Source of the DNA: Halanaeroarchaeum sp. HSR-CO
GTDB taxonomy: Archaea; Halobacteriota; Halobacteria; Halobacteriales; Halobacteriaceae
Direction of reading: 5' to 3'
DNA length: 64,000 nucleotides
NCBI RefSeq assembly: GCF_024972755.1
Contig: NZ_CP087724.1
Location: forward strand, 1,178,001 to 1,242,000
In this document: positions 1 through 64,000 of the stretch, piece by piece
Numbering within the stretch: the stretch's first letter is position 1
Layout: each line of letters opens with the position of its first letter
Notes under the pieces: generated by a model
Databases searched by the model: none
Told to the model about the DNA's origin: nothing
What the model saw: only the letters and a program-made list of their open reading frames with translations
Made by a program: the position numbers and the translations under genes

Positions 1-836
1 GAACCGACTAACCCGACCTCTTCGGACCCGTACGCGATGAAGTGAACCGTTCTATCGAGTTCGTCTTCGCGGTCGGCGAGCGCCCGGGCGAGTTCGACCA
101 CCATGGCCGTTCCGGCCCCGTTGTCCATCGCCCCCTCGGCGATGTCGTGGGCGTCCACGTGACTCGTCACGAGGACTTCCTCGTCGGTATCCGGTCCCAG
201 TTCGGCGTGGACGTTCTGGCTGGTCGCGTCGGCGATGTCGGCCTCGACGGCGAGGTCGACCGTCTCTCCATCGAAGCGACGGCCCAATCGTTGCCCGACT
301 TCTTTCGAGACGCCGACGGCCGGGATGCTGCCGATCGGATCGTCGTCGTTGCCGACGCTCCCGGTCGGTGGGAGACAGCCCTCGTAGTGGTTCTTGAAGA
401 CGAACCCGACCGCGCCATCGCGGACTGCATAGTAGTACTTCTCTCGGCGGTGGACGAACCGGTCGTACCAGTCGGGGACGTCCGCGGAGACCATGACGAT
501 GGCGCCCTCGACGTCGGTCTGTTCGAAGTCTCGTGGAAGCCCGTGGCCGAGGTCGACGAACCGACCAGATACTTCCTCAGCGGGACTCCGTGGGAGCGCG
601 ATACACTCCTCTTCGCCGGCCGGTGTCTCGATGGTCGACGATCCGCGTTCCCATCCCTGGATGGGGAATTCGTCGAGACGCACATCTCGAGCGTACTCAG
701 CGAGTGCGTCCCTTGTCGCCTCGGCCGCCTGGCGTTCGCCAGTCGTGCCGGCCATCCTCGATCCCCCGTCGACTAGCGTCTCGAGGTGATTCCAGCCCAC
801 GTCGCTCCGGAAGAGGTCGCCGATCCACGCGGTCAT
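1..836 (-). CDS. M28-family zinc aminopeptidase (partial, C-terminus beyond window)
   Basis: Exopeptidase-type zinc hydrolase, read from an ATG at 836 leftwards to the window edge without a stop (about 278 codons seen). The N-terminal third has the alternating pattern of an M28 core (GSRMAGTTGE). A protease-associated-like insert follows, and then the first metal-ligand block with a His and Asp (SHVDAHD, then GAMDNGAGTA), followed by the catalytic and metal-ligand Glu pair in YGSEEVG just before the edge. This order is normal for M28 peptidases. No signal peptide is visible, so it is probably cytoplasmic. The substrate cannot be predicted. Opposite-strand reading frames here are shadows. Confidence 0.85.
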   Translation of the reverse strand, partial: MTAWIGDLFRSDVGWNHLETLVDGGSRMAGTTGERQAAEATRDALAEYARDVRLDEFPIQGWERGSSTIETPAGEEECIALPRSPAEEVSGRFVDLGHGLPRDFEQTDVEGAIVMVSADVPDWYDRFVHRREKYYYAVRDGAVGFVFKNHYEGCLPPTGSVGNDDDPIGSIPAVGVSKEVGQRLGRRFDGETVDLAVEADIADATSQNVHAELGPDTDEEVLVTSHVDAHDIAEGAMDNGAGTAMVVELARALADREDELDRTVHFIAYGSEEVGLVG

Positions 837-906
837 GCTCCAACGGTCTGTCAGCGCGGGCAAAGGTGTTGTGTTGGTCGGGAGTACGACGAGAATAGCG
901 TGGCCG

Positions 907-1593
907 TCAGTTCCACGCCGTCCCGCTCGCCAGGTCGATCGGCTCGTCGACCTTCGAGGAGGGACAGACGTCGGCGAGCACGCAGTCCTCGCAGTCCGGA
1001 TTCCTGGCGGTACAGGTCGCCCGGCCGTGGGAGATGAGCCAGTGGGTCCACAGCTTCCAGTGTTCGCGGGGGACGACCTCCATGAGATCTTCTTCGATGG
1101 CCGCCGGGCGCTCCTCCTCGGTGATACCGAGCCGACGGGAGAGACGCTGGACGTGCGTGTCGACGACGACACCCTCGGTCAGGTCGTGGCCGTGCTGCAA
1201 GACGACGTTCGCGGTCTTGCGGCCGACGCCCGGGAGGTCAGTGAGGTCGCTCATCGTGTCTGGGACCGCTCCGTCGTGGTCTTCGACGAGCGTTTCGCCG
1301 ACGCCCTGGAGGTACTCCGCCTTGCTGTTCGGGTACGTGATGGAGGAGATGACCTCCCGGATCTCGTCCACGTCGGCCTCGGCGTAGGCCTCGGCGTCCG
1401 GGAACCGCTGGAACAGCGTCTCCGTCACGGCGTTGACCCGTTCGTCGGGGCACTGGGCGGAGAGGATGACCGCGACGAGCAGTTCGAGGCGGTTCGAGAA
1501 TTCGAGTGAGATCGTCGCATCAGGATACGCAGCGGAGAGGCGCTCTACGACCTCGGCGACCTGGGCTTCGCGAGTGTCGAGCGGCGTGGCCAT
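907..1593 (-). CDS. nth: Endonuclease III (DNA glycosylase/AP lyase)
   Basis: Base-excision repair enzyme that removes oxidised pyrimidines and cleaves the abasic strand. The helix-hairpin-helix LPGVGRKTANVV contains the catalytic Lys, and VVDTHVQRL follows with the catalytic Asp. The C-terminus holds the [4Fe-4S] loop with Cys spacing C-x6-C-x2-C-x5-C (CTARNPDCEDCVLADVC). I chose the ATG at 1593 (MATPLDTRE), which gives 228 residues, close to the family's usual 210-230. The longer upstream reading lacks family features. It is transcribed away from the divergent mevalonate-pathway operon. Confidence 0.95.
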   Translation of the reverse strand: MATPLDTREAQVAEVVERLSAAYPDATISLEFSNRLELLVAVILSAQCPDERVNAVTETLFQRFPDAEAYAEADVDEIREVISSITYPNSKAEYLQGVGETLVEDHDGAVPDTMSDLTDLPGVGRKTANVVLQHGHDLTEGVVVDTHVQRLSRRLGITEEERPAAIEEDLMEVVPREHWKLWTHWLISHGRATCTARNPDCEDCVLADVCPSSKVDEPIDLASGTAWN

Positions 1594-1685
1594 ACGCGTG
1601 GATGGTGTCTGTGTGGTTTCAACCCCTCGAAGCCGGCAGCCCCAAACCACGAACCGTTAAAGGACACGGTCCCGGAGAGACTCGT

Positions 1686-2990
1686 ATGGGATTGCGACAG
1701 TTGTTGGCAGGCCGGGACGATACCACCGTCCTCACCGAATCGGTGGACCCGCGATTCGAACTCCCGGCGCTCGCGACCGCCGACGAGTCGGCGCCGATGG
1801 TCTTCGAGGACGTCGCGGGCTACCCCGAGGTCAGGGCGGTCTCGAACCTCGTCTCTTCGCGTGACTTGCTCGCCGACGCACTCGGCGTCGAGCGGGACGG
1901 CATCATCGAGGCGATGAGCACCGCGATGGACCACCCGCGAGCACTCGACGACCCGGTCGACCCGCGATTCGATCTGGTCGCGACGGATCCGGTGCTCGAC
2001 GACCACGTGCCGATCCCCGTCTTCTACGACGAACACGAACGACAGTACTTCGCCTCCAGCATCGCGGCCGTCGTGGACCCGGAGACGGGCGTCCAGAACC
2101 TCTCGTTCCATCGCACGATGTACGATGGCGGGAACGAACTCGTGATGCGGATGGTCGAACGCCACCTGCACGACATCTACTCGCGGACCGAGGGACCACT
2201 CGATATCGCCATCGTGATGGGCGTGCATCCGGCCGTCGAACTGGCCGCCGCGACGTCGTTCTCGCCCGAGATGAGCGAACTCGAGATGGCGAACGCGCTC
2301 CTCGACGGCGGTCTCGAGGTCGCCGAAGTCGATGGGATCCAGGTCCCGGCGGACGCCGAGATGGTGTTGCGGGCACACATCACGGACGAATATCGGGAGG
2401 AAGGCCCGTTCGTGGACCTCTCGCGTACGTGGGACCGCACGCGCGAGCAACCGGTGGTCGAGGTTTCGGCACTCTACTTGCGCGAGGACCCGTACGTCAG
2501 GATCATCGTCCCCGGGCAGACCGAGCACGCTCACCTGATGGGAGTGCCCCAGGAACCACGTATCTTCACCATCGTCGAGAACGCTATCCCGACGGTGCAG
2601 TCGGTCGTCCTTACGCCCGGCGGGTGTTCGTGGCTCCACGGCGTCGTGCAGATCGACAAGCGTCGGGAGGGTGACCCGAAGAACGCCGGGATGGCCGCCC
2701 TGGCCGGTCATCCGTCGATGAAGAAGGTGACCGTCGTGGACAGGGACGTCGACCCGGCGGACCCCCAGCAGGTCGAGTGGGCCGAAGCGACGCGGATGCA
2801 ACCGGATCGGGACATCACGACCATCGAGCACGCGAAGGGCTCTTCTCTCGATCCGTCACAGGACTACGAAGAGGGCGTGCTCACGAAGTGGATCGTCGAC
2901 GCGACCGTGCCGGAGCATCGCGACGAAGACGATTTCCGCGAGGTACGGGTCCCCGGGACCGACGACGTCGACATCGAGGATTATCGGTGA
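1686..2990 (+). CDS. UbiD-family decarboxylase, probable anhydromevalonate phosphate decarboxylase
   Basis: 434-residue UbiD-fold protein expected to use prenylated FMN. An Arg-containing stretch (LSFHRTMYDGG) and the acidic EEGPFVD segment correspond to the active-site region of the family. In Aeropyrum, an archaeal UbiD homologue decarboxylates trans-anhydromevalonate 5-phosphate to isopentenyl phosphate. The same job is inferred here because the next genes are both aconitase-X subunits and UbiX, the cofactor-making enzyme. The ATG at 1686 was chosen because the upstream part of the frame overlaps the nth promoter region and lacks family sequence. The stop lies 4 nt before the next start. 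Another UbiD substrate is possible. Confidence 0.85.
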   Translation: MGLRQLLAGRDDTTVLTESVDPRFELPALATADESAPMVFEDVAGYPEVRAVSNLVSSRDLLADALGVERDGIIEAMSTAMDHPRALDDPVDPRFDLVATDPVLDDHVPIPVFYDEHERQYFASSIAAVVDPETGVQNLSFHRTMYDGGNELVMRMVERHLHDIYSRTEGPLDIAIVMGVHPAVELAAATSFSPEMSELEMANALLDGGLEVAEVDGIQVPADAEMVLRAHITDEYREEGPFVDLSRTWDRTREQPVVEVSALYLREDPYVRIIVPGQTEHAHLMGVPQEPRIFTIVENAIPTVQSVVLTPGGCSWLHGVVQIDKRREGDPKNAGMAALAGHPSMKKVTVVDRDVDPADPQQVEWAEATRMQPDRDITTIEHAKGSSLDPSQDYEEGVLTKWIVDATVPEHRDEDDFREVRVPGTDDVDIEDYR

Positions 2991-2994
2991 TACC

Positions 2995-4179
2995 ATGGCA
3001 ATGAATCTAACCGCCGACGAAGAGGCACTGCTCGAATCCGACAATCCGGCCGTCCGAAAGTCGATGGAGTTGCTCGTCCGCCTCGGCGACATCTACGGTG
3101 CCGAGGAGATGGTCGAGATCGCTTCGGCACAGGCGTCGGGCATCTCTTATAAGTCGATCGGAGACCCGGGCGTCGAGTTCCTGGAAGGATTCGCCGACGA
3201 GGGGGCCGAGGTCAGTGTCCAGACGTTCGCCAATCCGGCGGGGATGGACATCGATCGGTGGGAGGAGATGGGCGTCAGTCCCGAGTTCGCCGAGAACCAG
3301 CGCCGCATCCTCACCGCCCTTCGCGAGATGGGCGTCACCCTCTCCTTTACCTGCACGCCGTACCTGTCGGGCAACCTCCCCCGGCGGAACCAGCATATCG
3401 CGTGGGCCGAGTCGTCGGCCGTCTCCTTCGCCAACTCCGTCGTCGGCGCCAGGACGAACCGCGAGGGTGGCCCGTCCGCGCTCGCCGCAGCCATCACGGG
3501 CCGGACGCCGAAATACGGACTCCACCTGCCCGAGAACCGGCGGGCGACCCACCACGTCGACGTGGACGCGTCCCTCGACACCCAGGCGGATTTCGCGGCG
3601 CTCGGGTCCTGGACCGGCCGTATCGTCGAGGACGAGATCCCCTACTTCTCGGGCATCGACGACGCCACCACCGACGACCTCAAGGCGCTCGGCGCGGCGA
3701 TGGCCGCCACGGGAGCGGTCGCGCTCTACTTCGTCGAGGACATCACGACCGACGACGCGCCGCCAGCGGCCGTGGAATCGCTGGTGTTCGAGTCGAGCGA
3801 TCTGGCGGACGAATACGACGACCTCACCGACACCGAGGATTCGGACCTCGTCGTCTTCGGCTGTCCGCACTCCTCCGTCGAGGAAATAGAGCGCATCGCC
3901 GACCGCGTCGACGGAGAGACCATCGAGGGCGACATGTGGGTCTGCACGAGTCGCTCGAACAAGACGTGGGCCGACCGCCAGGGCTACACGGAGACCATCG
4001 AAGCGGCCGGGGGAACCGTCCTCAGCGACACCTGCAACGTCGTCGCGCCCATCGAGGAGATGGGCTACGAGTCGACCGCGACCGACTCGGCCAAGGCGGC
4101 GACCTATCTCCCAGGGTTCGGCAACCAGCAGGTCAAATTCGGCGACAAGCTCTCCCTCCTCGAGGAGGTGACGAAATGA
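2995..4179 (+). CDS. Aconitase X catalytic (large) subunit, probable phosphomevalonate dehydratase large subunit
   Basis: 394-residue AcnX (former DUF521) protein. Typical segments are SFTCTPYLSG, containing a probable cluster Cys, AWAESSAVSFANSVVGARTN, and the Cys-containing GDMWVCTSRSNK and SDTCNVVAP toward the C-terminus. With the small subunit encoded next, it is expected to carry an iron-sulfur cluster and dehydrate (R)-mevalonate 5-phosphate to trans-anhydromevalonate 5-phosphate. It follows the UbiD gene by 4 nt and overlaps the small subunit by ATGA, so translation is coupled. A second in-frame Met at residue 3 is an alternative start. Cis-hydroxyproline dehydratase activity, known for bacterial AcnX, is the alternative but does not fit these neighbours. 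Confidence 0.9.
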   Translation: MAMNLTADEEALLESDNPAVRKSMELLVRLGDIYGAEEMVEIASAQASGISYKSIGDPGVEFLEGFADEGAEVSVQTFANPAGMDIDRWEEMGVSPEFAENQRRILTALREMGVTLSFTCTPYLSGNLPRRNQHIAWAESSAVSFANSVVGARTNREGGPSALAAAITGRTPKYGLHLPENRRATHHVDVDASLDTQADFAALGSWTGRIVEDEIPYFSGIDDATTDDLKALGAAMAATGAVALYFVEDITTDDAPPAAVESLVFESSDLADEYDDLTDTEDSDLVVFGCPHSSVEEIERIADRVDGETIEGDMWVCTSRSNKTWADRQGYTETIEAAGGTVLSDTCNVVAPIEEMGYESTATDSAKAATYLPGFGNQQVKFGDKLSLLEEVTK

Positions 4180-4580
4180 GCGCCGAAACGTACGATGGAC
4201 GAACGATCGCCGACGGTGCCGCCACTGGGACGGTCCTCCGATCGACTGAACCCATCAGTTTCTACGGGGCCGTCGACATCGAATCAGGCGAGTTCATCGA
4301 GGAGGGTCATCAGCTGGAAGGCGAGAACGTCGCCGATAGAGTGCTCGTGTTCCCGCGCGGGAAGGGGTCGACCGTCGGTTCGTACGTCCTCTACGGGCTC
4401 GCCAAACGCGACAACGCCCCTGCTGCTATCGTCAACACCGAGACGGAGACGATCGTCGCGACGGGCGCCATCCTGGGCGAGATCCCCTGTGTGGACGGTA
4501 TCGACGTGAGCGAACTCGAGGACGGCGACCGGGTCACCGTCGACGCCGACGCCGGCACTGTGACCGTCCTGGAGGAGTGA
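4176..4580 (+). CDS. Aconitase X swivelling (small) subunit, probable phosphomevalonate dehydratase small subunit
   Basis: 134-residue DUF126/AcnX swivel-domain protein. The family signature FPRGKGSTVGSYVLYGL is present, followed by the IVNTETETIVATGAILGEIP segment typical of the small subunit. It pairs with the catalytic subunit encoded just upstream to form the active dehydratase. It starts inside the large-subunit stop (ATGA) and its own stop overlaps the GTG start of ubiX, so all four genes form one tightly coupled unit. Confidence 0.92.
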   Translation: MSAETYDGRTIADGAATGTVLRSTEPISFYGAVDIESGEFIEEGHQLEGENVADRVLVFPRGKGSTVGSYVLYGLAKRDNAPAAIVNTETETIVATGAILGEIPCVDGIDVSELEDGDRVTVDADAGTVTVLEE

Positions 4581-5143
4581 GCGTGGCGCGGATCGTCCTG
4601 GGCGTCTCCGGCGCCTCGGGGACGGAACTGGCCCTCAGAACGGCCGCGGCTCTCGCCGACCACGTCGAGGTTCACACGGTCGTCACGGACGGTGCGAAGG
4701 CGGTGATGGAGTACGAGACCGACACCCGCCAAGCCACGATGGAGCGCCTCGAATCCCTCTCGACGGCGGTCTACGACGAGGACGACTTCGGTGCGTCCAT
4801 CGCATCGGGGACCTTCGAGACCGAGGGGATGGTCGTGGTTCCGTGTTCGATGAACACTCTGGCGAAGGTCGCGGCGGGGTTCTCCGATTCGCTGTTGACG
4901 CGGGCGGCCGACGTGACGCTCAAGGAGGACCGTCAACTCGTCTTCGTTCCGCGGGAGTCCCCGCTGAGCGAGGTCCACCTCGAGAACATGCAGACGGTCG
5001 CCAGTCGGGGTGTCACCATCGTCCCGCCGATGCTCGGTTTCTACTACGATCCCGACGACATCGACGACGTCGTCGACCACGTCGTCGGCAAGATCCTCGA
5101 TCGGTTCGACCTTTCATACGACGGTTTCGAGCGCTGGTCCTGA
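4577..5143 (+). CDS. ubiX: UbiX-type flavin prenyltransferase
   Basis: 188-residue flavoprotein with the N-terminal FMN-binding GVSGASG, the VVPCSMNTLAKVA segment and a LVFVPRESPLSEVHLENM block, all typical of UbiX/Pad1. It attaches a dimethylallyl group to reduced FMN to make the prenyl-FMN cofactor needed by UbiD enzymes, which explains its place at the end of the UbiD-AcnX operon. The start is GTG at 4577, overlapping the preceding stop (GTGA). It is cytoplasmic and of normal length for the family. Confidence 0.93.
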   Translation: MSVARIVLGVSGASGTELALRTAAALADHVEVHTVVTDGAKAVMEYETDTRQATMERLESLSTAVYDEDDFGASIASGTFETEGMVVVPCSMNTLAKVAAGFSDSLLTRAADVTLKEDRQLVFVPRESPLSEVHLENMQTVASRGVTIVPPMLGFYYDPDDIDDVVDHVVGKILDRFDLSYDGFERWS

Positions 5144-5192
5144 GCCGGTGGCCGGGGCACCGGCGGGATTCGCCGTGGATGTGCGACCCGTG

Positions 5193-5200
5193 ATACTTAT
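5193..5200 (+). promoter_or_regulatory. TATA element of the phosphomevalonate decarboxylase gene
   Basis: An AT-rich box (atacttat) lies about 29 nt upstream of the ATG at 5226 in otherwise GC-rich sequence. This spacing places transcription start at or beside the start codon, as in haloarchaeal leaderless transcripts. It suggests this gene is transcribed separately from the upstream UbiD-AcnX-UbiX operon. Confidence 0.55.
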
Positions 5201-5225
5201 GCGACCGACGCCCGCGCCCTGTGAT

Positions 5226-6206
5226 ATGAAAGCCACCGCCCGTGCACATCCGATCCAGGGGCTCGTGAAGTACCACGGCATTCGCGACGACGAGTTACGG
5301 GTGCCCTATCACGACAGCATCAGCGTCTCCACGGCCCCGAGTGCAACGGTGACGACGGTCGAATTCGACCCGAGCCTCGACGAAGACGTCTACCTCGTCG
5401 ATGGCGAGGAACTCGCGGGCAACGGTGCGGAACGTCTCGACGCGGTCGTCGAGTACGTTCGCAGTCGTGCGGAAGCCGAGTACGTGGATGCCCCGGTACG
5501 CCTGGAGAGCGAGAACTCGTTCCCGGCCAACGTCGGCCTCGGTTCGTCCTCGTCCGGATTCGCGGCGGCAGCGATGGCGCTCGTCGAGGCGGCGGGCCTC
5601 GACCTGAGCCGACCGGAGATATCGACCATCGCCCGTCGCGGGTCGACGTCCGCTGCGCGGGCCGTGACGGGTGGATTCTCGGACCTTCGAGCGGGAATGA
5701 ACGACGAGGATTGCCGCTCGCACCGCATCGAGACGCCCCTCGAAGACGAGCTCCGGATCGTCATCGGCCTGGTACCGACGTACAAGGAGACCCAGCAGGC
5801 TCACGACGAGGCCGAGGACAGTCACATGTTCGAGGCACGTCTCGCCCACGTCCATCGCCAACTGGCCGACATGCGCGATGCGATCCGCTCGAACGACTTC
5901 GATCGGGCGTTCTCACTCGCCGAACACGACACCCTGAGCCTCGCGGCGACGACGATGACGGGGCCCGCCGGATGGGTCTACTGGCAACCGGAGACACTCG
6001 CCATCTTCGAGGCCGTCCGGGAGCTCCGCGAGGACGGCGTTCCGGTCTACTTCTCTACCGATACCGGAGCGACGGTGTACGTGAACACGAAGGCCGACTA
6101 CGTGGACCGCGTCGAGGACGTCGTCGCCGCCCAGGGCGTCGACACGATGACCTGGGAGGTCGGCGGGCCGGCCCGTATCCTCGACGAGACCGAAGCCCTC
6201 TTTTAG
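5226..6206 (+). CDS. mvaD: GHMP-kinase-fold phosphomevalonate decarboxylase
   Basis: 326-residue protein of the diphosphomevalonate decarboxylase family. Visible landmarks are the N-terminal AHPIQGLVKYHG, the nucleotide loop SFPANVGLGSSSSGF (residues 98-112), RRGSTSAARAVTGGF (137-151) and the catalytic Asp in STDTGATVYVN (about D279). In Haloferax the homologue was shown to decarboxylate mevalonate 5-phosphate with ATP to isopentenyl phosphate, and that activity is inferred here. It begins 82 nt after ubiX with its own promoter and ends overlapping the convergent radical SAM gene. Odd point: the operon before it encodes the alternative archaeal route to the same product. Confidence 0.9.
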   Translation: MKATARAHPIQGLVKYHGIRDDELRVPYHDSISVSTAPSATVTTVEFDPSLDEDVYLVDGEELAGNGAERLDAVVEYVRSRAEAEYVDAPVRLESENSFPANVGLGSSSSGFAAAAMALVEAAGLDLSRPEISTIARRGSTSAARAVTGGFSDLRAGMNDEDCRSHRIETPLEDELRIVIGLVPTYKETQQAHDEAEDSHMFEARLAHVHRQLADMRDAIRSNDFDRAFSLAEHDTLSLAATTMTGPAGWVYWQPETLAIFEAVRELREDGVPVYFSTDTGATVYVNTKADYVDRVEDVVAAQGVDTMTWEVGGPARILDETEALF

Positions 6207-7138
6207 GGGAACAGCGGTTCGTCAGTGAGCAGGTTCGTCATCCCCCGTTCGCGGGCGTACTCCACGACCTCGCGGTACTCCTCGCCGCTCACTCGGCGGT
6301 CGATCTCTTCGTAGCGTCCGTCCCGACCGACCTGATAGGCCGGGCGGTACTGCGCCATCAGATTGCAGTACGTCTCCGGCGATATCTCCTCGACGAGGAA
6401 GTCGACGATCCGCTTCGCGTTCTCCGCGAAGCCGGGCACGACGAGATGGCGGACGAGGAGGCCGCGTGTTGCGAGTCCCTCATCGTCGATCTGGAGGTCA
6501 CCGACCTGCCGATGCATCTCGCGGAGGGACGCACGCGCGGCGTCCCAGTAGCCGCTCGCCTTCGAGTACCGTCGGGCAGCCTCGTCGTCCGCCCACTTTA
6601 CGTCGGGCATGTAGATGTCCACGAGGCCGTCGAGATCGCGGATGACCCCCTCGTTCTCGAAGCCACCACAGTTCCAGACGACCGGGATTGACAGCCCATC
6701 GTCGCGGGCGAGAACGATCGCTTCGGCCAGATTCGGGGTGACGTGGGTCGGGGTGACGAAATTGACGTTGTGACACCCCTGCGATTCGAGGTCGAGAGCG
6801 ATATCGGCGATCTCGCGGGGCGTCCGCTCGGTCGTGTCCCGAGCATGCTGGCTGAGTTCCCAGTTCTGGCAGAAGACGCAGTCGAGATTGCAGTTCCCCA
6901 GGAAGATGGTGCCACTGCCGGCGGTGCCGCTCAGCGGCGGTTCCTCTCCGAAATGTGGTCCCTGGGAACCGACCGACGCCGTATCGTCTTCACGACAGCG
7001 TCCCAGTTCACCGCTCGTTCGGTCGACGTGGCAGTCGTGGGGACAACAGTCGCAATCCTCGTAGCGGTCGCGAAGTCGTTCGACCTGTCGCTCGCGCTCG
7101 GCTCGGGTCGTTTCGTTCCAGCTCGATGCGTCCCCCAT
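6203..7138 (-). CDS. Radical SAM protein, PflA/PflX-like
   Basis: 311-residue radical SAM enzyme with the cluster motif C-x3-C-x2-C in GNCNLDCVFCQN near residue 94. Cysteine-rich sequence precedes it (CDCCPHDCHVD and LGRCRED), as in glycyl-radical-activase-like and AmmeMemoRadiSam-like proteins. SAM-fold segments are seen in NVNFVTPTHVTPNLAEAI, VVWNCGGFE and VDIYMPDVKW. The specific reaction is unknown. The ATG at 7138 (MGDASSW) was chosen over one 7 codons upstream. It is divergent from a second radical SAM gene at 7218 and overlaps the end of the decarboxylase gene tail to tail. Confidence 0.85.
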   Translation of the reverse strand: MGDASSWNETTRAERERQVERLRDRYEDCDCCPHDCHVDRTSGELGRCREDDTASVGSQGPHFGEEPPLSGTAGSGTIFLGNCNLDCVFCQNWELSQHARDTTERTPREIADIALDLESQGCHNVNFVTPTHVTPNLAEAIVLARDDGLSIPVVWNCGGFENEGVIRDLDGLVDIYMPDVKWADDEAARRYSKASGYWDAARASLREMHRQVGDLQIDDEGLATRGLLVRHLVVPGFAENAKRIVDFLVEEISPETYCNLMAQYRPAYQVGRDGRYEEIDRRVSGEEYREVVEYARERGMTNLLTDEPLFP

Positions 7139-7217
7139 GGGTTCCTGTAGGACCCACACTGGCCTAAGCTGTTGGTTCCGCGATTAGTTTTTGCGACTGG
7201 GACACCTACCGACGAGT

Positions 7218-8258
7218 ATGGCTACCGGTTCGCTGGGGACGGGCGTCCTCGCGGAGTTGTGGGAGTCGGCGAGTGACGGGCGCGTACAGTGCACCGCCTG
7301 TGCCCACCGGTGTACTCTCGATCCTGGACAGCGGGGTATCTGTGACGTCCGGATAAACGTCGACGGTGAACTTCGGCTGCTCACCTACGGGAAGGTCTCC
7401 GATAGCCCCCTCGGACGACCGGGGACGGTCGACCCCATCGAAAAGAAGCCGTTGTATCACTACAAACCCGGTACCCGGGTCCTCAGCTTCGGCGGGGCGT
7501 CGTGCAATTTCGCCTGTCAGTTCTGTCAGAACCATCGTATCGCGTTCGCCAAACCCGAAGACCTCGAGCTCAGGGACGTCTCGCCGACAGCTGCTGCGAA
7601 CAGTGCGACCGACCAGCACTGCGAGAGCGTCGCCTGGACCTACAACGAGCCAACCATCTACGCCGAGTACGTCCGGGACGGGGCACAGGCTGCCCAGAAC
7701 GAGGGTCTCGGGACCGTCATCGTCACGAACGGCTACTTCACCGAGGAGTTCGCCGACCTCCTCGCGCCGGTCCTCGACGCCGCGAACGTCGACATCAAGG
7801 GATTCCGTGAGCGCCCGCACGTGAAGTACATGGGCAGCAGACTGGCGCCGACGCTTCGGGGCGCGGAGTACCTCGTCGACCGCGACGTCCACGTCGAACT
7901 CACGTATCTGACCATTCCGGACCTCAACGACGACCCCGAGGAGATCCGGGACTTCGCCGAGTGGGCGTTCGGACTCGACCCGGACATCCCCGTTCACTTC
8001 ACCCGCTTTCACCCCGACTACGAGATGCAAGACCGCCCCTCGACGCCGATACAGACGCTCGAGAGGGCACACGACATCGCGACGGACGTCGGTCTGGAGT
8101 ACGTCTACGTCGGTAACGTTCCCGGAGCGAGGTACAGCGATACCGTCTGTCCCGATTGTGGCAAGACGTGGATCAGTCGGCGGGGCTTCGAGGCATCCAT
8201 CGAAACCGATCTCTCGGAGCCCTGCCAGTGTGGTCGCGAGAAGGACGTCGTTCTGTAA
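7218..8258 (+). CDS. amrS: AmmeMemoRadiSam-system radical SAM enzyme
   Basis: 346-residue radical SAM protein. The N-terminal CTACAHRCTLDPGQRGICDVR is the usual lead-in of AmrS; the cluster motif is SCNFACQFCQN, with AWTYNEPTIYAEY and VDIKGFRE following. The C-terminal tail adds four Cys (CPDCGK, then CQCGR) that look like a small zinc-ribbon or second metal site. The family is widespread in archaea but its substrate is not settled. The start at ATG 7218 is preferred to an upstream in-frame one. Neither AMMECR1 nor Memo is encoded in this window, so the usual partners must be elsewhere if present. Confidence 0.88.
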   Translation: MATGSLGTGVLAELWESASDGRVQCTACAHRCTLDPGQRGICDVRINVDGELRLLTYGKVSDSPLGRPGTVDPIEKKPLYHYKPGTRVLSFGGASCNFACQFCQNHRIAFAKPEDLELRDVSPTAAANSATDQHCESVAWTYNEPTIYAEYVRDGAQAAQNEGLGTVIVTNGYFTEEFADLLAPVLDAANVDIKGFRERPHVKYMGSRLAPTLRGAEYLVDRDVHVELTYLTIPDLNDDPEEIRDFAEWAFGLDPDIPVHFTRFHPDYEMQDRPSTPIQTLERAHDIATDVGLEYVYVGNVPGARYSDTVCPDCGKTWISRRGFEASIETDLSEPCQCGREKDVVL

Positions 8259-8320
8259 CCTCCACTCCGATCGAGTCCATCCCGGTAGGTACAAGGGACG
8301 AAGCCACCGATTTGACAGGC

Positions 8321-9298
8321 ATGCTCGGAAAGGTCAGTCCCGAGGACCTCGCGGCACACGTCTTCGGGCGGACCGGTGCACCGGACGATTCGGTGATCCA
8401 GGGACCCGCGTACGGCGAGGACGCCGCCGCCATCTCGGTCCCGGAGGGGACGCTGGTGGTGAACAGCGACCCGATATCGCTCGCGGTCGGCCACGTCGGC
8501 ACCCTCGGCATCAACGTCGCCTGCAACGACGTCGCTGCCTCGGGGGCGGATCCCCAGTGGCTCACGGCCATGATCTTCCTCCCTGGTGAATCGGATACCG
8601 GCGTCGTCCTCGAGGAGATAACCACCCAGCTCCACGAGACGGCGCTCGAACGTGAGGTCACAATCGTCGGGGGCCACTCGGAGTACAACACCTCCCTCGA
8701 ACGACCCCTTCTCTCGCTGACCTGCATGGGAATGGCCGACAGATTCGTCCCCACCGGCGGGGCGACTCCCGGCGATCACGTCATCCTCACCAAGGGTGCG
8801 GCGATCGAAGGGACTGCGATCCTGGCGACTGACTTCACCGAAGCGCTTCGATCCGCCGGCGTCGAAGAGGGGGTCATCGAGCGTGCCAGTCAGTTCTACG
8901 ACGACCTGAGCGTCGTCCCGGAGTCGGCGATCCTCCGCGATGTGGCGACTGCGATGCACGACCCCACAGAAGGTGGTCTCGTCGACGGACTCATCGAACT
9001 CGCGAGCGCGTCGGGCGTCTCCATACGAATCGACACCAGCGCGATTCCGATCCGCCCCGAGACGATCGCCGTGACCGAGGCCGCCGAGGTCGATCCACTC
9101 CAGATATTCGGCTCCGGTGCACTCGTCGCATCGGTTCCGCCGGAGGCGGTCTCTGGAATGCTCGAATCGCTCGCGGCAGCAGGTATCGAGGCGGCGGACG
9201 TCGGGACCGTCGAGGCTCAGTCCGAGGTCCCGCTGTTCCTCGACGACCGCGAGATCGCCGAACCCGTTCGCGACGACCTGTACGCGCTCTGGGAGTAG
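8321..9298 (+). CDS. HypE/AIR-synthase-like (PurM-fold) protein
   Basis: 325-residue PurM-fold ATP-dependent enzyme. The N-terminus carries GPAYGEDAAAI and NSDPISLAVGHVG, the central region INVACNDVAASGADP, and the C-terminal half HDPTEGGLVDGLIE, which are the standard AIR-synthase/HypE/SelD/ThiL family landmarks. True HypE ends in a PRIC-type Cys tail for cyanide-ligand synthesis; this protein ends in RDDLYALWE without Cys, so hydrogenase maturation is unlikely. Its position after the AmrS gene suggests a shared function, but this is only context. The start ATG at 8321 gives normal length. Confidence 0.8.
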   Translation: MLGKVSPEDLAAHVFGRTGAPDDSVIQGPAYGEDAAAISVPEGTLVVNSDPISLAVGHVGTLGINVACNDVAASGADPQWLTAMIFLPGESDTGVVLEEITTQLHETALEREVTIVGGHSEYNTSLERPLLSLTCMGMADRFVPTGGATPGDHVILTKGAAIEGTAILATDFTEALRSAGVEEGVIERASQFYDDLSVVPESAILRDVATAMHDPTEGGLVDGLIELASASGVSIRIDTSAIPIRPETIAVTEAAEVDPLQIFGSGALVASVPPEAVSGMLESLAAAGIEAADVGTVEAQSEVPLFLDDREIAEPVRDDLYALWE

Positions 9299-9323
9299 CC
9301 ACGACGAAGGACCCATTCACGGA

Positions 9324-10133
9324 TTATTTTGCCCCGCGGACCACGTGGGAGTACTTCATCAGGGCGACGAAGAACCCCCCGCCGAAGGCGTTGCCGATGG
9401 TCGCCAGCAGGAGGAACGCCAGATAATCGGTGACGGTGACGGCTGGCGACATGAAGAGGCCGAAGAGGACCTCCACGTTCCCCGCGATGGAGTGGGGGAG
9501 GTGGAAGATACCGATGGTCGCCGTGACGACCCACACGATCAGCAATCGGCTGGTCGTCTCCTGGGCCGCGGTGATCAACCACGCCAGCAGCCCCATCAAC
9601 CACCCCGCGAAGACGCCCGCGACGAACAGCCACAGGAGGTCGTGGGTGACGAGCTTGAGCGCGATGGTCTCGAACGCCTGCGGGTCGATGACGCCGAGTT
9701 CCGGCATCAGGATGATGGCGAGGACCGTGAAGGCGATACCGCCCACGATGTTCCCCACGTATACGAGACCCCAGAGTCGTCCGAGTTGCTTGATCGAAGC
9801 CTGTCCATCGAGAACCGGCATCACCGCCAGCGTCGTGTGTTCGGTGAACAGTTCCGAGCGGCCCAGGATTACGAACATGAATCCGACGGAGTAGGCACTC
9901 GCGAGCAGTATCTCGGTCGTCAGATCGCCGAAACTTCCTGGCGAGAGCGTCAGAATCGCCGCCATCAGCAACGGGCCGAAGCCGATGTCGAGGCCCGCGG
10001 AGAGCCCCGAGAGCAAGAGCCCTGACCGCTCGCGGTTCATCTCGTGGACGGCGCTCTCGATGAGCGAGTCCAGTACGTCGCTTGTCGTCTTTTGTTCTCC
10101 CTGTGGTGTCTCCGCTGTGTCCTCGTTTGCCAC
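9324..10133 (-). CDS. Formate/nitrite (FNT) family channel
   Basis: 269-residue membrane protein with six predicted transmembrane segments. The FNT fold is recognised by NRERSGLLLSGLSAGLDIGFGP before helix 1, the ELFTEHTTLAV loop, GNIVGGIAF and the C-terminal GNAFGGGFFVALMKY. FNT pentamers conduct small monovalent anions such as formate, nitrite or hydrosulfide; the substrate cannot be read here. About 38 acidic, soluble residues precede the first helix. It stands alone between a PurM-like gene and a CPBP protease gene. Confidence 0.88.
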   Translation of the reverse strand: MANEDTAETPQGEQKTTSDVLDSLIESAVHEMNRERSGLLLSGLSAGLDIGFGPLLMAAILTLSPGSFGDLTTEILLASAYSVGFMFVILGRSELFTEHTTLAVMPVLDGQASIKQLGRLWGLVYVGNIVGGIAFTVLAIILMPELGVIDPQAFETIALKLVTHDLLWLFVAGVFAGWLMGLLAWLITAAQETTSRLLIVWVVTATIGIFHLPHSIAGNVEVLFGLFMSPAVTVTDYLAFLLLATIGNAFGGGFFVALMKYSHVVRGAK

Positions 10134-10223
10134 TGGTGGGTGCCTCGATTCGTATCAACGTGGTTACGGGTATACAAAGTGTCCTTCGATTTCCGTGCCT
10201 GCTGTGGATTCGAAGTGCAGCCA

Positions 10224-11141
10224 TCATTTCGAGGGAATCTGATCGACCGGTTTACCGGTCGTGACTCGCTGGGCGGCGACGAATCTATCGTGCATCGAAC
10301 AGACGACCGTCCCGACGATCGCCGCTCCGATGCCCGCCACCCCGACCGGGGAGAGCAACAGATTGCTGGCCCCGGTGAGATAGACCAGCGAGAGCGACGC
10401 TACCGCATTGAACGACCCGTGAAAGAACGTCGGTGCCAGTACCGTCTCAGCCCGCAGGGTCAGGTACGTGAACATGGGCGACGCGGCGACCGTCCAGGCC
10501 GTCATCACCACGATGCCCAAAAGCGGCGCACCGGGGAAGTTGTGTCCCTGGACGATGAGCGCCGCGTGCCAGGGACCCCAGGCCAGCCCCGTGACGAACG
10601 AGAGTCGCCAGAACCCGAGCGGAGCGAGTTCGTTCAGGAGCAATCCGCGCCAGCCCAGTTCTTCCCCGAGTGCAGCCACCGCGTTGACGGTGAGCCCCGA
10701 AACGAGCGCCTGCCCGAGCAGCACGACGGCTGGTGGCCCCGGGAACGATTCCAGTGCCGCTATCGACGCTTCGATCTGCTCCGGTGGGAGTCCCATCTCC
10801 GCGAGAAAGACGCCGTAATCGGTGGTGAACGAGACGCCAGGGAAGGTGGCACCGATGCCGATCGTACCGCCGAGCACCGCAAGGGGCGCGAGCCACGCGA
10901 GCGCGACCCACCCGACTCGCCCTCGGTACAGCCCCGTCCCAGTCCGAAGCGACTCGCCCCACCGCCACTGGGTCAGGAGGGCAGCGATGGCCGGCGCCCA
11001 CATGTAGCCCGCGACCACGAGCACCGTCGCCGCGGCGGACCCGTACTGAACTGGTGAGAGGAACAGCACGAGCGCAGTGGTCCACGCGATGGCGAACGTG
11101 AGCGAGAGGAACGTCGCCACCTTCCGCCAGTCGACGTCCAT
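10224..11141 (-). CDS. CPBP-family intramembrane metalloprotease
   Basis: 305-residue membrane protein with about eight hydrophobic segments. The glutamate motif EELGWRG (160-166), the first His in WGPWH (188-192) and a second His in FFHGSFN (240-245) form the CPBP/Abi intramembrane active site. Members process prenylated or signal-type peptides, and in archaea the substrates are mostly unknown. It begins at ATG 11141 and is divergent from a tiny membrane-protein gene. No maturation cassette or peptide gene is seen next to it. Confidence 0.88.
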   Translation of the reverse strand: MDVDWRKVATFLSLTFAIAWTTALVLFLSPVQYGSAAATVLVVAGYMWAPAIAALLTQWRWGESLRTGTGLYRGRVGWVALAWLAPLAVLGGTIGIGATFPGVSFTTDYGVFLAEMGLPPEQIEASIAALESFPGPPAVVLLGQALVSGLTVNAVAALGEELGWRGLLLNELAPLGFWRLSFVTGLAWGPWHAALIVQGHNFPGAPLLGIVVMTAWTVAASPMFTYLTLRAETVLAPTFFHGSFNAVASLSLVYLTGASNLLLSPVGVAGIGAAIVGTVVCSMHDRFVAAQRVTTGKPVDQIPSK

Positions 11142-11251
11142 GGTAGATGTATATCAGAACACTAACACTTGTCCGTTGTGGTTCGACGGCGTGCGATTCG
11201 GTCTCCGAATCGTTATCCGGCGGCCGGTACTATTCGGGCGTGACCCCGAAC

Positions 11252-11431
11252 ATGGACGCGAAAATCGCTCGATTGCTGGTGCCAGGTATCTCCCTCTCTG
11301 TCCTCGGTGCCGTCGTGATGGGGCCGCTCGGCGGTGGTCTTGGCTGGGCCCTGGGCATCGCTGGCGGGGCGGCGTATCACCGGATACAGACGCTGGAAGA
11401 ACGGGTTGCGGCGCTGGAACGACGGGTGTGA
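11252..11431 (+). CDS. Small membrane protein with C-terminal coiled coil
   Basis: 59-residue protein. Residues 8-35 form one or two hydrophobic, Gly-rich transmembrane stretches (ISLSVLGAVVMG, then GLGWALGIAGGAA). The end is a short heptad-like helix (LEERVAALERR) that could dimerise. I chose the ATG at 11252 (MDAKIARLL) because the 35 residues upstream in frame are not of coding character and overlap the divergent promoter. No family is recognised. Confidence 0.6.
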   Translation: MDAKIARLLVPGISLSVLGAVVMGPLGGGLGWALGIAGGAAYHRIQTLEERVAALERRV

Positions 11432-11602
11432 CGGTGGCTGCTCGGTGAGCGATCGTTCGCGAGAGCGGGCAGGTAATTTGAACTTCAATCACTTCGTTTC
11501 CCCAGGTCGCTGCGATCCTGCGTTCACATCTCCTCGATATATCCTTCGCTCCGCACAACCTCGCAGCCTGACGGCTGCTCGGTGGTGAGTCGCGAAGGAA
11601 TA

Positions 11603-11677
11603 TAGCGGGAGGTAGATTTGAACTACCGATCTCCGGCTCATGAGGCCGGCGGAATCTCCAGGCTATCCTATCCCGCT
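11603..11677 (-). tRNA. tRNA-Met (CAU), initiator type
   Basis: A full 75-nt cloverleaf reads on the minus strand. Acceptor stem AGCGGGA pairs with TCCCGCT, with discriminator A; anticodon arm CCGGC-CTCATGA-GCCGG has anticodon CAT; the T arm contains GGTTCAA-like GTAGTTCAAATCTAC. The first pair is A1-U72 and the anticodon stem is all G/C, both features of archaeal initiator tRNA, so it is called the initiator and not the elongator. There is no intron and CCA is not encoded. Confidence 0.93.
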
Positions 11678-11915
11678 ATCATCCACTATTCGACAGACAG
11701 GAGTAAGGGTTGTGATTCGCGGACGGGAGCGTGGTCTGCTAGCGTATAACGTAAATAATCTCCCGGGGTGTGCAAGATTTACCGGTATCTACTGACGGCA
11801 ATCAATTCTTCTAACATCCTCGATCGCGGATTTATCGTCATCGCCGCGATGGGTGCCATTTTCGTCGTCACCTCACGTATGACAATAATGTAACATTGGG
11901 GGTGAAAATCAGCGG
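11678..11915. other. Intergenic region between tRNA-Met and pilin promoter
   Basis: About 240 nt without a supported gene. It separates the initiator tRNA, whose promoter should lie in the first 50 nt here on the minus strand, from the first pilin promoter. A few short AT-rich stretches are visible (for example around 11750 and 11885), but no convincing ORF or inverted repeat. Confidence 0.5.
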
Positions 11916-11925
11916 TTATTTTAAT
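11916..11925 (+). promoter_or_regulatory. TATA element of the first pilin unit
   Basis: The AT-rich box ttattttaat is centred 28-30 nt upstream of an ATG at 11951. The same arrangement occurs before the second pilin: TATA, then ACTAAG (11936-11941), then TAATGCG (11949-11955), with the last two exactly 13 nt apart in both copies. This defines a duplicated core promoter with transcription start near 11949. Confidence 0.65.
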
Positions 11926-11950
11926 ACCCCTCATCACTAAGCTGACCCTA

Positions 11951-12046
11951 ATGCGTCCAGGGTCGGCTTATCGCGAATCGACGCGGTGGGGAAGGGGGCA
12001 TCCCGTCCGGCCCAGGACGCTACGGGATTCAAATAATGACACGTAA
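11951..12046 (+). CDS. Putative leaderless upstream ORF of pilin 1
   Basis: A 31-codon basic ORF starts with ATG at the predicted transcription start and ends with TAA at 12044-12046, eight nt inside the pilin 1 coding sequence and in another frame. It contains many Arg and no acidic cluster, which is unusual for a haloarchaeon. Its C-terminal part VRPRTLRDS resembles VRPKAPRKS in the equivalent ORF before pilin 2. Conserved position and termination on the pilin start suggest a leader peptide or translational coupling. It could still be a chance ORF in a conserved 5' leader. Confidence 0.45.
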   Translation: MRPGSAYRESTRWGRGHPVRPRTLRDSNNDT

Positions 12047-12533
12047 GACATTCGAGGTATTCGGGAAGGACAACGAACGGGGTGTATCGCCGGTCATCGG
12101 AGTGATTCTGATGGTAGCGATTACGGTTATCCTGGCTGCAGTCATCGGGACGTTCGTACTGGGACTGGGCGAGAACGTGAGTACGTCGACGCCACAAGCG
12201 CAGTTGACGCTGAGTGCTGACCAATCCAATATCTCGGTGGAGCACAAGGGTGGAGATGCAATTCCTGCAGAGGAGATCTCGATTACCGTCTCCAGTAGTT
12301 CGAACTCGAGCGTTGCGGAATTCGATCCGAACAGTGATGCGACTCAAGAGCTGACGGTCGGTGATACTGGTACCCTGGACATCGAAAGCATGGGCCTGTA
12401 TTGGCCTGATCAAGAAAATAACGTGGCCTATACCAACGGAAATACAACTTTAGAATCTGGAACCGCATATACCGTTCAGATCGTCCACGAACCGTCTGAC
12501 CAATTGATCATGGACCGGACAGTCCGGCCCTAA
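12036..12533 (+). CDS. Archaeal type IV pilin (PilA-like), copy 1
   Basis: 165-residue surface pilin. A short basic/acidic leader ends in NERG, followed by the conserved assembly helix [15 protein letters not shown], expected to be cut by the archaeal prepilin peptidase just before it. The helix ends with [21 protein letters not shown], identical to copy 2. The rest is a Ser/Thr/Asn-rich, acidic beta domain ending in DQLIMDRTVRP. Archaeal pilins of this class (DUF1628) build adhesion pili. It is preceded by its own promoter and a short overlapping ORF, and is 240 nt from a paralogue. Confidence 0.93.
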   Translation: MTRKTFEVFGKDNERGVSPVIGVILMVAITVILAAVIGTFVLGLGENVSTSTPQAQLTLSADQSNISVEHKGGDAIPAEEISITVSSSSNSSVAEFDPNSDATQELTVGDTGTLDIESMGLYWPDQENNVAYTNGNTTLESGTAYTVQIVHEPSDQLIMDRTVRP

Positions 12534-12552
12534 ATTTATAATCAATTCTCCG

Positions 12553-12566
12553 ATTGTTTTCGTTTT
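12553..12566 (+). terminator. Oligo-T transcription stop candidate after pilin 1
   Basis: Two T runs (tttt, then tttt) lie about 20-30 nt after the pilin 1 stop codon, with no strong hairpin. U-rich tracts of this kind act as archaeal terminators. The second pilin has its own promoter further down, which agrees with separate transcription. Confidence 0.4.
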
Positions 12567-12650
12567 CGGCAAAGGAACGGGTATACCGATATTGCGTTGT
12601 TTAGTTCCCGCAACGTGTTTACTGCATGTGCATCGATGTGAAACGGCGGT

Positions 12651-12659
12651 TGTTTTAAG
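12651..12659 (+). promoter_or_regulatory. TATA element of the second pilin unit
   Basis: The box tgttttaag is centred about 30 nt upstream of an ATG at 12685. ACTAAG (12670-12675) and TAATGCG (12683-12689) follow with the same 13-nt spacing as before pilin 1. The promoter therefore duplicated together with the gene, and transcription should start near 12683. Confidence 0.65.
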
Positions 12660-12684
12660 CCCCCGCCTTACTAAGTAACGCTTA

Positions 12685-12777
12685 ATGCGCCACTGGTCGG
12701 CAACGGTCGCAACCAAACGTAGTGGCAGCGGGAGCGATTTGGTCCGGCCGAAGGCGCCTCGGAAATCAAAAGCATGA
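12685..12777 (+). CDS. Putative leaderless upstream ORF of pilin 2
   Basis: A 30-codon basic ORF (many Arg, Lys and Ser) starts at the predicted transcription start. Its TGA stop overlaps the pilin 2 start codon as ATGA, the arrangement used for coupled translation in this genome. It begins MRHWSATV and ends with a KAPRKSKA-type tail, related to the C-terminal half of the ORF before pilin 1. The overlap is stronger evidence than in copy 1, but no protein family is known. Confidence 0.5.
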
Positions 12778-13274
12778 CACGTAAGACTATCGAGTTGTTC
12801 GGAACGGACGAATCACGTGGCGTATCGCCGGTTATCGGGGTCATTCTGATGGTCGCGATAACGGTTATCTTGGCAGCGGTTATCGGAACGTTTGTGCTGG
12901 GACTCGGCGAGAACGTGAGTACATCGACGCCGCAAGCACAGTTGACGTTGAGTGCTGATGCAGGTGGGAACATTTCAGTCGAACATCAAGGTGGGGATGC
13001 TGTCCCCTCGTCTGCGATCAAAGTCAGTGTAACTAACGAATCTAATGACGATACGTGGACCTATACTCCATACTCCAATCAGACTGAGGAGTTAACAGTT
13101 GGTGACACAGGAGTCATTGATACAACTGATGACAATTTGGAGTGGGCTAATTCGGTTAACGGGACTCAGTCAGGCGACACTCCAATCAATCTGAGTGCTG
13201 GAAACTCGTACACCGTCCAGATCGTCCACACTGAATCCGACCAGCTGATCGTTGACCGGACCGTTCGGCCATAA
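12774..13274 (+). CDS. Archaeal type IV pilin (PilA-like), copy 2
   Basis: 166-residue pilin paralogue of the gene at 12036. The first 17 residues differ only slightly, and the region from RGVSPVIG to QLTLSAD is essentially identical between the copies. The exposed domain has diverged, keeping landmarks such as [17 protein letters not shown] and YTVQIVH, and the VDRTVRP end. This pattern of fixed assembly helix and variable surface domain is typical of pilin families under diversifying pressure. Its start codon overlaps the stop of the small upstream ORF. Confidence 0.93.
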
Positions 13275-13381
13275 CCGGTAGCGACCCACCGTTCGAACGA
13301 CTTACGTCTTTTCCGGTCTCTATCGACCACGATTCGAAATAGCGCCGACAGGTTCCTCCGTCCTGGTATCGATGGTGCAGA

Positions 13382-13388
13382 TTTTAAA
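13382..13388 (+). promoter_or_regulatory. TATA element of the winged-helix regulator
   Basis: The box ttttaaa is centred 27 nt upstream of the ATG at 13412, so the transcript should be leaderless. The box plus its downstream C-rich flank resembles the pilin 2 promoter, but here the regulator's own start codon sits where the small ORF's start sits in the pilin units. Confidence 0.55.
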
Positions 13389-13411
13389 GCCCCCTGTCCT
13401 ACTCCCCCCAC

Positions 13412-13933
13412 ATGAACGACATCGAGTTGACGGACACCCAGTGCGAGGCGCTCTCCATCCTGTTGGAGCGCTATCGTGAGACCGAGGAACCGGTCTCTGG
13501 GAGCTACATCGCGGAAAAAGCGGACCGGTCGCCGAGCACCATTTCGAAGTACATGAAAGAACTCCGCTCGTTGAGCCTCGTGGTCTCGCTGCGCGGGCAG
13601 AAGGGCGGCTACCGACCGACCGCGAAGGCGTTCGGTGTCCTGGACGGACAGGACGTCGACGAGTCCGAATCGCTGTTCCTCGTCCAGGGCTACGACCGGG
13701 TGGACATGGTCGTTCGAAGTATCGACTTCCCGAACGTCATCGACGCCGAATCCTGTGTCGCCGACATCCTCTTCGACGAACCGATCGAGGGATACGAGGT
13801 CGGTGACCTCGTGCTCATCGGGCCGACGCCCGGGACGAATCTGGTCGTCGGCGGTGAGGTCGTTCGCGTCGACTCCCCGGTGGAGCTCCGGGTGGACGTC
13901 GGGGTTCTCGAAGCACCCGTCACCGAGGAGTAA
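13412..13933 (+). CDS. Winged-helix DNA-binding regulator
   Basis: 173-residue protein. Residues 8-70 form a helix-turn-helix of the Rrf2/MarR-like type (SGSYIAEKADRSPSTISKYMKELRSLSLV, with a following wing GQKGGYRPT). The C-terminal 100 residues are a mixed alpha/beta domain (VDMVVRSIDFPNVIDAESC, then VGDLVLIGPTPGTN) of unknown ligand. No Cys cluster typical of Fe-S Rrf2 proteins is present; only one Cys is seen. Its place directly after the pilins makes pilin control possible but unproven. Confidence 0.75.
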   Translation: MNDIELTDTQCEALSILLERYRETEEPVSGSYIAEKADRSPSTISKYMKELRSLSLVVSLRGQKGGYRPTAKAFGVLDGQDVDESESLFLVQGYDRVDMVVRSIDFPNVIDAESCVADILFDEPIEGYEVGDLVLIGPTPGTNLVVGGEVVRVDSPVELRVDVGVLEAPVTEE

Positions 13934-13940
13934 CGCGTCG

Positions 13941-14022
13941 GCCCGGGGGTGGGGGGTAACGTGGGGGTGTGAGTGGGTGGGGGAGGAGAACGTGGAGGTG
14001 TGAGTGGGGGGGGGGGAAACGG
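13941..14022 (+). repeat. G-rich tract with an imperfect 31-nt-period repeat
   Basis: The plus strand carries many G runs of 3-10 in about 80 nt. A unit of roughly 20 nt (aacgtggNggtgtgagtggg) occurs twice, starting near 13958 and 13989. Such strand-asymmetric G runs can form quadruplexes. It sits in the gap between the regulator and the P-type ATPase. Confidence 0.6.
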
Positions 14023-14183
14023 GCAGTCGGCGATATTCTACCGGAATGCATCGCTTTTGCGATAGCGGTGTGGGGGTGTGCCATCGATATTATTGTCCTC
14101 GAACGTGTCTGTCGAGTTATGCGTGTGCCGTCTGATGGATCGGTTCCCGAAGTCGTGGCCGTCGTGGGGCGTCGGGACCGGCG

Positions 14184-16913
14184 ATGAGCGAGGCGACGTC
14201 GACAACCGAACCCACCAGAGACGTCGATGCACACGCCGAAACTGTCGACGCCATTTTCGAAACCATGGATTCCGGACCGGCGGGGCTCACCACCGCCGAA
14301 GCCGAGCGGCGTCTGTCGGTCCACGGGCCGAACCAGATCCAGGAGGAGGAAGCTGTCTCGCCACTCGCCGTGTTGGTGGCGCAGTTTCGGAACGGCCTCA
14401 TCTACGTCCTGTTGCTCGCCGCCCTGCTCTCGGTGCTGGTCGGCGTCCTCCCCGACGTCGAGCCTCGATACGTCGATGCCGGACTCATCGTCGCCATCTT
14501 GCTGGCGAACGGCGTGTTCGGGTTCGTCCAGGACTATCGGGCCGAGCAGTCGTTGCGGGAGTTGCGGGAACTCGCGGCCCCTGATGCGATGGTGATTCGT
14601 GACGGGGAGAAGATGGTCGTGGACGCGAGCGAGCTCGTTCCCGGCGACGTCGTCGCCCTGGAGCAGGGTGACGCGGTTCCGGCCGACGCCCGGCTGTTCG
14701 AGGCTAAGACGCTCGAGACGATGGAGGCCTCGCTGACGGGCGAAAGCGGGACCGTCTCGAAATCGACCGCAGCGGTGGATCCGGGAACCCCTCTCGCGGA
14801 GCGAACCAATATCGTCTACAAGGGAACGAGCGTCACCAGTGGCCACGGACTCGCGGTGGTCGTGGCGACCGGGATGGACACGGAGATCGGGACCATCGCG
14901 ACGCACATCCAGGAGGCAGAAGACGAACAGACGCCCTTCCAGCGAGAATTAGCCGTCCTCGGTAGACATATCGGGTACGGCATCGGGGCAGTGATCGTGT
15001 TCATCGCCGTCGTCCAGTTCCTGCTTACCGGGGCGGACACCATCGCCGTCTTCCTGACGGGCGTTACGCTCGCCGTCGCCGCGGTTCCCGAGGGGCTTCC
15101 CGCCATCGTGACGCTCACGCTCTCGCTCGGTGCGCGACGGATGATCGACCGGAACGCACTGGTCCGTCGACTCCCGGTCGTCGAGAGTTTGGGTTCGGTC
15201 GACGTCATTCTCACCGACAAAACGGGGACGCTCACCGAGAACCGGATGACGGTCCGTCGGGTCTCCGCTTCGGGGCGGACACTCTCCGTGACCGGGTCCG
15301 GCTATCGAACGGAGGGGGAGTTCCGAGAGGATGGCAGCACCGCCACACCTGGAGTGGCCGAGGAGCTCCTGCGTTGTGGGATGATCTGTAACAATGCAGA
15401 GCGGGCTCCGGCGTCGGCCGACGATGCGTACTTCGGCGATCCGACCGAGATAGCCCTCCTCGTGGCTGCGGAGAAAGCCGGAATCGTTCGCGAGGAGGGT
15501 CGAGACCGGCTCCGGGAGATCCCGTTCTCCTCGGACCGGAAGCGGATGACCGTCGTGGTTCCGGAAGATGACTCGGCGACCGCGTACATGAAAGGTGCAC
15601 CCGAGACCGTCATCGAGCGGTGCGATCGGGTCCTCGAGGACGGGTCCGTCCGAGAACTCACGCCCGAGAAGCGATCGGCGATTCTCGCACGGTCCGAGCG
15701 ATTTGCGGAGGATTCTCTTCGCGTGCTCGGATTCTCGCGGCGCAACGTCGCCGACCCCGACGCGGATGCGGAGTCACTCGAATCCGGCCATGTCTTCCTG
15801 GGTCTCCAGGGGATGCTCGATCCGCCCCGTCCCGAAGTCGACGGAGCCATCGAGCGATGCCACGATGCCGGCATCCGCGTCGTCATGGCGACTGGCGATA
15901 CGCCGGAGACGGCCCGTGCCATCGGTGCCGACGTCGGCATCGAATCCGACACCGTGCTGACCGGGCGGGAGGTCGAAACGCGGACCGACGACGAGCTGCG
16001 CGAGGCCGTCGAAACGGTCGATACGTTCGCTCGTGTCGAACCGTCGCACAAGGTTCAGATACTGCGTGCGCTCCAGGCGAACGGGCACACCGTCGCGATG
16101 ACCGGTGACGGCGTGAACGACGCCCCCGGTCTCCGCTCGGCAGACGTCGGTGTCGCCATGGGTGTACGGGGGACGGACATCGCACAGGAAGCATCGGATA
16201 TGGTCCTCCAGGACGACAACTTCGCCACCATCGTCGAGGCAATCGCCGAGGGGCGACGCATCTTCGACAACATCCGAAAATTCGTCAATCTGCTCCTCTC
16301 GGCGAACACGGGGGAGGTGCTCACCGTGTTCTTCGGGGTACTGGTCGGGACGTTCCTCTTCACGGAGCGCTTCGCCGTCGACGCGGAGGCCCTCATCCTG
16401 ACGCCCGTCATGTTGCTGTGGATCAACCTCGTCACGGACGGCCTCCCCGCCATCGCACTGGGAGTCGACCCCCGGGCAGACGATGTCCTCGAACGAGCGC
16501 CGCGGTCGAGCGAGGAGTCCGTTATCGATGGCCGCGTCGTTGCCTCGGTCCTCTCCATCGGCGTGACGGCGACCGTCGTCGGCCTCGTGTTGTTCTTCGA
16601 GACGCTCGCGACCGTGGGTACGTTCGTCGCCGCCCAGACGGTCCTCTTTACTTTCCTGGTCGTGACCGAGATGTCGATCATCCAGGTTATTCGACGGCGG
16701 TTCGGGCAGTCTATCGGGTCGAATCGGTACCTCCTGGGTGCCATCGTGGCGTCGCTCGTTCTGCACGTGCTCGTGTTGTACACCCCGGTTGCGGACCTCT
16801 TCGGCGTCGTCGCCCTCGGCTGGGCGGGGTGGGCGCGCGTGCTCGGTGGCGTACTCGTCGTTCTCGTCGTGACCTTCCTGGCATCGCTCGTGTTCGACCG
16901 GGTGGTCGAGTGA
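14184..16913 (+). CDS. P-type cation-transporting ATPase (PII, Ca2+-type)
   Basis: 909-residue membrane pump. Landmarks in order are an N-terminal cation-ATPase domain (GLTTAEAERRLSVHGPN), the actuator motif TGES, transmembrane PEGLPA (about 302-307), the phosphorylation site DKTGTLT (D about 345), nucleotide-binding region with KGAPE, the hinge TGDGVNDAP (about 640), and four to six C-terminal membrane helices. PEGLPA with a long C-terminal membrane part fits PMR1/SERCA-like pumps, so Ca2+ or Mn2+ export is most likely; the exact ion cannot be fixed. It is a single-gene unit. Confidence 0.92.
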   Translation: MSEATSTTEPTRDVDAHAETVDAIFETMDSGPAGLTTAEAERRLSVHGPNQIQEEEAVSPLAVLVAQFRNGLIYVLLLAALLSVLVGVLPDVEPRYVDAGLIVAILLANGVFGFVQDYRAEQSLRELRELAAPDAMVIRDGEKMVVDASELVPGDVVALEQGDAVPADARLFEAKTLETMEASLTGESGTVSKSTAAVDPGTPLAERTNIVYKGTSVTSGHGLAVVVATGMDTEIGTIATHIQEAEDEQTPFQRELAVLGRHIGYGIGAVIVFIAVVQFLLTGADTIAVFLTGVTLAVAAVPEGLPAIVTLTLSLGARRMIDRNALVRRLPVVESLGSVDVILTDKTGTLTENRMTVRRVSASGRTLSVTGSGYRTEGEFREDGSTATPGVAEELLRCGMICNNAERAPASADDAYFGDPTEIALLVAAEKAGIVREEGRDRLREIPFSSDRKRMTVVVPEDDSATAYMKGAPETVIERCDRVLEDGSVRELTPEKRSAILARSERFAEDSLRVLGFSRRNVADPDADAESLESGHVFLGLQGMLDPPRPEVDGAIERCHDAGIRVVMATGDTPETARAIGADVGIESDTVLTGREVETRTDDELREAVETVDTFARVEPSHKVQILRALQANGHTVAMTGDGVNDAPGLRSADVGVAMGVRGTDIAQEASDMVLQDDNFATIVEAIAEGRRIFDNIRKFVNLLLSANTGEVLTVFFGVLVGTFLFTERFAVDAEALILTPVMLLWINLVTDGLPAIALGVDPRADDVLERAPRSSEESVIDGRVVASVLSIGVTATVVGLVLFFETLATVGTFVAAQTVLFTFLVVTEMSIIQVIRRRFGQSIGSNRYLLGAIVASLVLHVLVLYTPVADLFGVVALGWAGWARVLGGVLVVLVVTFLASLVFDRVVE

Positions 16914-16989
16914 GCGTCGGTGATGATGCATTCCCAACTGGTGGGAAGGGCCGACCGCTTTGATGCCCCGAACGGGTCAATGATTACAC

Positions 16990-17415
16990 ATGAACTTCGA
17001 CGAGTTCACCGGCACCGTCCAGCATCGCCTCGAACTGCCCGGTACCGGGGAGGCCGTGCGGACCATTCGAGCGACGTTGATGACACTCGGGTCGCGGATT
17101 CCGGAGGGCGCCGCCGAGGACCTCGCCGCCTCGCTCCCGATGGAGATCAAGTGGTACATGACGGGAGCGGTTACAGAGCACGGGCAGCGCTTCGACTGGT
17201 CCGAGTTCATCACCCGCGTGAGTGATATCGAGCGATCGGATCCGGCCGATGCAGCCTATCACGCGCAGGTCGTGATGGACCTCGTCGCAGAGATGGTCCC
17301 GGCCTCCGACCTCCAGCAACTCCGCGATCAGCTGCCCGAGAGCGAGGACGACGAGAACTGGGGAAAACTCTTCGGCGTCATCGACAGCGGTGGCTGGCAC
17401 GGGGACGGTGAGTGA
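16990..17415 (+). CDS. DUF2267 family protein
   Basis: 141-residue, probably cytoplasmic helical protein. It starts with MNFDEFTGTVQHRLELP and contains the DUF2267 pattern of RATLMTLGSRIPEGAAEDLAASLP followed by a second helical half (YHAQVVMDLVAEMVPASDLQQLRDQLP). The N half resembles the C half, as is usual in this family. Function is unknown; these proteins often occur with stress genes. It lies between the ion pump and a membrane glycosyltransferase with no overlap. Confidence 0.85.
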   Translation: MNFDEFTGTVQHRLELPGTGEAVRTIRATLMTLGSRIPEGAAEDLAASLPMEIKWYMTGAVTEHGQRFDWSEFITRVSDIERSDPADAAYHAQVVMDLVAEMVPASDLQQLRDQLPESEDDENWGKLFGVIDSGGWHGDGE

Positions 17416-17474
17416 CTGGACTCGCGCCCGAAGGGTACGACAAGATATTTGCAGTACGACACGGCTGAACGTGT

Positions 17475-18716
17475 ATGGGCATCCTTCGACGGTTGTGGGT
17501 GCTTCGCGGGGACCGACCGGTCTTCGTCTCGCTATCCTTCCTGCTGTTGCTCACGTTGTTCGTCTACCCGGTCGTGGAGGCCGCCCTCAGATCGATCGAA
17601 CTCGTCCAGCCGTGGAACTACCAGGATTACAGCGTCTATGCCGAGGCGGTCGACGACTGGCTGGCTGGCGATCCGATCTACACGCCGAACGAGGATGGTG
17701 GTTTCTGGGGCCAGTATCTCTATCCACCGGTGTTCCTGGTGCTGTTCAGGCCGCTCTCTGGTCTTGGCCATTACGAGGCGGGACTGGCATGGGGTGTCTT
17801 TTCGGTGTTGCTCCTCTGGCTCGCCCTCCAGGTGGTCGCCTCGCGTCTCGATGTTCACCTGGAGTGGTGGGAGCGGCTCCTCGGACTCTGGTTGCTCGTT
17901 GGCTTCCACCCGCTGGTGCTCTCGGTCAAGTTGGGGCAGACGGCTGGATTCCTCGGCGCGCTGCTCACGGTCGCACTGGCTGGCCTCCTCGGCGACGACC
18001 GCGTCAGTGCGTCTCTCAGTGGTGCGTTAACGGCCGTCGTCGGCCTGTTCAAATTCGCGTACGCACCGGTGGGGGCACACCTGCTGGTCGACAGGCGCCG
18101 GTTCGCTGGCGCACTCGGGGCCGGGCTGTTCCTGGGTGGCCTGTCGATCGCGCTGTTTGGTTTCGCGGAGAATCTCGCGTACCTCGACGTCCTTCGCTGG
18201 GGCGTCGAACGTGGCAGCGGCAGTCGGGTGCCAAAACCCAGTCTCTGGCTCGCGCCGTACTTCCGGCAACTCCACTGGCTGCCCGGGGCACTCTTCGTCC
18301 GGGTGGGCATCGCAGCCCTCGTAACGGTCGGTGCAATCCTCTCTAGCGACGCGGACCGCGAGGTGTTCGCGCTGGGCGTCGCCACGTTTCTCCTCGTCAC
18401 ACCGCTGCCGTACGTCTACTACTTCGTGGCCGCACTTCCGGCCCTGATCGCGTTGCTCGCGGTGGAACTGGACCGCGACGGCGTCCCTTCCATACCGATC
18501 GTCGTCCTGTTCTCGTTGCAGGTGCACGCCTACGGGCTACGATTCCTCGGCGGAATCGTGGCGGACGTGCTGGGCGGGGCGCCTGATCTCGTCTACCCAC
18601 TGCTCCAGCCCGGGTTGTGGGGCGTCGTTCTCTTTTTCGCCCTCGCGGCGTACCGGGTCGGTCAGTCGATCGGTGATCCACGCGACGACGTCGAAGCGTG
18701 GGTGGGGGATCGCTAA
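17475..18716 (+). CDS. GT87-type polytopic glycosyltransferase (DUF2029)
   Basis: 413-residue membrane protein with about ten to twelve hydrophobic segments. An extracytoplasmic acidic loop after the first helix (QPWNYQDYSVYAEAVDDWLAGDPIY, then GQYLYPPVFLVLF) matches the polyprenyl-phosphate-mannose-dependent mannosyltransferase family and contains the likely catalytic Asp. Further support is GLFKFAYAP and the VTPLPYVYYF segment. It probably adds a sugar from a dolichol-linked donor at the outer membrane face. The acceptor is unknown, and no other glycosylation gene is adjacent. Confidence 0.8.
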   Translation: MGILRRLWVLRGDRPVFVSLSFLLLLTLFVYPVVEAALRSIELVQPWNYQDYSVYAEAVDDWLAGDPIYTPNEDGGFWGQYLYPPVFLVLFRPLSGLGHYEAGLAWGVFSVLLLWLALQVVASRLDVHLEWWERLLGLWLLVGFHPLVLSVKLGQTAGFLGALLTVALAGLLGDDRVSASLSGALTAVVGLFKFAYAPVGAHLLVDRRRFAGALGAGLFLGGLSIALFGFAENLAYLDVLRWGVERGSGSRVPKPSLWLAPYFRQLHWLPGALFVRVGIAALVTVGAILSSDADREVFALGVATFLLVTPLPYVYYFVAALPALIALLAVELDRDGVPSIPIVVLFSLQVHAYGLRFLGGIVADVLGGAPDLVYPLLQPGLWGVVLFFALAAYRVGQSIGDPRDDVEAWVGDR

Positions 18717-18786
18717 CCGTTCTGCGGACCCATTCAGCGATGGGTCGACACGGTCCGATGCCGAAACCGTTTCCTCGGTTCACGCG

Positions 18787-19794
18787 ATGAACTGGATATA
18801 TGCGTGCCGTGACCAGGTGGTGTCCGTGACTCGAGAGCTTACCGAGATAACCGTCGTCGGCGACGACGACACCGGATTGATCGCCAACGTGACGTCGCTG
18901 TTGTTCGAGCGAGGAATCAACATCGAGGATCTCGACCAGGCCGTTCGCGACGGCGTCTTCCGGATGACGATGCAGGTCGACACCGCGGAGATGGTCTGTA
19001 CCGAGGAGACGCTTCGCCGGGATCTCCACGAACTCGGTTCGGACCTCGGCGTCGACGTTCAGGTCCGATACCCGGCGGACCGCGATACCCGACAGATCGC
19101 CGTGCTCGTGACCAAAGAGGATCACTGCCTCGAGGCGATCTTCGACGCGTGGTCGGACGACGAGCTGGACGCCGAGGTCAGCGTCGTCATCGGAAACCAT
19201 CCGGACCTCAAACCGCTTGCCAGCTCCCACGACGTCCCGTTCCACGATATCGGCGACGCGGACGGTAATCCGGACGAAGCGGAACTACTCGACCTGTTGG
19301 CCGAGTACGACGCCGATCTGATCGTCCTGGCGCGGTACATGCGGATCCTGAGCCCGGACGTGGTCTTCCGGTACGAACGTCGTATCATCAACATCCACCC
19401 CTCGTTGCTCCCCGCGTTCCCCGGCGCGAAGGCGTACCGACAGGCGCTCGAAGAGGGCGTCAGGATCGCCGGCGTGACCGCCCACTACGTGACCACGGAC
19501 CTCGATCAGGGCCCCATCATCACCCAGCGCGCGTTCACCGTGCCACCGGACGCCGGCGTCGAAGACGTCCGCGACCTCGGTCAGCCCCTCGAGGCCGAGG
19601 CATTGCTCGAAGCGATCCAGCTCCACCTCGAGGACGAGATCACCGTCCGCCGGGGCCGAACGGAGCTGCGCGACCACGAGGCCACGACCGCCGACCTGGG
19701 TGACTTCCGCCGGTCGCCGGCGCTCGGCGAGGAGACGCCCTCTGACGGTACTACCGAGCCGACAGTCCAGGCGACGAGCGACGCCGACGATTGA
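18787..19794 (+). CDS. purU: Formyltetrahydrofolate deformylase with C-terminal extension
   Basis: Releases formate from 10-formyl-tetrahydrofolate. An N-terminal ACT domain (TVVGDDDTGLIANVTSLLFERGINIEDL) is followed by a formyltransferase-type catalytic domain with NIHPSLLPAFPGAKAYRQA and TAHYVTTDLDQGPII, containing the Asn, His and Asp of the active site. Bacterial PurU stops about 280 residues from the start; this one runs on for some 45 acidic residues. ATG 18787 gives 335 residues, but GTG at 18820 or 18826, directly before the ACT domain, is an equally likely start. Confidence 0.88.
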   Translation: MNWIYACRDQVVSVTRELTEITVVGDDDTGLIANVTSLLFERGINIEDLDQAVRDGVFRMTMQVDTAEMVCTEETLRRDLHELGSDLGVDVQVRYPADRDTRQIAVLVTKEDHCLEAIFDAWSDDELDAEVSVVIGNHPDLKPLASSHDVPFHDIGDADGNPDEAELLDLLAEYDADLIVLARYMRILSPDVVFRYERRIINIHPSLLPAFPGAKAYRQALEEGVRIAGVTAHYVTTDLDQGPIITQRAFTVPPDAGVEDVRDLGQPLEAEALLEAIQLHLEDEITVRRGRTELRDHEATTADLGDFRRSPALGEETPSDGTTEPTVQATSDADD

Positions 19795-19916
19795 TCGACG
19801 GTCGAGGGCGATACCGGTTTTTGTCGGTTTTCTAGGTTCGAGTGTGTGAGAACCCTCTCAAAACCGTCAGCGGGCAGGTCGATCGATATGTCGAACTCTT
19901 CCGGCCAGAAGCTTAC

Positions 19917-19991
19917 AGCCGCGGGGGGGATTCGAACCCCCGACCAGTCGATTACAAATCGACTGCTCTGGCCAGGCTGAGCTACCGCGGC
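19917..19991 (-). tRNA. tRNA-Thr (UGU)
   Basis: A 75-nt cloverleaf reads on the minus strand. Acceptor GCCGCGG pairs with CCGCGGC, the D arm holds GCTCAGCCTGGCCAGAGC, the anticodon loop TTTGTAA gives anticodon TGT, and the T arm has GGGGGTTCGAATCCCCC. The discriminator is T and CCA is not encoded. No intron is seen. Confidence 0.93.
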
Positions 19992-20231
19992 GCAACGCCG
20001 GCTACGATGGGGGTCGCCTAAGTTGTGACGATTCGGGCATCGAATCGCCCGGGGGCGACGACCGGGCGCTCGCCGCCGACCACCGACACACCCCCGCTCC
20101 GGAAACGGTGCGGAAGGTGGTAGCCGCCGCGTCGCTGACGAAACCGACGCGTTCCGCGCGGTGCTGTCCGGTCCGGAAGGGACGGAAGGGTCGCTAGGTC
20201 ACTTTCCCGACCGGGCGTCCTGCTATCGAGT

Positions 20232-20951
20232 ATGTCCCGCTTCGCACCCGGATCGACCACCGACGTTCCGGAGTTACCGCGGCTCTCGCCCGGCGTCTGG
20301 CTCCTCGAGACCGCCGACCGCGACCTCGCCTCGCTGCACACGCTCGTCGTCGACCACCTGCTGCTCGAGGACGGGTCTGCGGTCTGGATCGACGCCAGGG
20401 GCCGGGGTCGGTCACAACTCCTCCGCGAGATAGCGCCCGCACCGCGCGTCCTCGACCGCATCCAGATCGCCCGCGGGTTCACGGCGTTCCAGCACGCGGC
20501 ACTCGTCGAGACGGCCGCCGACGTCGTGGACGATGGGACGGGCCTGCTCGTCGCGCCGGCCGTCGATAGCATGTACCGGGACGACGACGTCCGCGGGGTA
20601 GAGCCACGGGAACTGTTGCTCCGGACGCTCGCCCGACTCGCCCGTTTCGCCCGCGAGTACGAGATTCCAGTCATCCTCACGCGGACGGGCACGGATCGGC
20701 TCGGCGCACCGGTGGCCACCGTCGCCGAGCACACGGTCGACGTCGAGCGGACCCGCTTCGGTCCTCGATTCCAGAGCGACGCCTTCGAGACGCTCGTGTA
20801 CCCGGCGGGTCGTGGCTCGGTACAGACGACGCTCGCGTTCTGGCGGCGGGTGCTGGCGGCTCGCCAGCCGCTGTACGCGAACGCGACGGGGCCGACCGAG
20901 GGGCCGCGGGGGCCGGCCATCGAAGGGGTGGTGTCCGGTGGGTCGCACTAA
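20232..20951 (+). CDS. RadA/RecA-like protein without a Walker A motif
   Basis: 239-residue protein related to RadA by RIQIARGFTAFQH (residues 76-88) and a Walker-B-like strand GLLVAPAVDSMY (104-115), then a RecA-like ILTRTGTDRLG segment. At the Walker A position it reads EDGSAVWIDARGRGRSQ, with no GxxxxGK[ST], so it probably does not hydrolyse ATP. It overlaps the next gene and so is the first gene of a three-gene unit with a B-family polymerase. A recruitment or clamp role, as for ImuA in bacteria, is a plausible inference. Confidence 0.7.
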   Translation: MSRFAPGSTTDVPELPRLSPGVWLLETADRDLASLHTLVVDHLLLEDGSAVWIDARGRGRSQLLREIAPAPRVLDRIQIARGFTAFQHAALVETAADVVDDGTGLLVAPAVDSMYRDDDVRGVEPRELLLRTLARLARFAREYEIPVILTRTGTDRLGAPVATVAEHTVDVERTRFGPRFQSDAFETLVYPAGRGSVQTTLAFWRRVLAARQPLYANATGPTEGPRGPAIEGVVSGGSH

Positions 20952-21228
20952 TCCGACCTACCGCGACCTCCTCGCGAGCGTCGAGGAGCGCTGGGGGACC
21001 TACCGTCGGGGGCTTCGACGAGACGACAAGCCACACTTCGACCAGTTGTTCGTGTACGCGCGCGACCACGCCGACGCGAGCGGGTTGCAGAACCACGACG
21101 ACCCGATGGCGGCCGTGTTGCTGTCCGTCGCGCTGGAGCAGGAGAAGACCATCGCCGACCTCTCGGAGCGGGTGGCTGCGCTGGAGGACGCGGTCGGGGA
21201 CGAGGACTCACGGGAGGGGTCGGCATGA
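20938..21228 (+). CDS. Small coiled-coil protein between RadA-like and PolB genes
   Basis: 96-residue protein from GTG at 20938, overlapping the preceding gene by 14 nt and the polymerase start by ATGA. The N-terminal half is a basic/aromatic helical region (TYRDLLASVEERWGTYRRGLRR, then HFDQLFVYARDHADA). The C-terminal half is a heptad-patterned helix (LSVALEQEKTIADLSERVAALEDAV) that should form a coiled coil. No named family is recognised. Strict linkage suggests that it bridges the two larger partners. Confidence 0.75.
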   Translation: MGRTNPTYRDLLASVEERWGTYRRGLRRDDKPHFDQLFVYARDHADASGLQNHDDPMAAVLLSVALEQEKTIADLSERVAALEDAVGDEDSREGSA

Positions 21229-23363
21229 CGTTCACAGTCGACTACCTCGACGATGGCGTCGTCACCTGGGAGTCGACCGACGACGGTGCGATCGCCACCG
21301 TGGACGAGACGTACCGGCCGACCATCTATCTGGCCGCCGAGGACTGGGAGACCCTGGCGGCGAACCGGCCGCTCGTCGACGACCACCCGAAGGTCGTCGA
21401 GACGGCCCGCGAGCCCTGGCGTCGCGGATTCCGCCACGACCACGAATCGATGCTTCGGGTCGACGTGGCCGACATCGACGCGGTGACGCCGGTCGCCCGT
21501 CAGCTCTCGACCCTGGAACGGGCCGGTGACCGCCGCCTGTTCAACGTGGACTTCTCCCGCGAGTTTCGCTACTGTCTGGAGACCGAGTGCGCACCCACGG
21601 GCGACGCCGACCTCTCGACGCTCTCGCTGTCCACACCGCCGACGGAACTCGCCGCCGAGTACGCCGGCGTGCGCGAGGCTAGCGTCGACGGCCAGACCGT
21701 CACCGGCGACCCGGTGGGTGTCCTCGACACCGTCCTCGACCGGGTCCAGCACCGGGACCCCGACGTGTTGGTCCTCAGCAGTGCGGAACTCGTCCCGGCG
21801 CTGTTCGACGTGGCCGACGCACACGAACTGGGACCGATCAGCCTGGGCCGACGGCCGGGCTACCAGCAACTCGCCGGTCGCTCGACCTTCGAGAGTTACG
21901 GTCGGGTCGGCCACTCGCCCGCCCGGTACAACGTCCCCGGGCGGGCCATCGTCGACCGCTCGAACACGTTCTTCTACCACCAGACGAACCTCGCGGGCTG
22001 TCTCGACCTGGTCGGCCGCTCGGGGAAGCCGCTGCAGGAACTCGCGTGGGCCTCCATCGGGAACGTCCTCACCGCGATGCAGATCCACGAGGCGCTGGAC
22101 CGCGACGTCCTCGTCCCGTGGCGGTCCTGGCGCCACGAGCAGTTCAAGTCGATGCGGACGCTCGACGACGCCGACCGCGGGGGGCACACGTTCTCACCGC
22201 AGGTGGGGCTCCACGAGACCGTCCACGAACTCGACTTCTCGTCGCTGTACCCGAACATCATCGTCGAGAAGAACATCTCCCCCGAGACCATCCGCGGCGA
22301 CTGTGAGTCGGCCGAGACCGTCCCGACGCTCGGCTACGACGTCTGCACCGAACGGGGGTATCTCGCGGACGTCCTCGGGCCCCTCATCGAGGACCGGGAC
22401 GACATCAAGGCCGCCATCCGAGAGACTGACGATCCGGACCGGCGTCGCGACCTCCAGGGTCGTTCTGACGCCATCAAGTGGATTCTCGTCTCGTGTTTCG
22501 GCTACCAGGGCTTCTCGAACGCCAAGTTCGGCCGCATCGAGGCCCACGAGGCCATCAACGCCTACGCCCGGGACATCCTCCTCACCGCCAAGGAGGCCCT
22601 CGAGGAAGCGGGGTGGCGGGTCGTCCACGGCATCGTCGACAGCATCTGGGTGACGCCGCGGGCGGACGAACCCCAGGTCCCCCTCGCATCGGTGGCGGCC
22701 GAGGTCACCGATGCGGTCGGTATCGACCTCGAGTACGAGGCTGCCTACGACTGGGTGGCGTTCGTCCCTCGCCGTGGGATGGATGGCGGCGCGCTCACGA
22801 AGTACTTCGGCAAGTACGCCACGCCGAAACCCGACGGAACCGCCTTCAAGTACCGCGGTATCGAGGCCCGCCAGCGCAGCACCTGCGACTGGGTCGCAGC
22901 GCTCCAGCAGACGCTCGTCGCCACGCTGGACGAGCACCGACGCGCCGAACCGGTCGTCGACCGCCTCTCGGTCGCACTCACCCGCCTCGAACGCGGCGTG
23001 GTCGATCCAACGCGGCTGGTCGTCACCAATCGCGTCTCCAGGCGCGTGGAGGAGTACGCCCAGGCGACCCGTAACGTGGCCGCCCTGGAGCGCGCCGCGG
23101 CCCGTGGCCTGGAGACGTTCCCCGGCCAGGACGTCGAGTACGTGGTGGTCGACGACGAGAAGGCCTCCCGCGAGCGGGTGCAACTCGCCCACGAGGACCC
23201 CGATACCTACGACGCGGCGTTCTACCGGGACCGCGCCATCCGGGCCGCCGAGAGCGTCGTCTCGCCGCTGGGCTGGGATCGCGACCGGATCCGCGAGTAT
23301 CTCTCCGAGACGACCTCGACCGACCTGACCGCGTTCACGGAGCGGACGGCCGTCGATTCGTAA
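21225..23363 (+). CDS. B-family DNA polymerase, PolB2-like, with altered active site
   Basis: 712-residue polymerase, shorter than replicative archaeal PolB (about 780 or more without inteins). Motif A is intact (LDFSSLYPN, near residue 335). Motif B reads KWILVSCFGY instead of the usual K-x3-NS-x-YG. Motif C reads HGIVDS instead of YGDTDS, so the first of its two Asp is lost and the second kept. No Exo I DxE motif is visible in the N-terminal part, so proofreading is probably absent. These traits fit the archaeal PolB2 (Dpo2) group linked to damage tolerance. Downstream KYRGIEAR matches the usual template-binding region. Confidence 0.88.
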   Translation: MTFTVDYLDDGVVTWESTDDGAIATVDETYRPTIYLAAEDWETLAANRPLVDDHPKVVETAREPWRRGFRHDHESMLRVDVADIDAVTPVARQLSTLERAGDRRLFNVDFSREFRYCLETECAPTGDADLSTLSLSTPPTELAAEYAGVREASVDGQTVTGDPVGVLDTVLDRVQHRDPDVLVLSSAELVPALFDVADAHELGPISLGRRPGYQQLAGRSTFESYGRVGHSPARYNVPGRAIVDRSNTFFYHQTNLAGCLDLVGRSGKPLQELAWASIGNVLTAMQIHEALDRDVLVPWRSWRHEQFKSMRTLDDADRGGHTFSPQVGLHETVHELDFSSLYPNIIVEKNISPETIRGDCESAETVPTLGYDVCTERGYLADVLGPLIEDRDDIKAAIRETDDPDRRRDLQGRSDAIKWILVSCFGYQGFSNAKFGRIEAHEAINAYARDILLTAKEALEEAGWRVVHGIVDSIWVTPRADEPQVPLASVAAEVTDAVGIDLEYEAAYDWVAFVPRRGMDGGALTKYFGKYATPKPDGTAFKYRGIEARQRSTCDWVAALQQTLVATLDEHRRAEPVVDRLSVALTRLERGVVDPTRLVVTNRVSRRVEEYAQATRNVAALERAAARGLETFPGQDVEYVVVDDEKASRERVQLAHEDPDTYDAAFYRDRAIRAAESVVSPLGWDRDRIREYLSETTSTDLTAFTERTAVDS

Positions 23364-23598
23364 CGTCGGCGGGTGGGGACTGTTCGGTCTCGCGGGTGAC
23401 CGACGACCGGATTCCGTTCTCTCGTTCGATTCGGTGGCAGTTAGTGTACCGCTTAGTACGGGAGGCCCGAAGGACCGTCGGCCTCGCCGGTCGACGGTGT
23501 CGCCGTACGGTGGTTCAAGCGATCTATAACAATGGGGCTGGACGGCGTCACCACCGACGTCGGACGCGTGGCTGCCGTCCGAACGCCAGGAGACACGA

Positions 23599-23874
23599 AT
23601 GTCAGACTTGACACCGGCACCACCCACGAATCCACTCGCTCGGGAGACGGTCACGTACGAGGACGTCCGAATCGTCATCACTCCGGAAGCCCCCCGTCAC
23701 TACGAGGTGGCGGTGAGCGAGGCCGACGGCGACCGCACCGACCACGCCGTCGAGTACGTCGCGATCAACGCCACGAACGTCCTCCTCGAGAGTCCGATCT
23801 GGTTCGTCGACGCGGACCTCGACGTCGGGGTCCCTATCGAACGAGCGGGCGATACGGCCTGGGTGTGGCCCTGA
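23599..23874 (+). CDS. Uncharacterised small haloarchaeal protein
   Basis: 91-residue protein with acidic composition and alternating beta-type hydrophobic pattern (YEDVRIVITPEAPRHYEVAV, then YVAINATNVLLESPIWFVDADL). A GGAG sequence 9 nt upstream of the ATG and a TATA-like box near 23522 support this start and a leadered transcript. No motif points to a function. It is convergent with the SDR gene. I do not recognise its family with certainty. Confidence 0.6.
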   Translation: MSDLTPAPPTNPLARETVTYEDVRIVITPEAPRHYEVAVSEADGDRTDHAVEYVAINATNVLLESPIWFVDADLDVGVPIERAGDTAWVWP

Positions 23875-23909
23875 TTCGAACGTCGAACGTGCGCCACACC
23901 GGTGGGAGG

Positions 23910-24614
23910 TCACGCCTCGCCGTAGACGGGAACGGCCGCGCCACTCGTCACGTCGGCACCGTCCGAACAGAGGAACAGGACGACCGATGCGACGTCCGCG
24001 GGTGCGACCCACTCGTCTTTGGGCGTCATCATCTCGCGGTTCATCGGCGTGTCGAGCACGCTCGGCATGACGCAGTTGGCGCGAACCGTCCCCAGATTCT
24101 CCTCGGCGATCGACTCGGTGAGGATCTTGACGCCGGCCTTCGTCGCTCGATAGAGTCCGTCGCCTTCCCCGCCCTCCAGGGCCGACCGGGCCGAGACGCT
24201 GACGATGGATCCCTCCGTCTCCTGGAGGGCCGGGAGGGCGTGCTTGGCGGCGAGGAACATCGTCTTGAGGTTGACGTCGAACAGCAGGTCGAACTCGCTG
24301 GTGTCGGTCGCCTCAACGGGATCGCCACCGCGCCACGTCCCGGCGACGTTGAGAAGGTGGTCGATTCGACCGTGGTCTTCGAGCACCCGGTCGACGGTCT
24401 CGGCGACGGCAGCCTCGTCGGTGAAGTCGGCCCGGTAGAAGTGGATTCCCTCCCGATCGTCGAGGAGCGAATCGTCGCTGTCGATGTCGACGACGTCGCT
24501 GGCGGCGACGGTCGCACCAGCCGCGGCGAATGCGTCGACGACGGCACTGCCGAGTGCGCCACCGGCGCCGGTGACGAGAGCGACGTCGCCGCCGAAGTCA
24601 AATTCCACTGTCAT
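23910..24614 (-). CDS. Short-chain dehydrogenase/reductase
   Basis: 234-residue classical SDR. The nucleotide loop TGAGGALG is at residues 15-22, LNVAG at 88-92, the active-site Ser in VSVSARSA (S141) and the Tyr-Lys pair in YRATK (Y155, K159). The Asp at the end of beta-2 (AASDVVD) suggests NAD rather than NADP. The end SSGA-type sequence TSGAAVPVYGEA is usual for the family. The ATG at 24614 starts just before the first strand. Substrate unknown. Confidence 0.88.
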   Translation of the reverse strand: MTVEFDFGGDVALVTGAGGALGSAVVDAFAAAGATVAASDVVDIDSDDSLLDDREGIHFYRADFTDEAAVAETVDRVLEDHGRIDHLLNVAGTWRGGDPVEATDTSEFDLLFDVNLKTMFLAAKHALPALQETEGSIVSVSARSALEGGEGDGLYRATKAGVKILTESIAEENLGTVRANCVMPSVLDTPMNREMMTPKDEWVAPADVASVVLFLCSDGADVTSGAAVPVYGEA

Positions 24615-24674
24615 GTGTAGGGGGTCGGTCGCCGCTGGCATAAATCGGCGGGTGGCGAGGGCGACGCGGTGCGA

Positions 24675-25520
24675 TCAGGATCGCAGGAACGCTTCGAGAC
24701 CGACGAGCCGGTCGGCGACGAGGACAGCCACGAACGCGACGAGGACGTAGACGCTGGCAACGGCGGCGATCACGGGGCTGACGTTGGCTCGAATCGAGGT
24801 GTAGATGAGCACGGGGAGGGTCACGATGTCGGGCGTGGTGATGAGGAGGCTGACGAGGAACTCGTTCAACCCGAGGACGAACACGATCAACGACCCCGTG
24901 ACGATGCCGGGTAGCAGCGAGGGGAGGGTCACGTGAACGAAGGTCTGCAGTTCTTCGGCACCGAGATTCATCGCCGCCCGCTCGAGCTCCGGGTCGAGGG
25001 CGTTGACCCTCGCCGAGACGCTCCAGATCATGAAGGGGAGGTTGATGATGGCGAGCGCCAGGCCCACTGTCCACAACTGACCGAGGACGCCGACTTCGCG
25101 GAAGACCAACAGCAGGATCATGCCGGAGACGACCAGCGGGACGGTGAAGGGGAGCAACAGGTAGATCTGGAGCCCGGACTCGAACCGGATGTCGTAGCGC
25201 ATCATTCCGAGCCCCGTCGCGACGCCGACGGGAATCGACAGGACGGTCGCGAACAGCGCAACGAAGAGACTCCTGGCGAACGCGCCGAAGTAGCGTTCCT
25301 GTCCCGGCAGCGTCGTGTACCAGTAAAGCGAGAGGCTGTCGGGCGGGAACTGGATGATGTCGCCGGGCTGAAACGAGGCCAGCAGGACGATGAGCGTCGG
25401 GACGAGCAAGAAGACGATTTCGAGGGCGACGAGCGTCGAGAGGAGCGGTCGTTCGCCGGGAAGGCGACGGGCGAGTGCCGACAGCGAGTCGGTCGGCGAC
25501 CTGCCGCCATCGCTACGCAT
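24675..25520 (-). CDS. ABC transporter permease, polyamine type (PotC-like)
   Basis: 281-residue inner-membrane permease with six hydrophobic segments. The cytoplasmic coupling-loop EAA motif reads ERAAMNLGAEELQTFVHVTLPSLLPGI, typical of spermidine/putrescine/iron-type binding-protein-dependent permeases. It overlaps the upstream permease gene by 8 nt and is the last gene of a four-gene importer operon (substrate-binding protein, ATPase, permease, permease on the minus strand). Confidence 0.9.
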   Translation of the reverse strand: MRSDGGRSPTDSLSALARRLPGERPLLSTLVALEIVFLLVPTLIVLLASFQPGDIIQFPPDSLSLYWYTTLPGQERYFGAFARSLFVALFATVLSIPVGVATGLGMMRYDIRFESGLQIYLLLPFTVPLVVSGMILLLVFREVGVLGQLWTVGLALAIINLPFMIWSVSARVNALDPELERAAMNLGAEELQTFVHVTLPSLLPGIVTGSLIVFVLGLNEFLVSLLITTPDIVTLPVLIYTSIRANVSPVIAAVASVYVLVAFVAVLVADRLVGLEAFLRS

Positions 25521-26475
25521 CGTGGTCCCCTCCCTGGAAGCCGAACGTTCCCGGACCGACCGTCCGGAAAATCGTGAGCACCACGACCGACGTCACCGCA
25601 ACGAGGAGGACGCTCACCGCCGCTGCGAGCGGGAGATTGCTCGAGTTGAACATCGTCCGATAGACGAGATTGGCGACGAAATCGACGCGTCCGCCACCGA
25701 TGAGGTCGGGGATGGCGAACGTCGCCGCCGTAATCGTGAACACGACGACGCTCGCACCGGCGATACCCGGCATGGCCAGGGGCACCACGACGTGGCGGAA
25801 TGTCTGAACGCGATTCGCACCGAGGTTGCTCGCCGCCAGTTCGAGTGAGCGGTCGATGTCCTGGACGGCCGGTGCGATCATGATTATGGCGTAGGGGAGC
25901 ATGATCTGGAGGAGTCCGACCAGGACCGCGAAATCGGTCGCGAGAAACCGAACGGGTCCGACGCCGACCAGACCGAGTGCGGCGTTGACGACCCCGTTCC
26001 GTCCCAGGACGATCAACCAGCCGTAGGCCCGGACGATCACGCCCGTGAAGAACGGGACGAAGATGCTCACGAGGAGCAGTTTGCGCACGACCGGGGACCG
26101 CGCCCGGACGGTCAGGTAGGCGTACGGCAGTCCCAGTCCGACCGCGAGGACGGTGACGAGCGTCGCGAGGACGAACGTCCGGAGGAATATCTGGTGATAC
26201 GCGCCGGTCGTCAACACCGCCAGCCAGTTCGTCGCCGTCAGTTCGTAGACGACGTACTCGATGGCGTCGAAGGTGAGCAGACTGTAGCCAGCGAGGAGGA
26301 GGAGACCGACGAACAGCACGCCCACCAGTGTCACTGCTGGTCCGACGAGGAGATACCCCATCCAGTTGGGCGGGTCCTGGTAGACCCGTCGGGGCAGCCG
26401 CTCTTTCAGTGCAATAGCGCGATCGGCGACCGTCCATCGAAATGGGTGTCGCTCGGAGTCGGTGCCGTCGCTCAT
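25513..26475 (-). CDS. ABC transporter permease, polyamine type (PotB-like)
   Basis: 320-residue permease with six transmembrane segments after a 40-residue cytoplasmic N-terminus. The EAA loop reads ELAASNLGANRVQTFRHVVVPLAMPGI. It forms a heterodimer with the second permease. It overlaps the ATPase gene by 4 nt at its start and the second permease by 8 nt at its end, so the three are translated from one message. Confidence 0.9.
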   Translation of the reverse strand: MSDGTDSERHPFRWTVADRAIALKERLPRRVYQDPPNWMGYLLVGPAVTLVGVLFVGLLLLAGYSLLTFDAIEYVVYELTATNWLAVLTTGAYHQIFLRTFVLATLVTVLAVGLGLPYAYLTVRARSPVVRKLLLVSIFVPFFTGVIVRAYGWLIVLGRNGVVNAALGLVGVGPVRFLATDFAVLVGLLQIMLPYAIIMIAPAVQDIDRSLELAASNLGANRVQTFRHVVVPLAMPGIAGASVVVFTITAATFAIPDLIGGGRVDFVANLVYRTMFNSSNLPLAAAVSVLLVAVTSVVVLTIFRTVGPGTFGFQGGDHDA

Positions 26476-27599
26476 GTATCGATCGTCTGGTGGTGGGCGT
26501 TGGACGCCGGATAGATCGTCGCAGCGTCGACATTCCAGCCGACCTGAACCGCCTCCCCTCGCTGATAGAGATCGCGTCGGGCCGTCTTGAGTTCGGTGAC
26601 CGAGAGGGTCAGGTCGCCGCCCGAGACGTCAACCTCGTAGGTGATCGTATCGCCCTCGAAGGTGACTTCTGCAATCTCGCCGCTGAACGTCGTGTCGGTC
26701 GCGAGGTCGTCGCCGACTCGCAAGCGTTCGTATCGGATGGCCAGGTCGACGGGGTCGCCGACGGCGAGGTCGGCATCCTGACTGTCGACTGGACACGCAA
26801 CGATGGTGTCGGCGCCGTTCAGTTCGACCCGACAGGTCGCGTCGGCCAGGGCGGTGATTCGACCGGCGAGGAGGTTCGTATTGCCGACGAAGTCGGCGAC
26901 GAACGCCGAGGTCGGCCGGTCGTACAGCTCCTGGGTGGTCGCGTGTTGCACGACCTCGCCGTCCTGGATGACGGCGACGCGGTCGGCCATCACCAGGGCC
27001 TCCTCCTGGTTGTGCGTGACGTGGACGGTGGTCACGTCCGTCTCGCGATGAATCCGCAACAGTTCTCGGCGCATCTCTTCGCGGAGTTTCTTATCGAGCG
27101 AGCTCAGCGGCTCGTCGAGCAACAGTATCGACGGTTCGAAGGCGAGACTCCGCGCCATCGCGACCCGCTGTCGCTGACCGCCCGACAACTCCTGGACGTT
27201 CCGGTCCGCAATGTCGGGGAGCCGGATCAGTTCGAGCATCTCGGCGACCCGATCCTCGATGTGCGCCGGATCGATGCGGCGCATCTTCAGGGGGAAGGCG
27301 ACGTTCTCGCCGACCGTCATATGGGGGAACAACGCCATACTCTGGAACACCATCCCGATATTGCGCTCGTACGGCGGCGCGGTCGTGACGTCTTCGCCGT
27401 CGATGGCAATGTGACCGCTCGTCGGTTCGTCGAACCCGGCGATCATATGCAACAGCGTCGATTTGCCGGCGCCGCTCGGGCCGAGGATGGTCAGAAACTC
27501 CTGCTGTCTGATCTCGAGAGAGACGTCGTCGACCGCCGTGACGTCTCCGAACTGCTTGGATACGTGGTCGAGTCGGACGGCCGGGGTGTCAGATATCAT
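26472..27599 (-). CDS. ABC transporter ATP-binding protein, polyamine type (PotA-like)
   Basis: 375-residue ATPase. Walker A is GPSGAGKST (40-48), the signature LSGGQRQRVAMARSL is followed by Walker B SILLLDEP, and the switch His lies in TVHVTHNQEEAL. A C-terminal TOBE-type beta domain of about 130 residues follows, as in PotA/MalK-like proteins, where it regulates transport. Together with two permeases and a lipoprotein it forms a complete importer; the gene order and the permease loops favour polyamine or similar cationic/ organic substrates. Confidence 0.92.
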   Translation of the reverse strand: MISDTPAVRLDHVSKQFGDVTAVDDVSLEIRQQEFLTILGPSGAGKSTLLHMIAGFDEPTSGHIAIDGEDVTTAPPYERNIGMVFQSMALFPHMTVGENVAFPLKMRRIDPAHIEDRVAEMLELIRLPDIADRNVQELSGGQRQRVAMARSLAFEPSILLLDEPLSSLDKKLREEMRRELLRIHRETDVTTVHVTHNQEEALVMADRVAVIQDGEVVQHATTQELYDRPTSAFVADFVGNTNLLAGRITALADATCRVELNGADTIVACPVDSQDADLAVGDPVDLAIRYERLRVGDDLATDTTFSGEIAEVTFEGDTITYEVDVSGGDLTLSVTELKTARRDLYQRGEAVQVGWNVDAATIYPASNAHHQTIDT

Positions 27600-27661
27600 G
27601 GGATGTCGGTCGGCGCTGGTCGTCGACCCGCGATACGGCGACGACCCGTCTCACGCCGGGA

Positions 27662-28855
27662 TTATTCGAGGGTTTGGGAAATTCTGTCGAACCAGTCCGG
27701 GCTGTGTTCGGCGTACACGTCGAGGTCGGGTGCGATGAGGGCGTCGAAATCCGATTCGGCGGTGGGGAACGCCGGATCGTCCGCCATCCAGTCGAGCGGG
27801 TCGACGTTCTCGTTGAGCATGGGCATCTGGAGTCCCTCCATCCACTGCGCTTGATTCTCGGCTCGCAGCGCGAAGTCGATGAACACCTGGCTCCAGTACC
27901 GTTCGGAGAGTGGCTGGTTTTTCGGGGTGTACATGCAGTCGGTCCGCACTGTCGCACCCTCGTCCGGTATCGTCCACCCGACCGGGACACCCTCGTTCTG
28001 TGCCGCGAGCAAGTTACTCGGGAGGTACCCCGCCGCGTAGGCGATTTCACCCTCCTGTAAGTTCTGCAAAATCGAGGAGTCGCTACCGAGGTAGCCGAGA
28101 TTCGGCGCGAGGTCTTCGACGAGGTCCCACAGCGGTTCCATCTCGTCGGCTGGCCCGAGGTCGACGTCGGCCAGTTCCGCCAGCACCGGGAGGAACCCGT
28201 CTGCCGGTGGGTCGTTGTACATTCCGAGCCACCCTTCGTAGACGTCGTCCCAGAGTGTCTCCCACGAGGTGACCGGCTCGGGGTCCCCCTGGATGGACTC
28301 GAGGACCTCCTCGTTGTAGCCGAGCGCGTACGTGTAGGGGTACAACCCGATGTACGGAAGGCGGCCGTCGACGTCGGGGCGGGCTAGCTCTCGCATTTCC
28401 TCTGTGTGGGGCACGACGTCGGGATGGAGTGGTTCGGCCAACCCCTGCAGGTACTCGCGGTGCATGAACACGAGGACCGTCCAGTTGACGTTGACCGGTG
28501 GTGCCTGTCCCTGGTCGACGGCGGATCGGATGTTGTTCTGGGTCACCTGGATATCGCTGTTGTCGTAGACGACGTCGATGCCGGTCTCTTCGGTGAACGG
28601 GTCACCGATCGCCGCGGCGAGTGACTCTTGCCAGACGCCGCCCCAGGCCCGCACGGTGATCGAGTCCGGCTTCTCTGGTGGGTCGTCCGGGTCCAGTTCG
28701 GACGTCGTCTCCGATCCGCCGCCGAGACAGCCGGCCAGTCCGCTGACGGCGAGGGCGGAACTTCCTGCCAGGAATGCTCGTCGCGACGTCCACGATCCGG
28801 TATCGGGGGAGAACCGTCCCCGTCCGTCGTCGACTGCGCGTTCGCGTTGGTCCAT
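27662..28855 (-). CDS. ABC transporter substrate-binding lipoprotein (PotD-like)
   Basis: 397-residue extracellular binding protein. A twin-arginine signal (TSRRAFLAGSSALAVSGLAGC, RR at 25-26) ends in a lipobox with Cys43, so it is exported folded and lipid-anchored. An acidic linker follows, then a type 2 periplasmic-binding fold with SITVRAWGGVWQESL and IDVVYDNSD near the start and KNQPLSERYWSQVFIDFAL near the end, similar to PotD and related proteins. It is the promoter-proximal gene of the importer operon, 62 nt upstream of the ATPase gene. Confidence 0.9.
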   Translation of the reverse strand: MDQRERAVDDGRGRFSPDTGSWTSRRAFLAGSSALAVSGLAGCLGGGSETTSELDPDDPPEKPDSITVRAWGGVWQESLAAAIGDPFTEETGIDVVYDNSDIQVTQNNIRSAVDQGQAPPVNVNWTVLVFMHREYLQGLAEPLHPDVVPHTEEMRELARPDVDGRLPYIGLYPYTYALGYNEEVLESIQGDPEPVTSWETLWDDVYEGWLGMYNDPPADGFLPVLAELADVDLGPADEMEPLWDLVEDLAPNLGYLGSDSSILQNLQEGEIAYAAGYLPSNLLAAQNEGVPVGWTIPDEGATVRTDCMYTPKNQPLSERYWSQVFIDFALRAENQAQWMEGLQMPMLNENVDPLDWMADDPAFPTAESDFDALIAPDLDVYAEHSPDWFDRISQTLE

Positions 28856-28963
28856 GGGTGGGCCTCGCCCCGATTGTACATAAACAGCGTGTGTTGCCCC
28901 GCGAAGACGTCGTCATCACTACATGTCGTCGATAGAAATGTCCCCGAAGAGGACCCGTGGCGT

Positions 28964-29233
28964 TCACTCCTCGATTTTGCGGACGATCTTCTCCGCTTGC
29001 TCGCGGGCTTTCGTCTTGCCGACGGTCTTTGCGATCAGCACCGACTGAACCACCCAGGAATCGTTCTCGCTGCGATGTCCCATCCTGACTTTCGCTCCCT
29101 CGGAGACGTCCCTGGCGGCGTCTCTCGCCCACTCCGGCGTGCGAATCTCTGAGAAGTCGCCGGGGTCCCGAAACCGAACGTGGTAGTACTCGTCCTCGAG
29201 TTCGACGCCCTTCACCGACGGAATTTTTGACAC
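28964..29233 (-). CDS. Small basic-tailed haloarchaeal protein of unknown function
   Basis: 89-residue protein from a GTG at 29233 (VSKIPSVKG). A beta-rich first half (VELEDEYYHVRFRDPGDFSEIRTP) is followed by a helix-strand segment (VRMGHRSENDSWVVQSVLIAK) and a Lys-rich C-terminal helix (KAREQAEKIVRKIEE). The longer in-frame reading upstream is Arg-rich and not typical of coding sequence in this genome, so I trimmed it. The alternating pattern looks like a small nucleic-acid or protein binding fold, but no function is assigned. Confidence 0.65.
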   Translation of the reverse strand: MSKIPSVKGVELEDEYYHVRFRDPGDFSEIRTPEWARDAARDVSEGAKVRMGHRSENDSWVVQSVLIAKTVGKTKAREQAEKIVRKIEE

Positions 29234-29467
29234 AGTAACAACAAGTATGACCTCGCTCAAAGCCGTTTTCCCGTCCAGTGTGCGTCGACGCCCCGGTCGT
29301 CGGCAACGACGGCGAACAGTTCGCCGTCCGTGAACACCGGACTGCCCACGTCCTCCCAGCCCGTCTGAACCGTTTCGGGCCGCCGTGGTCGCCCTCACAT
29401 CGACGACTTTCGGCAGGTTGGTGGCGTTCCCGGGCGATTTCACCCACGAATCCGCCGCTGGTACAGC

Positions 29468-29474
29468 CTATATC
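29468..29474 (+). promoter_or_regulatory. TATA element of the glyoxalase-fold gene
   Basis: The box ctatatc lies 25-31 nt upstream of the ATG at 29499. This matches haloarchaeal leaderless promoters and supports that start codon over the next Met 15 codons later. Confidence 0.5.
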
Positions 29475-29498
29475 CTCTTTCGTCCCCTACGGTACCTA

Positions 29499-30113
29499 AT
29501 GACCCACGAGGATCCGATCACCGCCGAGCAACCGAACAGCCCCATGCAGACGACCGGCACCGACCACGTGACTATCTGGGGAAGCAACGCCGCGGACACC
29601 ATCGCGTTCTACCGAGACCTGCTCGGGATGCCCCTCGTGCTCCGGCAACCGAACCTCGACGATCCCTCCCAGACCCATCTCTTCTTCGACACCGGTGACG
29701 GCCGGATGCTCACCTTCTTCGTCAGCGACGAGCGTGACGCCAACCGGGGACCGCAACGAACCCAGGTCGGTGGCGTCCACCACCTCGCGTTCCGGTTCGA
29801 TCCGGACCGATTCCAGGACGTCGCGGCGGCACTCGATGCGGACGGGCGGGGATACAACGAGTTCGATCGAGGCATCTTTCACTCGCTGTACACGCGGGAC
29901 AACGACGGGCTGGTCATCGAGTTGACCACGGACGCCTACGAGATACCCGACGATCGCCGCGCCGAGGTGCTCGCGACTACCCAGCGTATTCGCGAGGAAG
30001 CTGGTGCCGAATACGCCCAGGACGACCATCTCAGAGACGCCCTCGAGGAACTCGGATTGCCCATCGTGGAACACGACCTGCCGGACGCCGCGACCGGTAC
30101 CGGCGTGGAGTGA
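29499..30113 (+). CDS. Glyoxalase/dioxygenase (VOC) superfamily protein
   Basis: 204-residue metal-dependent VOC protein. The first beta-alpha-beta module has TDHVTIWGSNAADTIAFYRDLLGMPLVLRQ and the second GGVHHLAFRFDPDRF with an acidic ligand candidate in LVIELTTD. His in DHVT, His in VHHLAF and Glu in VIELT are placed like the metal ligands of glyoxalase I and extradiol dioxygenases. A helical acidic tail of about 60 residues ends the protein. It is followed after 3 nt by an esterase gene; together they resemble the hydroquinone/ring-cleavage pairs annotated in other prokaryotes, but the substrate is not known. Confidence 0.82.
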   Translation: MTHEDPITAEQPNSPMQTTGTDHVTIWGSNAADTIAFYRDLLGMPLVLRQPNLDDPSQTHLFFDTGDGRMLTFFVSDERDANRGPQRTQVGGVHHLAFRFDPDRFQDVAAALDADGRGYNEFDRGIFHSLYTRDNDGLVIELTTDAYEIPDDRRAEVLATTQRIREEAGAEYAQDDHLRDALEELGLPIVEHDLPDAATGTGVE

Positions 30114-30116
30114 TCG

Positions 30117-30755
30117 ATGGCTGGCCCACACGACGACCGGCCACTCGTGACGGCCGGCACGTCACTGGACGCGGCATCGGCCGCGATGGTACTGGTACAC
30201 GGTCGCGGTGCCAGTGGACGGGGTATCGTCCGGTCGATGGAGCCGATCCAGCGCGAGGGTCTCGCCATGCTCGCCCCGCAGGCAGCGGGGAATACCTGGT
30301 ATCCGAATTCCTTTCTCGTACCGGTCGAGCAGAACGAACCGGGCCGGTCGTCGGGACTCGACGCGATAGACCGTGCTGTGACGCAGGCCACCGCTGCGGA
30401 TATCGAGCCGTCCCGCATCGTGCTTCTGGGCTTCTCCCAGGGCGCGTGTCTCGCGAGTGAGTACGTCGCCAGGAATCCACGCCGGTACGGCGGTCTGGCG
30501 GCGTTGAGTGGCGGACTCATCGGTGAAACGGTCGACGAAGACTCGTTCACCGGTTCACTCGAGGGGACGCCGGTCTTCCTGGGCTGTAGCGACGTGGATC
30601 CACACATTCCCGTGGAACGAGTCGACGTGACCGCCAGCGTCTTCGAGGCCCTCGATGGGGACGTCACGAAAGAGATCTACGCGGGGATGGGTCACTCTGT
30701 CAATCAGGCGGAGTACGACCAGGTCGAAGCTCTCGTCGATGCCGTCATGGATTGA
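30117..30755 (+). CDS. Phospholipase/carboxylesterase-type alpha/beta hydrolase
   Basis: 212-residue hydrolase. The oxyanion segment VLVHGRGASGRGI (26-38), the nucleophile elbow GFSQGA (Ser107), the acid in GCSDVDPHIP and the catalytic His in GMGHSVN fit the carboxylesterase/thioesterase family (Abhydrolase_2). It begins 3 nt after the glyoxalase-fold gene and is thus probably in the same message. It may hydrolyse an ester or thioester produced by the partner; this is inference. Confidence 0.88.
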   Translation: MAGPHDDRPLVTAGTSLDAASAAMVLVHGRGASGRGIVRSMEPIQREGLAMLAPQAAGNTWYPNSFLVPVEQNEPGRSSGLDAIDRAVTQATAADIEPSRIVLLGFSQGACLASEYVARNPRRYGGLAALSGGLIGETVDEDSFTGSLEGTPVFLGCSDVDPHIPVERVDVTASVFEALDGDVTKEIYAGMGHSVNQAEYDQVEALVDAVMD

Positions 30756-30778
30756 GAAAATCGACTGGCTGGTTGCCG

Positions 30779-31540
30779 TCAGCGACTCGCGGCGTACGTC
30801 ACTCTGACCTGTGCGGACACGGTGACCGGGCCGGACGAGATATCAGTTGCCGCGTCGCCACCCGCAGCCGCCTCCATCGCGTAGACTGGTCGCGGGATGC
30901 CACTGCTCCCGGTCTCGACCGTCGCGACGCCGTCTATCTGCAGGTTCGCACTTTGCGCGAGGGTTTCGGCCTGCGTGTCGGCGTCGTCCATGGCGTTTTC
31001 GAGGGCCTCGTTCTTCAGCGTTCGTTGCGTCTCGCTCGTGAGGGTGAACCGCACGTCGTGGACGCTCGTCACGCCGGCGTCGACGGCGGTGTCGATCACC
31101 CCGCCGACTTGGTCGGTCTCGTTCACGTCGACGGTGAGGACGTGTCGAACGCGGTAGATCGGCTGGCTGTCCTCTTCAGTGGGTTTGGTACGGCGGTCGT
31201 CCTCGTAGATGCGGTAATCGGTCGTCCGGATCTGTTCCTCCTCGATGCCCATCTCGACGAGGGCCTCCTTCACGCTCGAGACGTCCTCGGCTACAGTCGA
31301 CCTGGCTTCGGTCACGTCGGTATCGTCGGCCTCGACGGCCATCCTGAGGACGGCTTTGTCGGGCTGGGCCTGGGCTTCACCACTCGCGGACACCGTGATG
31401 GTCTCGCCCGATTGGGCGGTGCTGTTCTCCAGTTGATTCGACTGTGATCCGTCGTCGAGGGCCAGTACGGCGCCGGCACTGGTGACGGCCGCGAGGATCA
31501 CCAGGACGCCGACGATGAGCGATTGGACAGGGCGGGACAT
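30779..31540 (-). CDS. SIMPL-domain (DUF541) exported protein
   Basis: 253-residue protein with an N-terminal signal/anchor (VQSLIVGVLVILAAVTSAGAVLAL) and a SIMPL domain (ITVSASGEAQAQPDKAVLRMAVEADD, then LKNEALENAMDDADTQAETLAQ and ITVSAQVRVTY-like end). The family forms oligomeric beta-rich assemblies, and its role is poorly defined. It is convergent with the esterase gene. Confidence 0.88.
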   Translation of the reverse strand: MSRPVQSLIVGVLVILAAVTSAGAVLALDDGSQSNQLENSTAQSGETITVSASGEAQAQPDKAVLRMAVEADDTDVTEARSTVAEDVSSVKEALVEMGIEEEQIRTTDYRIYEDDRRTKPTEEDSQPIYRVRHVLTVDVNETDQVGGVIDTAVDAGVTSVHDVRFTLTSETQRTLKNEALENAMDDADTQAETLAQSANLQIDGVATVETGSSGIPRPVYAMEAAAGGDAATDISSGPVTVSAQVRVTYAASR

Positions 31541-31689
31541 TGCATTCGCAAAGACGGCCGCTCGGCTATTAGCAGTGCCGTAAGGTCAAATCGAGACTGT
31601 TGTTTCGCTCAGGCGGATGGGCCGGCGGTACGGTGGCCCAGCCGTCAGTTACTCGACCCGAAAGCAATCTCGCGAATGCTGTCTCTCAC

Positions 31690-32085
31690 TCAGGCGGACG
31701 ACTCCACCCCTCTCACGAGTGACCCCAGCACCGGGAGGAGGAGGGCGCCACCGACCGTGATGTAGATGATGGGGTCCATGGAGACGACGCGTGGGGCAAT
31801 TGCACCACGGGGAAGGATGAAGACGGCGAGCACCAGCAGACCAAATCCTCCAGCGGAGACCACCGCTGCACGCAGATCCGGTGAAACGAGGCCGACGAGC
31901 GCGCCCGCGACGATCAACCCGATCCAGTGTACCCAGACCAAGACCAGTCCGCCGGCCGACGTGGCAAGCAGTGCCGCGATGCGGAACTTCCGCCGGTGTC
32001 TGATGCGATCGAGAATTCCACGCCGGTCTCCAATATCGAGCGCCATTCGGTCCCGCTCCGGGCCGCCAGAATGGTCGTCGTTCAC
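31690..32085 (-). CDS. Small polytopic membrane protein, coupled to penicillin-acylase-type gene
   Basis: 131-residue protein with a basic N-terminus (ILDRIRHRRKFRI) and four hydrophobic segments. It starts at GTG 32085, whose bases overlap the TGA of the acylase gene (GTGA). A Met 13 codons later is an alternative start. Translation is evidently coupled, so it may serve as a membrane partner of the exported acylase. No family is recognised. Confidence 0.65.
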   Translation of the reverse strand: MNDDHSGGPERDRMALDIGDRRGILDRIRHRRKFRIAALLATSAGGLVLVWVHWIGLIVAGALVGLVSPDLRAAVVSAGGFGLLVLAVFILPRGAIAPRVVSMDPIIYITVGGALLLPVLGSLVRGVESSA

Positions 32086-34502
32086 GACGATCCCTCCTCG
32101 AACGCCACACGGATGTCGCCGTCGTGGGTACGCCGCATCGGTTTCAGTTCCCCTTCGATCCAGAGATCCAACTGATCGTCGAAGTGGCTGGAGAAGTAAT
32201 CCCCGGAGTTCCCACCCGGCAGCACACTCCCGGCGTCGCCGCCAGGGGTGACGATCATCCGCCACGAGGATCCAACGTCGTCCTCCACGCGGAAATTCTT
32301 CACCGTGACTGGGGACCCGCCCATCGGCTCTTCCCGATAGTTGAGAAATCCGGCCTCGCTCCCCAGTGGATGAGACACTGCTCGGGTCGTGTTCCAGTCG
32401 CCGTACGTCGACCATCCGTTCTCTTCGATCTCCTGGAGAGCGGTCCGTAACGAATCGACCATCGTGTCCTTCCGTGACCGGTCCTCGTAGAGCGGGCTAT
32501 CGGGTGAGAGTTTCGCCACGACCCAGTCGCTCGGATAGTAGCTATCGTCGAGGTCGGCCTCGGAGAACGTCGGCTCGACCGTGGCTTCGACGAACGCATC
32601 GATCCAGCGCGCGAAGACCAGTGCAGCATACGAGTCGCGTTCCATCAGGTAGTTCCAGTCGTCGAGGGCATCGACTGCCGCCGTCGCTTTCGAAGAGAGA
32701 TCCGTACCCGTTGTGGCGTCGACCAGTTCGGGAACGAGATCCGCTGCGCGACCATCGTAGACGTCGGTCTGGAGGTCCTGGAAGAAGGACAGGTCCATCG
32801 GTCCTCCCGACTCGAGTCGTTCTTCGAGGCGCTCGTAGATGCGTGCACCACGGTATGGGGTCGAATACGCCGTCCCAATGTAGTGACGAGGGTCGTCGAC
32901 GACCCGCTGGTTTGCGGTCGCGAGGACCGCTGGGTCGATAGCGTGTGGTTTCTCGTCGAAGGGGACGAATCCCTCCCAGGTCGATTCACCGAACGGAGTG
33001 AATCCCTCCCACTCTCCCGCTCCGGCGGAGCCGTCGAAGATGCGGTTACCGGGCACGACCTCACCATCGATGCGGCGTCTCGGCAACTTCCCAGTTGCGT
33101 AGTACATCGTTCTTCCGTCCGCGTCGGCGTAGACGAGGTTCTGTGTCGGGAGATCGAATTTCTTCGTCGATTCCAGCATCGCATCGAGTCCTTCGTTGTG
33201 TCCGAACTCGTAGATCGCTTCTGTCGTTCGCGTCGCCGAGTGGCCGGTCCACGCGACGCCGACCCGTCGTCCCTCTCGTTCGAGAACTGGTCCGTGGACC
33301 GTCTTCCGGATCGTTCGACTCCTGTCCTCGCCATCCGAGACTCGTATCTTCCGTCGTTCCGTGTCGAAATCACGCCACTCGCCCTCGTATCGGTATCGTT
33401 CGCCGTCCTCGTCTATCTCGTAGTCGTAGACGTCGAGAACGTCGGCACCGACGTTCGTGAACGACCAGACGCCGTAGCCGTTCCTGCCAGCGATCACGAA
33501 CGGGACGCCCGGAAAGGTGACGCCGCGAACCGAGTTCTCGGGCGTTTCGACGTGCTGTTCGTACCAGACCGGCGGGACCATCAACTCCAGATGGGGGTCG
33601 TAGGCGAGAAGTGGTGACCCGGTCGCGGTGTGATCCCCCGAGACCACCCAGCTATTGGAGCCGATACCGGGCGCCGATTCGAACATCGACAACCAGTCGA
33701 TCAGAGCCTTCCCGCCCGTCACCGCCTCTGAGTCCGCCGTTTTCGACGCCTCGTCGAGGTTCCGAATGGTGGCGTCCATCGAACCCTGATTGCGTGTCGT
33801 GTCCAGCTCGTCTCGGAGGATGGGGACATCGTGATCCAGCCGTTCTGGGAAGAGCTCCTGTACGAGCTCCGACCCGAGGCGGTCGGCGAGGACTGCCCGA
33901 CGTAACGCACCGAAGTTCCCCGTCAGCCCCCACGATATCTGCTTTTCCATGAGCATCGTATCCACCGGAGTCCACCGTCGTGGCTCGTACTCGAGAAGCT
34001 CGAATTCCAGGGGGAGCTGGTCGCTCTGCATCGAGGCGTCGACTCCATCCGCGAACGCTTCGACGAGGGGGCCGACGGGCCCCGCTTGAATCAGGTCCCA
34101 CGTGGCTTCAGCGGCACCCGTGAAATCCATGGCGACGTGGAACTCGTCGCTTTCGAGCGTCGCCTCGCCGACCACCTCCGACAGCCGTCCACCCATTACT
34201 CGCCGCTGGAGATCCATCTGGAAGAGTCGGTCGAACGCCTGAACGTAACCGACGGCGAAGTACGCGGCCCGTTCTGACGCCGCGTCGATGTGCGGGACGC
34301 CGTAGTCGTCGACCTGGAGTGTCGCATTGCCGTGAGGGCTTTCGACGGTCGACGGAAGTTCTCGGTCCGCGGCGTCCCACAGTCCACCGGAGAGCGGGGC
34401 GAACTGGTCGAGAAGGTCGGACGCCGATGAGAGAGTTAGCCCCCCGACTCCTGCACCGAGTATCCCCGCGAGTACGCGACGGCGTGTCGTCTCTCGCGGC
34501 AT
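32082..34502 (-). CDS. Penicillin-acylase-family (Ntn) hydrolase, Tat-exported
   Basis: 806-residue N-terminal-nucleophile amidase. The start has a twin-arginine signal (TTRRRVLAGILGAGVGGLTL). The alpha-chain-like region begins PHGNATLQVDDYGVPHI. The autocatalytic site is GSNSWVVSG, with the predicted new N-terminal Ser at residue 282. Beta-chain landmarks (SPLLAYDPHLEL, then VRGVTFPGVPFVIAGRNGYGVWSFTNVGAD) follow. In other organisms such enzymes cleave acylated amides including acyl-homoserine lactones and beta-lactams; the natural substrate here is unknown. It shares a message with a small membrane protein. Confidence 0.9.
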   Translation of the reverse strand: MPRETTRRRVLAGILGAGVGGLTLSSASDLLDQFAPLSGGLWDAADRELPSTVESPHGNATLQVDDYGVPHIDAASERAAYFAVGYVQAFDRLFQMDLQRRVMGGRLSEVVGEATLESDEFHVAMDFTGAAEATWDLIQAGPVGPLVEAFADGVDASMQSDQLPLEFELLEYEPRRWTPVDTMLMEKQISWGLTGNFGALRRAVLADRLGSELVQELFPERLDHDVPILRDELDTTRNQGSMDATIRNLDEASKTADSEAVTGGKALIDWLSMFESAPGIGSNSWVVSGDHTATGSPLLAYDPHLELMVPPVWYEQHVETPENSVRGVTFPGVPFVIAGRNGYGVWSFTNVGADVLDVYDYEIDEDGERYRYEGEWRDFDTERRKIRVSDGEDRSRTIRKTVHGPVLEREGRRVGVAWTGHSATRTTEAIYEFGHNEGLDAMLESTKKFDLPTQNLVYADADGRTMYYATGKLPRRRIDGEVVPGNRIFDGSAGAGEWEGFTPFGESTWEGFVPFDEKPHAIDPAVLATANQRVVDDPRHYIGTAYSTPYRGARIYERLEERLESGGPMDLSFFQDLQTDVYDGRAADLVPELVDATTGTDLSSKATAAVDALDDWNYLMERDSYAALVFARWIDAFVEATVEPTFSEADLDDSYYPSDWVVAKLSPDSPLYEDRSRKDTMVDSLRTALQEIEENGWSTYGDWNTTRAVSHPLGSEAGFLNYREEPMGGSPVTVKNFRVEDDVGSSWRMIVTPGGDAGSVLPGGNSGDYFSSHFDDQLDLWIEGELKPMRRTHDGDIRVAFEEGSS

Positions 34503-34579
34503 CTATCGAATTCCGCGCGGGAACGACGATCGGTCTCCCGTGTGGTCTTCGAACACTGTCGGTCCACTGATGAGGCCGA

Positions 34580-34819
34580 CTATGCGAGAGTGTCGCATAC
34601 GAAACTGTATGTGACACCCTGAGTTAGGCGTTCGTCTGGGTGTGACGAGGTAGTCGGCAGTCCGCTCCGGCGGTCCTCAATTCGCGATTCGCGGTCGTCG
34701 ATAGTTTCTTCGACGGTTCCCCGTGCAGTATCGCTCAGCTCATCGGCTACGGTCACTGCGTCGTCGAAACCATCTCGAAGACCCTCGACGGCGGTTTCGA
34801 TGTCGTCGGACGCGCTCAT
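34580..34819 (-). CDS. Small acidic helical protein
   Basis: 79-residue protein from ATG at 34819 (MSASDDIETAVEGL). The first 50 residues form an acidic amphipathic helix region (RDGFDDAVTVADELSDTARGTVEETIDDRES). The remainder (TYSFVCDTLA end) is less typical. No family is recognised, and it could be a shorter protein or a stress-type accessory. The divergent gene at 34930 is 110 nt away across an AT-rich spacer. Confidence 0.45.
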   Translation of the reverse strand: MSASDDIETAVEGLRDGFDDAVTVADELSDTARGTVEETIDDRESRIEDRRSGLPTTSSHPDERLTQGVTYSFVCDTLA

Positions 34820-34929
34820 AGAGGGATAGGACGGTTCTCGAGGGTTCTGCCAGAAGTAGTTATAATTCCTACAAACTGAAAATGATAGTAGATTATCAAT
34901 ATTAGGGCGTCCACTGTTGAATCGGGCCG

Positions 34930-35385
34930 ATGGCAACCCTGACACTCTTGAGTCCGGCGTTCGCTGATGGCGGTTCGATTCCCGAGCGGTATGGATATAC
35001 CCGAGATAACCTGAACCCGCCCCTCGAAATCGCGGGCGTCCCCGAATCGGCGGCGTCCCTCGCGCTGATCGTCGACGACCCGGACGCTGTGGAACCGGCG
35101 GGCAAGGTATGGGACCACTGGGTCGTCTGGAATATCGATCCCAATAGAACCACTATTCCGGAGGACTGGGACGCCTCGGATGCGACACAGGGAATGAACG
35201 ACTACGGTGACCCGGAATACGGGGGACCTAATCCGCCGGACCGCGAGCACACGTATCGGTTCAAGCTATACGCACTGGACGAAAAGCTGGATATCGATAC
35301 TGGTGCGACGAAGGACCGCCTCGAGGACGCAATGGCGGGAACGATCCTGGAGGAGACGCAACTGGAAGGAACGTTTGCACCCTGA
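34930..35385 (+). CDS. YbhB/YbcL-type PEBP family protein
   Basis: 151-residue phosphatidylethanolamine-binding-like protein. Landmarks are LSPAFADGGSIPERYGYTRDN at the start, ALIVDDPDA and WDHWVVWNI for the ligand pocket, and YGDPEYGGPNPPDREHTYRFKLYAL with the conserved His-Arg-like region. It probably binds a small anionic ligand. It has no signal peptide. The start ATG has an AT-rich region 30-60 nt upstream. Confidence 0.92.
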   Translation: MATLTLLSPAFADGGSIPERYGYTRDNLNPPLEIAGVPESAASLALIVDDPDAVEPAGKVWDHWVVWNIDPNRTTIPEDWDASDATQGMNDYGDPEYGGPNPPDREHTYRFKLYALDEKLDIDTGATKDRLEDAMAGTILEETQLEGTFAP

Positions 35386-35526
35386 TCACGCGTCGTCGTT
35401 TCTGCGCGCTGGTTCGACCTGCGGGCCGCGTCGACTCGGTCTGTCGGAATCCGAACCGGTCGTACCACTCCCATGCGGCAATTACGGACTCACCAATGCA
35501 GGGGGATTCGAGGGGGTGTCACCGCG

Positions 35527-36645
35527 ATGACTGACGGGGATGGGCGCGTCCCGGCGACCCGGAACTGGAGCGCACTCCGTGAGCGCCTTCTCGAGATCGG
35601 GCCGCTCTGGGCCGGTGCGGTCGGGACGGTCTTGTTGTTTCTGGTCGCCGTTCAGTTACTCGGAACCGCGACGGAAGCCGCCCAACCGGTGATCGAACGG
35701 ATCCTTCGACGTATCGTCGTCGATGACACCTCCGCACTCGGCCTCGGGTGGGCCGCTTCGTACGGATTGACGAACGGATCCGTCGTCGCGGCCCTCTCGC
35801 TGTCGCTTCTCCGCTCTGGCCTCGTCAGCCCGTCCGAGACCTATTTCATGATCGCCGGGACCCGTCTCGGTGGGACCGCCGTCATCGTCCTCGTCGGAGC
35901 GATTGATTACCTGCAAAACCGTCGAAGCCAGTCGCTGACCGAAGGAACCAGTCTCGGCCTGCTGACGTTCGTGATCACGTTCAGCATCTACATTCCAGTT
36001 ACTGCACTCGGTGCCGTCGTCCTGACGCGATATCGTTCGACGGTGTTCGAGGCGACGACGGGGCTGGGCCTGTCGATCCGTTCGTTAGAGCTCCTGGAAC
36101 CCGTCACCGATGCAGTGACGAGAGCGCTCGGCCCCACCATCACGTTGGGTGTGGCCATCGCGTTGCTCTTCGGGAGTCTCTGGTTTTTCGATTCACTCCT
36201 CGAACGTGTCCACACCGAGACTATCCGAAAGTACGTGTTTCGGCACTTCAAACGGCGGTGGATGGCCTTCGGAATCGGGCTACTGATCACGGGGCTCACG
36301 ACGAGCGTCGCCTTTTCGCTCGGCGTTATCGTGCCGCTGTACAATCGACGGTTCGTCCGCCGTGGTGAGATGGTACCGTACATCCTCGGCGCGAACATCG
36401 GCACGCTGTTCGACACGCTCGTCGTGGGATTCGTTCTCGAGACGATGGTCGGCGTCGCCATCGTCGCCCTCGTGATGGGACTGGCGACGCTTCTGACGGT
36501 GGTCGTCCTCGTCGGGTACTCTCCGTACCTGCGTGTCGTCGATGCCTGTCAGGACAAACTGCTCGAGGATCGCCGATTCTTCGTCGCCTTCGCCGCTACT
36601 CTGATCGTCCTTCCGATTGTCCTGCTCGCAATCCCACACGTATGA
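35527..36645 (+). CDS. Na+/phosphate-symporter-like membrane protein
   Basis: 372-residue protein with about nine hydrophobic segments. Two loosely repeated halves with a SYGLTNGSVVAALSLSLL stretch and GLTTSVAFSLGVIVPL, followed by PYILGANIGTLFDT, match the inverted QSS/GANIG-type repeats of the NptA/PNaS family. One half shows GANIGT clearly while the QSSS motif is altered (TTSVA), so transport of phosphate is inferred only from family. The start ATG 35527 follows the long upstream gap. The UspA gene follows after 43 nt. Confidence 0.72.
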   Translation: MTDGDGRVPATRNWSALRERLLEIGPLWAGAVGTVLLFLVAVQLLGTATEAAQPVIERILRRIVVDDTSALGLGWAASYGLTNGSVVAALSLSLLRSGLVSPSETYFMIAGTRLGGTAVIVLVGAIDYLQNRRSQSLTEGTSLGLLTFVITFSIYIPVTALGAVVLTRYRSTVFEATTGLGLSIRSLELLEPVTDAVTRALGPTITLGVAIALLFGSLWFFDSLLERVHTETIRKYVFRHFKRRWMAFGIGLLITGLTTSVAFSLGVIVPLYNRRFVRRGEMVPYILGANIGTLFDTLVVGFVLETMVGVAIVALVMGLATLLTVVVLVGYSPYLRVVDACQDKLLEDRRFFVAFAATLIVLPIVLLAIPHV

Positions 36646-36688
36646 CCGAAACTCGACCACTCAAACGACCGACACGAGTACCAAACCC

Positions 36689-37111
36689 ATGACAGTTCAC
36701 GTCCTCGTTCCGATGGACGATTCCCCGATGGCGAAGCGTGCACTCGAACACGCCCTCTCCATGCATCCCGGGGGCCAGATAACGGTCCTTCACGTCATCG
36801 ACTACGTCGAAGAGAGTTACAGCGCGAGGGCCCTTATCGGGGCTAAGGAACTCAGAGAGCGGGCCGAAGAGCGCGCCGACGCCCTTTTCCAGGAAGCGGC
36901 GGCGATCGTCGATGACCGAGGCGTGGAGTTCGAGACAGCGACCGCAGTTGGCGATCCGGCCCGTGAAATCGTCGCTTTCGCCGAGAAAGCGGACGTCGAT
37001 CAGATCGTCATCGGGAGTCACGGTCGGTCACCCGTGTCGCGAATCTTGCTCGGAAGTGTAGCCGAGACGGTGACCCGGCGCGCCCCGGTTCCAGTCACGG
37101 TGGTCCGGTAG
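36689..37111 (+). CDS. Universal stress protein (UspA family)
   Basis: 140-residue UspA-fold protein. It starts HVLVPMDDSPMAKRALEHAL and ends with the ATP-binding signature IVIGSHGRSPVSRILLGSVAETVTRRAPVPVTVV (G-x2-G-x9-G-S pattern), so it should bind ATP. It lies just after the symporter gene, a frequent pairing in haloarchaea in which Usp proteins modulate transporters. Confidence 0.93.
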   Translation: MTVHVLVPMDDSPMAKRALEHALSMHPGGQITVLHVIDYVEESYSARALIGAKELRERAEERADALFQEAAAIVDDRGVEFETATAVGDPAREIVAFAEKADVDQIVIGSHGRSPVSRILLGSVAETVTRRAPVPVTVVR

Positions 37112-37282
37112 GAGGGAATCCACGCATTCGCCGGTCGTCACCGGTTGCCAGTGTGCGTTGCCGGCGATGGCGAACAGGGGCTACGGGGTGCTGGCCTGGT
37201 GAATCGTATGGGCGGATGTCAATTCCATTCGTTTGCGAGCCCTATGGGTACTTTTACATGAGCCAGCATGCAGTGTCCGGCA

Positions 37283-38293
37283 ATGAGCGAAGCGGGAGAC
37301 AAATTTCGGCAACTCGTCGAGCACCTTCCCGAGGTCGTGTGGTTGCTCGACGAAGATCTGGACGAGACCCTCTACACTAATCCCGCATATCGTCGGCTGT
37401 TGGAGACGATAACTTCGGAACCCGACTGGCCAGTCGATGCCGAGGAATTGGTCCATCCCGAGGATACGGCGAGGGCAGCGGAATGGTTCGAAACGATTCA
37501 ACAGGATATCCGCGACGGGACCTGGAATACCGAGTATACATTCGAAGCGCGACTGACCGACGGAACCGATACCGAACACTGGCTCGAAACCATCGGGGTC
37601 CCAATCGTCGACGACGGGGGCGTCATCGGATTCGCAGGCATCTCCACGGACGTCACCGAACAAAAATCCCGCGAACGGGAACTCGAAACCAGGGTCGATC
37701 AACTCGACCAGTTCGTGAGCATGATCACCCATGACATTCGCAACCCCCTGACCGTCGCCAAGGCGAACCTCGAACTCTACGAGAAGACCCAGGATAGAGA
37801 ACGCCTCGAACGGGTCGAAGAGGCCCTTGATCGGATCGACGAACTCACGACCGATCTCGTGGCACTGGCCAGGGACGGGGACGATTCGGTCGCCATCAAT
37901 TCCGTCGACCTGGATGCCGTCGCCACGAAGGCGTGGGTGACCGTGGATACCCGCGATGCACAGTTGGAGACTGAACCGGCCGAGATTGACGCCGACGCTT
38001 CGATGCTCCAGACGGCGTTGGAGAATCTCTTCAAGAATGCAGTCGGTCACGGCGGGTCGGATGTGACGGTTCGGGTCGTCCCGACAGATGCTGGGTTCAT
38101 CGTCGAGGACACGGGGAGCGGGATATCCCCCGATCTCCGAGAGCAGGTGATGGAGCATGGCTTCACGACGGGATATAGTGGGACGGGGACCGGGTTGACG
38201 ATCGTCCAACGGATTGCCGACGAACATGGATGGGATATCGACCTCGGAGAGAGTCCCGAAGGCGGCGCCAGGTTCGAATTTCACCCCTGCTGA
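37283..38293 (+). CDS. PAS-domain sensor histidine kinase
   Basis: 336-residue cytoplasmic kinase. A PAS/PAC domain (VVWLLDEDLDETLYTNPAYRRLL to GFAGISTDVTEQK) is followed by a HisKA dimerisation region with phospho-acceptor His150 in ITHDIRNPL, and an HATPase domain with N box ENLFKNAVGHG, G1 VEDTGSGIS and G2 YSGTGTGLTIV. No membrane segment is seen. No response-regulator gene is adjacent, so the partner is elsewhere. The ATG 37283 (MSEAGD) was preferred to another five codons upstream. Confidence 0.9.
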   Translation: MSEAGDKFRQLVEHLPEVVWLLDEDLDETLYTNPAYRRLLETITSEPDWPVDAEELVHPEDTARAAEWFETIQQDIRDGTWNTEYTFEARLTDGTDTEHWLETIGVPIVDDGGVIGFAGISTDVTEQKSRERELETRVDQLDQFVSMITHDIRNPLTVAKANLELYEKTQDRERLERVEEALDRIDELTTDLVALARDGDDSVAINSVDLDAVATKAWVTVDTRDAQLETEPAEIDADASMLQTALENLFKNAVGHGGSDVTVRVVPTDAGFIVEDTGSGISPDLREQVMEHGFTTGYSGTGTGLTIVQRIADEHGWDIDLGESPEGGARFEFHPC

Positions 38294-38460
38294 TGGACGG
38301 TCTTCGCTACACAGATCGGCCGTCTCTTTCCGCATCGAGGCAGTCACGGACGAATACCCTCGGATCGGGACCGCTGCTGGAGAACGCTCTCTAGCATTTT
38401 GGAACGTTCGTGACCACCGATGATACACACCTATCACTCCGTGGCCACAACTGCGGACCG

Positions 38461-39468
38461 ATGTCTGCTCTCGGCTGGGCCCTCGTTCTCGTCGCGGTTT
38501 CCACTCTCGTCATCTGGAAGGGGAGCGGATTCTTCGAGCGGTCAGCAGAACAGCTGAGCAACCACTACGGGTTGCCGGTCGCGTTCCACGGCGCCATCGT
38601 CGTCGCCGTCGGATCCAGTTTCCCCGAGATTAGTTCGATCGTCATCAGTACGGTCTTCCATGGCGATTTCTCCCTCGGTGTCGGGGCCATCGTCGGCAGT
38701 GCTATCTTCAATCTCCTCGTCATCCCGGCACTCTCTGCGTTCTCCAGTGAGGAACTGGAGACGACCCGGAGCCTCATTCACAAAGACGCACAGTTCTACA
38801 TCATCAGCGTTCTCATCCTGTTCATCGTCTTCGCACTCGGTGCGACCTACGTTCCGGGCGGAACGAACAGCGCCGCTATCTTGACCCCGTCGCTGGCCAT
38901 TCTCCCGCTGGCCACGTACGGTGTCTATATTTTCTTACACCAGCAGGACGCCAGCGACCACGTCGCCGAGCGGACACACGGTATCAACGTGAGCCGGGCG
39001 TGGGGGACGCTGGCAGTCGCGTTGCTCGTAATCGCAGTTGGCGTGGAAGGGCTCGTTCGCGCGGCACTCTCGCTGGGAACCATCTTCGAGACCCCGAGTT
39101 TCCTCTGGGGGCTCACCGTCATCGCGGCCGCGACGAGTCTCCCCGACGCGTTCGTCAGTGTCAAGGCCGCAAAGGAAAACGACAGCATCACGAGTCTCAC
39201 GAACGTCCTCGGAAGCAACATATTCAATCTCCTGGTCGCTATCCCCATCGGTATCCTCCTGGCGGGGTCGGCCACGATCAACTTCCTCACGGCCATCCCG
39301 ACGATGGGATTTCTCACGTTCGCCTCGCTCGTGTTCATCGTCTTCACCCGTACCGACCTCGAACTGACCGATCGCGAGGCCTACGGATTTCTGGGACTGT
39401 ACGTCCTGTTCCTCGTCTGGATGACACTCGAGTCGATCGGAGTCATTCACACCGTTCGGGGCATCTAA
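38461..39468 (+). CDS. CaCA-family cation exchanger (Na+/Ca2+ type)
   Basis: 335-residue membrane protein with about ten helices and two inverted alpha repeats. Repeat 1 reads AVGSSFPEISSIVISTVFHGD with GAIVGSAIFNLLV; repeat 2 reads AAATSLPDAFVSVKAAKEND with NVLGSNIFNLLVA. Acidic residues in each repeat (Glu in PEI, Asp in PDA) bind the ion. It would exchange Ca2+ or another cation against Na+ or H+. An in-frame start 17 codons upstream exists; ATG 38461 starts right at the first helix. Confidence 0.92.
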   Translation: MSALGWALVLVAVSTLVIWKGSGFFERSAEQLSNHYGLPVAFHGAIVVAVGSSFPEISSIVISTVFHGDFSLGVGAIVGSAIFNLLVIPALSAFSSEELETTRSLIHKDAQFYIISVLILFIVFALGATYVPGGTNSAAILTPSLAILPLATYGVYIFLHQQDASDHVAERTHGINVSRAWGTLAVALLVIAVGVEGLVRAALSLGTIFETPSFLWGLTVIAAATSLPDAFVSVKAAKENDSITSLTNVLGSNIFNLLVAIPIGILLAGSATINFLTAIPTMGFLTFASLVFIVFTRTDLELTDREAYGFLGLYVLFLVWMTLESIGVIHTVRGI

Positions 39469-39510
39469 GCAGACCTGAAACCTGGTGGATAACGATTTTC
39501 CACGGCATCT

Positions 39511-40180
39511 CGTTCACCAATAGACCGGCGACCGAACCAATGAATGGAGTGTCTCCTCGAAGCAGTGCCTGACCGCTCGTTCCCAATCGGATCGGATCGA
39601 TGGATTCCGAGCCCCCTCTTCGGCCAAGAGGTAGCTCCAGGCCAACTGATGGGCTCGCCACTTCAGGGGGATCCCGGTTTCGTGAAACTGCCCCGAGAAC
39701 GTAGTGATTTCAGGTTCGCCTTCCATCGCCGACGTGAAAATCGCCAGTACTGGAGGGACACTCGTGGTCTGCGTAATTCCCGCGATCTTAGCCAGGATAT
39801 TTGGGACATTCGTGCACTTCGACCACTGACGGATACCGCCCATCACGGCTGTCTGCGAGTGGTCGAACAGCGATGCAGAACGGCGGTCGTTCGATAGGTC
39901 GGTGAACCCGACCTATCAGGCTGGCGCCGTCGGCGGCGTCGGTGGGCCTCTCGAGCGCGATGACGGTGCGGTCGAATCGGGCAACGGTATCGGCGACCGA
40001 TGTGGCGAGTGTCGCGATGATGTCGCCGCGGCCGACCATGGTGTCGAGAACGACTTCGCCCAGGGTGTGAATCCCCGTGCCCCCGATGGGTATCCCGGCG
40101 AACATACGAGAAGTAAATCGTTCGTCGAGGAACGGTGCACCGACGCGTACGAATATCCGGTGGATGGTGATCATCGTCAC
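39511..40180 (-). pseudogene. Decayed gene of unknown family with a frameshift
   Basis: Two reading frames together give a protein-like sequence. The upstream frame (40180 down to about 39915) contains MFAGIPIGGTGIHTLGEVVLDT and DTVARFDRTVIALERPTDAADG. The downstream frame (from about 39915 to 39511) continues with FTDLSNDRRSASLFDHSQTA, then NVPNILAKIAGITQTTSVPP and QLAWSYLLAEEGARNP. Both halves have haloarchaeal coding character and join near 39915 only by a frameshift. I do not recognise the family. The downstream part alone could also be a small intact gene. Confidence 0.4.
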
Positions 40181-40549
40181 CGACGTCGGAACCGTCGATC
40201 ACTCCTGTCTCCCGAAGAAACTCTCGGCGTGGGCCACCAGTGACAGACCCACGTGAATCGCGAAGCCGAGGACGCACCTGTATATTGCATCGGCGGGGAT
40301 TTCGTGATCGCGTCGACCGTTCGATCGATAGCGGCTTCCGCAGGAGAGTGTCTTCCGGTCGGTGTTGTGGAGTATTGTGTATGACGTGAGATTCGAAACC
40401 GCACTCCGCGTTTCGTTGGCACCTGTAGCGGCTCTAAGACCGTTGTTTTCGACATCATATATAAACCACGGCACCATTTTCACTTCCCAGGAATTGGGAT
40501 AAACTAACATTAACAATACGGTCGTTTACCTTGGTACGGAGACCCACCC
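40181..40549. other. Intergenic/degraded stretch upstream of a small membrane-protein gene
   Basis: No convincing gene. Short open stretches on the minus strand (for example AIYRCVLGFAIHVGLSLVAHAESF near 40210-40290) may be remnants. AT content rises toward 40500, where a promoter for the gene at 40550 is expected (taacattaac near 40505). Confidence 0.4.
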
Positions 40550-40759
40550 ATGAGCCAACCCACCTTCGAGATTGGAACGACCTGTTCGCGTCGATCGTTG
40601 ACCGTCCTGGGCGTGCCCCTACTGACCATCACCTTCGTTTTCGGCTGGTGGCTCTCCACAGGTGTCGGCGAATACATCACCACGCTCGGGGTCGTCTTGT
40701 TCGTTGCACTGTGGATCCTGTTCATGTCGATCAACACGGGAACCACGGACGTCAACTAA
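40550..40759 (+). CDS. Small two-helix membrane protein
   Basis: 69-residue protein with a short polar N-terminus (FEIGTTCSRRSLTV) and two hydrophobic segments (LGVPLLTITFVFGWWLSTG and ITTLGVVLFVALWILFMSI) with a polar end. GGAG 13 nt upstream of the ATG and an AT-rich region at 40500 support the start. No family is recognised. Confidence 0.6.
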   Translation: MSQPTFEIGTTCSRRSLTVLGVPLLTITFVFGWWLSTGVGEYITTLGVVLFVALWILFMSINTGTTDVN

Positions 40760-40836
40760 AAGCACGCGGCGACCGGAGCCCCTTTCTGGGCCATCCCTTC
40801 GTTCACCCTTTCGGACTTGCGACGCGGGCATGGACT

Positions 40837-40984
40837 TACAGATAATCTGGGCGTCCGGTACGGCGACTGGACGTATACTGACGACCTACCTGACCCCGGC
40901 TATCGGGATGTTTCGTGGTGGAACGTCGTCGGTTGGTTCGTGATCAATTGTCTTACGGCTGGACTCACCGTTCCGTTTCTATAG
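40837..40984 (+). pseudogene. C-terminal fragment of a small membrane protein
   Basis: An open stretch without a plausible start ends at TAG 40984 and reads DLPDPGYRDVSWWNVVGWFV then NCLTAGLTVPFL. The Trp/Asn-rich membrane segment has strong protein character, but the upstream part lacks an ATG or GTG near a promoter. It may be a remnant left by deletion between the two flanking genes. Confidence 0.3.
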
Positions 40985-41041
40985 GTGTGCTTATCATTCA
41001 GTACCATCGTCGTCGAGGCGAGCGGTGTTGCGGTGTGAGAG

Positions 41042-42454
41042 TCATCTTCGAAAGTACTGTCCGTGGAAATCGAACGGCACGATGTGCGGCAGCCAGGCTG
41101 TTGCACGTTTTTCGAACGATTTTCCATCCAGGATGAGTAGTCCGGACTGCTCTCGATCCGTATCGAGAAAGACGGACAGGATCACGCCGTCGTCTTCCGT
41201 CGTTCCCCGGGGTCGCGCCACGAAGATCGGTTCGCCGAAGTAGCGGTCCGGGGTGGACCACCGTTCGACCTCACCCGTCTCGCTATCGATTTTACGGAGT
41301 CCAGTGGGGAACTCGCTGCGGTCGTCCGCGTCGGCCCCCTGACTGTAGACGTACCGGTACCGTCGACCCACGTATTTGTCGTTCATTCTCGGGAGCGAAA
41401 GATGACCGTCAACCAGACGCTCGCGATCGACAGTTGTCTCTGGAATCGAGACATGAAACCGGTCGAGGTCGCCCATCGGATGGGAAAAATTCCCGGCCGA
41501 GAGGTCCGTGAGCGAAAGCGCCTGGAGCACCGAGGCGTCCTCGAAGGTGACCAGATCGATCGCCAGTTCTCCCTCGGCGACCTCGAACGCATTGGTGACA
41601 TGGAAGTAGAAAAACGGCGCCCCATCTATCGTAGCGGCAAGTTTCCCATCGGTACGATCCACGACCAGGAATCGAGTCCCGCGCTGGGGTCGCCAGGTGA
41701 GGGCGTCGAGAAAGGAGCTACCGACGAATGGGTTCAGTAGTGAGCGGAGATCCACCACCAGTGGCGGCTCGACGAGGATCACGTACCCGGGTGTGACTCC
41801 GAAGCTGTGCATGTACCCGACGGTATCAGTATCGATTTCACCGAGAAGGGTTCGACTCGTCGTATTGGTCGGACGCTCTGTGATCTGATACGTGTGGGTC
41901 CGTCCGAACGTCGTATGGAGGTTCAGTGTCGTGTCCGTCGCCGGATCGACGATAGGATGGGCACACGTGAGGTGGCTGCTGACGTCGTCCTCGAACGTCC
42001 ACTCACCGATTGTCTTCAGTGTCTCCGATTCGAAAGCCGTGTACCGTGGTGTCTCCGTGAGGGCGAGCAATGTCTCGCCGGTTCGCGTGATATTGACGTT
42101 GGTATTATCTGTAGCGGTCGGCCGGAGCACGGTCTTGACTGTCGAGAGAAATCCCGAGGCGGTGGTTCCGAACTGGGGCGAATCGAGTGTTCCGTTCTCG
42201 TGTGCCCGTCGGTAGGTCTCCGTTCGCAAGAAGCGATTCGAGTATGCAATCGATCCGTTCTGGAACGAGAAGCGGCGTACCATCGCCAGCCCGTCGAACC
42301 AGTGGTCGAACTGCTCGCCCCCGACCTCGAACAGCCCCGGCCCGTTCCGATACAATGTTCCGGCCAGCCAGTTCGGAACAACCCCCTCGATGGGGAGGCG
42401 GCGGTCGGATCGTTCCTCCTGAAGGGACTGGAATCCGAGCTGGTAATCAGCCAT
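41042..42454 (-). CDS. Carotenoid cleavage oxygenase (RPE65/CCO family)
   Basis: 470-residue non-heme iron dioxygenase. The four conserved iron-ligand His are present: H166 (LTCAHPIVD), H216 (YMHSFGVT), H285 (FYFHVTNAF) and H464 (DFHGQYF at the C-terminus). YRNGPGLFEVGG and HWFDGLAMV near the start are also family hallmarks. It should cleave a carotenoid or apocarotenoid; retinal formation from carotene is possible but no rhodopsin gene is in the window. It is monocistronic. The ATG 42454 (MADYQLGF) fits the family N-terminus. Confidence 0.92.
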   Translation of the reverse strand: MADYQLGFQSLQEERSDRRLPIEGVVPNWLAGTLYRNGPGLFEVGGEQFDHWFDGLAMVRRFSFQNGSIAYSNRFLRTETYRRAHENGTLDSPQFGTTASGFLSTVKTVLRPTATDNTNVNITRTGETLLALTETPRYTAFESETLKTIGEWTFEDDVSSHLTCAHPIVDPATDTTLNLHTTFGRTHTYQITERPTNTTSRTLLGEIDTDTVGYMHSFGVTPGYVILVEPPLVVDLRSLLNPFVGSSFLDALTWRPQRGTRFLVVDRTDGKLAATIDGAPFFYFHVTNAFEVAEGELAIDLVTFEDASVLQALSLTDLSAGNFSHPMGDLDRFHVSIPETTVDRERLVDGHLSLPRMNDKYVGRRYRYVYSQGADADDRSEFPTGLRKIDSETGEVERWSTPDRYFGEPIFVARPRGTTEDDGVILSVFLDTDREQSGLLILDGKSFEKRATAWLPHIVPFDFHGQYFRR

Positions 42455-42899
42455 CCTCTAAGGATACACCTCACAGGCGCTTGTAGATGGTGCCTGCTAC
42501 CGTTTGTCACTGGACGGTTCAGGACTATCACTCACTCATTCGGCCGTCGGTCGAACGCAGTGGACCCGGTCGTCCGACTGCAAAATCAACATGCTGCCGG
42601 CGGATTAGTGGCCTGTAATTCAGGTGTTAGAAGCTCCGGTGGGACTGACGAGCGATTCGACTGTTACTGCGTGGGACAACCGAATTCGAGTGGTTGACTG
42701 GGGGGGGGACACATTCCTCTTCGTTTGATACGATTGCACGCTCATGCTGTATAGGGTGTATAGTCACCACTGGAAACCGGAGGGTGTGAGGTACCGATCA
42801 GACTGCTCGATCACGAGTCGGACCGATGATAGCCGTCGCCACAATCCGACTGTGGAACCGGTATGTGGTTCACTCGATCGAACAATTGCTCTCTGTCAC
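42455..42899. other. Intergenic gap between two convergent/divergent minus-strand genes
   Basis: About 445 nt with no supported gene. It contains a run of nine G at 42700-42708 and AT-richer stretches near 42570-42600 and 42715-42760, where the oxygenase promoter would be expected on the minus strand in the first 40 nt. Plus-strand open frames here continue into the next gene's antisense and are shadows. Confidence 0.5.
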
Positions 42900-44231
42900 T
42901 CAGTCCTGGGACGTCTCATCGGAATCCCTTTCGTGCACCCATACTGTCGAAATCCGGGCCCCATCGGTGCTCGTCACCTCAACGACGTAGCCGGCGATCT
43001 CGACGCGGTCGCCAGGTTCTGGTACGCGGTTGAGTTGCTCGAGCACCACTCCACCGATCGTTTCGACCGCTTCGCTTTCGAAGTTTCCAGCCAGGGCGTC
43101 GTTAACCTGCGACAACTGGACGCTTCCGTCGATATCGTATCCCCCATCGTCACGCTGGCGTATCGTCGGTTCGCGCTCATCGAGATCGAACCCGTCCCGA
43201 AGGTCTCCGACGAGGGCCTCGACGATGTCTTCAACCGTTGCAATCCCCTCGAACGCACCCCACTCGTCGATAACTGCGGCTATCTGTTGGCGATCCTCTC
43301 TGAACTGGATCAGGAGATCGCTGATCGTCATCGTCTCGGGAACGATGAGAATCTCGCGGGTAATGTCATCGACCGTCTCGGCATCCCCATCGTCGACTTC
43401 TGCCTGCAGCACGTCCTTGACATCCACGAATCCGACCACCTGGTCTCCATCGGTGGCATCGAGGACCGGATAGCGCGTATGCCCGGCCTCGAACACGGTC
43501 GAGTGGAGATCGGATAGCGTGTCATCAGTGTGAACGGTCACCACGTCCGGTCGTGGAACCATGACCTCCCGCACCATGGTGTCGTCGAGATCGAAGACGC
43601 GTTCGATCATCGTCACTTCCGCCACGTCGATGTCTCCACCCTCGCCGGATTGGGTTAATACGCGAAGGAGTTCCCGCTCACCGAGGGTTTCATCCGTTTC
43701 GGAGGCGGGCGGGACACCGAGCGACCGCGTGAACGCATTCGCGGCCCCGTTGAATACGACGATCCCGGGATAGAGTAGGTAATAGAAGAGTTTCATTGGT
43801 GGGGCGAGGAACAGCGAAAGCCGTTCGGTCTGGGCGATCGCAAGGGTCTTCGGTGCGAGTTCGCCGAAGACGACGTGAAGAAATGTAATAATACTGAAGC
43901 CGATCGCGAACGCGACGAGATGGATGAGATTCGTGGGGAGAATCGGTTCCAGAACGGGTTGGATGAGTGCTGCGACTGCGGGTTCGCCGACCCACCCCAG
44001 TCCGAGCGAGGCGATAGTGATGCCGAGTTGGGTCGTGGCGAGGTAGTTATCGAGATTCGTCATCACTTCCTGGAGTGTCCCCGACCCCGCCCGTCCCTCC
44101 TCGGCGAGTTGATCGACCGAGGTCCCACGTATCCGAACGAAGGCGAACTCTGCAGCGACGAAAAAGCCGTTCAGTACGACGAGAAACAGCGCTAAGACGA
44201 GTTGTGCCGCCGATAGCGCGACGTTTACCAT
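42900..44231 (-). CDS. CorC/HlyC-type membrane CBS protein (DUF21)
   Basis: 443-residue protein. An N-terminal DUF21 domain with about four transmembrane segments (VLNGFFVAAEFAFVRIRGT, ATTQLGITIASLGLGWVGEP, VVFGELAPKTLAI) is followed by two CBS motifs (FDLDDTMVREVMVPRPDVV, then YPVLDATDGDQVVGFVDVKDVL) and a C-terminal CorC/transporter-associated domain (EPTIRQRDDGGYDIDGSVQLSQVND). Members act in Mg2+ efflux or related ion homeostasis. ATG 44231 (MVNVALS) was chosen over one 18 codons upstream. Confidence 0.93.
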   Translation of the reverse strand: MVNVALSAAQLVLALFLVVLNGFFVAAEFAFVRIRGTSVDQLAEEGRAGSGTLQEVMTNLDNYLATTQLGITIASLGLGWVGEPAVAALIQPVLEPILPTNLIHLVAFAIGFSIITFLHVVFGELAPKTLAIAQTERLSLFLAPPMKLFYYLLYPGIVVFNGAANAFTRSLGVPPASETDETLGERELLRVLTQSGEGGDIDVAEVTMIERVFDLDDTMVREVMVPRPDVVTVHTDDTLSDLHSTVFEAGHTRYPVLDATDGDQVVGFVDVKDVLQAEVDDGDAETVDDITREILIVPETMTISDLLIQFREDRQQIAAVIDEWGAFEGIATVEDIVEALVGDLRDGFDLDEREPTIRQRDDGGYDIDGSVQLSQVNDALAGNFESEAVETIGGVVLEQLNRVPEPGDRVEIAGYVVEVTSTDGARISTVWVHERDSDETSQD

Positions 44232-44547
44232 TGGTGACCCCAGAAAATGCTGTCTTTCGATGGTCGTGTGTTCATATCTATCCATTTTGTTCCACTCACT
44301 AAAATCATCTAATAGAATCTCGGAGGAGTTGCGTCTCGGAGAGGTAAAGCGAACCCCCGACGATTGCCCGTGATGCCGAAACCGCTTACCGTACGACTGA
44401 TCGTCGTGGACGGTCTTGAATCGTTCCCGAGTCGGTCACGACGCAAGCCAGCAAAAATCCCCCTTTGGTTTTACAGATCGCGATTGTAGCGCTCCGGAGC
44501 CACTACGTCCCTTCACGTCCGATTCACCGTCCTCACACTCGAGACGT

Positions 44548-44712
44548 TCAATCATCGAACACACTCGTCTCGAACTCGTTGCTGGATTCACGGAGCAACC
44601 GTTCTGTTCTCCCGTGTTCCTGAAGTGTTCTTTCTTCGAGGTGGTTGACTTCCCCGATAGTATCTGCCGTGACTTTCTCTGTAACCTCGAGCACTTCGAT
44701 CGTCTCGCTCAT
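44548..44712 (-). CDS. Very small charged protein (doubtful)
   Basis: 54-residue reading frame from ATG 44712 (MSETIEVLEVTEKVT). Its start resembles haloarchaeal VapB-type antitoxins, but the middle is atypical and no toxin gene follows. It could be a decayed antitoxin or a chance frame. Confidence 0.35.
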   Translation of the reverse strand: MSETIEVLEVTEKVTADTIGEVNHLEERTLQEHGRTERLLRESSNEFETSVFDD

Positions 44713-44845
44713 CCATCGTCGCCGCTGTTTGAGCATTGCAGTGAGTGACGGTGGTGCCTGATTTCGGAAGGGTTTATCCACGAGTTAGTGTTCGGGGTCG
44801 TATTCTTTCGCGGCACGTCAAATGAGGTTCGTGTGTCACCACCGG

Positions 44846-45250
44846 CTATATACCGCGGAGTTGGTCGGCGAGTCGTGCGGCGTCTCCCACGTGTTCGTTT
44901 ACAGTTGAGTCTTCTATGTCTTCGACCTCGTCGAGGAGGACTGCAATATGAGTTGCACGTTTGCGTATCAATTCTGGATCGTTCGGCGCCTCCACGAGGT
45001 CGGCTGCGATTGCTTCTGCTTCGCCGATCCAGCGGCTCGCCGCGCGTTCTATCGGGAGTTCGGCTGTTGCGGCCAGGTGATCGTGTAGGTCGATGACGGC
45101 GGGTCGACGCTCGTCTTCGTCTTCTATCCACGAAGTTCCCATTCCGTAGAGTACGGCATCGTCGAACAAAAATGAAGCGTAGCAACCGCCATCCTCTCGT
45201 TCCCGAACGGGAGTTCGGACGGTTTTCGTACTGACATCAAATGTCGGCAA
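44846..45250 (-). CDS. Uncharacterised haloarchaeal protein
   Basis: 134-residue acidic protein. The N-terminal half is beta-rich with Cys and aromatic residues (GGCYASFLFDDAVLYGMGTSWIEDEDE), and the C-terminal half is helical (DLHDHLAATAELPIERAASRWIGEAEAIAADLVEA, then ATHIAVLLDEVED). It has the composition of a conserved haloarchaeal hypothetical protein. No catalytic motif is visible. Confidence 0.7.
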   Translation of the reverse strand: MPTFDVSTKTVRTPVREREDGGCYASFLFDDAVLYGMGTSWIEDEDERRPAVIDLHDHLAATAELPIERAASRWIGEAEAIAADLVEAPNDPELIRKRATHIAVLLDEVEDIEDSTVNEHVGDAARLADQLRGI

Positions 45251-45436
45251 CCTCCAGTGTGAATGTTCGATTTACTGACCCGCAACGGCCGACAGATCAT
45301 GTCCTCCTCTCGCCAGTTTCGATGTAGCGAACCGCATGACGCCCCGATTCAGAATCGGTCGGTAATCGAACGAAATCCAATACACGACACAGCATCAATA
45401 TTTAAGCGATGCGCCGCTGTCTGTCGGATTTGGAAC
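45251..45436. other. Intergenic region before the vapBC control region
   Basis: No gene seen. AT content rises toward 45400 (atatttaag near 45400-45410, a possible TATA box). It leads into the palindromic element described separately. Confidence 0.4.
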
Positions 45437-45484
45437 GTTCGATAAACGAACGGGCGCTGCAGGCTTTAGTTCGACTGTCGAACG
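45437..45484 (+). promoter_or_regulatory. Paired palindromic operator-like sites upstream of vapBC
   Basis: Two 15-nt palindromes with consensus GTTCGAY-T-RTCGAAC lie at 45437-45451 (one central mismatch) and 45469-45483 (perfect, 7-bp arms), 32 nt centre to centre, or about three helical turns. The second is inside a 34-bp element (45451-45484) that recurs at 47029-47062. The end of the element is 90 nt before the vapB start. Such paired sites fit binding of a dimeric repressor, possibly the antitoxin itself. Confidence 0.5.
45451..45484 (+). repeat. 34-bp direct repeat, copy 1
   Basis: Matches the sequence at 47029-47062 at 31 of 34 positions. It consists of a GC-rich part (cgggcgctgcaggct) followed by a palindromic TTCGAC/GTCGAA part. 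The copies are 1578 nt apart and each lies 80-90 nt before a gene start. Confidence 0.75.
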
Positions 45485-45573
45485 ACTCGACCTTTCAGGC
45501 GTGAGGCGGTCGAAATCAGGTGTTTCAAAATGCACCGAAAGACACAGTATTCTGTGGGCACAAAGATCTCTGT

Positions 45574-45804
45574 ATGCCCTCGATCACGGTCAACGTAGAC
45601 GATGACCTCAAAGAGCGAATGGAGGACCACCCGGAAATTAACTGGAGCGAGGTCACGCGACAGGCTATCCAGGAGAAGATCGAGACGCTCGAAGTGATGG
45701 ACGAACTCACCAGCGAGAGCGAACTTACTGAGAGCGACGTGCAGGAAATTGCCGACAAGATAAACGAGCGTGGCCGCGACCGTGTCGACGAGGAATCGGC
45801 GTAA
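45574..45804 (+). CDS. vapB: VapB-like antitoxin
   Basis: 76-residue protein. The first 25 residues form a ribbon-helix-helix start (MPSITVNVDDDLKERMEDHPEI), followed by NWSEVTRQAIQEKIETLEVMDEL and an acidic C-terminal helix that would mask the toxin. It stops 9 nt before the PIN-domain toxin gene. The ATG at 45574 was chosen because the RHH fold begins right there. It probably represses its own promoter through the upstream palindromes. Confidence 0.9.
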   Translation: MPSITVNVDDDLKERMEDHPEINWSEVTRQAIQEKIETLEVMDELTSESELTESDVQEIADKINERGRDRVDEESA

Positions 45805-45813
45805 AGGGGCAGA

Positions 45814-46230
45814 ATGAAGCTGGTCGTCGACGCCAACGTCGTCATCACTGCGCTCATTGCCGACTCGAAATCACGCGAACTCGTCGTCACGCTCGAACCC
45901 GACTTGCTAACTCCTGGGTACGTCTACGACGAAATCGACAACTACGAGGGGTTGATCGTGGAGAAGTCTGGGATGAAATCGGACCGAGTATCACAGTTCA
46001 TGGATCTCCTCTTCCAGTACATCGAAGTCGTTCATTCTGACGATTTCTATCCGGCTATCGAGCGTGCAGACGTAGCAATCGAAGATACCGACCCTGACGA
46101 TGTCCTCTATCTAACATGTGCGCTTGCATGTGATGCGGCTATCTGGAGTGACGACTCTGACTTTGACGAACAGGAACTGGTCGAGCGATATTCGACGACT
46201 GATGTGGTCCAGTTGTTCGACACACGTTGA
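45814..46230 (+). CDS. vapC: VapC-like PIN-domain toxin
   Basis: 138-residue ribonuclease-type PIN protein. Acidic catalytic residues are seen at D6 (MKLVVDANVVITAL), near YDEIDNYEG, in DTDPDDVLYLTCALA and in WSDDSDF. VapC proteins cut tRNA or rRNA when freed from VapB. It forms one message with vapB (9-nt gap). The catalytic set looks intact, so the module may be active. Confidence 0.9.
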   Translation: MKLVVDANVVITALIADSKSRELVVTLEPDLLTPGYVYDEIDNYEGLIVEKSGMKSDRVSQFMDLLFQYIEVVHSDDFYPAIERADVAIEDTDPDDVLYLTCALACDAAIWSDDSDFDEQELVERYSTTDVVQLFDTR

Positions 46231-46279
46231 CTCAACTGGATATGAGTGATTCTGTACATTTGATAAAAACGTAGGGCCC

Positions 46280-46300
46280 TGCTGAATAGACCGCGCGCAT
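46280..46300 (+). repeat. Short repeat resembling a mobile-element end, copy 1
   Basis: The stretch tgctgaatagaccgcgcgca partly matches tgctgaatatagaccgtgca at 48266-48286, with a 2-nt indel. Both face the same way and bracket the vapC-downstream lipoprotein gene and the dead integrase. It may be the trace of an insertion-sequence end. Confidence 0.3.
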
Positions 46301-46358
46301 CTCCCGTGAACGGCACGTGGGATTGATGGAGATGATCCGGGAATTGTGAGTACTCTCC

Positions 46359-46730
46359 TTATTCGATCGTGACGGTTCCGTCATTGTCAATACCAATATT
46401 TGTCACGTGGATCGGATCGTCGGAGGATTGGAAGGTGTGGGTAATGGTGGTGGAATTACCGTCGACAGTCACTTTCACGTCAAATTCGCCCGTTTGGTTA
46501 AATTGTTCCAAATTGAGATCGGATTCCGCCTCCATAGTTCGTCCGTCAGAGTAGACGAGTCCAGTTTCATCCGAGATCTCCACGACGACCGCGTGATCCG
46601 TATTATCTTGGTTGACAAGCTTCAGTTCCCGACTCGTATCATTGTCGCTAAGAATCCCCGAACAGCCCGCAGTGACGACGAGCAACCCGACAAGGACACT
46701 TAGGATGACGTATCGATAACGGTGACGCAC
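46359..46730 (-). CDS. Lipoprotein of unknown function
   Basis: 123-residue protein. The N-terminal signal (YVILSVLVGLLVVTAGC) ends in a lipobox with Cys23, followed by a Ser/Asp-rich linker and a beta-sandwich-like domain (ELKLVNQDNTDHAVVVEISDETG, then FDVKVTVDGNSTTITHTFQ). It is probably anchored outside the cell. The basic pre-signal lacks a twin Arg-type RRxFL motif, so Sec export is more likely. Confidence 0.75.
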   Translation of the reverse strand: MRHRYRYVILSVLVGLLVVTAGCSGILSDNDTSRELKLVNQDNTDHAVVVEISDETGLVYSDGRTMEAESDLNLEQFNQTGEFDVKVTVDGNSTTITHTFQSSDDPIHVTNIGIDNDGTVTIE

Positions 46731-46944
46731 ATCGTATTTCTTACATTGTCACCTGAAAAATCCTCGGAATGGTCACACTTCTCTTTTACCTTCTCGAATA
46801 TCGCAAGACGACGGTTGCAAGACGGATACTCAATATCCAGCACTCGCATAATGATAGACCATGAGAAAATCGTATCAATGCCGCTTGATAATTCTTGGAA
46901 GTAGGGGGTTCGGCTGTATTCGAACACCGGTGACAATCACTATC
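46731..46944. other. Intergenic region without a supported gene
   Basis: AT-rich relative to the first 40 kb. It should contain the minus-strand promoter of the lipoprotein gene. Short open frames on both strands lack recognisable protein character. Confidence 0.4.
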
Positions 46945-47062
46945 GTTCGATTATCGAACGAAAGCAAACCTGTGGCCGTTCGACCACTAATCCCATTGCT
47001 GTATGGCGATTATAACGTGGTAAATGTACGGGCGCTGCAGGCTAGAGTTCGCCTGTCGAACG
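46945..47062 (+). promoter_or_regulatory. Palindromic operator-like sites upstream of the integrase pseudogene
   Basis: A perfect palindrome (8-bp arms) sits at 46944-46960 and a related one with a single mismatch at 47047-47061, both matching the consensus seen before vapB. The second lies in the 34-bp repeat copy at 47029-47062, whose end is 80 nt before the integrase start. A possible TATA box (gattataac) is at 47008-47016. Confidence 0.45.
47029..47062 (+). repeat. 34-bp direct repeat, copy 2
   Basis: 31 of 34 positions identical to 45451-45484. The three differences fall at the junction and in the palindrome's left arm, leaving one palindrome mismatch. Confidence 0.75.
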
Positions 47063-47141
47063 CACTCCCACACAGGAGAGTAGACGCCCGAATTCAGACA
47101 TCTGACTCGATGGCGCTCGACAGGTCCGCGATTACCAGCCC

Positions 47142-48151
47142 ATGTCGCTCGAACCAATCGACCCTGAAACAGCACTCGACCTCTATCTCATCGATCGGGA
47201 CCACGAGGTCTCCCAGGCAACCATCTATTCGCATAGCTCCCGATTCGGTCACTTCGTCCGTTGGTGTCGTTACGAGGACAGCAACAATCTAACCGACGTG
47301 ACCGGACGGGTTCTCCATCGATTCCGGATTTGGCGACGTGAGGAGGGCAATCTCGAACCTGTTACAGAGAAGACGCAGATGGACACGCTACGTGTTTTTT
47401 CCGCTGGCTCGAATCAATTGACGGAGTCAGCGAAGATTTACACACGAAGGTGCTCTCGCCCACTCTCGGTGACGATGAAAATGTGCGAATAATATTGGTC
47501 GAGTCAGATAGGGCAACAGCGACTCGCGATCATCTTTTCAAGTTCGAATATGCCTCACGTCCACATGTCGTGTTTCCACTGCTATGGCACACAATGATGC
47601 GAGTCGGGGCAGCCCGTTCGCTCGATGTAGATGATAATAATCGCGATGAACAATATCTCCAGGTCGTGCATCGGCCTGAAACGGGAACACCGGTCAAAAG
47701 CCAGGTGGCTGGCCAACGCTTCATCGCACTCTTTGACGAGGTCTGTACGGTTCTTGACGACTGGATTGCCACTACTAGAGAAGATATCATCGAGGAGTCC
47801 AGTCGTCGACCGTTATTGACAACGAGGAAAGGGCGAGCGCATACGACGACACTTCGTGGAGATTGCTATCGATATTCTCGCCCGTGCGAGATTGTTGCAG
47901 AGTGTCCCGACGAACGGGATAATGGTTCGTGTTCAGCAACGAACTACGGCACTGCTTCCAAGTGTCCTATCAGTCGAAGTCCCCACGCAATTCGTCGCGG
48001 GACAATAACGTACGCTCTGAATCGGGATTGGCCGAAGCCAGCAGTCAGTGACCGGGCCAACGTTTCGGAGGGCGTCTTGGACCGCCACAACGATCAGCGA
48101 ACTGAACGGGAAATGATGGAACAGCGGCGAGCGTATTTATCAAACCACTAA
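47142..48151 (+). pseudogene. Tyrosine recombinase (haloarchaeal integrase), inactivated
   Basis: The SAM-like core-binding domain (MSLEPIDPETALDLYLIDRDHE) runs in one frame until a run of six T at 47395-47400, where a one-base loss shifts the frame; the rest continues one frame over with MRVGAARSLD (catalytic Arg), the Cys-rich haloarchaeal insert (CPDERDNGSCSATNYGTASKCP) and SPHAIRRGTITYAL (catalytic HxxR). At the nucleophile position the sequence reads LDRHNDQR, where relatives have LDKHYDxR, so the catalytic Tyr is replaced by Asn. Two independent lesions argue for true decay, not sequencing error. Confidence 0.85.
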
Positions 48152-48265
48152 TAAACCACTCATTTCATGTCTGGCTGTTGTTATTGTATTGAGACCTCGT
48201 GACGCGTGGCATATGCCTTTAGGGCACTTTTGAATCCCTTTACAAATGATATATTTCATTGGCTG

Positions 48266-48286
48266 TGCTGAATATAGACCGTGCAT
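48266..48286 (+). repeat. Short repeat resembling a mobile-element end, copy 2
   Basis: Counterpart of 46280-46300 in the same orientation, 115 nt after the dead integrase. The match is partial, so the call is weak. Confidence 0.3.
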
Positions 48287-48387
48287 TCAATTCCGATTTG
48301 ACCTTCGCAAAATTACTTACACTAACCCTGTCTTTTCCATACCTGTATGGCACATTGGTTGACTCTTGTAGCGGGTGAATTGATAGT

Positions 48388-48609
48388 ATGGTAAAATTTG
48401 GACTGTGGGTCAACGTAGTCGGGCTTTTGATTAGTCTCGGAGGAACGCTACGACTGTTTATGCATGTGACCGACGAGTACCATTCGGCGATAGGTGATAT
48501 TGGGTCGATAGCTGTTGGGTACCTCGGGATAATTCTACTGGGGTTGTCAGTGTCGATTACCGGCGTTGCTGTTTTGCTAAACAATTCCGTCCTTGATGTG
48601 GGCAACTAA
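48388..48609 (+). CDS. Small two-helix membrane protein
   Basis: 73-residue protein with hydrophobic segments FGLWVNVVGLLISLGGTL and IAVGYLGIILLGLSVSITGVAVLL joined by a polar loop (RLFMHVTDEYHSAIGD). The regular membrane pattern and start after an AT-rich region support a gene. No family recognised. Confidence 0.6.
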   Translation: MVKFGLWVNVVGLLISLGGTLRLFMHVTDEYHSAIGDIGSIAVGYLGIILLGLSVSITGVAVLLNNSVLDVGN

Positions 48610-48968
48610 TCTATACCTCCTAATCCGGGATCAACCTCGGGATGGTCAACTGAATATATGTCAGATATTGTTACAATCCGACTGCTGAACTCAGACTCCT
48701 GTATTGAACAGTACTGCTGAAGAATATCACCGATTGGGAGTTTTACGACGACCAAATTGGTGGAATCGTAATTCATCAGTCAATCCTCCAAATGTGCTAA
48801 TTGTGGTGGAACTCTTTTAAGAAAATAATCTTCGAAGCTCGTAATATCGCGTCTAGTCGATGAATTCCCATTGCAGCGAACTAGCCTCGACAACGGCTAG
48901 AAGAAACTCAAAATTCAATTATAGTTATCAGCGGTTTCTTTGTGTTCTCTCTCGGTCGATTTGTTTGT
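48610..48968. other. AT-rich intergenic region before the sppA operon
   Basis: About 360 nt, clearly more AT-rich than the core region. No convincing ORF. It contains long A/T runs (for example ttttaagaaaataat near 48815) and should hold the promoter of the sppA operon, with tcaattatag near 48915 as a TATA candidate. Confidence 0.45.
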
Positions 48969-49931
48969 ATGGACATACTATCTCGTGTGCGATCTGCAAG
49001 TAGGTCGTACACCGTCATCTTCGTCGTGGCACTGCTCGTTGGTGCGGCCGTTGCACCGACGGCATTCAGCATGGCGAACGAGATGGGTGAACAGACAGAT
49101 ACCGTTGCAGTTATCGAGGTCGGGTCGACGATCGCCGAACCGACCGCTGCGCCGGTCAAAGAGCAATTACAGAACGCCCGCTCGAACGATTCGATCAAAG
49201 CCGTCGTACTGAAGGTTAATACGCCAGGTGGTGCACTGTCGGCAACCGAGTCGCTGGCGCTAGAAGTCGAACGGACGGCTGAAGTGATGCCCGTTGTTGT
49301 GAGCGTCACCCAGATGGCTGCTTCGGGTGGATATTACGTGAGTGCGCCCGCCGACCATATCGTCGCAAACCCGAGTGCGATGGTCGGAAGTGTTGGGGTA
49401 AACTTCGCGTACTTCAACGCAGGGTCGGTTGGGACTGCGATTCAATCTGGCCCGGATAAATCCGGCGGATACACCGAAGAAGAGGCCATCGAAATGGCCG
49501 ACATGATGGTCGAGGGGTTCTATGGGACCGTCCTTGACCACCGCGGCGACAAAATCGAGTTGAGTAAAGAAGAACTCGCCTACGCGAAAGTGTACCCGAG
49601 TCAAAAGGCCCTCCACAACGGCATGATAGACGAAATCGGAACACTCGATACTGCAATCCAACGCGCGGCTGACCAGGCAGGTCTCGACACCTATGAAGTG
49701 GTCGAACTAGATACGACGCCCGACCTGACTCAGATACCGTTGTTCTCTGCACAGAACGACAATCTCACGAGCAGTGAACGGGTCGAAGCGATGATCGATC
49801 CAGCCCCCGGTGTAGAGACGCCGGTGGCGCTTGCGATGTACGGTACACTACCGGACGAACAGATTATCGTGACGACCGCCGGTGACGCATCTGTTCAACG
49901 AGTCGACACCGAGTCGGAGGGCGCAACATGA
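48969..49931 (+). CDS. sppA: S49-family signal peptide peptidase (SppA-like)
   Basis: 320-residue membrane-anchored serine protease. One N-terminal membrane segment (YTVIFVVALLVGAAVAPTAF) is followed by the ClpP-like domain with VVLKVNTPGGAL, the nucleophile in MAASGGYYVSAPAD (S119) and the general-base Lys in GPDKSGGY (K164), the standard Ser/Lys dyad. It would degrade remnant signal peptides or membrane fragments. It overlaps the next gene by ATGA and leads a three-gene operon. ATG 48969 was chosen at the start of the membrane anchor. Confidence 0.9.
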   Translation: MDILSRVRSASRSYTVIFVVALLVGAAVAPTAFSMANEMGEQTDTVAVIEVGSTIAEPTAAPVKEQLQNARSNDSIKAVVLKVNTPGGALSATESLALEVERTAEVMPVVVSVTQMAASGGYYVSAPADHIVANPSAMVGSVGVNFAYFNAGSVGTAIQSGPDKSGGYTEEEAIEMADMMVEGFYGTVLDHRGDKIELSKEELAYAKVYPSQKALHNGMIDEIGTLDTAIQRAADQAGLDTYEVVELDTTPDLTQIPLFSAQNDNLTSSERVEAMIDPAPGVETPVALAMYGTLPDEQIIVTTAGDASVQRVDTESEGAT

Positions 49932-50947
49932 CTGGAACGGCAAAGCGGATCGGCGTGTTCGTACTGGTCGTTGCAGCTGTGGTTGGAATGGCCGCCATTG
50001 GTGGCTATGCGATGGCAGAAACGCCGCCAGATCGGACTGATGCAACGATCGAAAAGAACTATTTCACTGACGAGTCGTTGATTGCCGACGCTGAATTGAC
50101 CGATCGTTCGGGTGAGGTCGAACTGTCCGAGCAGGATTCCCGCACGATCCTCGTCTCCACCGACGGACAGGTGAGCGAACTCGAACCGGTAATCGAGGCG
50201 CTCGTTGCGAACGGACACGAGGTCCGAGTCCACGGTGGCGGCAGTTCGATTCGACCGATGAGTGGAATCATTACCGGTTCGGTGACGGCGACACAGCGTG
50301 TTTCCGCGACTGATGGCGGACTCGAAGAAGAGCTTGGAGACGTGGATGCGGTGTTGGCGATAGGCGGTACGCAGTTCAGCGACGAGGAGTACGAAACCAT
50401 CGAGTCCTTCGCTGAAGAGGGGTCAGTGGTACTGGCGACGGATCCCTCGGGTGGCCTCTCGGGTACTGTTAGCGATGGGTTGACTGCCCGATTCGGCATC
50501 TCTGTTGGCGAGGGCTACCTCTACAACATGCACGAAAACGATGCGAATTACCAACGTGTCTACGCAGCCGGTGCATCTGATGGCATCGGCGAAAATGTTG
50601 ACCGAATCGTCCTCGACACGGCCGCGCCGGTCACCACTCACGATGGCAACACTACTGTCACTGTCGGCGATCAAACCCGCTATTCAGTAACGCGCGAAAA
50701 CGAGCAATTCGCGGCAGCTGCACAGACAGAAAACGTGGTCGTGATCGGCGATAGCGATTTCATGACGCCCCTCGATTACAACCGTGCGGACAACAACGTG
50801 TTCCTGGGCAACGTACTCGAGTTCCTGACGGACACGCCTGAAGACCCGTACACCCCGCCATCAGATAAGGAAACGTCGACTCCCGATGGGGGTCAGTCTC
50901 CACCCGGTGGTGGCAGTCCACCACCGACGACCGAGGCAGCGCCATGA
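49928..50947 (+). CDS. Exported DUF4350-like protein
   Basis: 339-residue protein with an N-terminal membrane segment (IGVFVLVVAAVVGMAAIGGYAMA). The ectodomain shows a Rossmann-like pattern (RTILVSTDGQVSELEPVIEALVANGHEVRVHG, AVLAIGGTQFSDEEYETIESFAEEGSVVLATDPSG, VVVIGDSDFMTP) like the glutamine-amidotransferase-fold DUF4350 proteins that occur near membrane and secretion genes. A Pro/Ser/Thr-rich linker (PPGGGSPPPT) ends it. It overlaps sppA and the next gene by ATGA. Role unknown. Confidence 0.65.
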   Translation: MTGTAKRIGVFVLVVAAVVGMAAIGGYAMAETPPDRTDATIEKNYFTDESLIADAELTDRSGEVELSEQDSRTILVSTDGQVSELEPVIEALVANGHEVRVHGGGSSIRPMSGIITGSVTATQRVSATDGGLEEELGDVDAVLAIGGTQFSDEEYETIESFAEEGSVVLATDPSGGLSGTVSDGLTARFGISVGEGYLYNMHENDANYQRVYAAGASDGIGENVDRIVLDTAAPVTTHDGNTTVTVGDQTRYSVTRENEQFAAAAQTENVVVIGDSDFMTPLDYNRADNNVFLGNVLEFLTDTPEDPYTPPSDKETSTPDGGQSPPGGGSPPPTTEAAP

Positions 50948-51891
50948 TCGACCGACGATCAGTCATCCGAACGACCGTTGCACTGGTCACGGGCAGTGCG
51001 CTCGCTGGGACCGCGAGTTCCGCGAGTAGCCAGGCAGAGACGGATGACATCTTCCCGTACGATGCCGGTCGGGAAGTGGGGGCCGCGACGACGATCGGTG
51101 TTCGAGTCGATCCGGGGGTTGCGAACGCGATTCCGCAAAAGGACCCGTTTCACTCGCGGCTTTCGATGCTGGAGCAACGATTCGAGTCGGTCACACTCGA
51201 ATCGCTAGGATTGGCACGCGGAAGTCTCGCAGTCGAGGGCGAACGAGTTGTTGGCGGTGGTGCCACCATCGACGGCGAGTTCCAGAAAGCGTCTTTCGAG
51301 ACGGACATCGAAGCCGCCAGTTTCGAGTATATCGGTCGCTCGTCGCCATCAGAACCCCGGAACTACGCGTATTACCAGGCGCGTCGTCACCCATACGCTA
51401 TTGGTGTCGATGATTCGACTGTGGTACTCGGCTTTGGGGACACATCGGACCAGGCACTGTCCCATGCAAAAGCCGTCAACAGCACCACTTCCACGAAAAC
51501 GACTGACGCTCACAACGCTATGGCTCGTTCGCTCGGGACGACGTCACTTGCAACGGCCTCGCTGGGTGACCAAACGCGTTCGGCGTTACGCAATCGACTT
51601 CCAGACGGCGCCACCAGGACACAATCTCTGCTGGAGACGGCAACCCAGTTCGGATGTGGGATCGACGTCGATGGTGATCGGAGCAATCTCAGGTACGGCG
51701 TTGAATTCGATCCAGACGTGATGTCCATCGAGACAATAATGGACCTCGCTTCTCAGTCCGCAGACCGAACGTCGGCCCTCGACCTGGAGTCGATCGAACG
51801 CGACGGGTGGACCGTGATCATCGAAGCATCGTCGCCGACATCGGCAATTTGGGAGGTGCACGAGGCCCTCCTGGGAATCAAATTCGAGTAA
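50944..51891 (+). CDS. Tat-exported protein of unknown function
   Basis: 315-residue protein. It starts with a twin-arginine-like signal (MIDRRSVIRTTVALVTGSALAGTASS) without a lipobox Cys. The mature part repeats an alpha/beta pattern with VDPGVANAIPQKDPF, VGGGATIDGEF, and DDSTVVLGFGDTSDQALSHAK. No known catalytic motif is seen. As third gene of the SppA operon it may be a secreted substrate, chaperone or inhibitor. I do not recognise the family. Confidence 0.6.
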   Translation: MIDRRSVIRTTVALVTGSALAGTASSASSQAETDDIFPYDAGREVGAATTIGVRVDPGVANAIPQKDPFHSRLSMLEQRFESVTLESLGLARGSLAVEGERVVGGGATIDGEFQKASFETDIEAASFEYIGRSSPSEPRNYAYYQARRHPYAIGVDDSTVVLGFGDTSDQALSHAKAVNSTTSTKTTDAHNAMARSLGTTSLATASLGDQTRSALRNRLPDGATRTQSLLETATQFGCGIDVDGDRSNLRYGVEFDPDVMSIETIMDLASQSADRTSALDLESIERDGWTVIIEASSPTSAIWEVHEALLGIKFE

Positions 51892-52065
51892 GTGCGGTCG
51901 GTCCCGCTTTGTAAGATATCGCCGAACCGTACTCTCTTACCGTTACTGTCGTGCCCGATGAATTTCGCCGGTGACGGCGGCTACGTCATCGTCCAACTCT
52001 TCGAGGAACACGCTGGACAAACCTGGCGACTATTGTTGGTTGAAAGATCTCGTCTTCAACTGCCA

Positions 52066-52539
52066 CTAGCTCCTGAACACCGAAATCACCGTCCCAAATG
52101 CAAGGAAGGCGCCGAGTCCAGCGATGAACAGTGGTTTGTTACTGGTTTCATCCTGGAGAAACGCGTCTCCTGGAGAGTTAGTTGGGACATACGCAGAGAC
52201 GGTTGCCCCGGAGTCATATCCATCTAACTGTGCCTGTGCGTCTTCTTTCGTGGGAAATTCGTGAGCGACGTCACCGGGATACATGTCTGACGACGTATAT
52301 TGTTCCCCTTCATAGGTATAGGTAAACGTCGCGTGGGGACTGTACTCGTCGGAGCCTTTTCGGTTATCGATTTCTTCGATCGATGTCGATACGATGGTTG
52401 CCTCGACCGTCTCTGTCGATTCTACTGCCGAGGATTGGGCTGTATACATGTATCCTCCGTACCCCATTGCACCAAGTCCTACGATAATAGCGAGAACTAT
52501 CCGCAGCGGACCGGACGGGCCACTGAAACTGAATTCCAT
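52066..52539 (-). CDS. DUF3592-type membrane protein
   Basis: 157-residue protein. A first membrane segment (LRIVLAIIVGLGAMGYGGYMY) is followed by an external domain of the DUF3592 pattern (ETVEATIVSTSIEE, YSPHATFTYTYEGEQYTSSDMYPG, YVPTNSPGDAFLQDE) and a second membrane segment (KPLFIAGLGAFLAFGTVI). Proteins of this type are small membrane proteins of unknown role. It is convergent with the Tat protein gene. Confidence 0.85.
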   Translation of the reverse strand: MEFSFSGPSGPLRIVLAIIVGLGAMGYGGYMYTAQSSAVESTETVEATIVSTSIEEIDNRKGSDEYSPHATFTYTYEGEQYTSSDMYPGDVAHEFPTKEDAQAQLDGYDSGATVSAYVPTNSPGDAFLQDETSNKPLFIAGLGAFLAFGTVISVFRS

Positions 52540-52958
52540 ATCTGGGGGTAGAAATTCGAGAATAGTAAATGGTGTTTGGCTGTTTCTCGCTCCGTAACAC
52601 AGCAGAACTGCCTTCCGGAGTCAGGCACTCTATCACGCAGACATCAGCGTGGGGTCGACATCGCTGACCGATACGTTTCGTGGGGTGAGAGGCCGCCGCT
52701 GGACCCGGACGGCCATGTGTAGCGTTCCGAGCATCTTGTTGTGGATATAAAGCGTTGGGGGCACAGTTCACGAACGAGAAATACATCAGCTATGTTTCCC
52801 TTCAGGAGTAGTCGGTCTTGCCATCTCCGTGGTTTGATACGTCAGCGGTGAAGGCGAGAAGTTCAGTTCCATATACTGAATCTGTAATCGTTGTAGCGTA
52901 CTCTTGGTAGAAATACAGTTCCCAAACGTACATACTCTATGACGAGAGTTCTACCCAT
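52540..52958. other. Gap with an uncertain micro-ORF and remnant-like sequence
   Basis: No supported gene in about 420 nt. A 33-codon frame on the minus strand (52633-52734, starting MLGTLHMAV) has a TATA-like tttatat only 11-17 nt upstream, too near for a leaderless start, so it was not called. The right end near 52920 should contain the promoter of the next membrane-protein gene. Confidence 0.4.
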
Positions 52959-53243
52959 ATGCTTCTGGCCCTCCTCGGAATTGTGGCAGTCGTTCTTGCT
53001 GCTGCCGCTGGCGTAGCCGTATATCGGACCGAAGAGCCTCGATCGGTGCTTCGAGCGACTCTCGTGTTCGGCGTGTTACTCGTGACGCCGATGCTGGCCT
53101 TTTTCCTTCTCGCTGTAGTTCTGACCTCGTCCACACCGGGTGTAGTATTCGTTCTTCCCCTCTTCCTCCTTGGCGTTGGGCTGTATATTCTGGCCGGGGG
53201 GGAACTCCCAGGTTTTGTTCAGCGATTTGCAAGCAATCGATAA
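52959..53243 (+). CDS. Small polytopic membrane protein
   Basis: 94-residue protein with three hydrophobic stretches (LLALLGIVAVVLAAAAGVAV, TLVFGVLLVTPMLAFFLLAVVLT, GVVFVLPLFLLGVGLYILAG) and a short basic cytoplasmic tail. The regular helix-loop pattern supports coding. No family recognised. Confidence 0.6.
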   Translation: MLLALLGIVAVVLAAAAGVAVYRTEEPRSVLRATLVFGVLLVTPMLAFFLLAVVLTSSTPGVVFVLPLFLLGVGLYILAGGELPGFVQRFASNR

Positions 53244-53412
53244 ATACAGCAGTTGGGAAAAGCAACCGAGCAATAACTAGAAACATTACCCAGCACGGGA
53301 ACGCTTGTTTACTGGTCGGAGAAGGTTACACACGTAGCGGACGATTCGATTGTGTCTCTCGGTCAGATACCTGGCCTTGGGGATTTAACAATCGGGCATT
53401 TCATTGACCACT

Positions 53413-53523
53413 ATGGACTGGGGTTTCAGAATTCGAAAAGATGTTCCATCTTGGATGATGAAACTGGTGCTGATTGGTGCTATCCTGCTGATTGCCGGCC
53501 TCCAGTATTTCGACATTATATAA
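53413..53523 (+). CDS. 36-residue single-helix membrane protein
   Basis: A short ORF from ATG 53413 to TAA 53523 encodes a basic start (MDWGFRIRKDV) and a single hydrophobic helix (LVLIGAILLIAGLQYF). Positive charges before the helix fit an inside-start membrane topology. It is too short to assign and has no homologue I recognise. Confidence 0.45.
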   Translation: MDWGFRIRKDVPSWMMKLVLIGAILLIAGLQYFDII

Positions 53524-53679
53524 CTACATACAGCCATTGACGGTTACCGAGGTGAAAAGGGAGAATAGTTACCAACGTCTGTTCCAAGCGAACAGTGTGG
53601 AGGCTCTACCAGACAGCTACAGTATCAGAACAGCCTCGAAAAATCTTCAGTAGATGATGGTTTCATCAGAGCCGTGAAT

Positions 53680-54792
53680 TTACGCACCCCCCGATGTGCG
53701 AAGTCGATTGATTCGGTCTCCGAGTGCGACCTTGATTGAAAGCGGGTTCGGAATGCGTCTTCGTGTCGGTTCGAGCGCGTGTACGTCAGCATACTCAGCG
53801 AGTGCATCAGCAACGGCCGTTCGCCCGACCCGTTGGGCGGCATACTCGTCAGCCGCGCGAATCTGCCGCCGAGCGAGCCAGAAGCCAATGAGCACCGCAC
53901 CAAATGAGAGCGCGAGTAACGGCCATCGAGGGCCAGTACCGATGAGGGAAGCGACCAGGGCGATGCCAGCTACGAGAACAGTCCCGACCTTTATCTCAAA
54001 AACGTGGGTTCGAAGTTGTCCTGCCTCAATCGCCAGCAACGCGGTAGCGGTATCGTCGTCGAAGGCGTCAAGAAACGTACTCGTTACAAAAAGACGCCGA
54101 TAGGTCGGTGGGCCACGGACGAGCGTGTCCGCTGTTTGCTCGTTTTCGCTGTCGAGAATGCGCACGTCTCGAACGCTTAGACCTGCGCGATCAGAAAGGC
54201 TATGCACGCGATCGGCAGTGTCTCCAGTCGGGGTCGATGTCGAACGAAGCACTGCGATGAGCCACGGTGCCGCGTACAGCATCCCGAGAACGAGTGCTAG
54301 GAGTCCAACGGCAAGGATGAGTGGTGAGGACTCAATCGAGACCACCTGCAGTGGTGCCAACACCACGGTGAGAAGGGCGCTCAACCCGATGACATACCGA
54401 GTCATCTTCCGAATCGACGTTCTGGTATCAAGCTCTACGTCACGCACGTCGCGGATCCCCCGTACCGTTGGAAGATACGAGACAATCCAGACACAGCCGG
54501 TTGCGAGGAACGTGACGAATTCCGCGAGTACTCGCGTTACGAGTTCGGGAGTGGAGGGCAGCGCTGTGAGGACGGCTGTACCGAATCCGGTGAGGGAGAA
54601 CACTCCATAGGCGAGCAGTGCGTATGGGAAAAGGACAGCTGCATACAACAATCGGTACTTTCCAACGGGGTTTTTGAGCTGTCGGACAACCGCGCTACCG
54701 ATAGCGCCGAGAAGACCACCAACGAGTGCGAGACCGACGAACATAGAAATAGTTGTGCCAATCGAGGGCGGCGCCGTTTGGAGGGGGATCAT
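53680..54792 (-). CDS. M48-like membrane protein lacking the HExxH active site
   Basis: 370-residue protein with four N-terminal helices, a soluble domain and two further hydrophobic segments (TVLVAGIALVASLIG, LLALSFGAVLIGFWLA), the HtpX/M48 layout. At the zinc site it reads IEAGQ (255-259) within ALLAIEAGQLRTH, so both His of HExxH are missing. The third-ligand region DEYAAQRVG (315-323) is still recognisable. It cannot act as a zinc protease; a scaffold or regulatory role is possible. A broken partial copy lies at 57362-57835. Confidence 0.78.
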   Translation of the reverse strand: MIPLQTAPPSIGTTISMFVGLALVGGLLGAIGSAVVRQLKNPVGKYRLLYAAVLFPYALLAYGVFSLTGFGTAVLTALPSTPELVTRVLAEFVTFLATGCVWIVSYLPTVRGIRDVRDVELDTRTSIRKMTRYVIGLSALLTVVLAPLQVVSIESSPLILAVGLLALVLGMLYAAPWLIAVLRSTSTPTGDTADRVHSLSDRAGLSVRDVRILDSENEQTADTLVRGPPTYRRLFVTSTFLDAFDDDTATALLAIEAGQLRTHVFEIKVGTVLVAGIALVASLIGTGPRWPLLALSFGAVLIGFWLARRQIRAADEYAAQRVGRTAVADALAEYADVHALEPTRRRIPNPLSIKVALGDRINRLRTSGGA

Positions 54793-55477
54793 ATCTACCC
54801 CATTCCCGGAACACGCACTAAAATCATTGAGGGATGGGCGGCTATCCAGTTAAGGAACGAGTTTGTAGTACCCCAATAGTCGCAAATTCCCCGTTTTACT
54901 GAGAAGGCGATCCCTCTGGCACGCAAAACGGCCTCTCTATCCCTCGAATTTTCCCACACCGCTAAACACTCCCGAAGCACATCATTCTGCGTGCCTCAAA
55001 CAACAGAATTGACCAGAGGAGTCAGCGAGTTTTTCAAGCGTTTTGCCACATGACAAACAACGACAGCGGTAGACTCGCTGCGATCAGTCCTTAGACACCA
55101 CCCATCAGAGGTTCAACATTCAACGAAGGGGGCAAGCAGATATCCGGTTGCGAAGCCGACCGGGTCAAGAATCACTGCGAGGATGATAATCTGTTGTTGG
55201 AAGGGCTTGGCGCTCACCCACCGAGAGAGGGCTCCAAACGTATGAGAGAAATTTTCGGTCTGTCACTTAAGATATCGGATATCTCGCCCGTTTCGTCGGC
55301 TTATCCCGCTGAGTCACCGACCTCTATGGAGAATGAATAATCTGGTCAATCATTGTTTCCTTGACATCGGCCATTTTGACGAGTACAGCATCCAAAACTC
55401 TGATTTTTCTGTGGTTGGAGGGCTATGGTGGTAACTCAACTCTGTTGAAATCAATCGATTGGGGTTTTTCCCCACGA
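54793..55477. other. Long gap with a possible membrane-protein remnant
   Basis: About 685 nt without an intact gene. On the minus strand near 55107-55262 an open stretch reads TFGALSRWVSAKPFQQQ and then LDPVGFATGYLLAPFVE, which looks like the end of a membrane protein but has no start codon. The rest is AT-rich and shows no promoter or repeat that I can defend. Confidence 0.4.
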
Positions 55478-56050
55478 CTATCCTTGGAGAGAGCGACGAA
55501 TCGCACGTATCTCGTCTCGAATTTGCTTCCACTGGGCCATATCTCCAGGGATTACGGATTCGCTCTGTTCGCCTCCACCGATACCATCGTCGTTCGATGC
55601 GGTTCGGTCCGCGAGCGCTCGAATTGCACGAGGGTCTTCGATCGCCCGGAACGAAATGTCGCCGCCCCCAGCAATTTCGAACGTGACTGTGCCGTATCCA
55701 AAGATCGACCCAGTAATATCCTGGCCAAAGGAGCTGTTCTGGACGGTTTCGAGGTTCGACTGTGTGACAGACCGGGTCAAGACGCCACGTTTCACGTAGA
55801 GTGCTTCGTCCGTAATCACGTACTGTATACCCTGGAGAGCGAAATACTTCCAGACCGGTATCGCCACTCCGAGTGGAATGAGTGCGAGGAAGAGCGCAGA
55901 CTCTCCAGTGACACTGCCGCCAATCCCGATCACGACGAGGAGAACGCCGGTCACGACTGTTGGAAGAATGGTAGTGATCCGTGGACGGCCGGTCCACTCG
56001 ACCGATTCGTTGGTATCGAGCGGGATAGCCGGGTCGATCGACTCCGTCAT
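55478..56050 (-). CDS. Bacterial-PH-domain (bPH2) membrane protein, shorter paralogue
   Basis: 190-residue protein. An N-terminal pair of hydrophobic segments (TILPTVVTGVLLVVIGIGGS and ALFLALIPLGVAIPVWKYFAL) is followed by a PH-like beta domain (YVITDEALYVKRGVLTRSVTQSNLETVQNSSFGQDITGSIFGYGTVTFEIAGGG and FRAIEDPRAI), the DUF304/bPH2 signature. It starts 6 nt after the longer paralogue ends on the same strand, so both share a message. bPH2 proteins are membrane-associated with no catalytic residues known. Confidence 0.88.
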   Translation of the reverse strand: MTESIDPAIPLDTNESVEWTGRPRITTILPTVVTGVLLVVIGIGGSVTGESALFLALIPLGVAIPVWKYFALQGIQYVITDEALYVKRGVLTRSVTQSNLETVQNSSFGQDITGSIFGYGTVTFEIAGGGDISFRAIEDPRAIRALADRTASNDDGIGGGEQSESVIPGDMAQWKQIRDEIRAIRRSLQG

Positions 56051-56056
56051 GGCTGG

Positions 56057-56752
56057 CTACTGTCCATCATCAGACGCTTGGTCGGCAGTAGAGTTCTCGT
56101 CTTTCTGGTTGCTACGTATGGTCGCATTTTGGCTGGTGTCGTCATCACCAGCCGATTGTTCGTCCGACGCAGTGCCGATGTTGGACGCCGTGGCCGTTGA
56201 GGCTCCTGCACTCTCTTGTTGTGTTTCGAGGGTCGTGTGGATCTCTCTGAGTTCGACGAGGATATCGTCAAGAACGTCACGCTTGGTTTCACCCGATTCC
56301 GTCGTCGGTTCACCACGGCTACCCTTCACTCGTTTGTTGATGCGTTCCTGAACCTCGCGCGGTTCGGGGACTGCTCGGAACTGCATCTCGATACCGGAGC
56401 CGCCAGCAGTCGAGATATCGACGTTTCCGTAGCCGAATCGAGAACCGAAGAATCCCTGACTGTAGGACGTGTTCTGGACTTTTCCGAAATCGATGCGCTG
56501 GACGTCCCGTGAGAGGACTCCCGTCTTCTTGTATAGCCCATCGGTCGTCACAACGTATTGCGTATTCTCGCGCTGGAGATAGGACCCGGCGATGATGAAT
56601 ATCCCTACGAGCACGATAGCAAGAGGCACTCCGACGACAAGCGCCGGGATCAAGCTACTCTCGTGTGGTTTTCCAGACCAAACAATCTCTTCGTCCTCGT
56701 CGAGCGTTAACCAGTCTGCAGTTTCTGGGTCGATTGTGGAGGGCTCGGACAT
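56057..56752 (-). CDS. Bacterial-PH-domain (bPH2) membrane protein with disordered tail
   Basis: 231-residue protein. Two membrane segments (SLIPALVVGVPLAIVLVGIFIIAGSYL) precede the bPH2 core (TQYVVTTDGLYKKTGVLSRDVQRIDFGKVQNTSYSQGFFGSRFGYGNVDISTAGG). The last 80 residues form an acidic, Ser/Thr/Asn-rich disordered tail after a helix (LDDILVELREIHTTLETQQ). The two adjacent genes are paralogues and may form a heteromer. Confidence 0.88.
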   Translation of the reverse strand: MSEPSTIDPETADWLTLDEDEEIVWSGKPHESSLIPALVVGVPLAIVLVGIFIIAGSYLQRENTQYVVTTDGLYKKTGVLSRDVQRIDFGKVQNTSYSQGFFGSRFGYGNVDISTAGGSGIEMQFRAVPEPREVQERINKRVKGSRGEPTTESGETKRDVLDDILVELREIHTTLETQQESAGASTATASNIGTASDEQSAGDDDTSQNATIRSNQKDENSTADQASDDGQ

Positions 56753-56960
56753 ACAAGTACGTTATCAGATGACTGTATTAAAGTCCCGATAGCATCCTCC
56801 ACTTGTGGGAAGCCGCGTCGGTGATCGGGTGGAGGATTTCACAATCCTTTCGGGCTCCGTTGGCATCCGATCGATCGAAGTTTTCCTGCGGAGAAGCATC
56901 TGGTGATGTGGATTCCGTAATCAACGTTCGCGCTAGATGAATAGTTATGGCATAATCAGG
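56753..56960. other. Spacer before the IS200/IS605 end
   Basis: About 200 nt with no supported gene, containing the promoter region of the PH-domain operon on the minus strand and the sequence just left of the insertion-sequence end. Confidence 0.4.
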
Positions 56961-56997
56961 CGCAAATCCTCGCGTGTTAGCGCGGGGAGGATGTCAA
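56961..56997 (+). mobile_element. Right-end hairpin of an IS200/IS605 (tnpB-type) element, transposase absent
   Basis: An imperfect 7-bp stem (56968-56974 with 56981-56987, one G-U pair) with loop tgttag is flanked by AAT on the left and GGATGTCAA on the right. The pattern AATCCTCGCG-loop-CGCGGGGAGGATGTCAA is one I know as the conserved right end of haloarchaeal IS200/IS605 elements, where it also forms the 3' part of the guide RNA of TnpB. No tnpA or tnpB is present in the flanking 5 kb, so it is a solo end. The hairpin overlaps the stop of a small minus-strand gene. Confidence 0.6.
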
Positions 56998-57173
56998 TCT
57001 GCGTGTTTCAAGATCTGTGGTGTGACGATGACCTCGAGGGCAGCAATTCCGAGTGCAACCCATCGGATGGTTCCCGTGAGGAGAACGATCGCAATGGCGG
57101 CAATTACACCAGCGTTAACGAGGCTTATGCCGTACCGAACGGCTGGACTGTCAAAGATGGAGGGCATACACAT
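56994..57173 (-). CDS. Small two-helix membrane protein
   Basis: 59-residue protein from ATG 57173 (another Met two codons later). Two hydrophobic segments are seen: GISLVNAGVIAAIAIVLLTG and WVALGIAALEVIVTP, joined by a short TIR loop, with an end QILKHAD. Its TGA stop falls inside the conserved GTCAA end of the insertion-sequence hairpin, so the C-terminus may have been reshaped by insertion. No family recognised. Confidence 0.55.
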   Translation of the reverse strand: MCMPSIFDSPAVRYGISLVNAGVIAAIAIVLLTGTIRWVALGIAALEVIVTPQILKHAD

Positions 57174-57361
57174 GACCTCATCAGGAGCACAACTATATTC
57201 TTTAATATATCAGATCTTAGGCGACGGGTATCGACCTTGGCATCGGCACTTTCGCTGCCGTTGCCTATAGTTGTCACAGCTTGGAGTCTGGGGCATGGCG
57301 AGAAGAAAGCCCTCGGTGCAATCGAAATGTTTTGGTTTTTCTAGAAGGGTGGGGAAGTTAT
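57174..57361. other. Intergenic region between small membrane gene and broken M48-like copy
   Basis: About 190 nt. AT-rich (atatattc near 57190 could be part of the minus-strand promoter of the gene at 57173). No gene seen. Confidence 0.4.
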
Positions 57362-57835
57362 TCACGGATCGTTAGGCTTGCGAAGCCGGTCGATTCGGTC
57401 TCCTAATGCGACTTTGATTGAGAGAGGATTCGGGATGCGTCTTCGTGTCGGTTCAAGTCTATGCAAATCGGCGTATTTTGAGAGCGCATCAGCAACAGCC
57501 GTTCGGCCGACCTGTTGAGAGGCGTACTTTTCGGCCGCGCGGAACCGTCTTCGAGCGAGCCAAAATCCGCCAAGAACCGCCAGTAGTGTAAGCCCGAGTA
57601 ACGTTCACAGCGGTCCATTACCGATTACGGATGCGATAAGTACAATACCGGCCACGAGAACCGTCCCCACTCTGACCTTAAAGACGTGGGTTCGAAGTTT
57701 CCCCGCCTCGATGGCCAGTAATGCGGTGGCAGTCCCGTCGTCGAAGGCGTCGAGAAACGTGCTGGTAACAAAGAGACGCCGGTAGGTCGGTGGTCCACGG
57801 ACAAATGAATCCGCCTTCGCGTTTATTCTCGCCAC
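57362..57835 (-). pseudogene. Broken partial copy of the M48-like gene
   Basis: Corresponds to the C-terminal 150 residues of the protein at 53680-54792. It begins within RGPPTYRRLFVTSTFLDAFDD, keeps TATALLAIEAGKLRTHVF with the same lost HExxH, and is interrupted by a TGA at 57605-57607 where the intact copy has Trp290. After the stop the frame continues as FWLARRRFRAAEKYASQQVGRTAVADAL to RRRIPNPLSIKVALGDRIDRLR. The 5' two-thirds are absent. It is a truncated duplication and cannot encode a full protein. Confidence 0.8.
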
Positions 57836-57954
57836 CTCAACTGGATGAGAAATGTGGGAAGCTCAATATTGCGCAATAATTCTCGAACAACGCTCCCCGC
57901 TGGTACCTGCCATCCAGGCAAAAATACAGAACGATACAACTCAAAGAGTTAGAT

Positions 57955-58062
57955 ATGACTCGGCCACCCTCTGCAGACGAAGACGAAGTTGACATCGAGG
58001 AAAAAGATATTAACGAACCACTGGACCGGATCATAAATTTTCTCGCAACGTACCTGCCGTGA
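57955..58062 (+). CDS. 35-residue acidic protein with amphipathic C-terminus
   Basis: Starts at ATG 57955. The first 22 residues are very acidic (ADEDEVDIEEKDINE) and the end is a short amphipathic helix (PLDRIINFLATYLP). Its size and layout match another micro-protein at 60213-60326. No homologue is recognised. It could be a membrane-surface peptide. Confidence 0.4.
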   Translation: MTRPPSADEDEVDIEEKDINEPLDRIINFLATYLP

Positions 58063-58168
58063 GCGGTTACACGAAAGAAAACGGAGCAGGAACCGCTGTA
58101 TCAGACTGAGTCGTCTCCAATGTAATCCTACTGATGAGATACAGTTTCATCCGAAACGGCTGGTCGCT

Positions 58169-58447
58169 TTAGTGTACGTCTGACTCCTTCATCGCTGTCC
58201 GGATCGAAACGGCTAGATCCCTATCTATCATCCCATCAACGGTATCAAGTGCATAGTGGAACGTTCTTGCTCTGCCGACCGAATTTCGGCGTCCGATAGT
58301 CATCTCTTGAAGGGAGTCAACCGACGTGAACAGGCGTATACAGCTATCGAGATCGGAGACCACAGCGTTGGTGCCGAGGAGAACATGGCGGGTTGCATAC
58401 CTTGGTCGCATCCAGCGGTGGTAACAGTAGCCAAAATAGATCAGCAC
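58169..58447 (-). CDS. Uncharacterised small protein (doubtful)
   Basis: 92-residue reading frame, or about 80 from the internal Met at WMRPRYATRH. Contains VLLGTNAVVSDLDSCIRLFTSVDSL and DTVDGMIDRDLAVSIRT. Composition is less acidic than most genes here. It may be a remnant rather than a functional gene. Confidence 0.35.
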   Translation of the reverse strand: MLIYFGYCYHRWMRPRYATRHVLLGTNAVVSDLDSCIRLFTSVDSLQEMTIGRRNSVGRARTFHYALDTVDGMIDRDLAVSIRTAMKESDVH

Positions 58448-58528
58448 CTGTTGAGAGCTACATCAACGTCACCGAACATTAAATTACGATTATAACATAC
58501 AGTGCGCATTTCGGGAGTAGATGGCTTC

Positions 58529-58873
58529 TTAATCGTAACTATCGTCGAATTGGACGACGAGTTGTTCGGTGGCGAGAGCGTATACAGTCATTTCTCTACC
58601 TTTCTCGGAGTACCAAGTATCAATTGCCGTGATAAGTTCCGCTTCGCAAAGCCGGTCCAGGTGATATGAAACGTTCTGAACCGATTGGTTGACTGACTTG
58701 GCGATCTCTGATGCCGCTCTGGGTCCCGATTTGAGGGTCGCCAGGATCTCCTGTGCTGACTCGGAGGAAAGGACTTGGAGCACGTCGGCTGGCTCGTCTC
58801 GGTCAACGACGATGTTCGTTTGTTTACGGGGCGCGTGGGTGACTGGGGGCTGGTGTGGGAAGGCGCTGGCCAT
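58529..58873 (-). CDS. ArsR-type winged-helix regulator
   Basis: 114-residue DNA-binding protein. A polar 25-residue start (MASAFPHQPPVTHAPRK) precedes a winged helix-turn-helix: LQVLSSESAQEILATLKSGPRAASEIAKSVNQSVQNVSYHLDRLCEAELI with wing TWYSEKGREMTVYAL. The ATG 58873 was preferred over one 21 codons upstream. Haloarchaeal proteins of this layout act as local repressors or sensors; the ligand is unknown. The divergent small gap leads to a GbsR-type regulator. Confidence 0.85.
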   Translation of the reverse strand: MASAFPHQPPVTHAPRKQTNIVVDRDEPADVLQVLSSESAQEILATLKSGPRAASEIAKSVNQSVQNVSYHLDRLCEAELITAIDTWYSEKGREMTVYALATEQLVVQFDDSYD

Positions 58874-59016
58874 TGGATTGACAAGCTGGGGACCGGTTAT
58901 TCGTCTTGTTCGGTACACTCCGAACAAACAAATCAAACAATTTAATGCTTGCGAAATTCATCGTTGAAGCATGACTCAACAGATTACCCATCATATCGAG
59001 AGGAACACATACTGCT

Positions 59017-59523
59017 ATGAATAAAGATAATCGCGCCATAGCGCGCGAACGTGTCGTTGAGTCGATGGAACAGTCGGCAGAAGTCTACGGTCTCAGTCGA
59101 AGCGCAGGCCGTATCTACGGGGTGCTATACTTCTCAGACGAGCCACTTTCGATCCCGGAACTCGTCGACGAGACTGGCTACGCGAAATCGACGATTAGCA
59201 ACGTCACCCGAACACTAACCCGGGTCGGGCTCATTCATCGTCGATCATCGGAGGGGGGCGGCCGACGTGTGCGGTATACGGCCGAGCGTGAAATCTGGTT
59301 CATCCTCCAGAATGTATTTCAACAGTACGTTCAGCGGGAGATTCAAACAACGCTACGGACGATTCAGCGCGCGCAGGCACAACTCTCTGAGGATAGCGAA
59401 ACCGAGACCGAACGAATCGAAGAGCTCCAAGAAACCTACGAAGATCTACAAGAGATCGTCACACTCGCGTCGGAGTTTACAACCGAGGAACTCCGAGACG
59501 CTCTCGAATCATACGATCATTAG
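59017..59523 (+). CDS. GbsR/MarR-type transcription regulator
   Basis: 168-residue protein. A GbsR-type winged-helix (LSRSAGRIYGVLYFSDEPLSIPELVDETGYAKSTISNVTRTLTRVGLIHRRSSEGGGRRVRYTA) is followed by a long C-terminal helix pair (QREIQTTLRTIQRAQAQLSEDSETETERIEELQETYEDL) for dimerisation. It overlaps nothing and is convergent with the V4R-like gene (1-nt gap). Members of this family often control osmolyte or export genes; the downstream exporter at 61-64 kb is a candidate target. Confidence 0.9.
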   Translation: MNKDNRAIARERVVESMEQSAEVYGLSRSAGRIYGVLYFSDEPLSIPELVDETGYAKSTISNVTRTLTRVGLIHRRSSEGGGRRVRYTAEREIWFILQNVFQQYVQREIQTTLRTIQRAQAQLSEDSETETERIEELQETYEDLQEIVTLASEFTTEELRDALESYDH

Positions 59524-60075
59524 CTACCAGTATACGGTGTATGTACAGGTATCGTCTCTGTCTCGACGACACGTGTCCCCGGTTTCCTCAATGAAGACGA
59601 ACGCGTCGACAGACGCGTACTGTCTGGCGACACCACGGATAAGCCCTCGATCGAATGGACAGGGGTACGGATTGTAACACGTAATTTCACCGGTCTGATC
59701 CTTTGTCTGTTCGAATTCGTAGTAACCGATGTCACCACCACGGTGATTCTGTTGGTAGGCTGTATCGATCGATTGGAGTCCCTCGGGAACGCTATCAAAG
59801 TCGTTTGGCCACTTGGCAACTGTCGGGAGTTGTTCTCCAAGTCGATCGAGAACATGCGGCTGTAATTCCTCAGCAATCGTCTCGAAGGCATTCAACCATC
59901 GTTGTTGAGGGTACCATTCGTCGGGCTCCGGGTCTGTGATCCCTTCTGCAGCAAGTGCCTGGAGCGCCTGTTCCGTATAGGCTTCAGAGAAGCGTCCCAT
60001 TGCCTTTTCGACGATCGTCAGTATCGTTTGACCGTTCACCTCTACGCCCTGGTCAAACGCTTCATAAGGGGCCAT
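59524..60075 (-). CDS. V4R/HNOB-like small-molecule-binding protein
   Basis: 183-residue protein. The first half is helical (GVEVNGQTILTIVEKAMGRFSEAYTEQALQALAAEGI, WYPQQRWLNAFETIAEEL), as in heme-NO-binding or bacteriochlorophyll 4-vinyl-reductase (V4R) proteins. The last 70 residues contain a Cys-rich beta part (EITCYNPYPCPFDRGLIRGVARQY, then ETGDTCRRDRDDTCTYTVYW). The Cys pattern is like the V4R ligand domain. ATG 60075 (MAPYEAF) is better than one 8 codons upstream. Function unknown; heme or aromatic ligand binding is possible. Confidence 0.65.
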   Translation of the reverse strand: MAPYEAFDQGVEVNGQTILTIVEKAMGRFSEAYTEQALQALAAEGITDPEPDEWYPQQRWLNAFETIAEELQPHVLDRLGEQLPTVAKWPNDFDSVPEGLQSIDTAYQQNHRGGDIGYYEFEQTKDQTGEITCYNPYPCPFDRGLIRGVARQYASVDAFVFIEETGDTCRRDRDDTCTYTVYW

Positions 60076-60212
60076 TGTCTGTACCACCAATTGTATCACG
60101 AAAGTAACTTCGATATATGAGAGACCTTCGGTCTAACCCCGGACGCGCTAAGCCTGTTTCGAATGTTTCACGTAACGAGATTTCAAGACTCCGGTTGCCG
60201 TAGATTCAAAAT

Positions 60213-60326
60213 ATGACCGATCAGGACGAGGATAAATCTCCGGATACCGAACAATCGGATGAATACGAAGGAAAATACGACACGTACATCGATAGGCTTC
60301 TCGAGCTCATCTCTTTGTTCTGGTGA
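60213..60326 (+). CDS. 37-residue acidic protein with hydrophobic C-terminal helix
   Basis: Starts at ATG 60213. The first 20 residues are acidic (DQDEDKSPDTEQSDEYEG) and the end is a hydrophobic helix (YIDRLLELISLFW). It matches the architecture of the 35-residue protein at 57955, suggesting a small peptide family. No function known. Confidence 0.4.
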   Translation: MTDQDEDKSPDTEQSDEYEGKYDTYIDRLLELISLFW

Positions 60327-60784
60327 CATATTATCCGATTCGACGATTCGACGACCGATCGACGATGATAGGTTACGTCGTCGATCCGTGCGCTATGAGT
60401 CGCGTCGAGCGGGCTGAACTCCCGGTGCTTGATACGGTCTGACGCCTTCTTCGCAGAGAGACTGCAGGAATTCATCCCAGTCTTACCCTTCGTCAGCAGC
60501 GATCGTATCTATCCGATCGAGATTTCGTTTCAGCACCTGCTAGCCGATTAGTGTATCGTGTGGCTGTCTCATCGAGCAATCTATATCGAATATTTTACTC
60601 GTCCAGCAATTAACAAAAGCAGTCGTTTTCACCGATTTGAAGGTGTAATCCGTGCGATGAGCGTCGTGCTGGGCTGGCAGCGAGACGATCGAAGCCAGTT
60701 GCGTCGTCCCCTGACACGATACGATGATGTATCTTTCCAGAATATCTTCTCAACGTATGCGACGATAGAACGGGGTGAGGACAT
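60327..60784. other. Gap with possible antitoxin remnant
   Basis: About 460 nt without an intact gene. On the minus strand near 60436-60540 an open stretch reads LKRNLDRIDTIAADEG, a stop, then DWDEFLQSLCEEGV, similar in style to an antitoxin C-terminus but broken. An AT-rich stretch (atcgaatattttac) near 60587-60600 may be a promoter element. Confidence 0.4.
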
Positions 60785-61075
60785 TTGCTGAGTTGGGTCG
60801 GGAGCCCCGAATTCCACTTCGTACTGGTGGTTTTCGGGTTCGTGGTGATCGTGCTTGGCCTACGCGGCTACTCTCACGGTTCCCACTCACGGTCCGAACT
60901 ACTGTTCGTGCTGGTCGCATCCGTTGCTTGGATCGCTTATTCAATAGCAGATCTTACAGCATTCTTATCTCTACCAGACTTCATCTCGAGGTTGTTAACT
61001 GGAGTTCTGTCACTCCTATTCATCTCGTTGTTCCTCAACTGGGGATACACACGACGCGGGGAAGAGGACGATTGA
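60785..61075 (+). CDS. Three-helix membrane protein
   Basis: 96-residue protein starting with TTG at 60785 (read as Met), preceded by a purine-rich ggggtgagg at about 7-15 nt that resembles a ribosome-binding site. Hydrophobic segments are FHFVLVVFGFVVIVLGLRGY, LLFVLVASVAWIAYSIADL and LLTGVLSLLFISLFLNW, with a charged end (RRGEEDD). No family recognised. Confidence 0.6.
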   Translation: MLSWVGSPEFHFVLVVFGFVVIVLGLRGYSHGSHSRSELLFVLVASVAWIAYSIADLTAFLSLPDFISRLLTGVLSLLFISLFLNWGYTRRGEEDD

Positions 61076-61215
61076 TTCGTCTCCATATGGACGACTACTT
61101 CGTTATAGAGGCTCTGAAACGGAGGATGAGCAGGTGAGGGAGCCAAATCGGTGAACGATACAACGTCCGCCCTACTGCTGGCTCAGAACGCAAGCATGGT
61201 ATTAAGTGTAAGGGA

Positions 61216-62112
61216 ATGAGTGATATCAGTTATATGAGGATATTTAGTCGTCTCAAAACTGGATTCGGTATGGCACGCCGGAGCGGCCGCGTGCTCAGAG
61301 CCCATCCAAAATTGCTGGTGTTCCCGCTGATTGGTGGCCTCTCGGGTATCGCGTTCATCGTAACATTGTTCGGGAGTCTTCTCCTTACGGACTCTATTCA
61401 GGACCCCGGGCTGGTGCTGTATGTCGCATTGTTCGTAGCCTACCTCGTCGAGACGTTCGTCGCGTCGTTTTTCACTGCGGCCCTCGTCGCAGCGACACGC
61501 ACGGTCTTCCACGGCGAAGAACCGTCGATTCGCGGGTCTCTGGCCGCCGCCTGGCAGCGGAAGCTGCCGCTGTTCGCCTGGTCGCTCGTCGCTGCTCTCG
61601 TTGGCGTGCTCATCCGGCTCATCGAATCTGAGGATAACCTCGTGGCGCAGGTCCTCGCTGGCGTCTTCGCTGTGGCATGGAGCGTCATGACCTACTTCGT
61701 CGTCCCCGTCATCGTCTTTCGTAACCCATCCGTCACGGAGATGTTCTCGGAAAGCGCTAATACGTTCAAAGACACGTGGGGGGAGTCTATTGGTGCGATG
61801 GCCGCTATCGACATCTTCTCGTTCCTGTTCGCGCTCGTCGGTCTCGGACTCGGTTTCCTCACATTTGCTGTGACCGGTGGCACGAGTATCCAGCTATTAG
61901 CGACAGTGCTAATCGGTGGCTCCGCATTCGTCTTCGGCCTCCTGCTCGGGAAAGCACTCAGCGGCGTCGCCAAGACAGCGCTGTACATCTACGCGACTGA
62001 ACGCACTGCGCCAGAATTTTTCGACGACATGGACTTCAGTGCGTTTGGCGGTGACAACTCGGCGTCCACCCGCGGGTTGGGAAATCATATCGGCGGTCCG
62101 GAGAATGGGTGA
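61216..62112 (+). CDS. DUF6159-like polytopic membrane protein
   Basis: 298-residue protein with six to seven hydrophobic segments. It starts with a basic cytoplasmic region (RLKTGFGMARRSGRVLRAHPKLLVFPLIGGLSG) and contains the segments LETFVASFFTAALVAATRTVFHGEEPSIRGSLAAAW and FRNPSVTEMFSESANTFKDTWGESIG. This pattern fits the DUF6159 membrane family found next to export and stress genes. It is 30-40 nt upstream of the ABC-2 permease gene, suggesting one message. ATG 61216 has a purine-rich stretch upstream; Met 61234 is an alternative. Confidence 0.8.
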   Translation: MSDISYMRIFSRLKTGFGMARRSGRVLRAHPKLLVFPLIGGLSGIAFIVTLFGSLLLTDSIQDPGLVLYVALFVAYLVETFVASFFTAALVAATRTVFHGEEPSIRGSLAAAWQRKLPLFAWSLVAALVGVLIRLIESEDNLVAQVLAGVFAVAWSVMTYFVVPVIVFRNPSVTEMFSESANTFKDTWGESIGAMAAIDIFSFLFALVGLGLGFLTFAVTGGTSIQLLATVLIGGSAFVFGLLLGKALSGVAKTALYIYATERTAPEFFDDMDFSAFGGDNSASTRGLGNHIGGPENG

Positions 62113-62154
62113 ATCTAACGACTAATCCCGCTGAACTGCGGGGTGAGAGACACG

Positions 62155-63804
62155 ATGATCCGACCAACTCACATACCGACGGACGTCCGGCAGGGAATGA
62201 AAATCGCGCGAGCGGAGTGGATACGCCATCATCGTGAATTCGGAACTCCACTGACTGGTCGTCCGGTAATGCTCGTCATCCTGGTCGGAATCGCCAGTGC
62301 TCTCGGGTGGCTCGGATTCTCACTGGGACGCGACCTCATCGCTGGACAGCCGCTTCCAGATGGCGTGGTAAGTCTCTTTGTCAGTGCTGCGTTCATCTGG
62401 ATGGTTTGGCGAAGTTCGAAGTACACGCACGTTCGATTCGAGGGTCTGAACCCGAATTTCCTGTTGACGGCTGTTCCCGCCAGAACCGCTGCTCTGGGTC
62501 TGCTGGGGTTCGTCTACGCGCGACTGCTCACTACGCTCGTTGTGCCGACGCTCGGGATCGCAATGGGCACCGCAATTGGACTCCGGTCGCCAACGGTCGT
62601 CCTCACGATCACTCTCGCAAGCGTGTGCGTAGCTGTGCTCGCCGCTGTACTCGGAGCCACCAGTAGACTCGCCGGTCGACTCGTCGCGCTTCGACTCGTG
62701 CGAGCACGGTACTATCGAGATCTCTTCATCGTGTTCGGCTGGATTCCGCTCATCATCGCTGCAATGCTTCTGCAAGAGCTGTCATTCTCGCTTACCCCGT
62801 TGGCCGGACTCCTCGGTGCGTTACCGCTGGCATGGTTCGTGGACCTCGCGCTCATCGGCACTCCGCCTGAGACGGTCGGCTCACTTCGTCACACGCGACG
62901 TGTGGTTGCTCTCCTTGGTACCATAGTCCCGATTTTCACGGCCGGGACGACGCTCCTCGCTCGCCAGGTCTGGGAACACGATTCCACCAGATCGACAGGG
63001 ACTCGCGGTTCACACTCAATTCTCAAAACAGGGGTGGTCGAGCGATTTGTCGGTGAACGCATCCCGCGAGCGATGTACACCGTCGCTCGGGAGCGATGGC
63101 TGATGGAACGCCGGGTTCCACAGGGACTTCTGTCCACGGGCTATGCCCTCCTATTCATGGGCGTAGTTGGGTTCCCAGTGGTCGCACTTGCTGGTGGTAC
63201 AACCAGCTTGCTGGTGTTTTTCGCAGTTACGCTCGGCCTCGTCAGTGGTGTCGCCTTCAGTTCGGATCCAATCGGCACCGAATATCGCGCCTTGGCGATG
63301 CTGTTCACGTCGGTCACCGGCCGGCAATTCGTCGGTGGCTTACTCCTCGCAGCGACCGTAGTCGGTATCCCTCTTATCGCCCTCATCATCGTTCCACTTG
63401 GCATCGTCGGTCCCGTTGGGCTTGGACAGACGTTCTTGATCGCACTCCTCGGCGGTGCCGTCTGTACGTGTACGGCGGCGGTCGCCACTATGGTCGGGCT
63501 GGGCGTCGAGCGGTTCAACTACGCTCCAGTTCCGTTTTTCTTCACCGACGTGCCGATTTACGCGGAAGTGGGCGCTGCTGCGTTCCTACGTCACGGACTG
63601 GTTCTTGCCATCGGAGTGTTCGTCAGTATACCAGCCTTCGTGGGGACCGCTCCGCCGATCTATGGGGCCATTGCAGCCCACGGGGTGCCGACCGTCGTCG
63701 TCCAGATCGGCGCGCTTCTCCTCACACTGTTGCTTGCCGCCATCATCACGAGAATTGCATTCAGGGCTGCAGTACAGCGGTTCCGAGACTATCAACTCGG
63801 GTGA
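62155..63804 (+). CDS. ABC-2 type export permease
   Basis: 549-residue permease with about twelve hydrophobic segments and a central cytoplasmic part. The N-terminal MKIARAEWIRHHREFGTP is followed by paired six-helix units. Basic cytoplasmic loops (for example RERWLMERRVPQGLLS) are visible, and such fused long permeases pair with the ATPase encoded next. GTGAGA at 62143 leads in frame into ATG 62155 and may act as a ribosome-binding site or alternative start. Substrate unknown; the family exports drugs, lipids or peptides. Confidence 0.85.
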   Translation: MIRPTHIPTDVRQGMKIARAEWIRHHREFGTPLTGRPVMLVILVGIASALGWLGFSLGRDLIAGQPLPDGVVSLFVSAAFIWMVWRSSKYTHVRFEGLNPNFLLTAVPARTAALGLLGFVYARLLTTLVVPTLGIAMGTAIGLRSPTVVLTITLASVCVAVLAAVLGATSRLAGRLVALRLVRARYYRDLFIVFGWIPLIIAAMLLQELSFSLTPLAGLLGALPLAWFVDLALIGTPPETVGSLRHTRRVVALLGTIVPIFTAGTTLLARQVWEHDSTRSTGTRGSHSILKTGVVERFVGERIPRAMYTVARERWLMERRVPQGLLSTGYALLFMGVVGFPVVALAGGTTSLLVFFAVTLGLVSGVAFSSDPIGTEYRALAMLFTSVTGRQFVGGLLLAATVVGIPLIALIIVPLGIVGPVGLGQTFLIALLGGAVCTCTAAVATMVGLGVERFNYAPVPFFFTDVPIYAEVGAAAFLRHGLVLAIGVFVSIPAFVGTAPPIYGAIAAHGVPTVVVQIGALLLTLLLAAIITRIAFRAAVQRFRDYQLG

Positions 63805-63814
63805 CCTCCAGACT

Positions 63815-64000
63815 ATGAGTAACATAACAAACGAAATGCCGAGTGCGGATGAACGAGAACCTCGCACCGGAATGGATACTCAACCAGCAATCAGCACGGA
63901 CGATTTGACGAAGACGTACAGCAACACGACAGCCGTCGATAGCCTCAATCTCACAATCGAACAGGGAGCAGTGTACGGATTCCTCGGTCCGAACGGTGCG
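63815..64000 (+). CDS. ABC transporter ATP-binding protein (partial, cut at window end)
   Basis: Begins at ATG 63815, 10 nt after the permease stop, and runs off the window. After a polar start it shows ISTDDLTKTYSNTTAVDSLNLTIEQGAVYGFLGPNGA, the beginning of the nucleotide-binding domain up to the first half of Walker A (GPNGAGK expected next). With the permease it forms an exporter of the ABC-2 kind. Confidence 0.9.
   Translation, partial: MSNITNEMPSADEREPRTGMDTQPAISTDDLTKTYSNTTAVDSLNLTIEQGAVYGFLGPNGA

Follow-up and report, generated by a model that had tools for sequence, protein, structure and literature searches.

Three overlapping genes in the genome of the haloarchaeon Halanaeroarchaeum sp. 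HSR-CO, one of them encoding a DNA polymerase with a disrupted catalytic motif, raise the question of whether they specify a damage-tolerance complex and, if so, to which known system the complex belongs. We analysed a window of 64,000 nucleotides (contig NZ_CP087724.1, positions 1,178,001 to 1,242,000), in which the coordinates and translations of open reading frames (ORFs) place the three genes on the plus strand within positions 20232–23363:

20232..20951, + strand: iRadA, 239 aa, a RadA/Rad51-fold protein without a P-loop
20938..21228, + strand: PPB2 (arCOG07300), 96 aa, a helical partner of PolB2 with a GTG start codon
21225..23363, + strand: PolB2, 712 aa, a B-family polymerase

A preliminary description of this DNA had reported three overlapping genes for a RadA-like protein, a 96-residue protein and a 712-residue B-family polymerase, and this layout was confirmed, with overlaps of 14 nt between iRadA and ppb2 and of 4 nt between ppb2 and polB2. 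The start codon of PPB2 was placed by the MGRT arm common to its homologues. The relatives of the window genome in our searches were haloarchaea, and comparison with the nearest of them (G001) yielded dN/dS values of 0.23, 0.32 and 0.21 for iRadA, PPB2 and PolB2, respectively. The genes form a single operon with tight overlaps that is subject to purifying selection, and the encoded proteins carry the diagnostic features of their family.

Motifs of the three proteins

The window iRadA scored 30.9 bits against the Pfam Rad51 family (cut-off, 22), and its structure, predicted from 21 sequences with a pLDDT of 78, matched RadA/Rad51 structures in Foldseek with an E value of 2e-11. A GxxxxGK[ST] P-loop was absent from this protein and its relatives in a pattern search of 40 sequences; the sole pattern match, in L119, was rejected as false because it sits in the C-terminal tail. 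The Rad51 match and RadA fold, together with the missing P-loop, bear out the reading of iRadA as a RadA-like protein without Walker A. PPB2 matched no Pfam or NCBIfam family (in Pfam, none even at an E value of 1), and heptad-like hydrophobic residues were recognized by eye at its C-terminus.

PolB2 scored 98 bits against DNA_pol_B of Pfam and 1048 bits against NCBIfam NF004418. Its motifs were assigned in an alignment of the window protein with 64 other haloarchaeal PolB2 sequences and the replicative PolB3 of the same genome. Positions of the relevant features, including the arm of PPB2, were as follows:

20938..20964, + strand: NH2-terminal arm of PPB2, MGRTNPTYR (residues 1–9), near-invariant in 23 homologues; predicted contact with PolB2, iRadA and DNA (role according to PMC11791011)
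21954..21959, + strand: D(K/R) motif of PolB2, D244-R245, with D244 invariant in 26 PolB2 sequences; predicted contact for the PPB2 arm (PMC11791011)
22233..22253, + strand: motif A, DFSSLYP (residues 337–343), intact, catalytic Asp retained
22476..22502, + strand: motif B, KWILVSCFG (residues 418–426), altered yet conserved; PolB3 reads KVIMNSLYG
22626..22643, + strand: motif C, HGIVDS (residues 468–473), Ile for the first Asp, second Asp retained; PolB3 reads YGDTDS
23325..23336, + strand: C-terminal tail of PolB2, L701-xx-F704, a PIP-box-like candidate clamp-binding motif

The H, G, I, D and S residues of motif C were invariant in all 65 PolB2 sequences, with V replaced by I once (pattern HG-I-[VI]-DS), and motif B followed the pattern KWILV[SAT]CFG in 65 of 65. 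Relative to PolB3, the Exo I motif reads LSLS instead of FDIE and Exo II has lost its Asp; the alignment of Exo III is uncertain. The motifs thus proved to be as first described, with A intact, B altered, C reading HGIVDS for YGDTDS and Exo I missing. Across 26 haloarchaeal relatives, the altered motifs of PolB2 and the MGRT arm of PPB2 were invariant or nearly so. Decay was ruled out as an explanation for the disruption: given that the motifs are invariant in 65 sequences and that dN/dS is low, they are altered rather than decaying.

Archaeal polymerases of inactivated appearance were described as a family in Rogozin 2008 (PMC2527604), and both that study and PMC4104785 put forward the view that PolB2 is catalytically dead, which would leave the unit to serve replication structurally or as a regulator, for example at origins or stalled forks. 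That motif C lacks its first Asp, that motif B is altered and that the Exo motifs are lost is in keeping with such a role, as is the position of PPB2 next to Orc1/Cdc6-like genes in the window genome and its relatives. The catalytic Asp of motif A and the second Asp of motif C, however, are retained in 65 of 65 sequences, and Sulfolobus Dpo2, in which motif C is substituted in the same way, polymerizes robustly: loss of the Asp does not abolish its activity, it has no proofreading, and it elongates mispaired primer ends beyond lesions (Feng 2022, PMC8764526). A disrupted motif C does not, then, equate to a dead enzyme, and we regard a purely structural PolB2 as improbable.

The tail of PolB2 occupies the place where PolB3 of the same genome ends in QTGLGSYM. 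Of 59 distinct PolB2 tails, 56 had the pattern [LIV]xx[FWY] within the last 22 residues, compared with 13 expected from shuffled sequences, which marks the tail as a candidate clamp-binding motif. Clear clamp motifs were noted in just a small fraction of PolB2 proteins in PMC11791011.

Linkage of the genes and relation to known mutasomes

Profile searches of 145 haloarchaeal genomes were performed with alignments of PPB2, iRadA, PolB2 and an exonuclease found in related operons (see below), and the listed places were tallied. PPB2 was found in 91 genomes, iRadA in 88 and long PolB2 matches in 87, and all three were present together in 86, compared with approximately 33 expected under independence, a figure uncorrected for kinship between genomes. 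PPB2 lay upstream of 108 of the 110 long PolB2 genes on the same strand and within 12 kb, and within 60 nt of 76 of them; the gene order common to the linked loci was iRadA-PPB2-PolB2. Given this co-occurrence (86/145) and linkage (108/110), free separation in related genomes, which would have refuted the proposed unit, was not observed. In one clade of 60% identity, PolB2 at first looked detached from iRadA-PPB2, but this was traced to the length of the flanks, with 20-kb regions showing the pair upstream on the same strand, mostly at a distance of 1.7–7 kb.

Several features of the wider loci were also observed. Fragments of PolB2 occur beside intact copies in the same genomes (G013, G146, G157 and others), often on plasmid-size contigs, a pattern of frequent gain and decay. 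PPB2 copies whose match begins at position 13–16, and which therefore lack the MGRT arm, were present in G100, G114, G146 and G157, several of them adjoining PolB2; they fit the armless PPB2 duplicates of PMC11791011. An SRAP gene and a calcineurin-like phosphoesterase/RNase_H_2 fusion lie upstream of iRadA in plasmid pSTJ002 of Halobacterium hubeiense (L158:5149-7463), and the fusion is likewise found in L132, L143, L145, L147, L150 and L151.

Many PolB2 loci reside on plasmid-size contigs, often together with orc1/cdc6, and the distribution of the unit over families is patchy and mixed, with fragments in many genomes. Such a pattern would be expected if the unit served chiefly a plasmid or mobile element, in replicon maintenance, with host repair secondary. 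The window copy, however, lies on the 2.75-Mb contig of a 2.79-Mb genome whose small contig holds none, and it groups with G001 and Halodesulfurarchaeum in a clade of chromosomal type. A chiefly plasmid-directed function is thus unlikely for the window operon.

The preliminary description had considered the three-gene unit little described. This assessment did not hold: the operon of PolB2 with an inactivated RadA (arCOG07763) and arCOG07300 was reported in Makarova 2014 (PMC4104785), and its products were modelled with AlphaFold in Timinskas 2025 (PMC11791011) as a heteropentamer, PolB2-iRadA-(PPB2)3, in which PPB2 forms a trimer and one MGRT arm enters the cleft between PolB2 and iRadA. We assign the window operon to this PolB2 mutasome on the basis of the MGRT arm with R3 and R9 of the published model (present in the alignment of 23 homologues), D(R) at residues 244–245 and an Ile where the first Asp would be. 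The two systems share the three proteins and their order, the MGRT arm, the D(K/R) motif, a DxD motif whose first Asp is replaced by Ile, an iRadA that has lost its P-loop and a PolB2 that has lost its exonuclease site; the window shows no structural difference. As a unit it is ordinary, being an already published system in another organism. Absent from the main text of PMC11791011 are the candidate operator, the near-universal L-x-x-F tail and the extra exonuclease gene of related loci.

Sulfolobus Dpo2 (PMC7390963, PMC8764526) resembles the window protein in being a B-family polymerase with His first in motif C, the first Asp replaced and no exonuclease. It differs in lineage and in being experimentally tested and damage-induced, whereas the haloarchaeal protein is known here from its sequence; Dpo2 was found to mediate damage-induced mutagenesis (Feng 2020, PMC7390963). 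Among haloarchaea, Halobacterium NRC-1 can do without polB2 (PMC1906834), and the gene was deletable in Haloferax (PMC7776575, as an unpublished result there). Our literature search found no demonstration of lesion bypass by any haloarchaeal PolB2, and no damage phenotype is cited for the Halobacterium and Haloferax deletions. The immediate neighbours of the operon in the window are formyltransferase-like, SDR and transport genes, with no repair genes among them, which we counted against the assignment of a mutasome function. The proposal that a polymerase for damage tolerance works with a RadA-like protein and a small bridge nonetheless agrees with the published mutasome, in which the PPB2 arm sits in the PolB2/iRadA cleft (PMC11791011), and with how closely the genes are linked in our data. 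We consider it very probable that these genes encode the PolB2 translesion mutasome in its haloarchaeal form.

The layout had also been likened to that of the bacterial ImuA-ImuB-DnaE2 mutasome. Like Pol V (UmuD'2C-RecA), that system combines a RecA-fold partner, an accessory protein and a mutagenic polymerase, and the order of the three in ImuA-ImuB-DnaE2 is the same as in the window, as would be expected if the two were homologous rather than analogous. The polymerases of these bacterial systems belong to the Y and C families, however. ImuB is a derivative of a Y-family polymerase, and to our knowledge the accessory proteins of neither system are homologous to PPB2. The window polymerase matches DNA_pol_B and not a C-family DnaE2, and PPB2, with 96 aa and no Pfam match, shows no Y-family relationship and could not be assigned to ImuB. 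Membership was rejected on both counts; the likeness stands as an analogy of layout and fails as homology, for which we see almost no chance.

A candidate operator upstream of PPB2 operons

A direct repeat lies upstream of iRadA, within 33 nt (window positions 20166-20198) that are conserved with G001:

20174..20196, + strand: candidate operator CGGAAGGGACGGAAGGGTCGCTA, a 9-bp direct repeat whose first base is 58 nt before the iRadA start codon; putative function

The repeat CGGAAGGnnCGGAAGGG with trailing nCGCTA had four copies in the genome at no more than one mismatch over the 20 specified bases, and the reversed pattern, searched as a control, had no match in the genome even at three mismatches. 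One copy precedes the window iRadA, one a second PPB2 and two a small gene family, and each of the four lies 57 or 58 nt ahead of a start codon. Among close relatives, the same repeat was present 58 nt before the start codon in G001, in G009 and at two loci of G003. Given that they partly reflect common ancestry, these eight copies are not independent events.

The second PPB2 (G000:C1:703078-703389, minus strand; L046:4088-5390), with the repeat at 57 nt, carries the MGRTNPTYR arm and overlaps an Orc1/Cdc6-like gene (G000:C1:702087-703112), with neither iRadA nor PolB2. The neighbourhoods reported in PMC4104785 resemble the window in their operon, inactivated RadA family and small helical protein, and have extra iRadA-PPB2 copies and arORC genes nearby, whereas the second PPB2 of the window genome is paired with the Orc1/Cdc6-like gene alone, without iRadA, behind the same candidate operator. 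The copies before the small gene family (MPSDPHPRAAFTDDLVDELADVFV...) are at G000:C1:693482-693504 (minus strand) and, on the small contig, G000:C2:9904-9926 (plus strand), each 58 nt before the gene; the gene after the C1 copy is out of frame. In another genus, a similar repeat, CGGAAGCGCCGGAAGCG, lies 61 nt before a lone PPB2 (L068, in G146:C4) and possibly represents a variant form of this site. A pattern search of the plasmid-type clade did not find the operator with its 9-bp period; a variant with an 8-bp period, CTGGAAGTCCGGAAGCG, lies upstream in some plasmid-type loci. A scan for sigma-70 promoters and terminators, which is not suited to archaea, returned nothing. The fixed spacing of 57–58 nt suggests that the repeat is a regulatory site, a candidate operator, directly ahead of the promoter from which leaderless transcripts would start. 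Such an operator of PPB2 operons was not found in the literature searched, nor are we aware of any description of such a control site for the haloarchaeal PolB2 mutasome.

An exonuclease gene in related operons

In a related, mostly plasmid-borne clade, a gene of approximately 215 aa lies between PPB2 and PolB2. It was found at about 30 of 80 PPB2 loci of named genomes, mostly of the plasmid type (L033, L034, L041, L042, L049-L056, L059 and L081-L144), and in 26 of 29 full-length matches its overlap with the ppb2 stop codon is exactly 4 nt; the L119 copy is truncated. The predicted fold (pLDDT, 85) matched the B-family proofreading domain over its whole length, with Z scores of 19.8 for Pol epsilon (281-509), 18.6 for E. 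coli Pol II (147-366) and 17.7 for KOD (132-343). DEDD residues are retained in DIE (29/29), NG..W.GGFD (28/29) and HNxAD (28/29), in which the Tyr of PolB is replaced by His, and dN/dS for the gene is 0.06–0.20. The gene, publicly annotated as a "ribonuclease H-like domain-containing protein," encodes a free-standing PolB-type proofreading domain, its active site kept, of the kind that PolB2 has lost.

At one locus (G127:C15, L049), iRadA, PPB2, the exonuclease and PolB2 are contiguous. At most exonuclease loci, other genes, some of them on the opposite strand, intervene before PolB2 is reached downstream, and the exonuclease is therefore tied more directly to iRadA-PPB2 than to PolB2. In a quick PolB2 tree, whose numbers are approximate, the exonuclease falls inside one plasmid-type clade, requiring several gains or losses. 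Among 247 genomes of the phylum, the gene is restricted to the order of the window organism. It is absent from the window operon; the window genome holds a 47% identical paralogue elsewhere, adjoining an HNH gene. A gene without a Pfam match (L047:2887-3987, minus strand) overlaps this chromosomal paralogue.

Term searches of the main texts of PMC11791011 and PMC4104785 found no mention of the exonuclease gene, and a survey of bacterial polymerases (PMC12926913, 2026) notes just that the exonuclease domain of PolB2 itself is dead. Its presence in PPB2 loci is an extension that we did not find in the literature searched, and the product may serve the PolB2 mutasome.

If the operon acts as a translesion mutasome, damage would switch it on by way of the direct repeat that precedes its start codon by 58 nt. 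iRadA would dock PolB2 at its RadA-like surface, PPB2 would lock the pair onto the primer-template, and the complex would extend distorted primer ends, possibly held on PCNA by the L-x-x-F tail, with a separate PolB-type exonuclease domain apparently added by some related plasmid-type operons. More tentatively, and with somewhat less than an even chance in our judgment, some haloarchaea may have regained proofreading in trans through the detached, ppb2-coupled exonuclease as a fourth mutasome subunit, and the window lineage may have a small regulon of mutasome and PPB2-Orc1/Cdc6 operons governed by the direct repeat, placed some 58 nt ahead of each start codon.

It is the exonuclease gene and the operator that merit specialist attention. 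If an error-prone complex has indeed regained an exonuclease, the fidelity of damage bypass would be tuned through the gain or loss of a single gene, and the fixed-position repeat before two PPB2 operons provides a concrete candidate for the site at which a haloarchaeal mutasome may be switched on.
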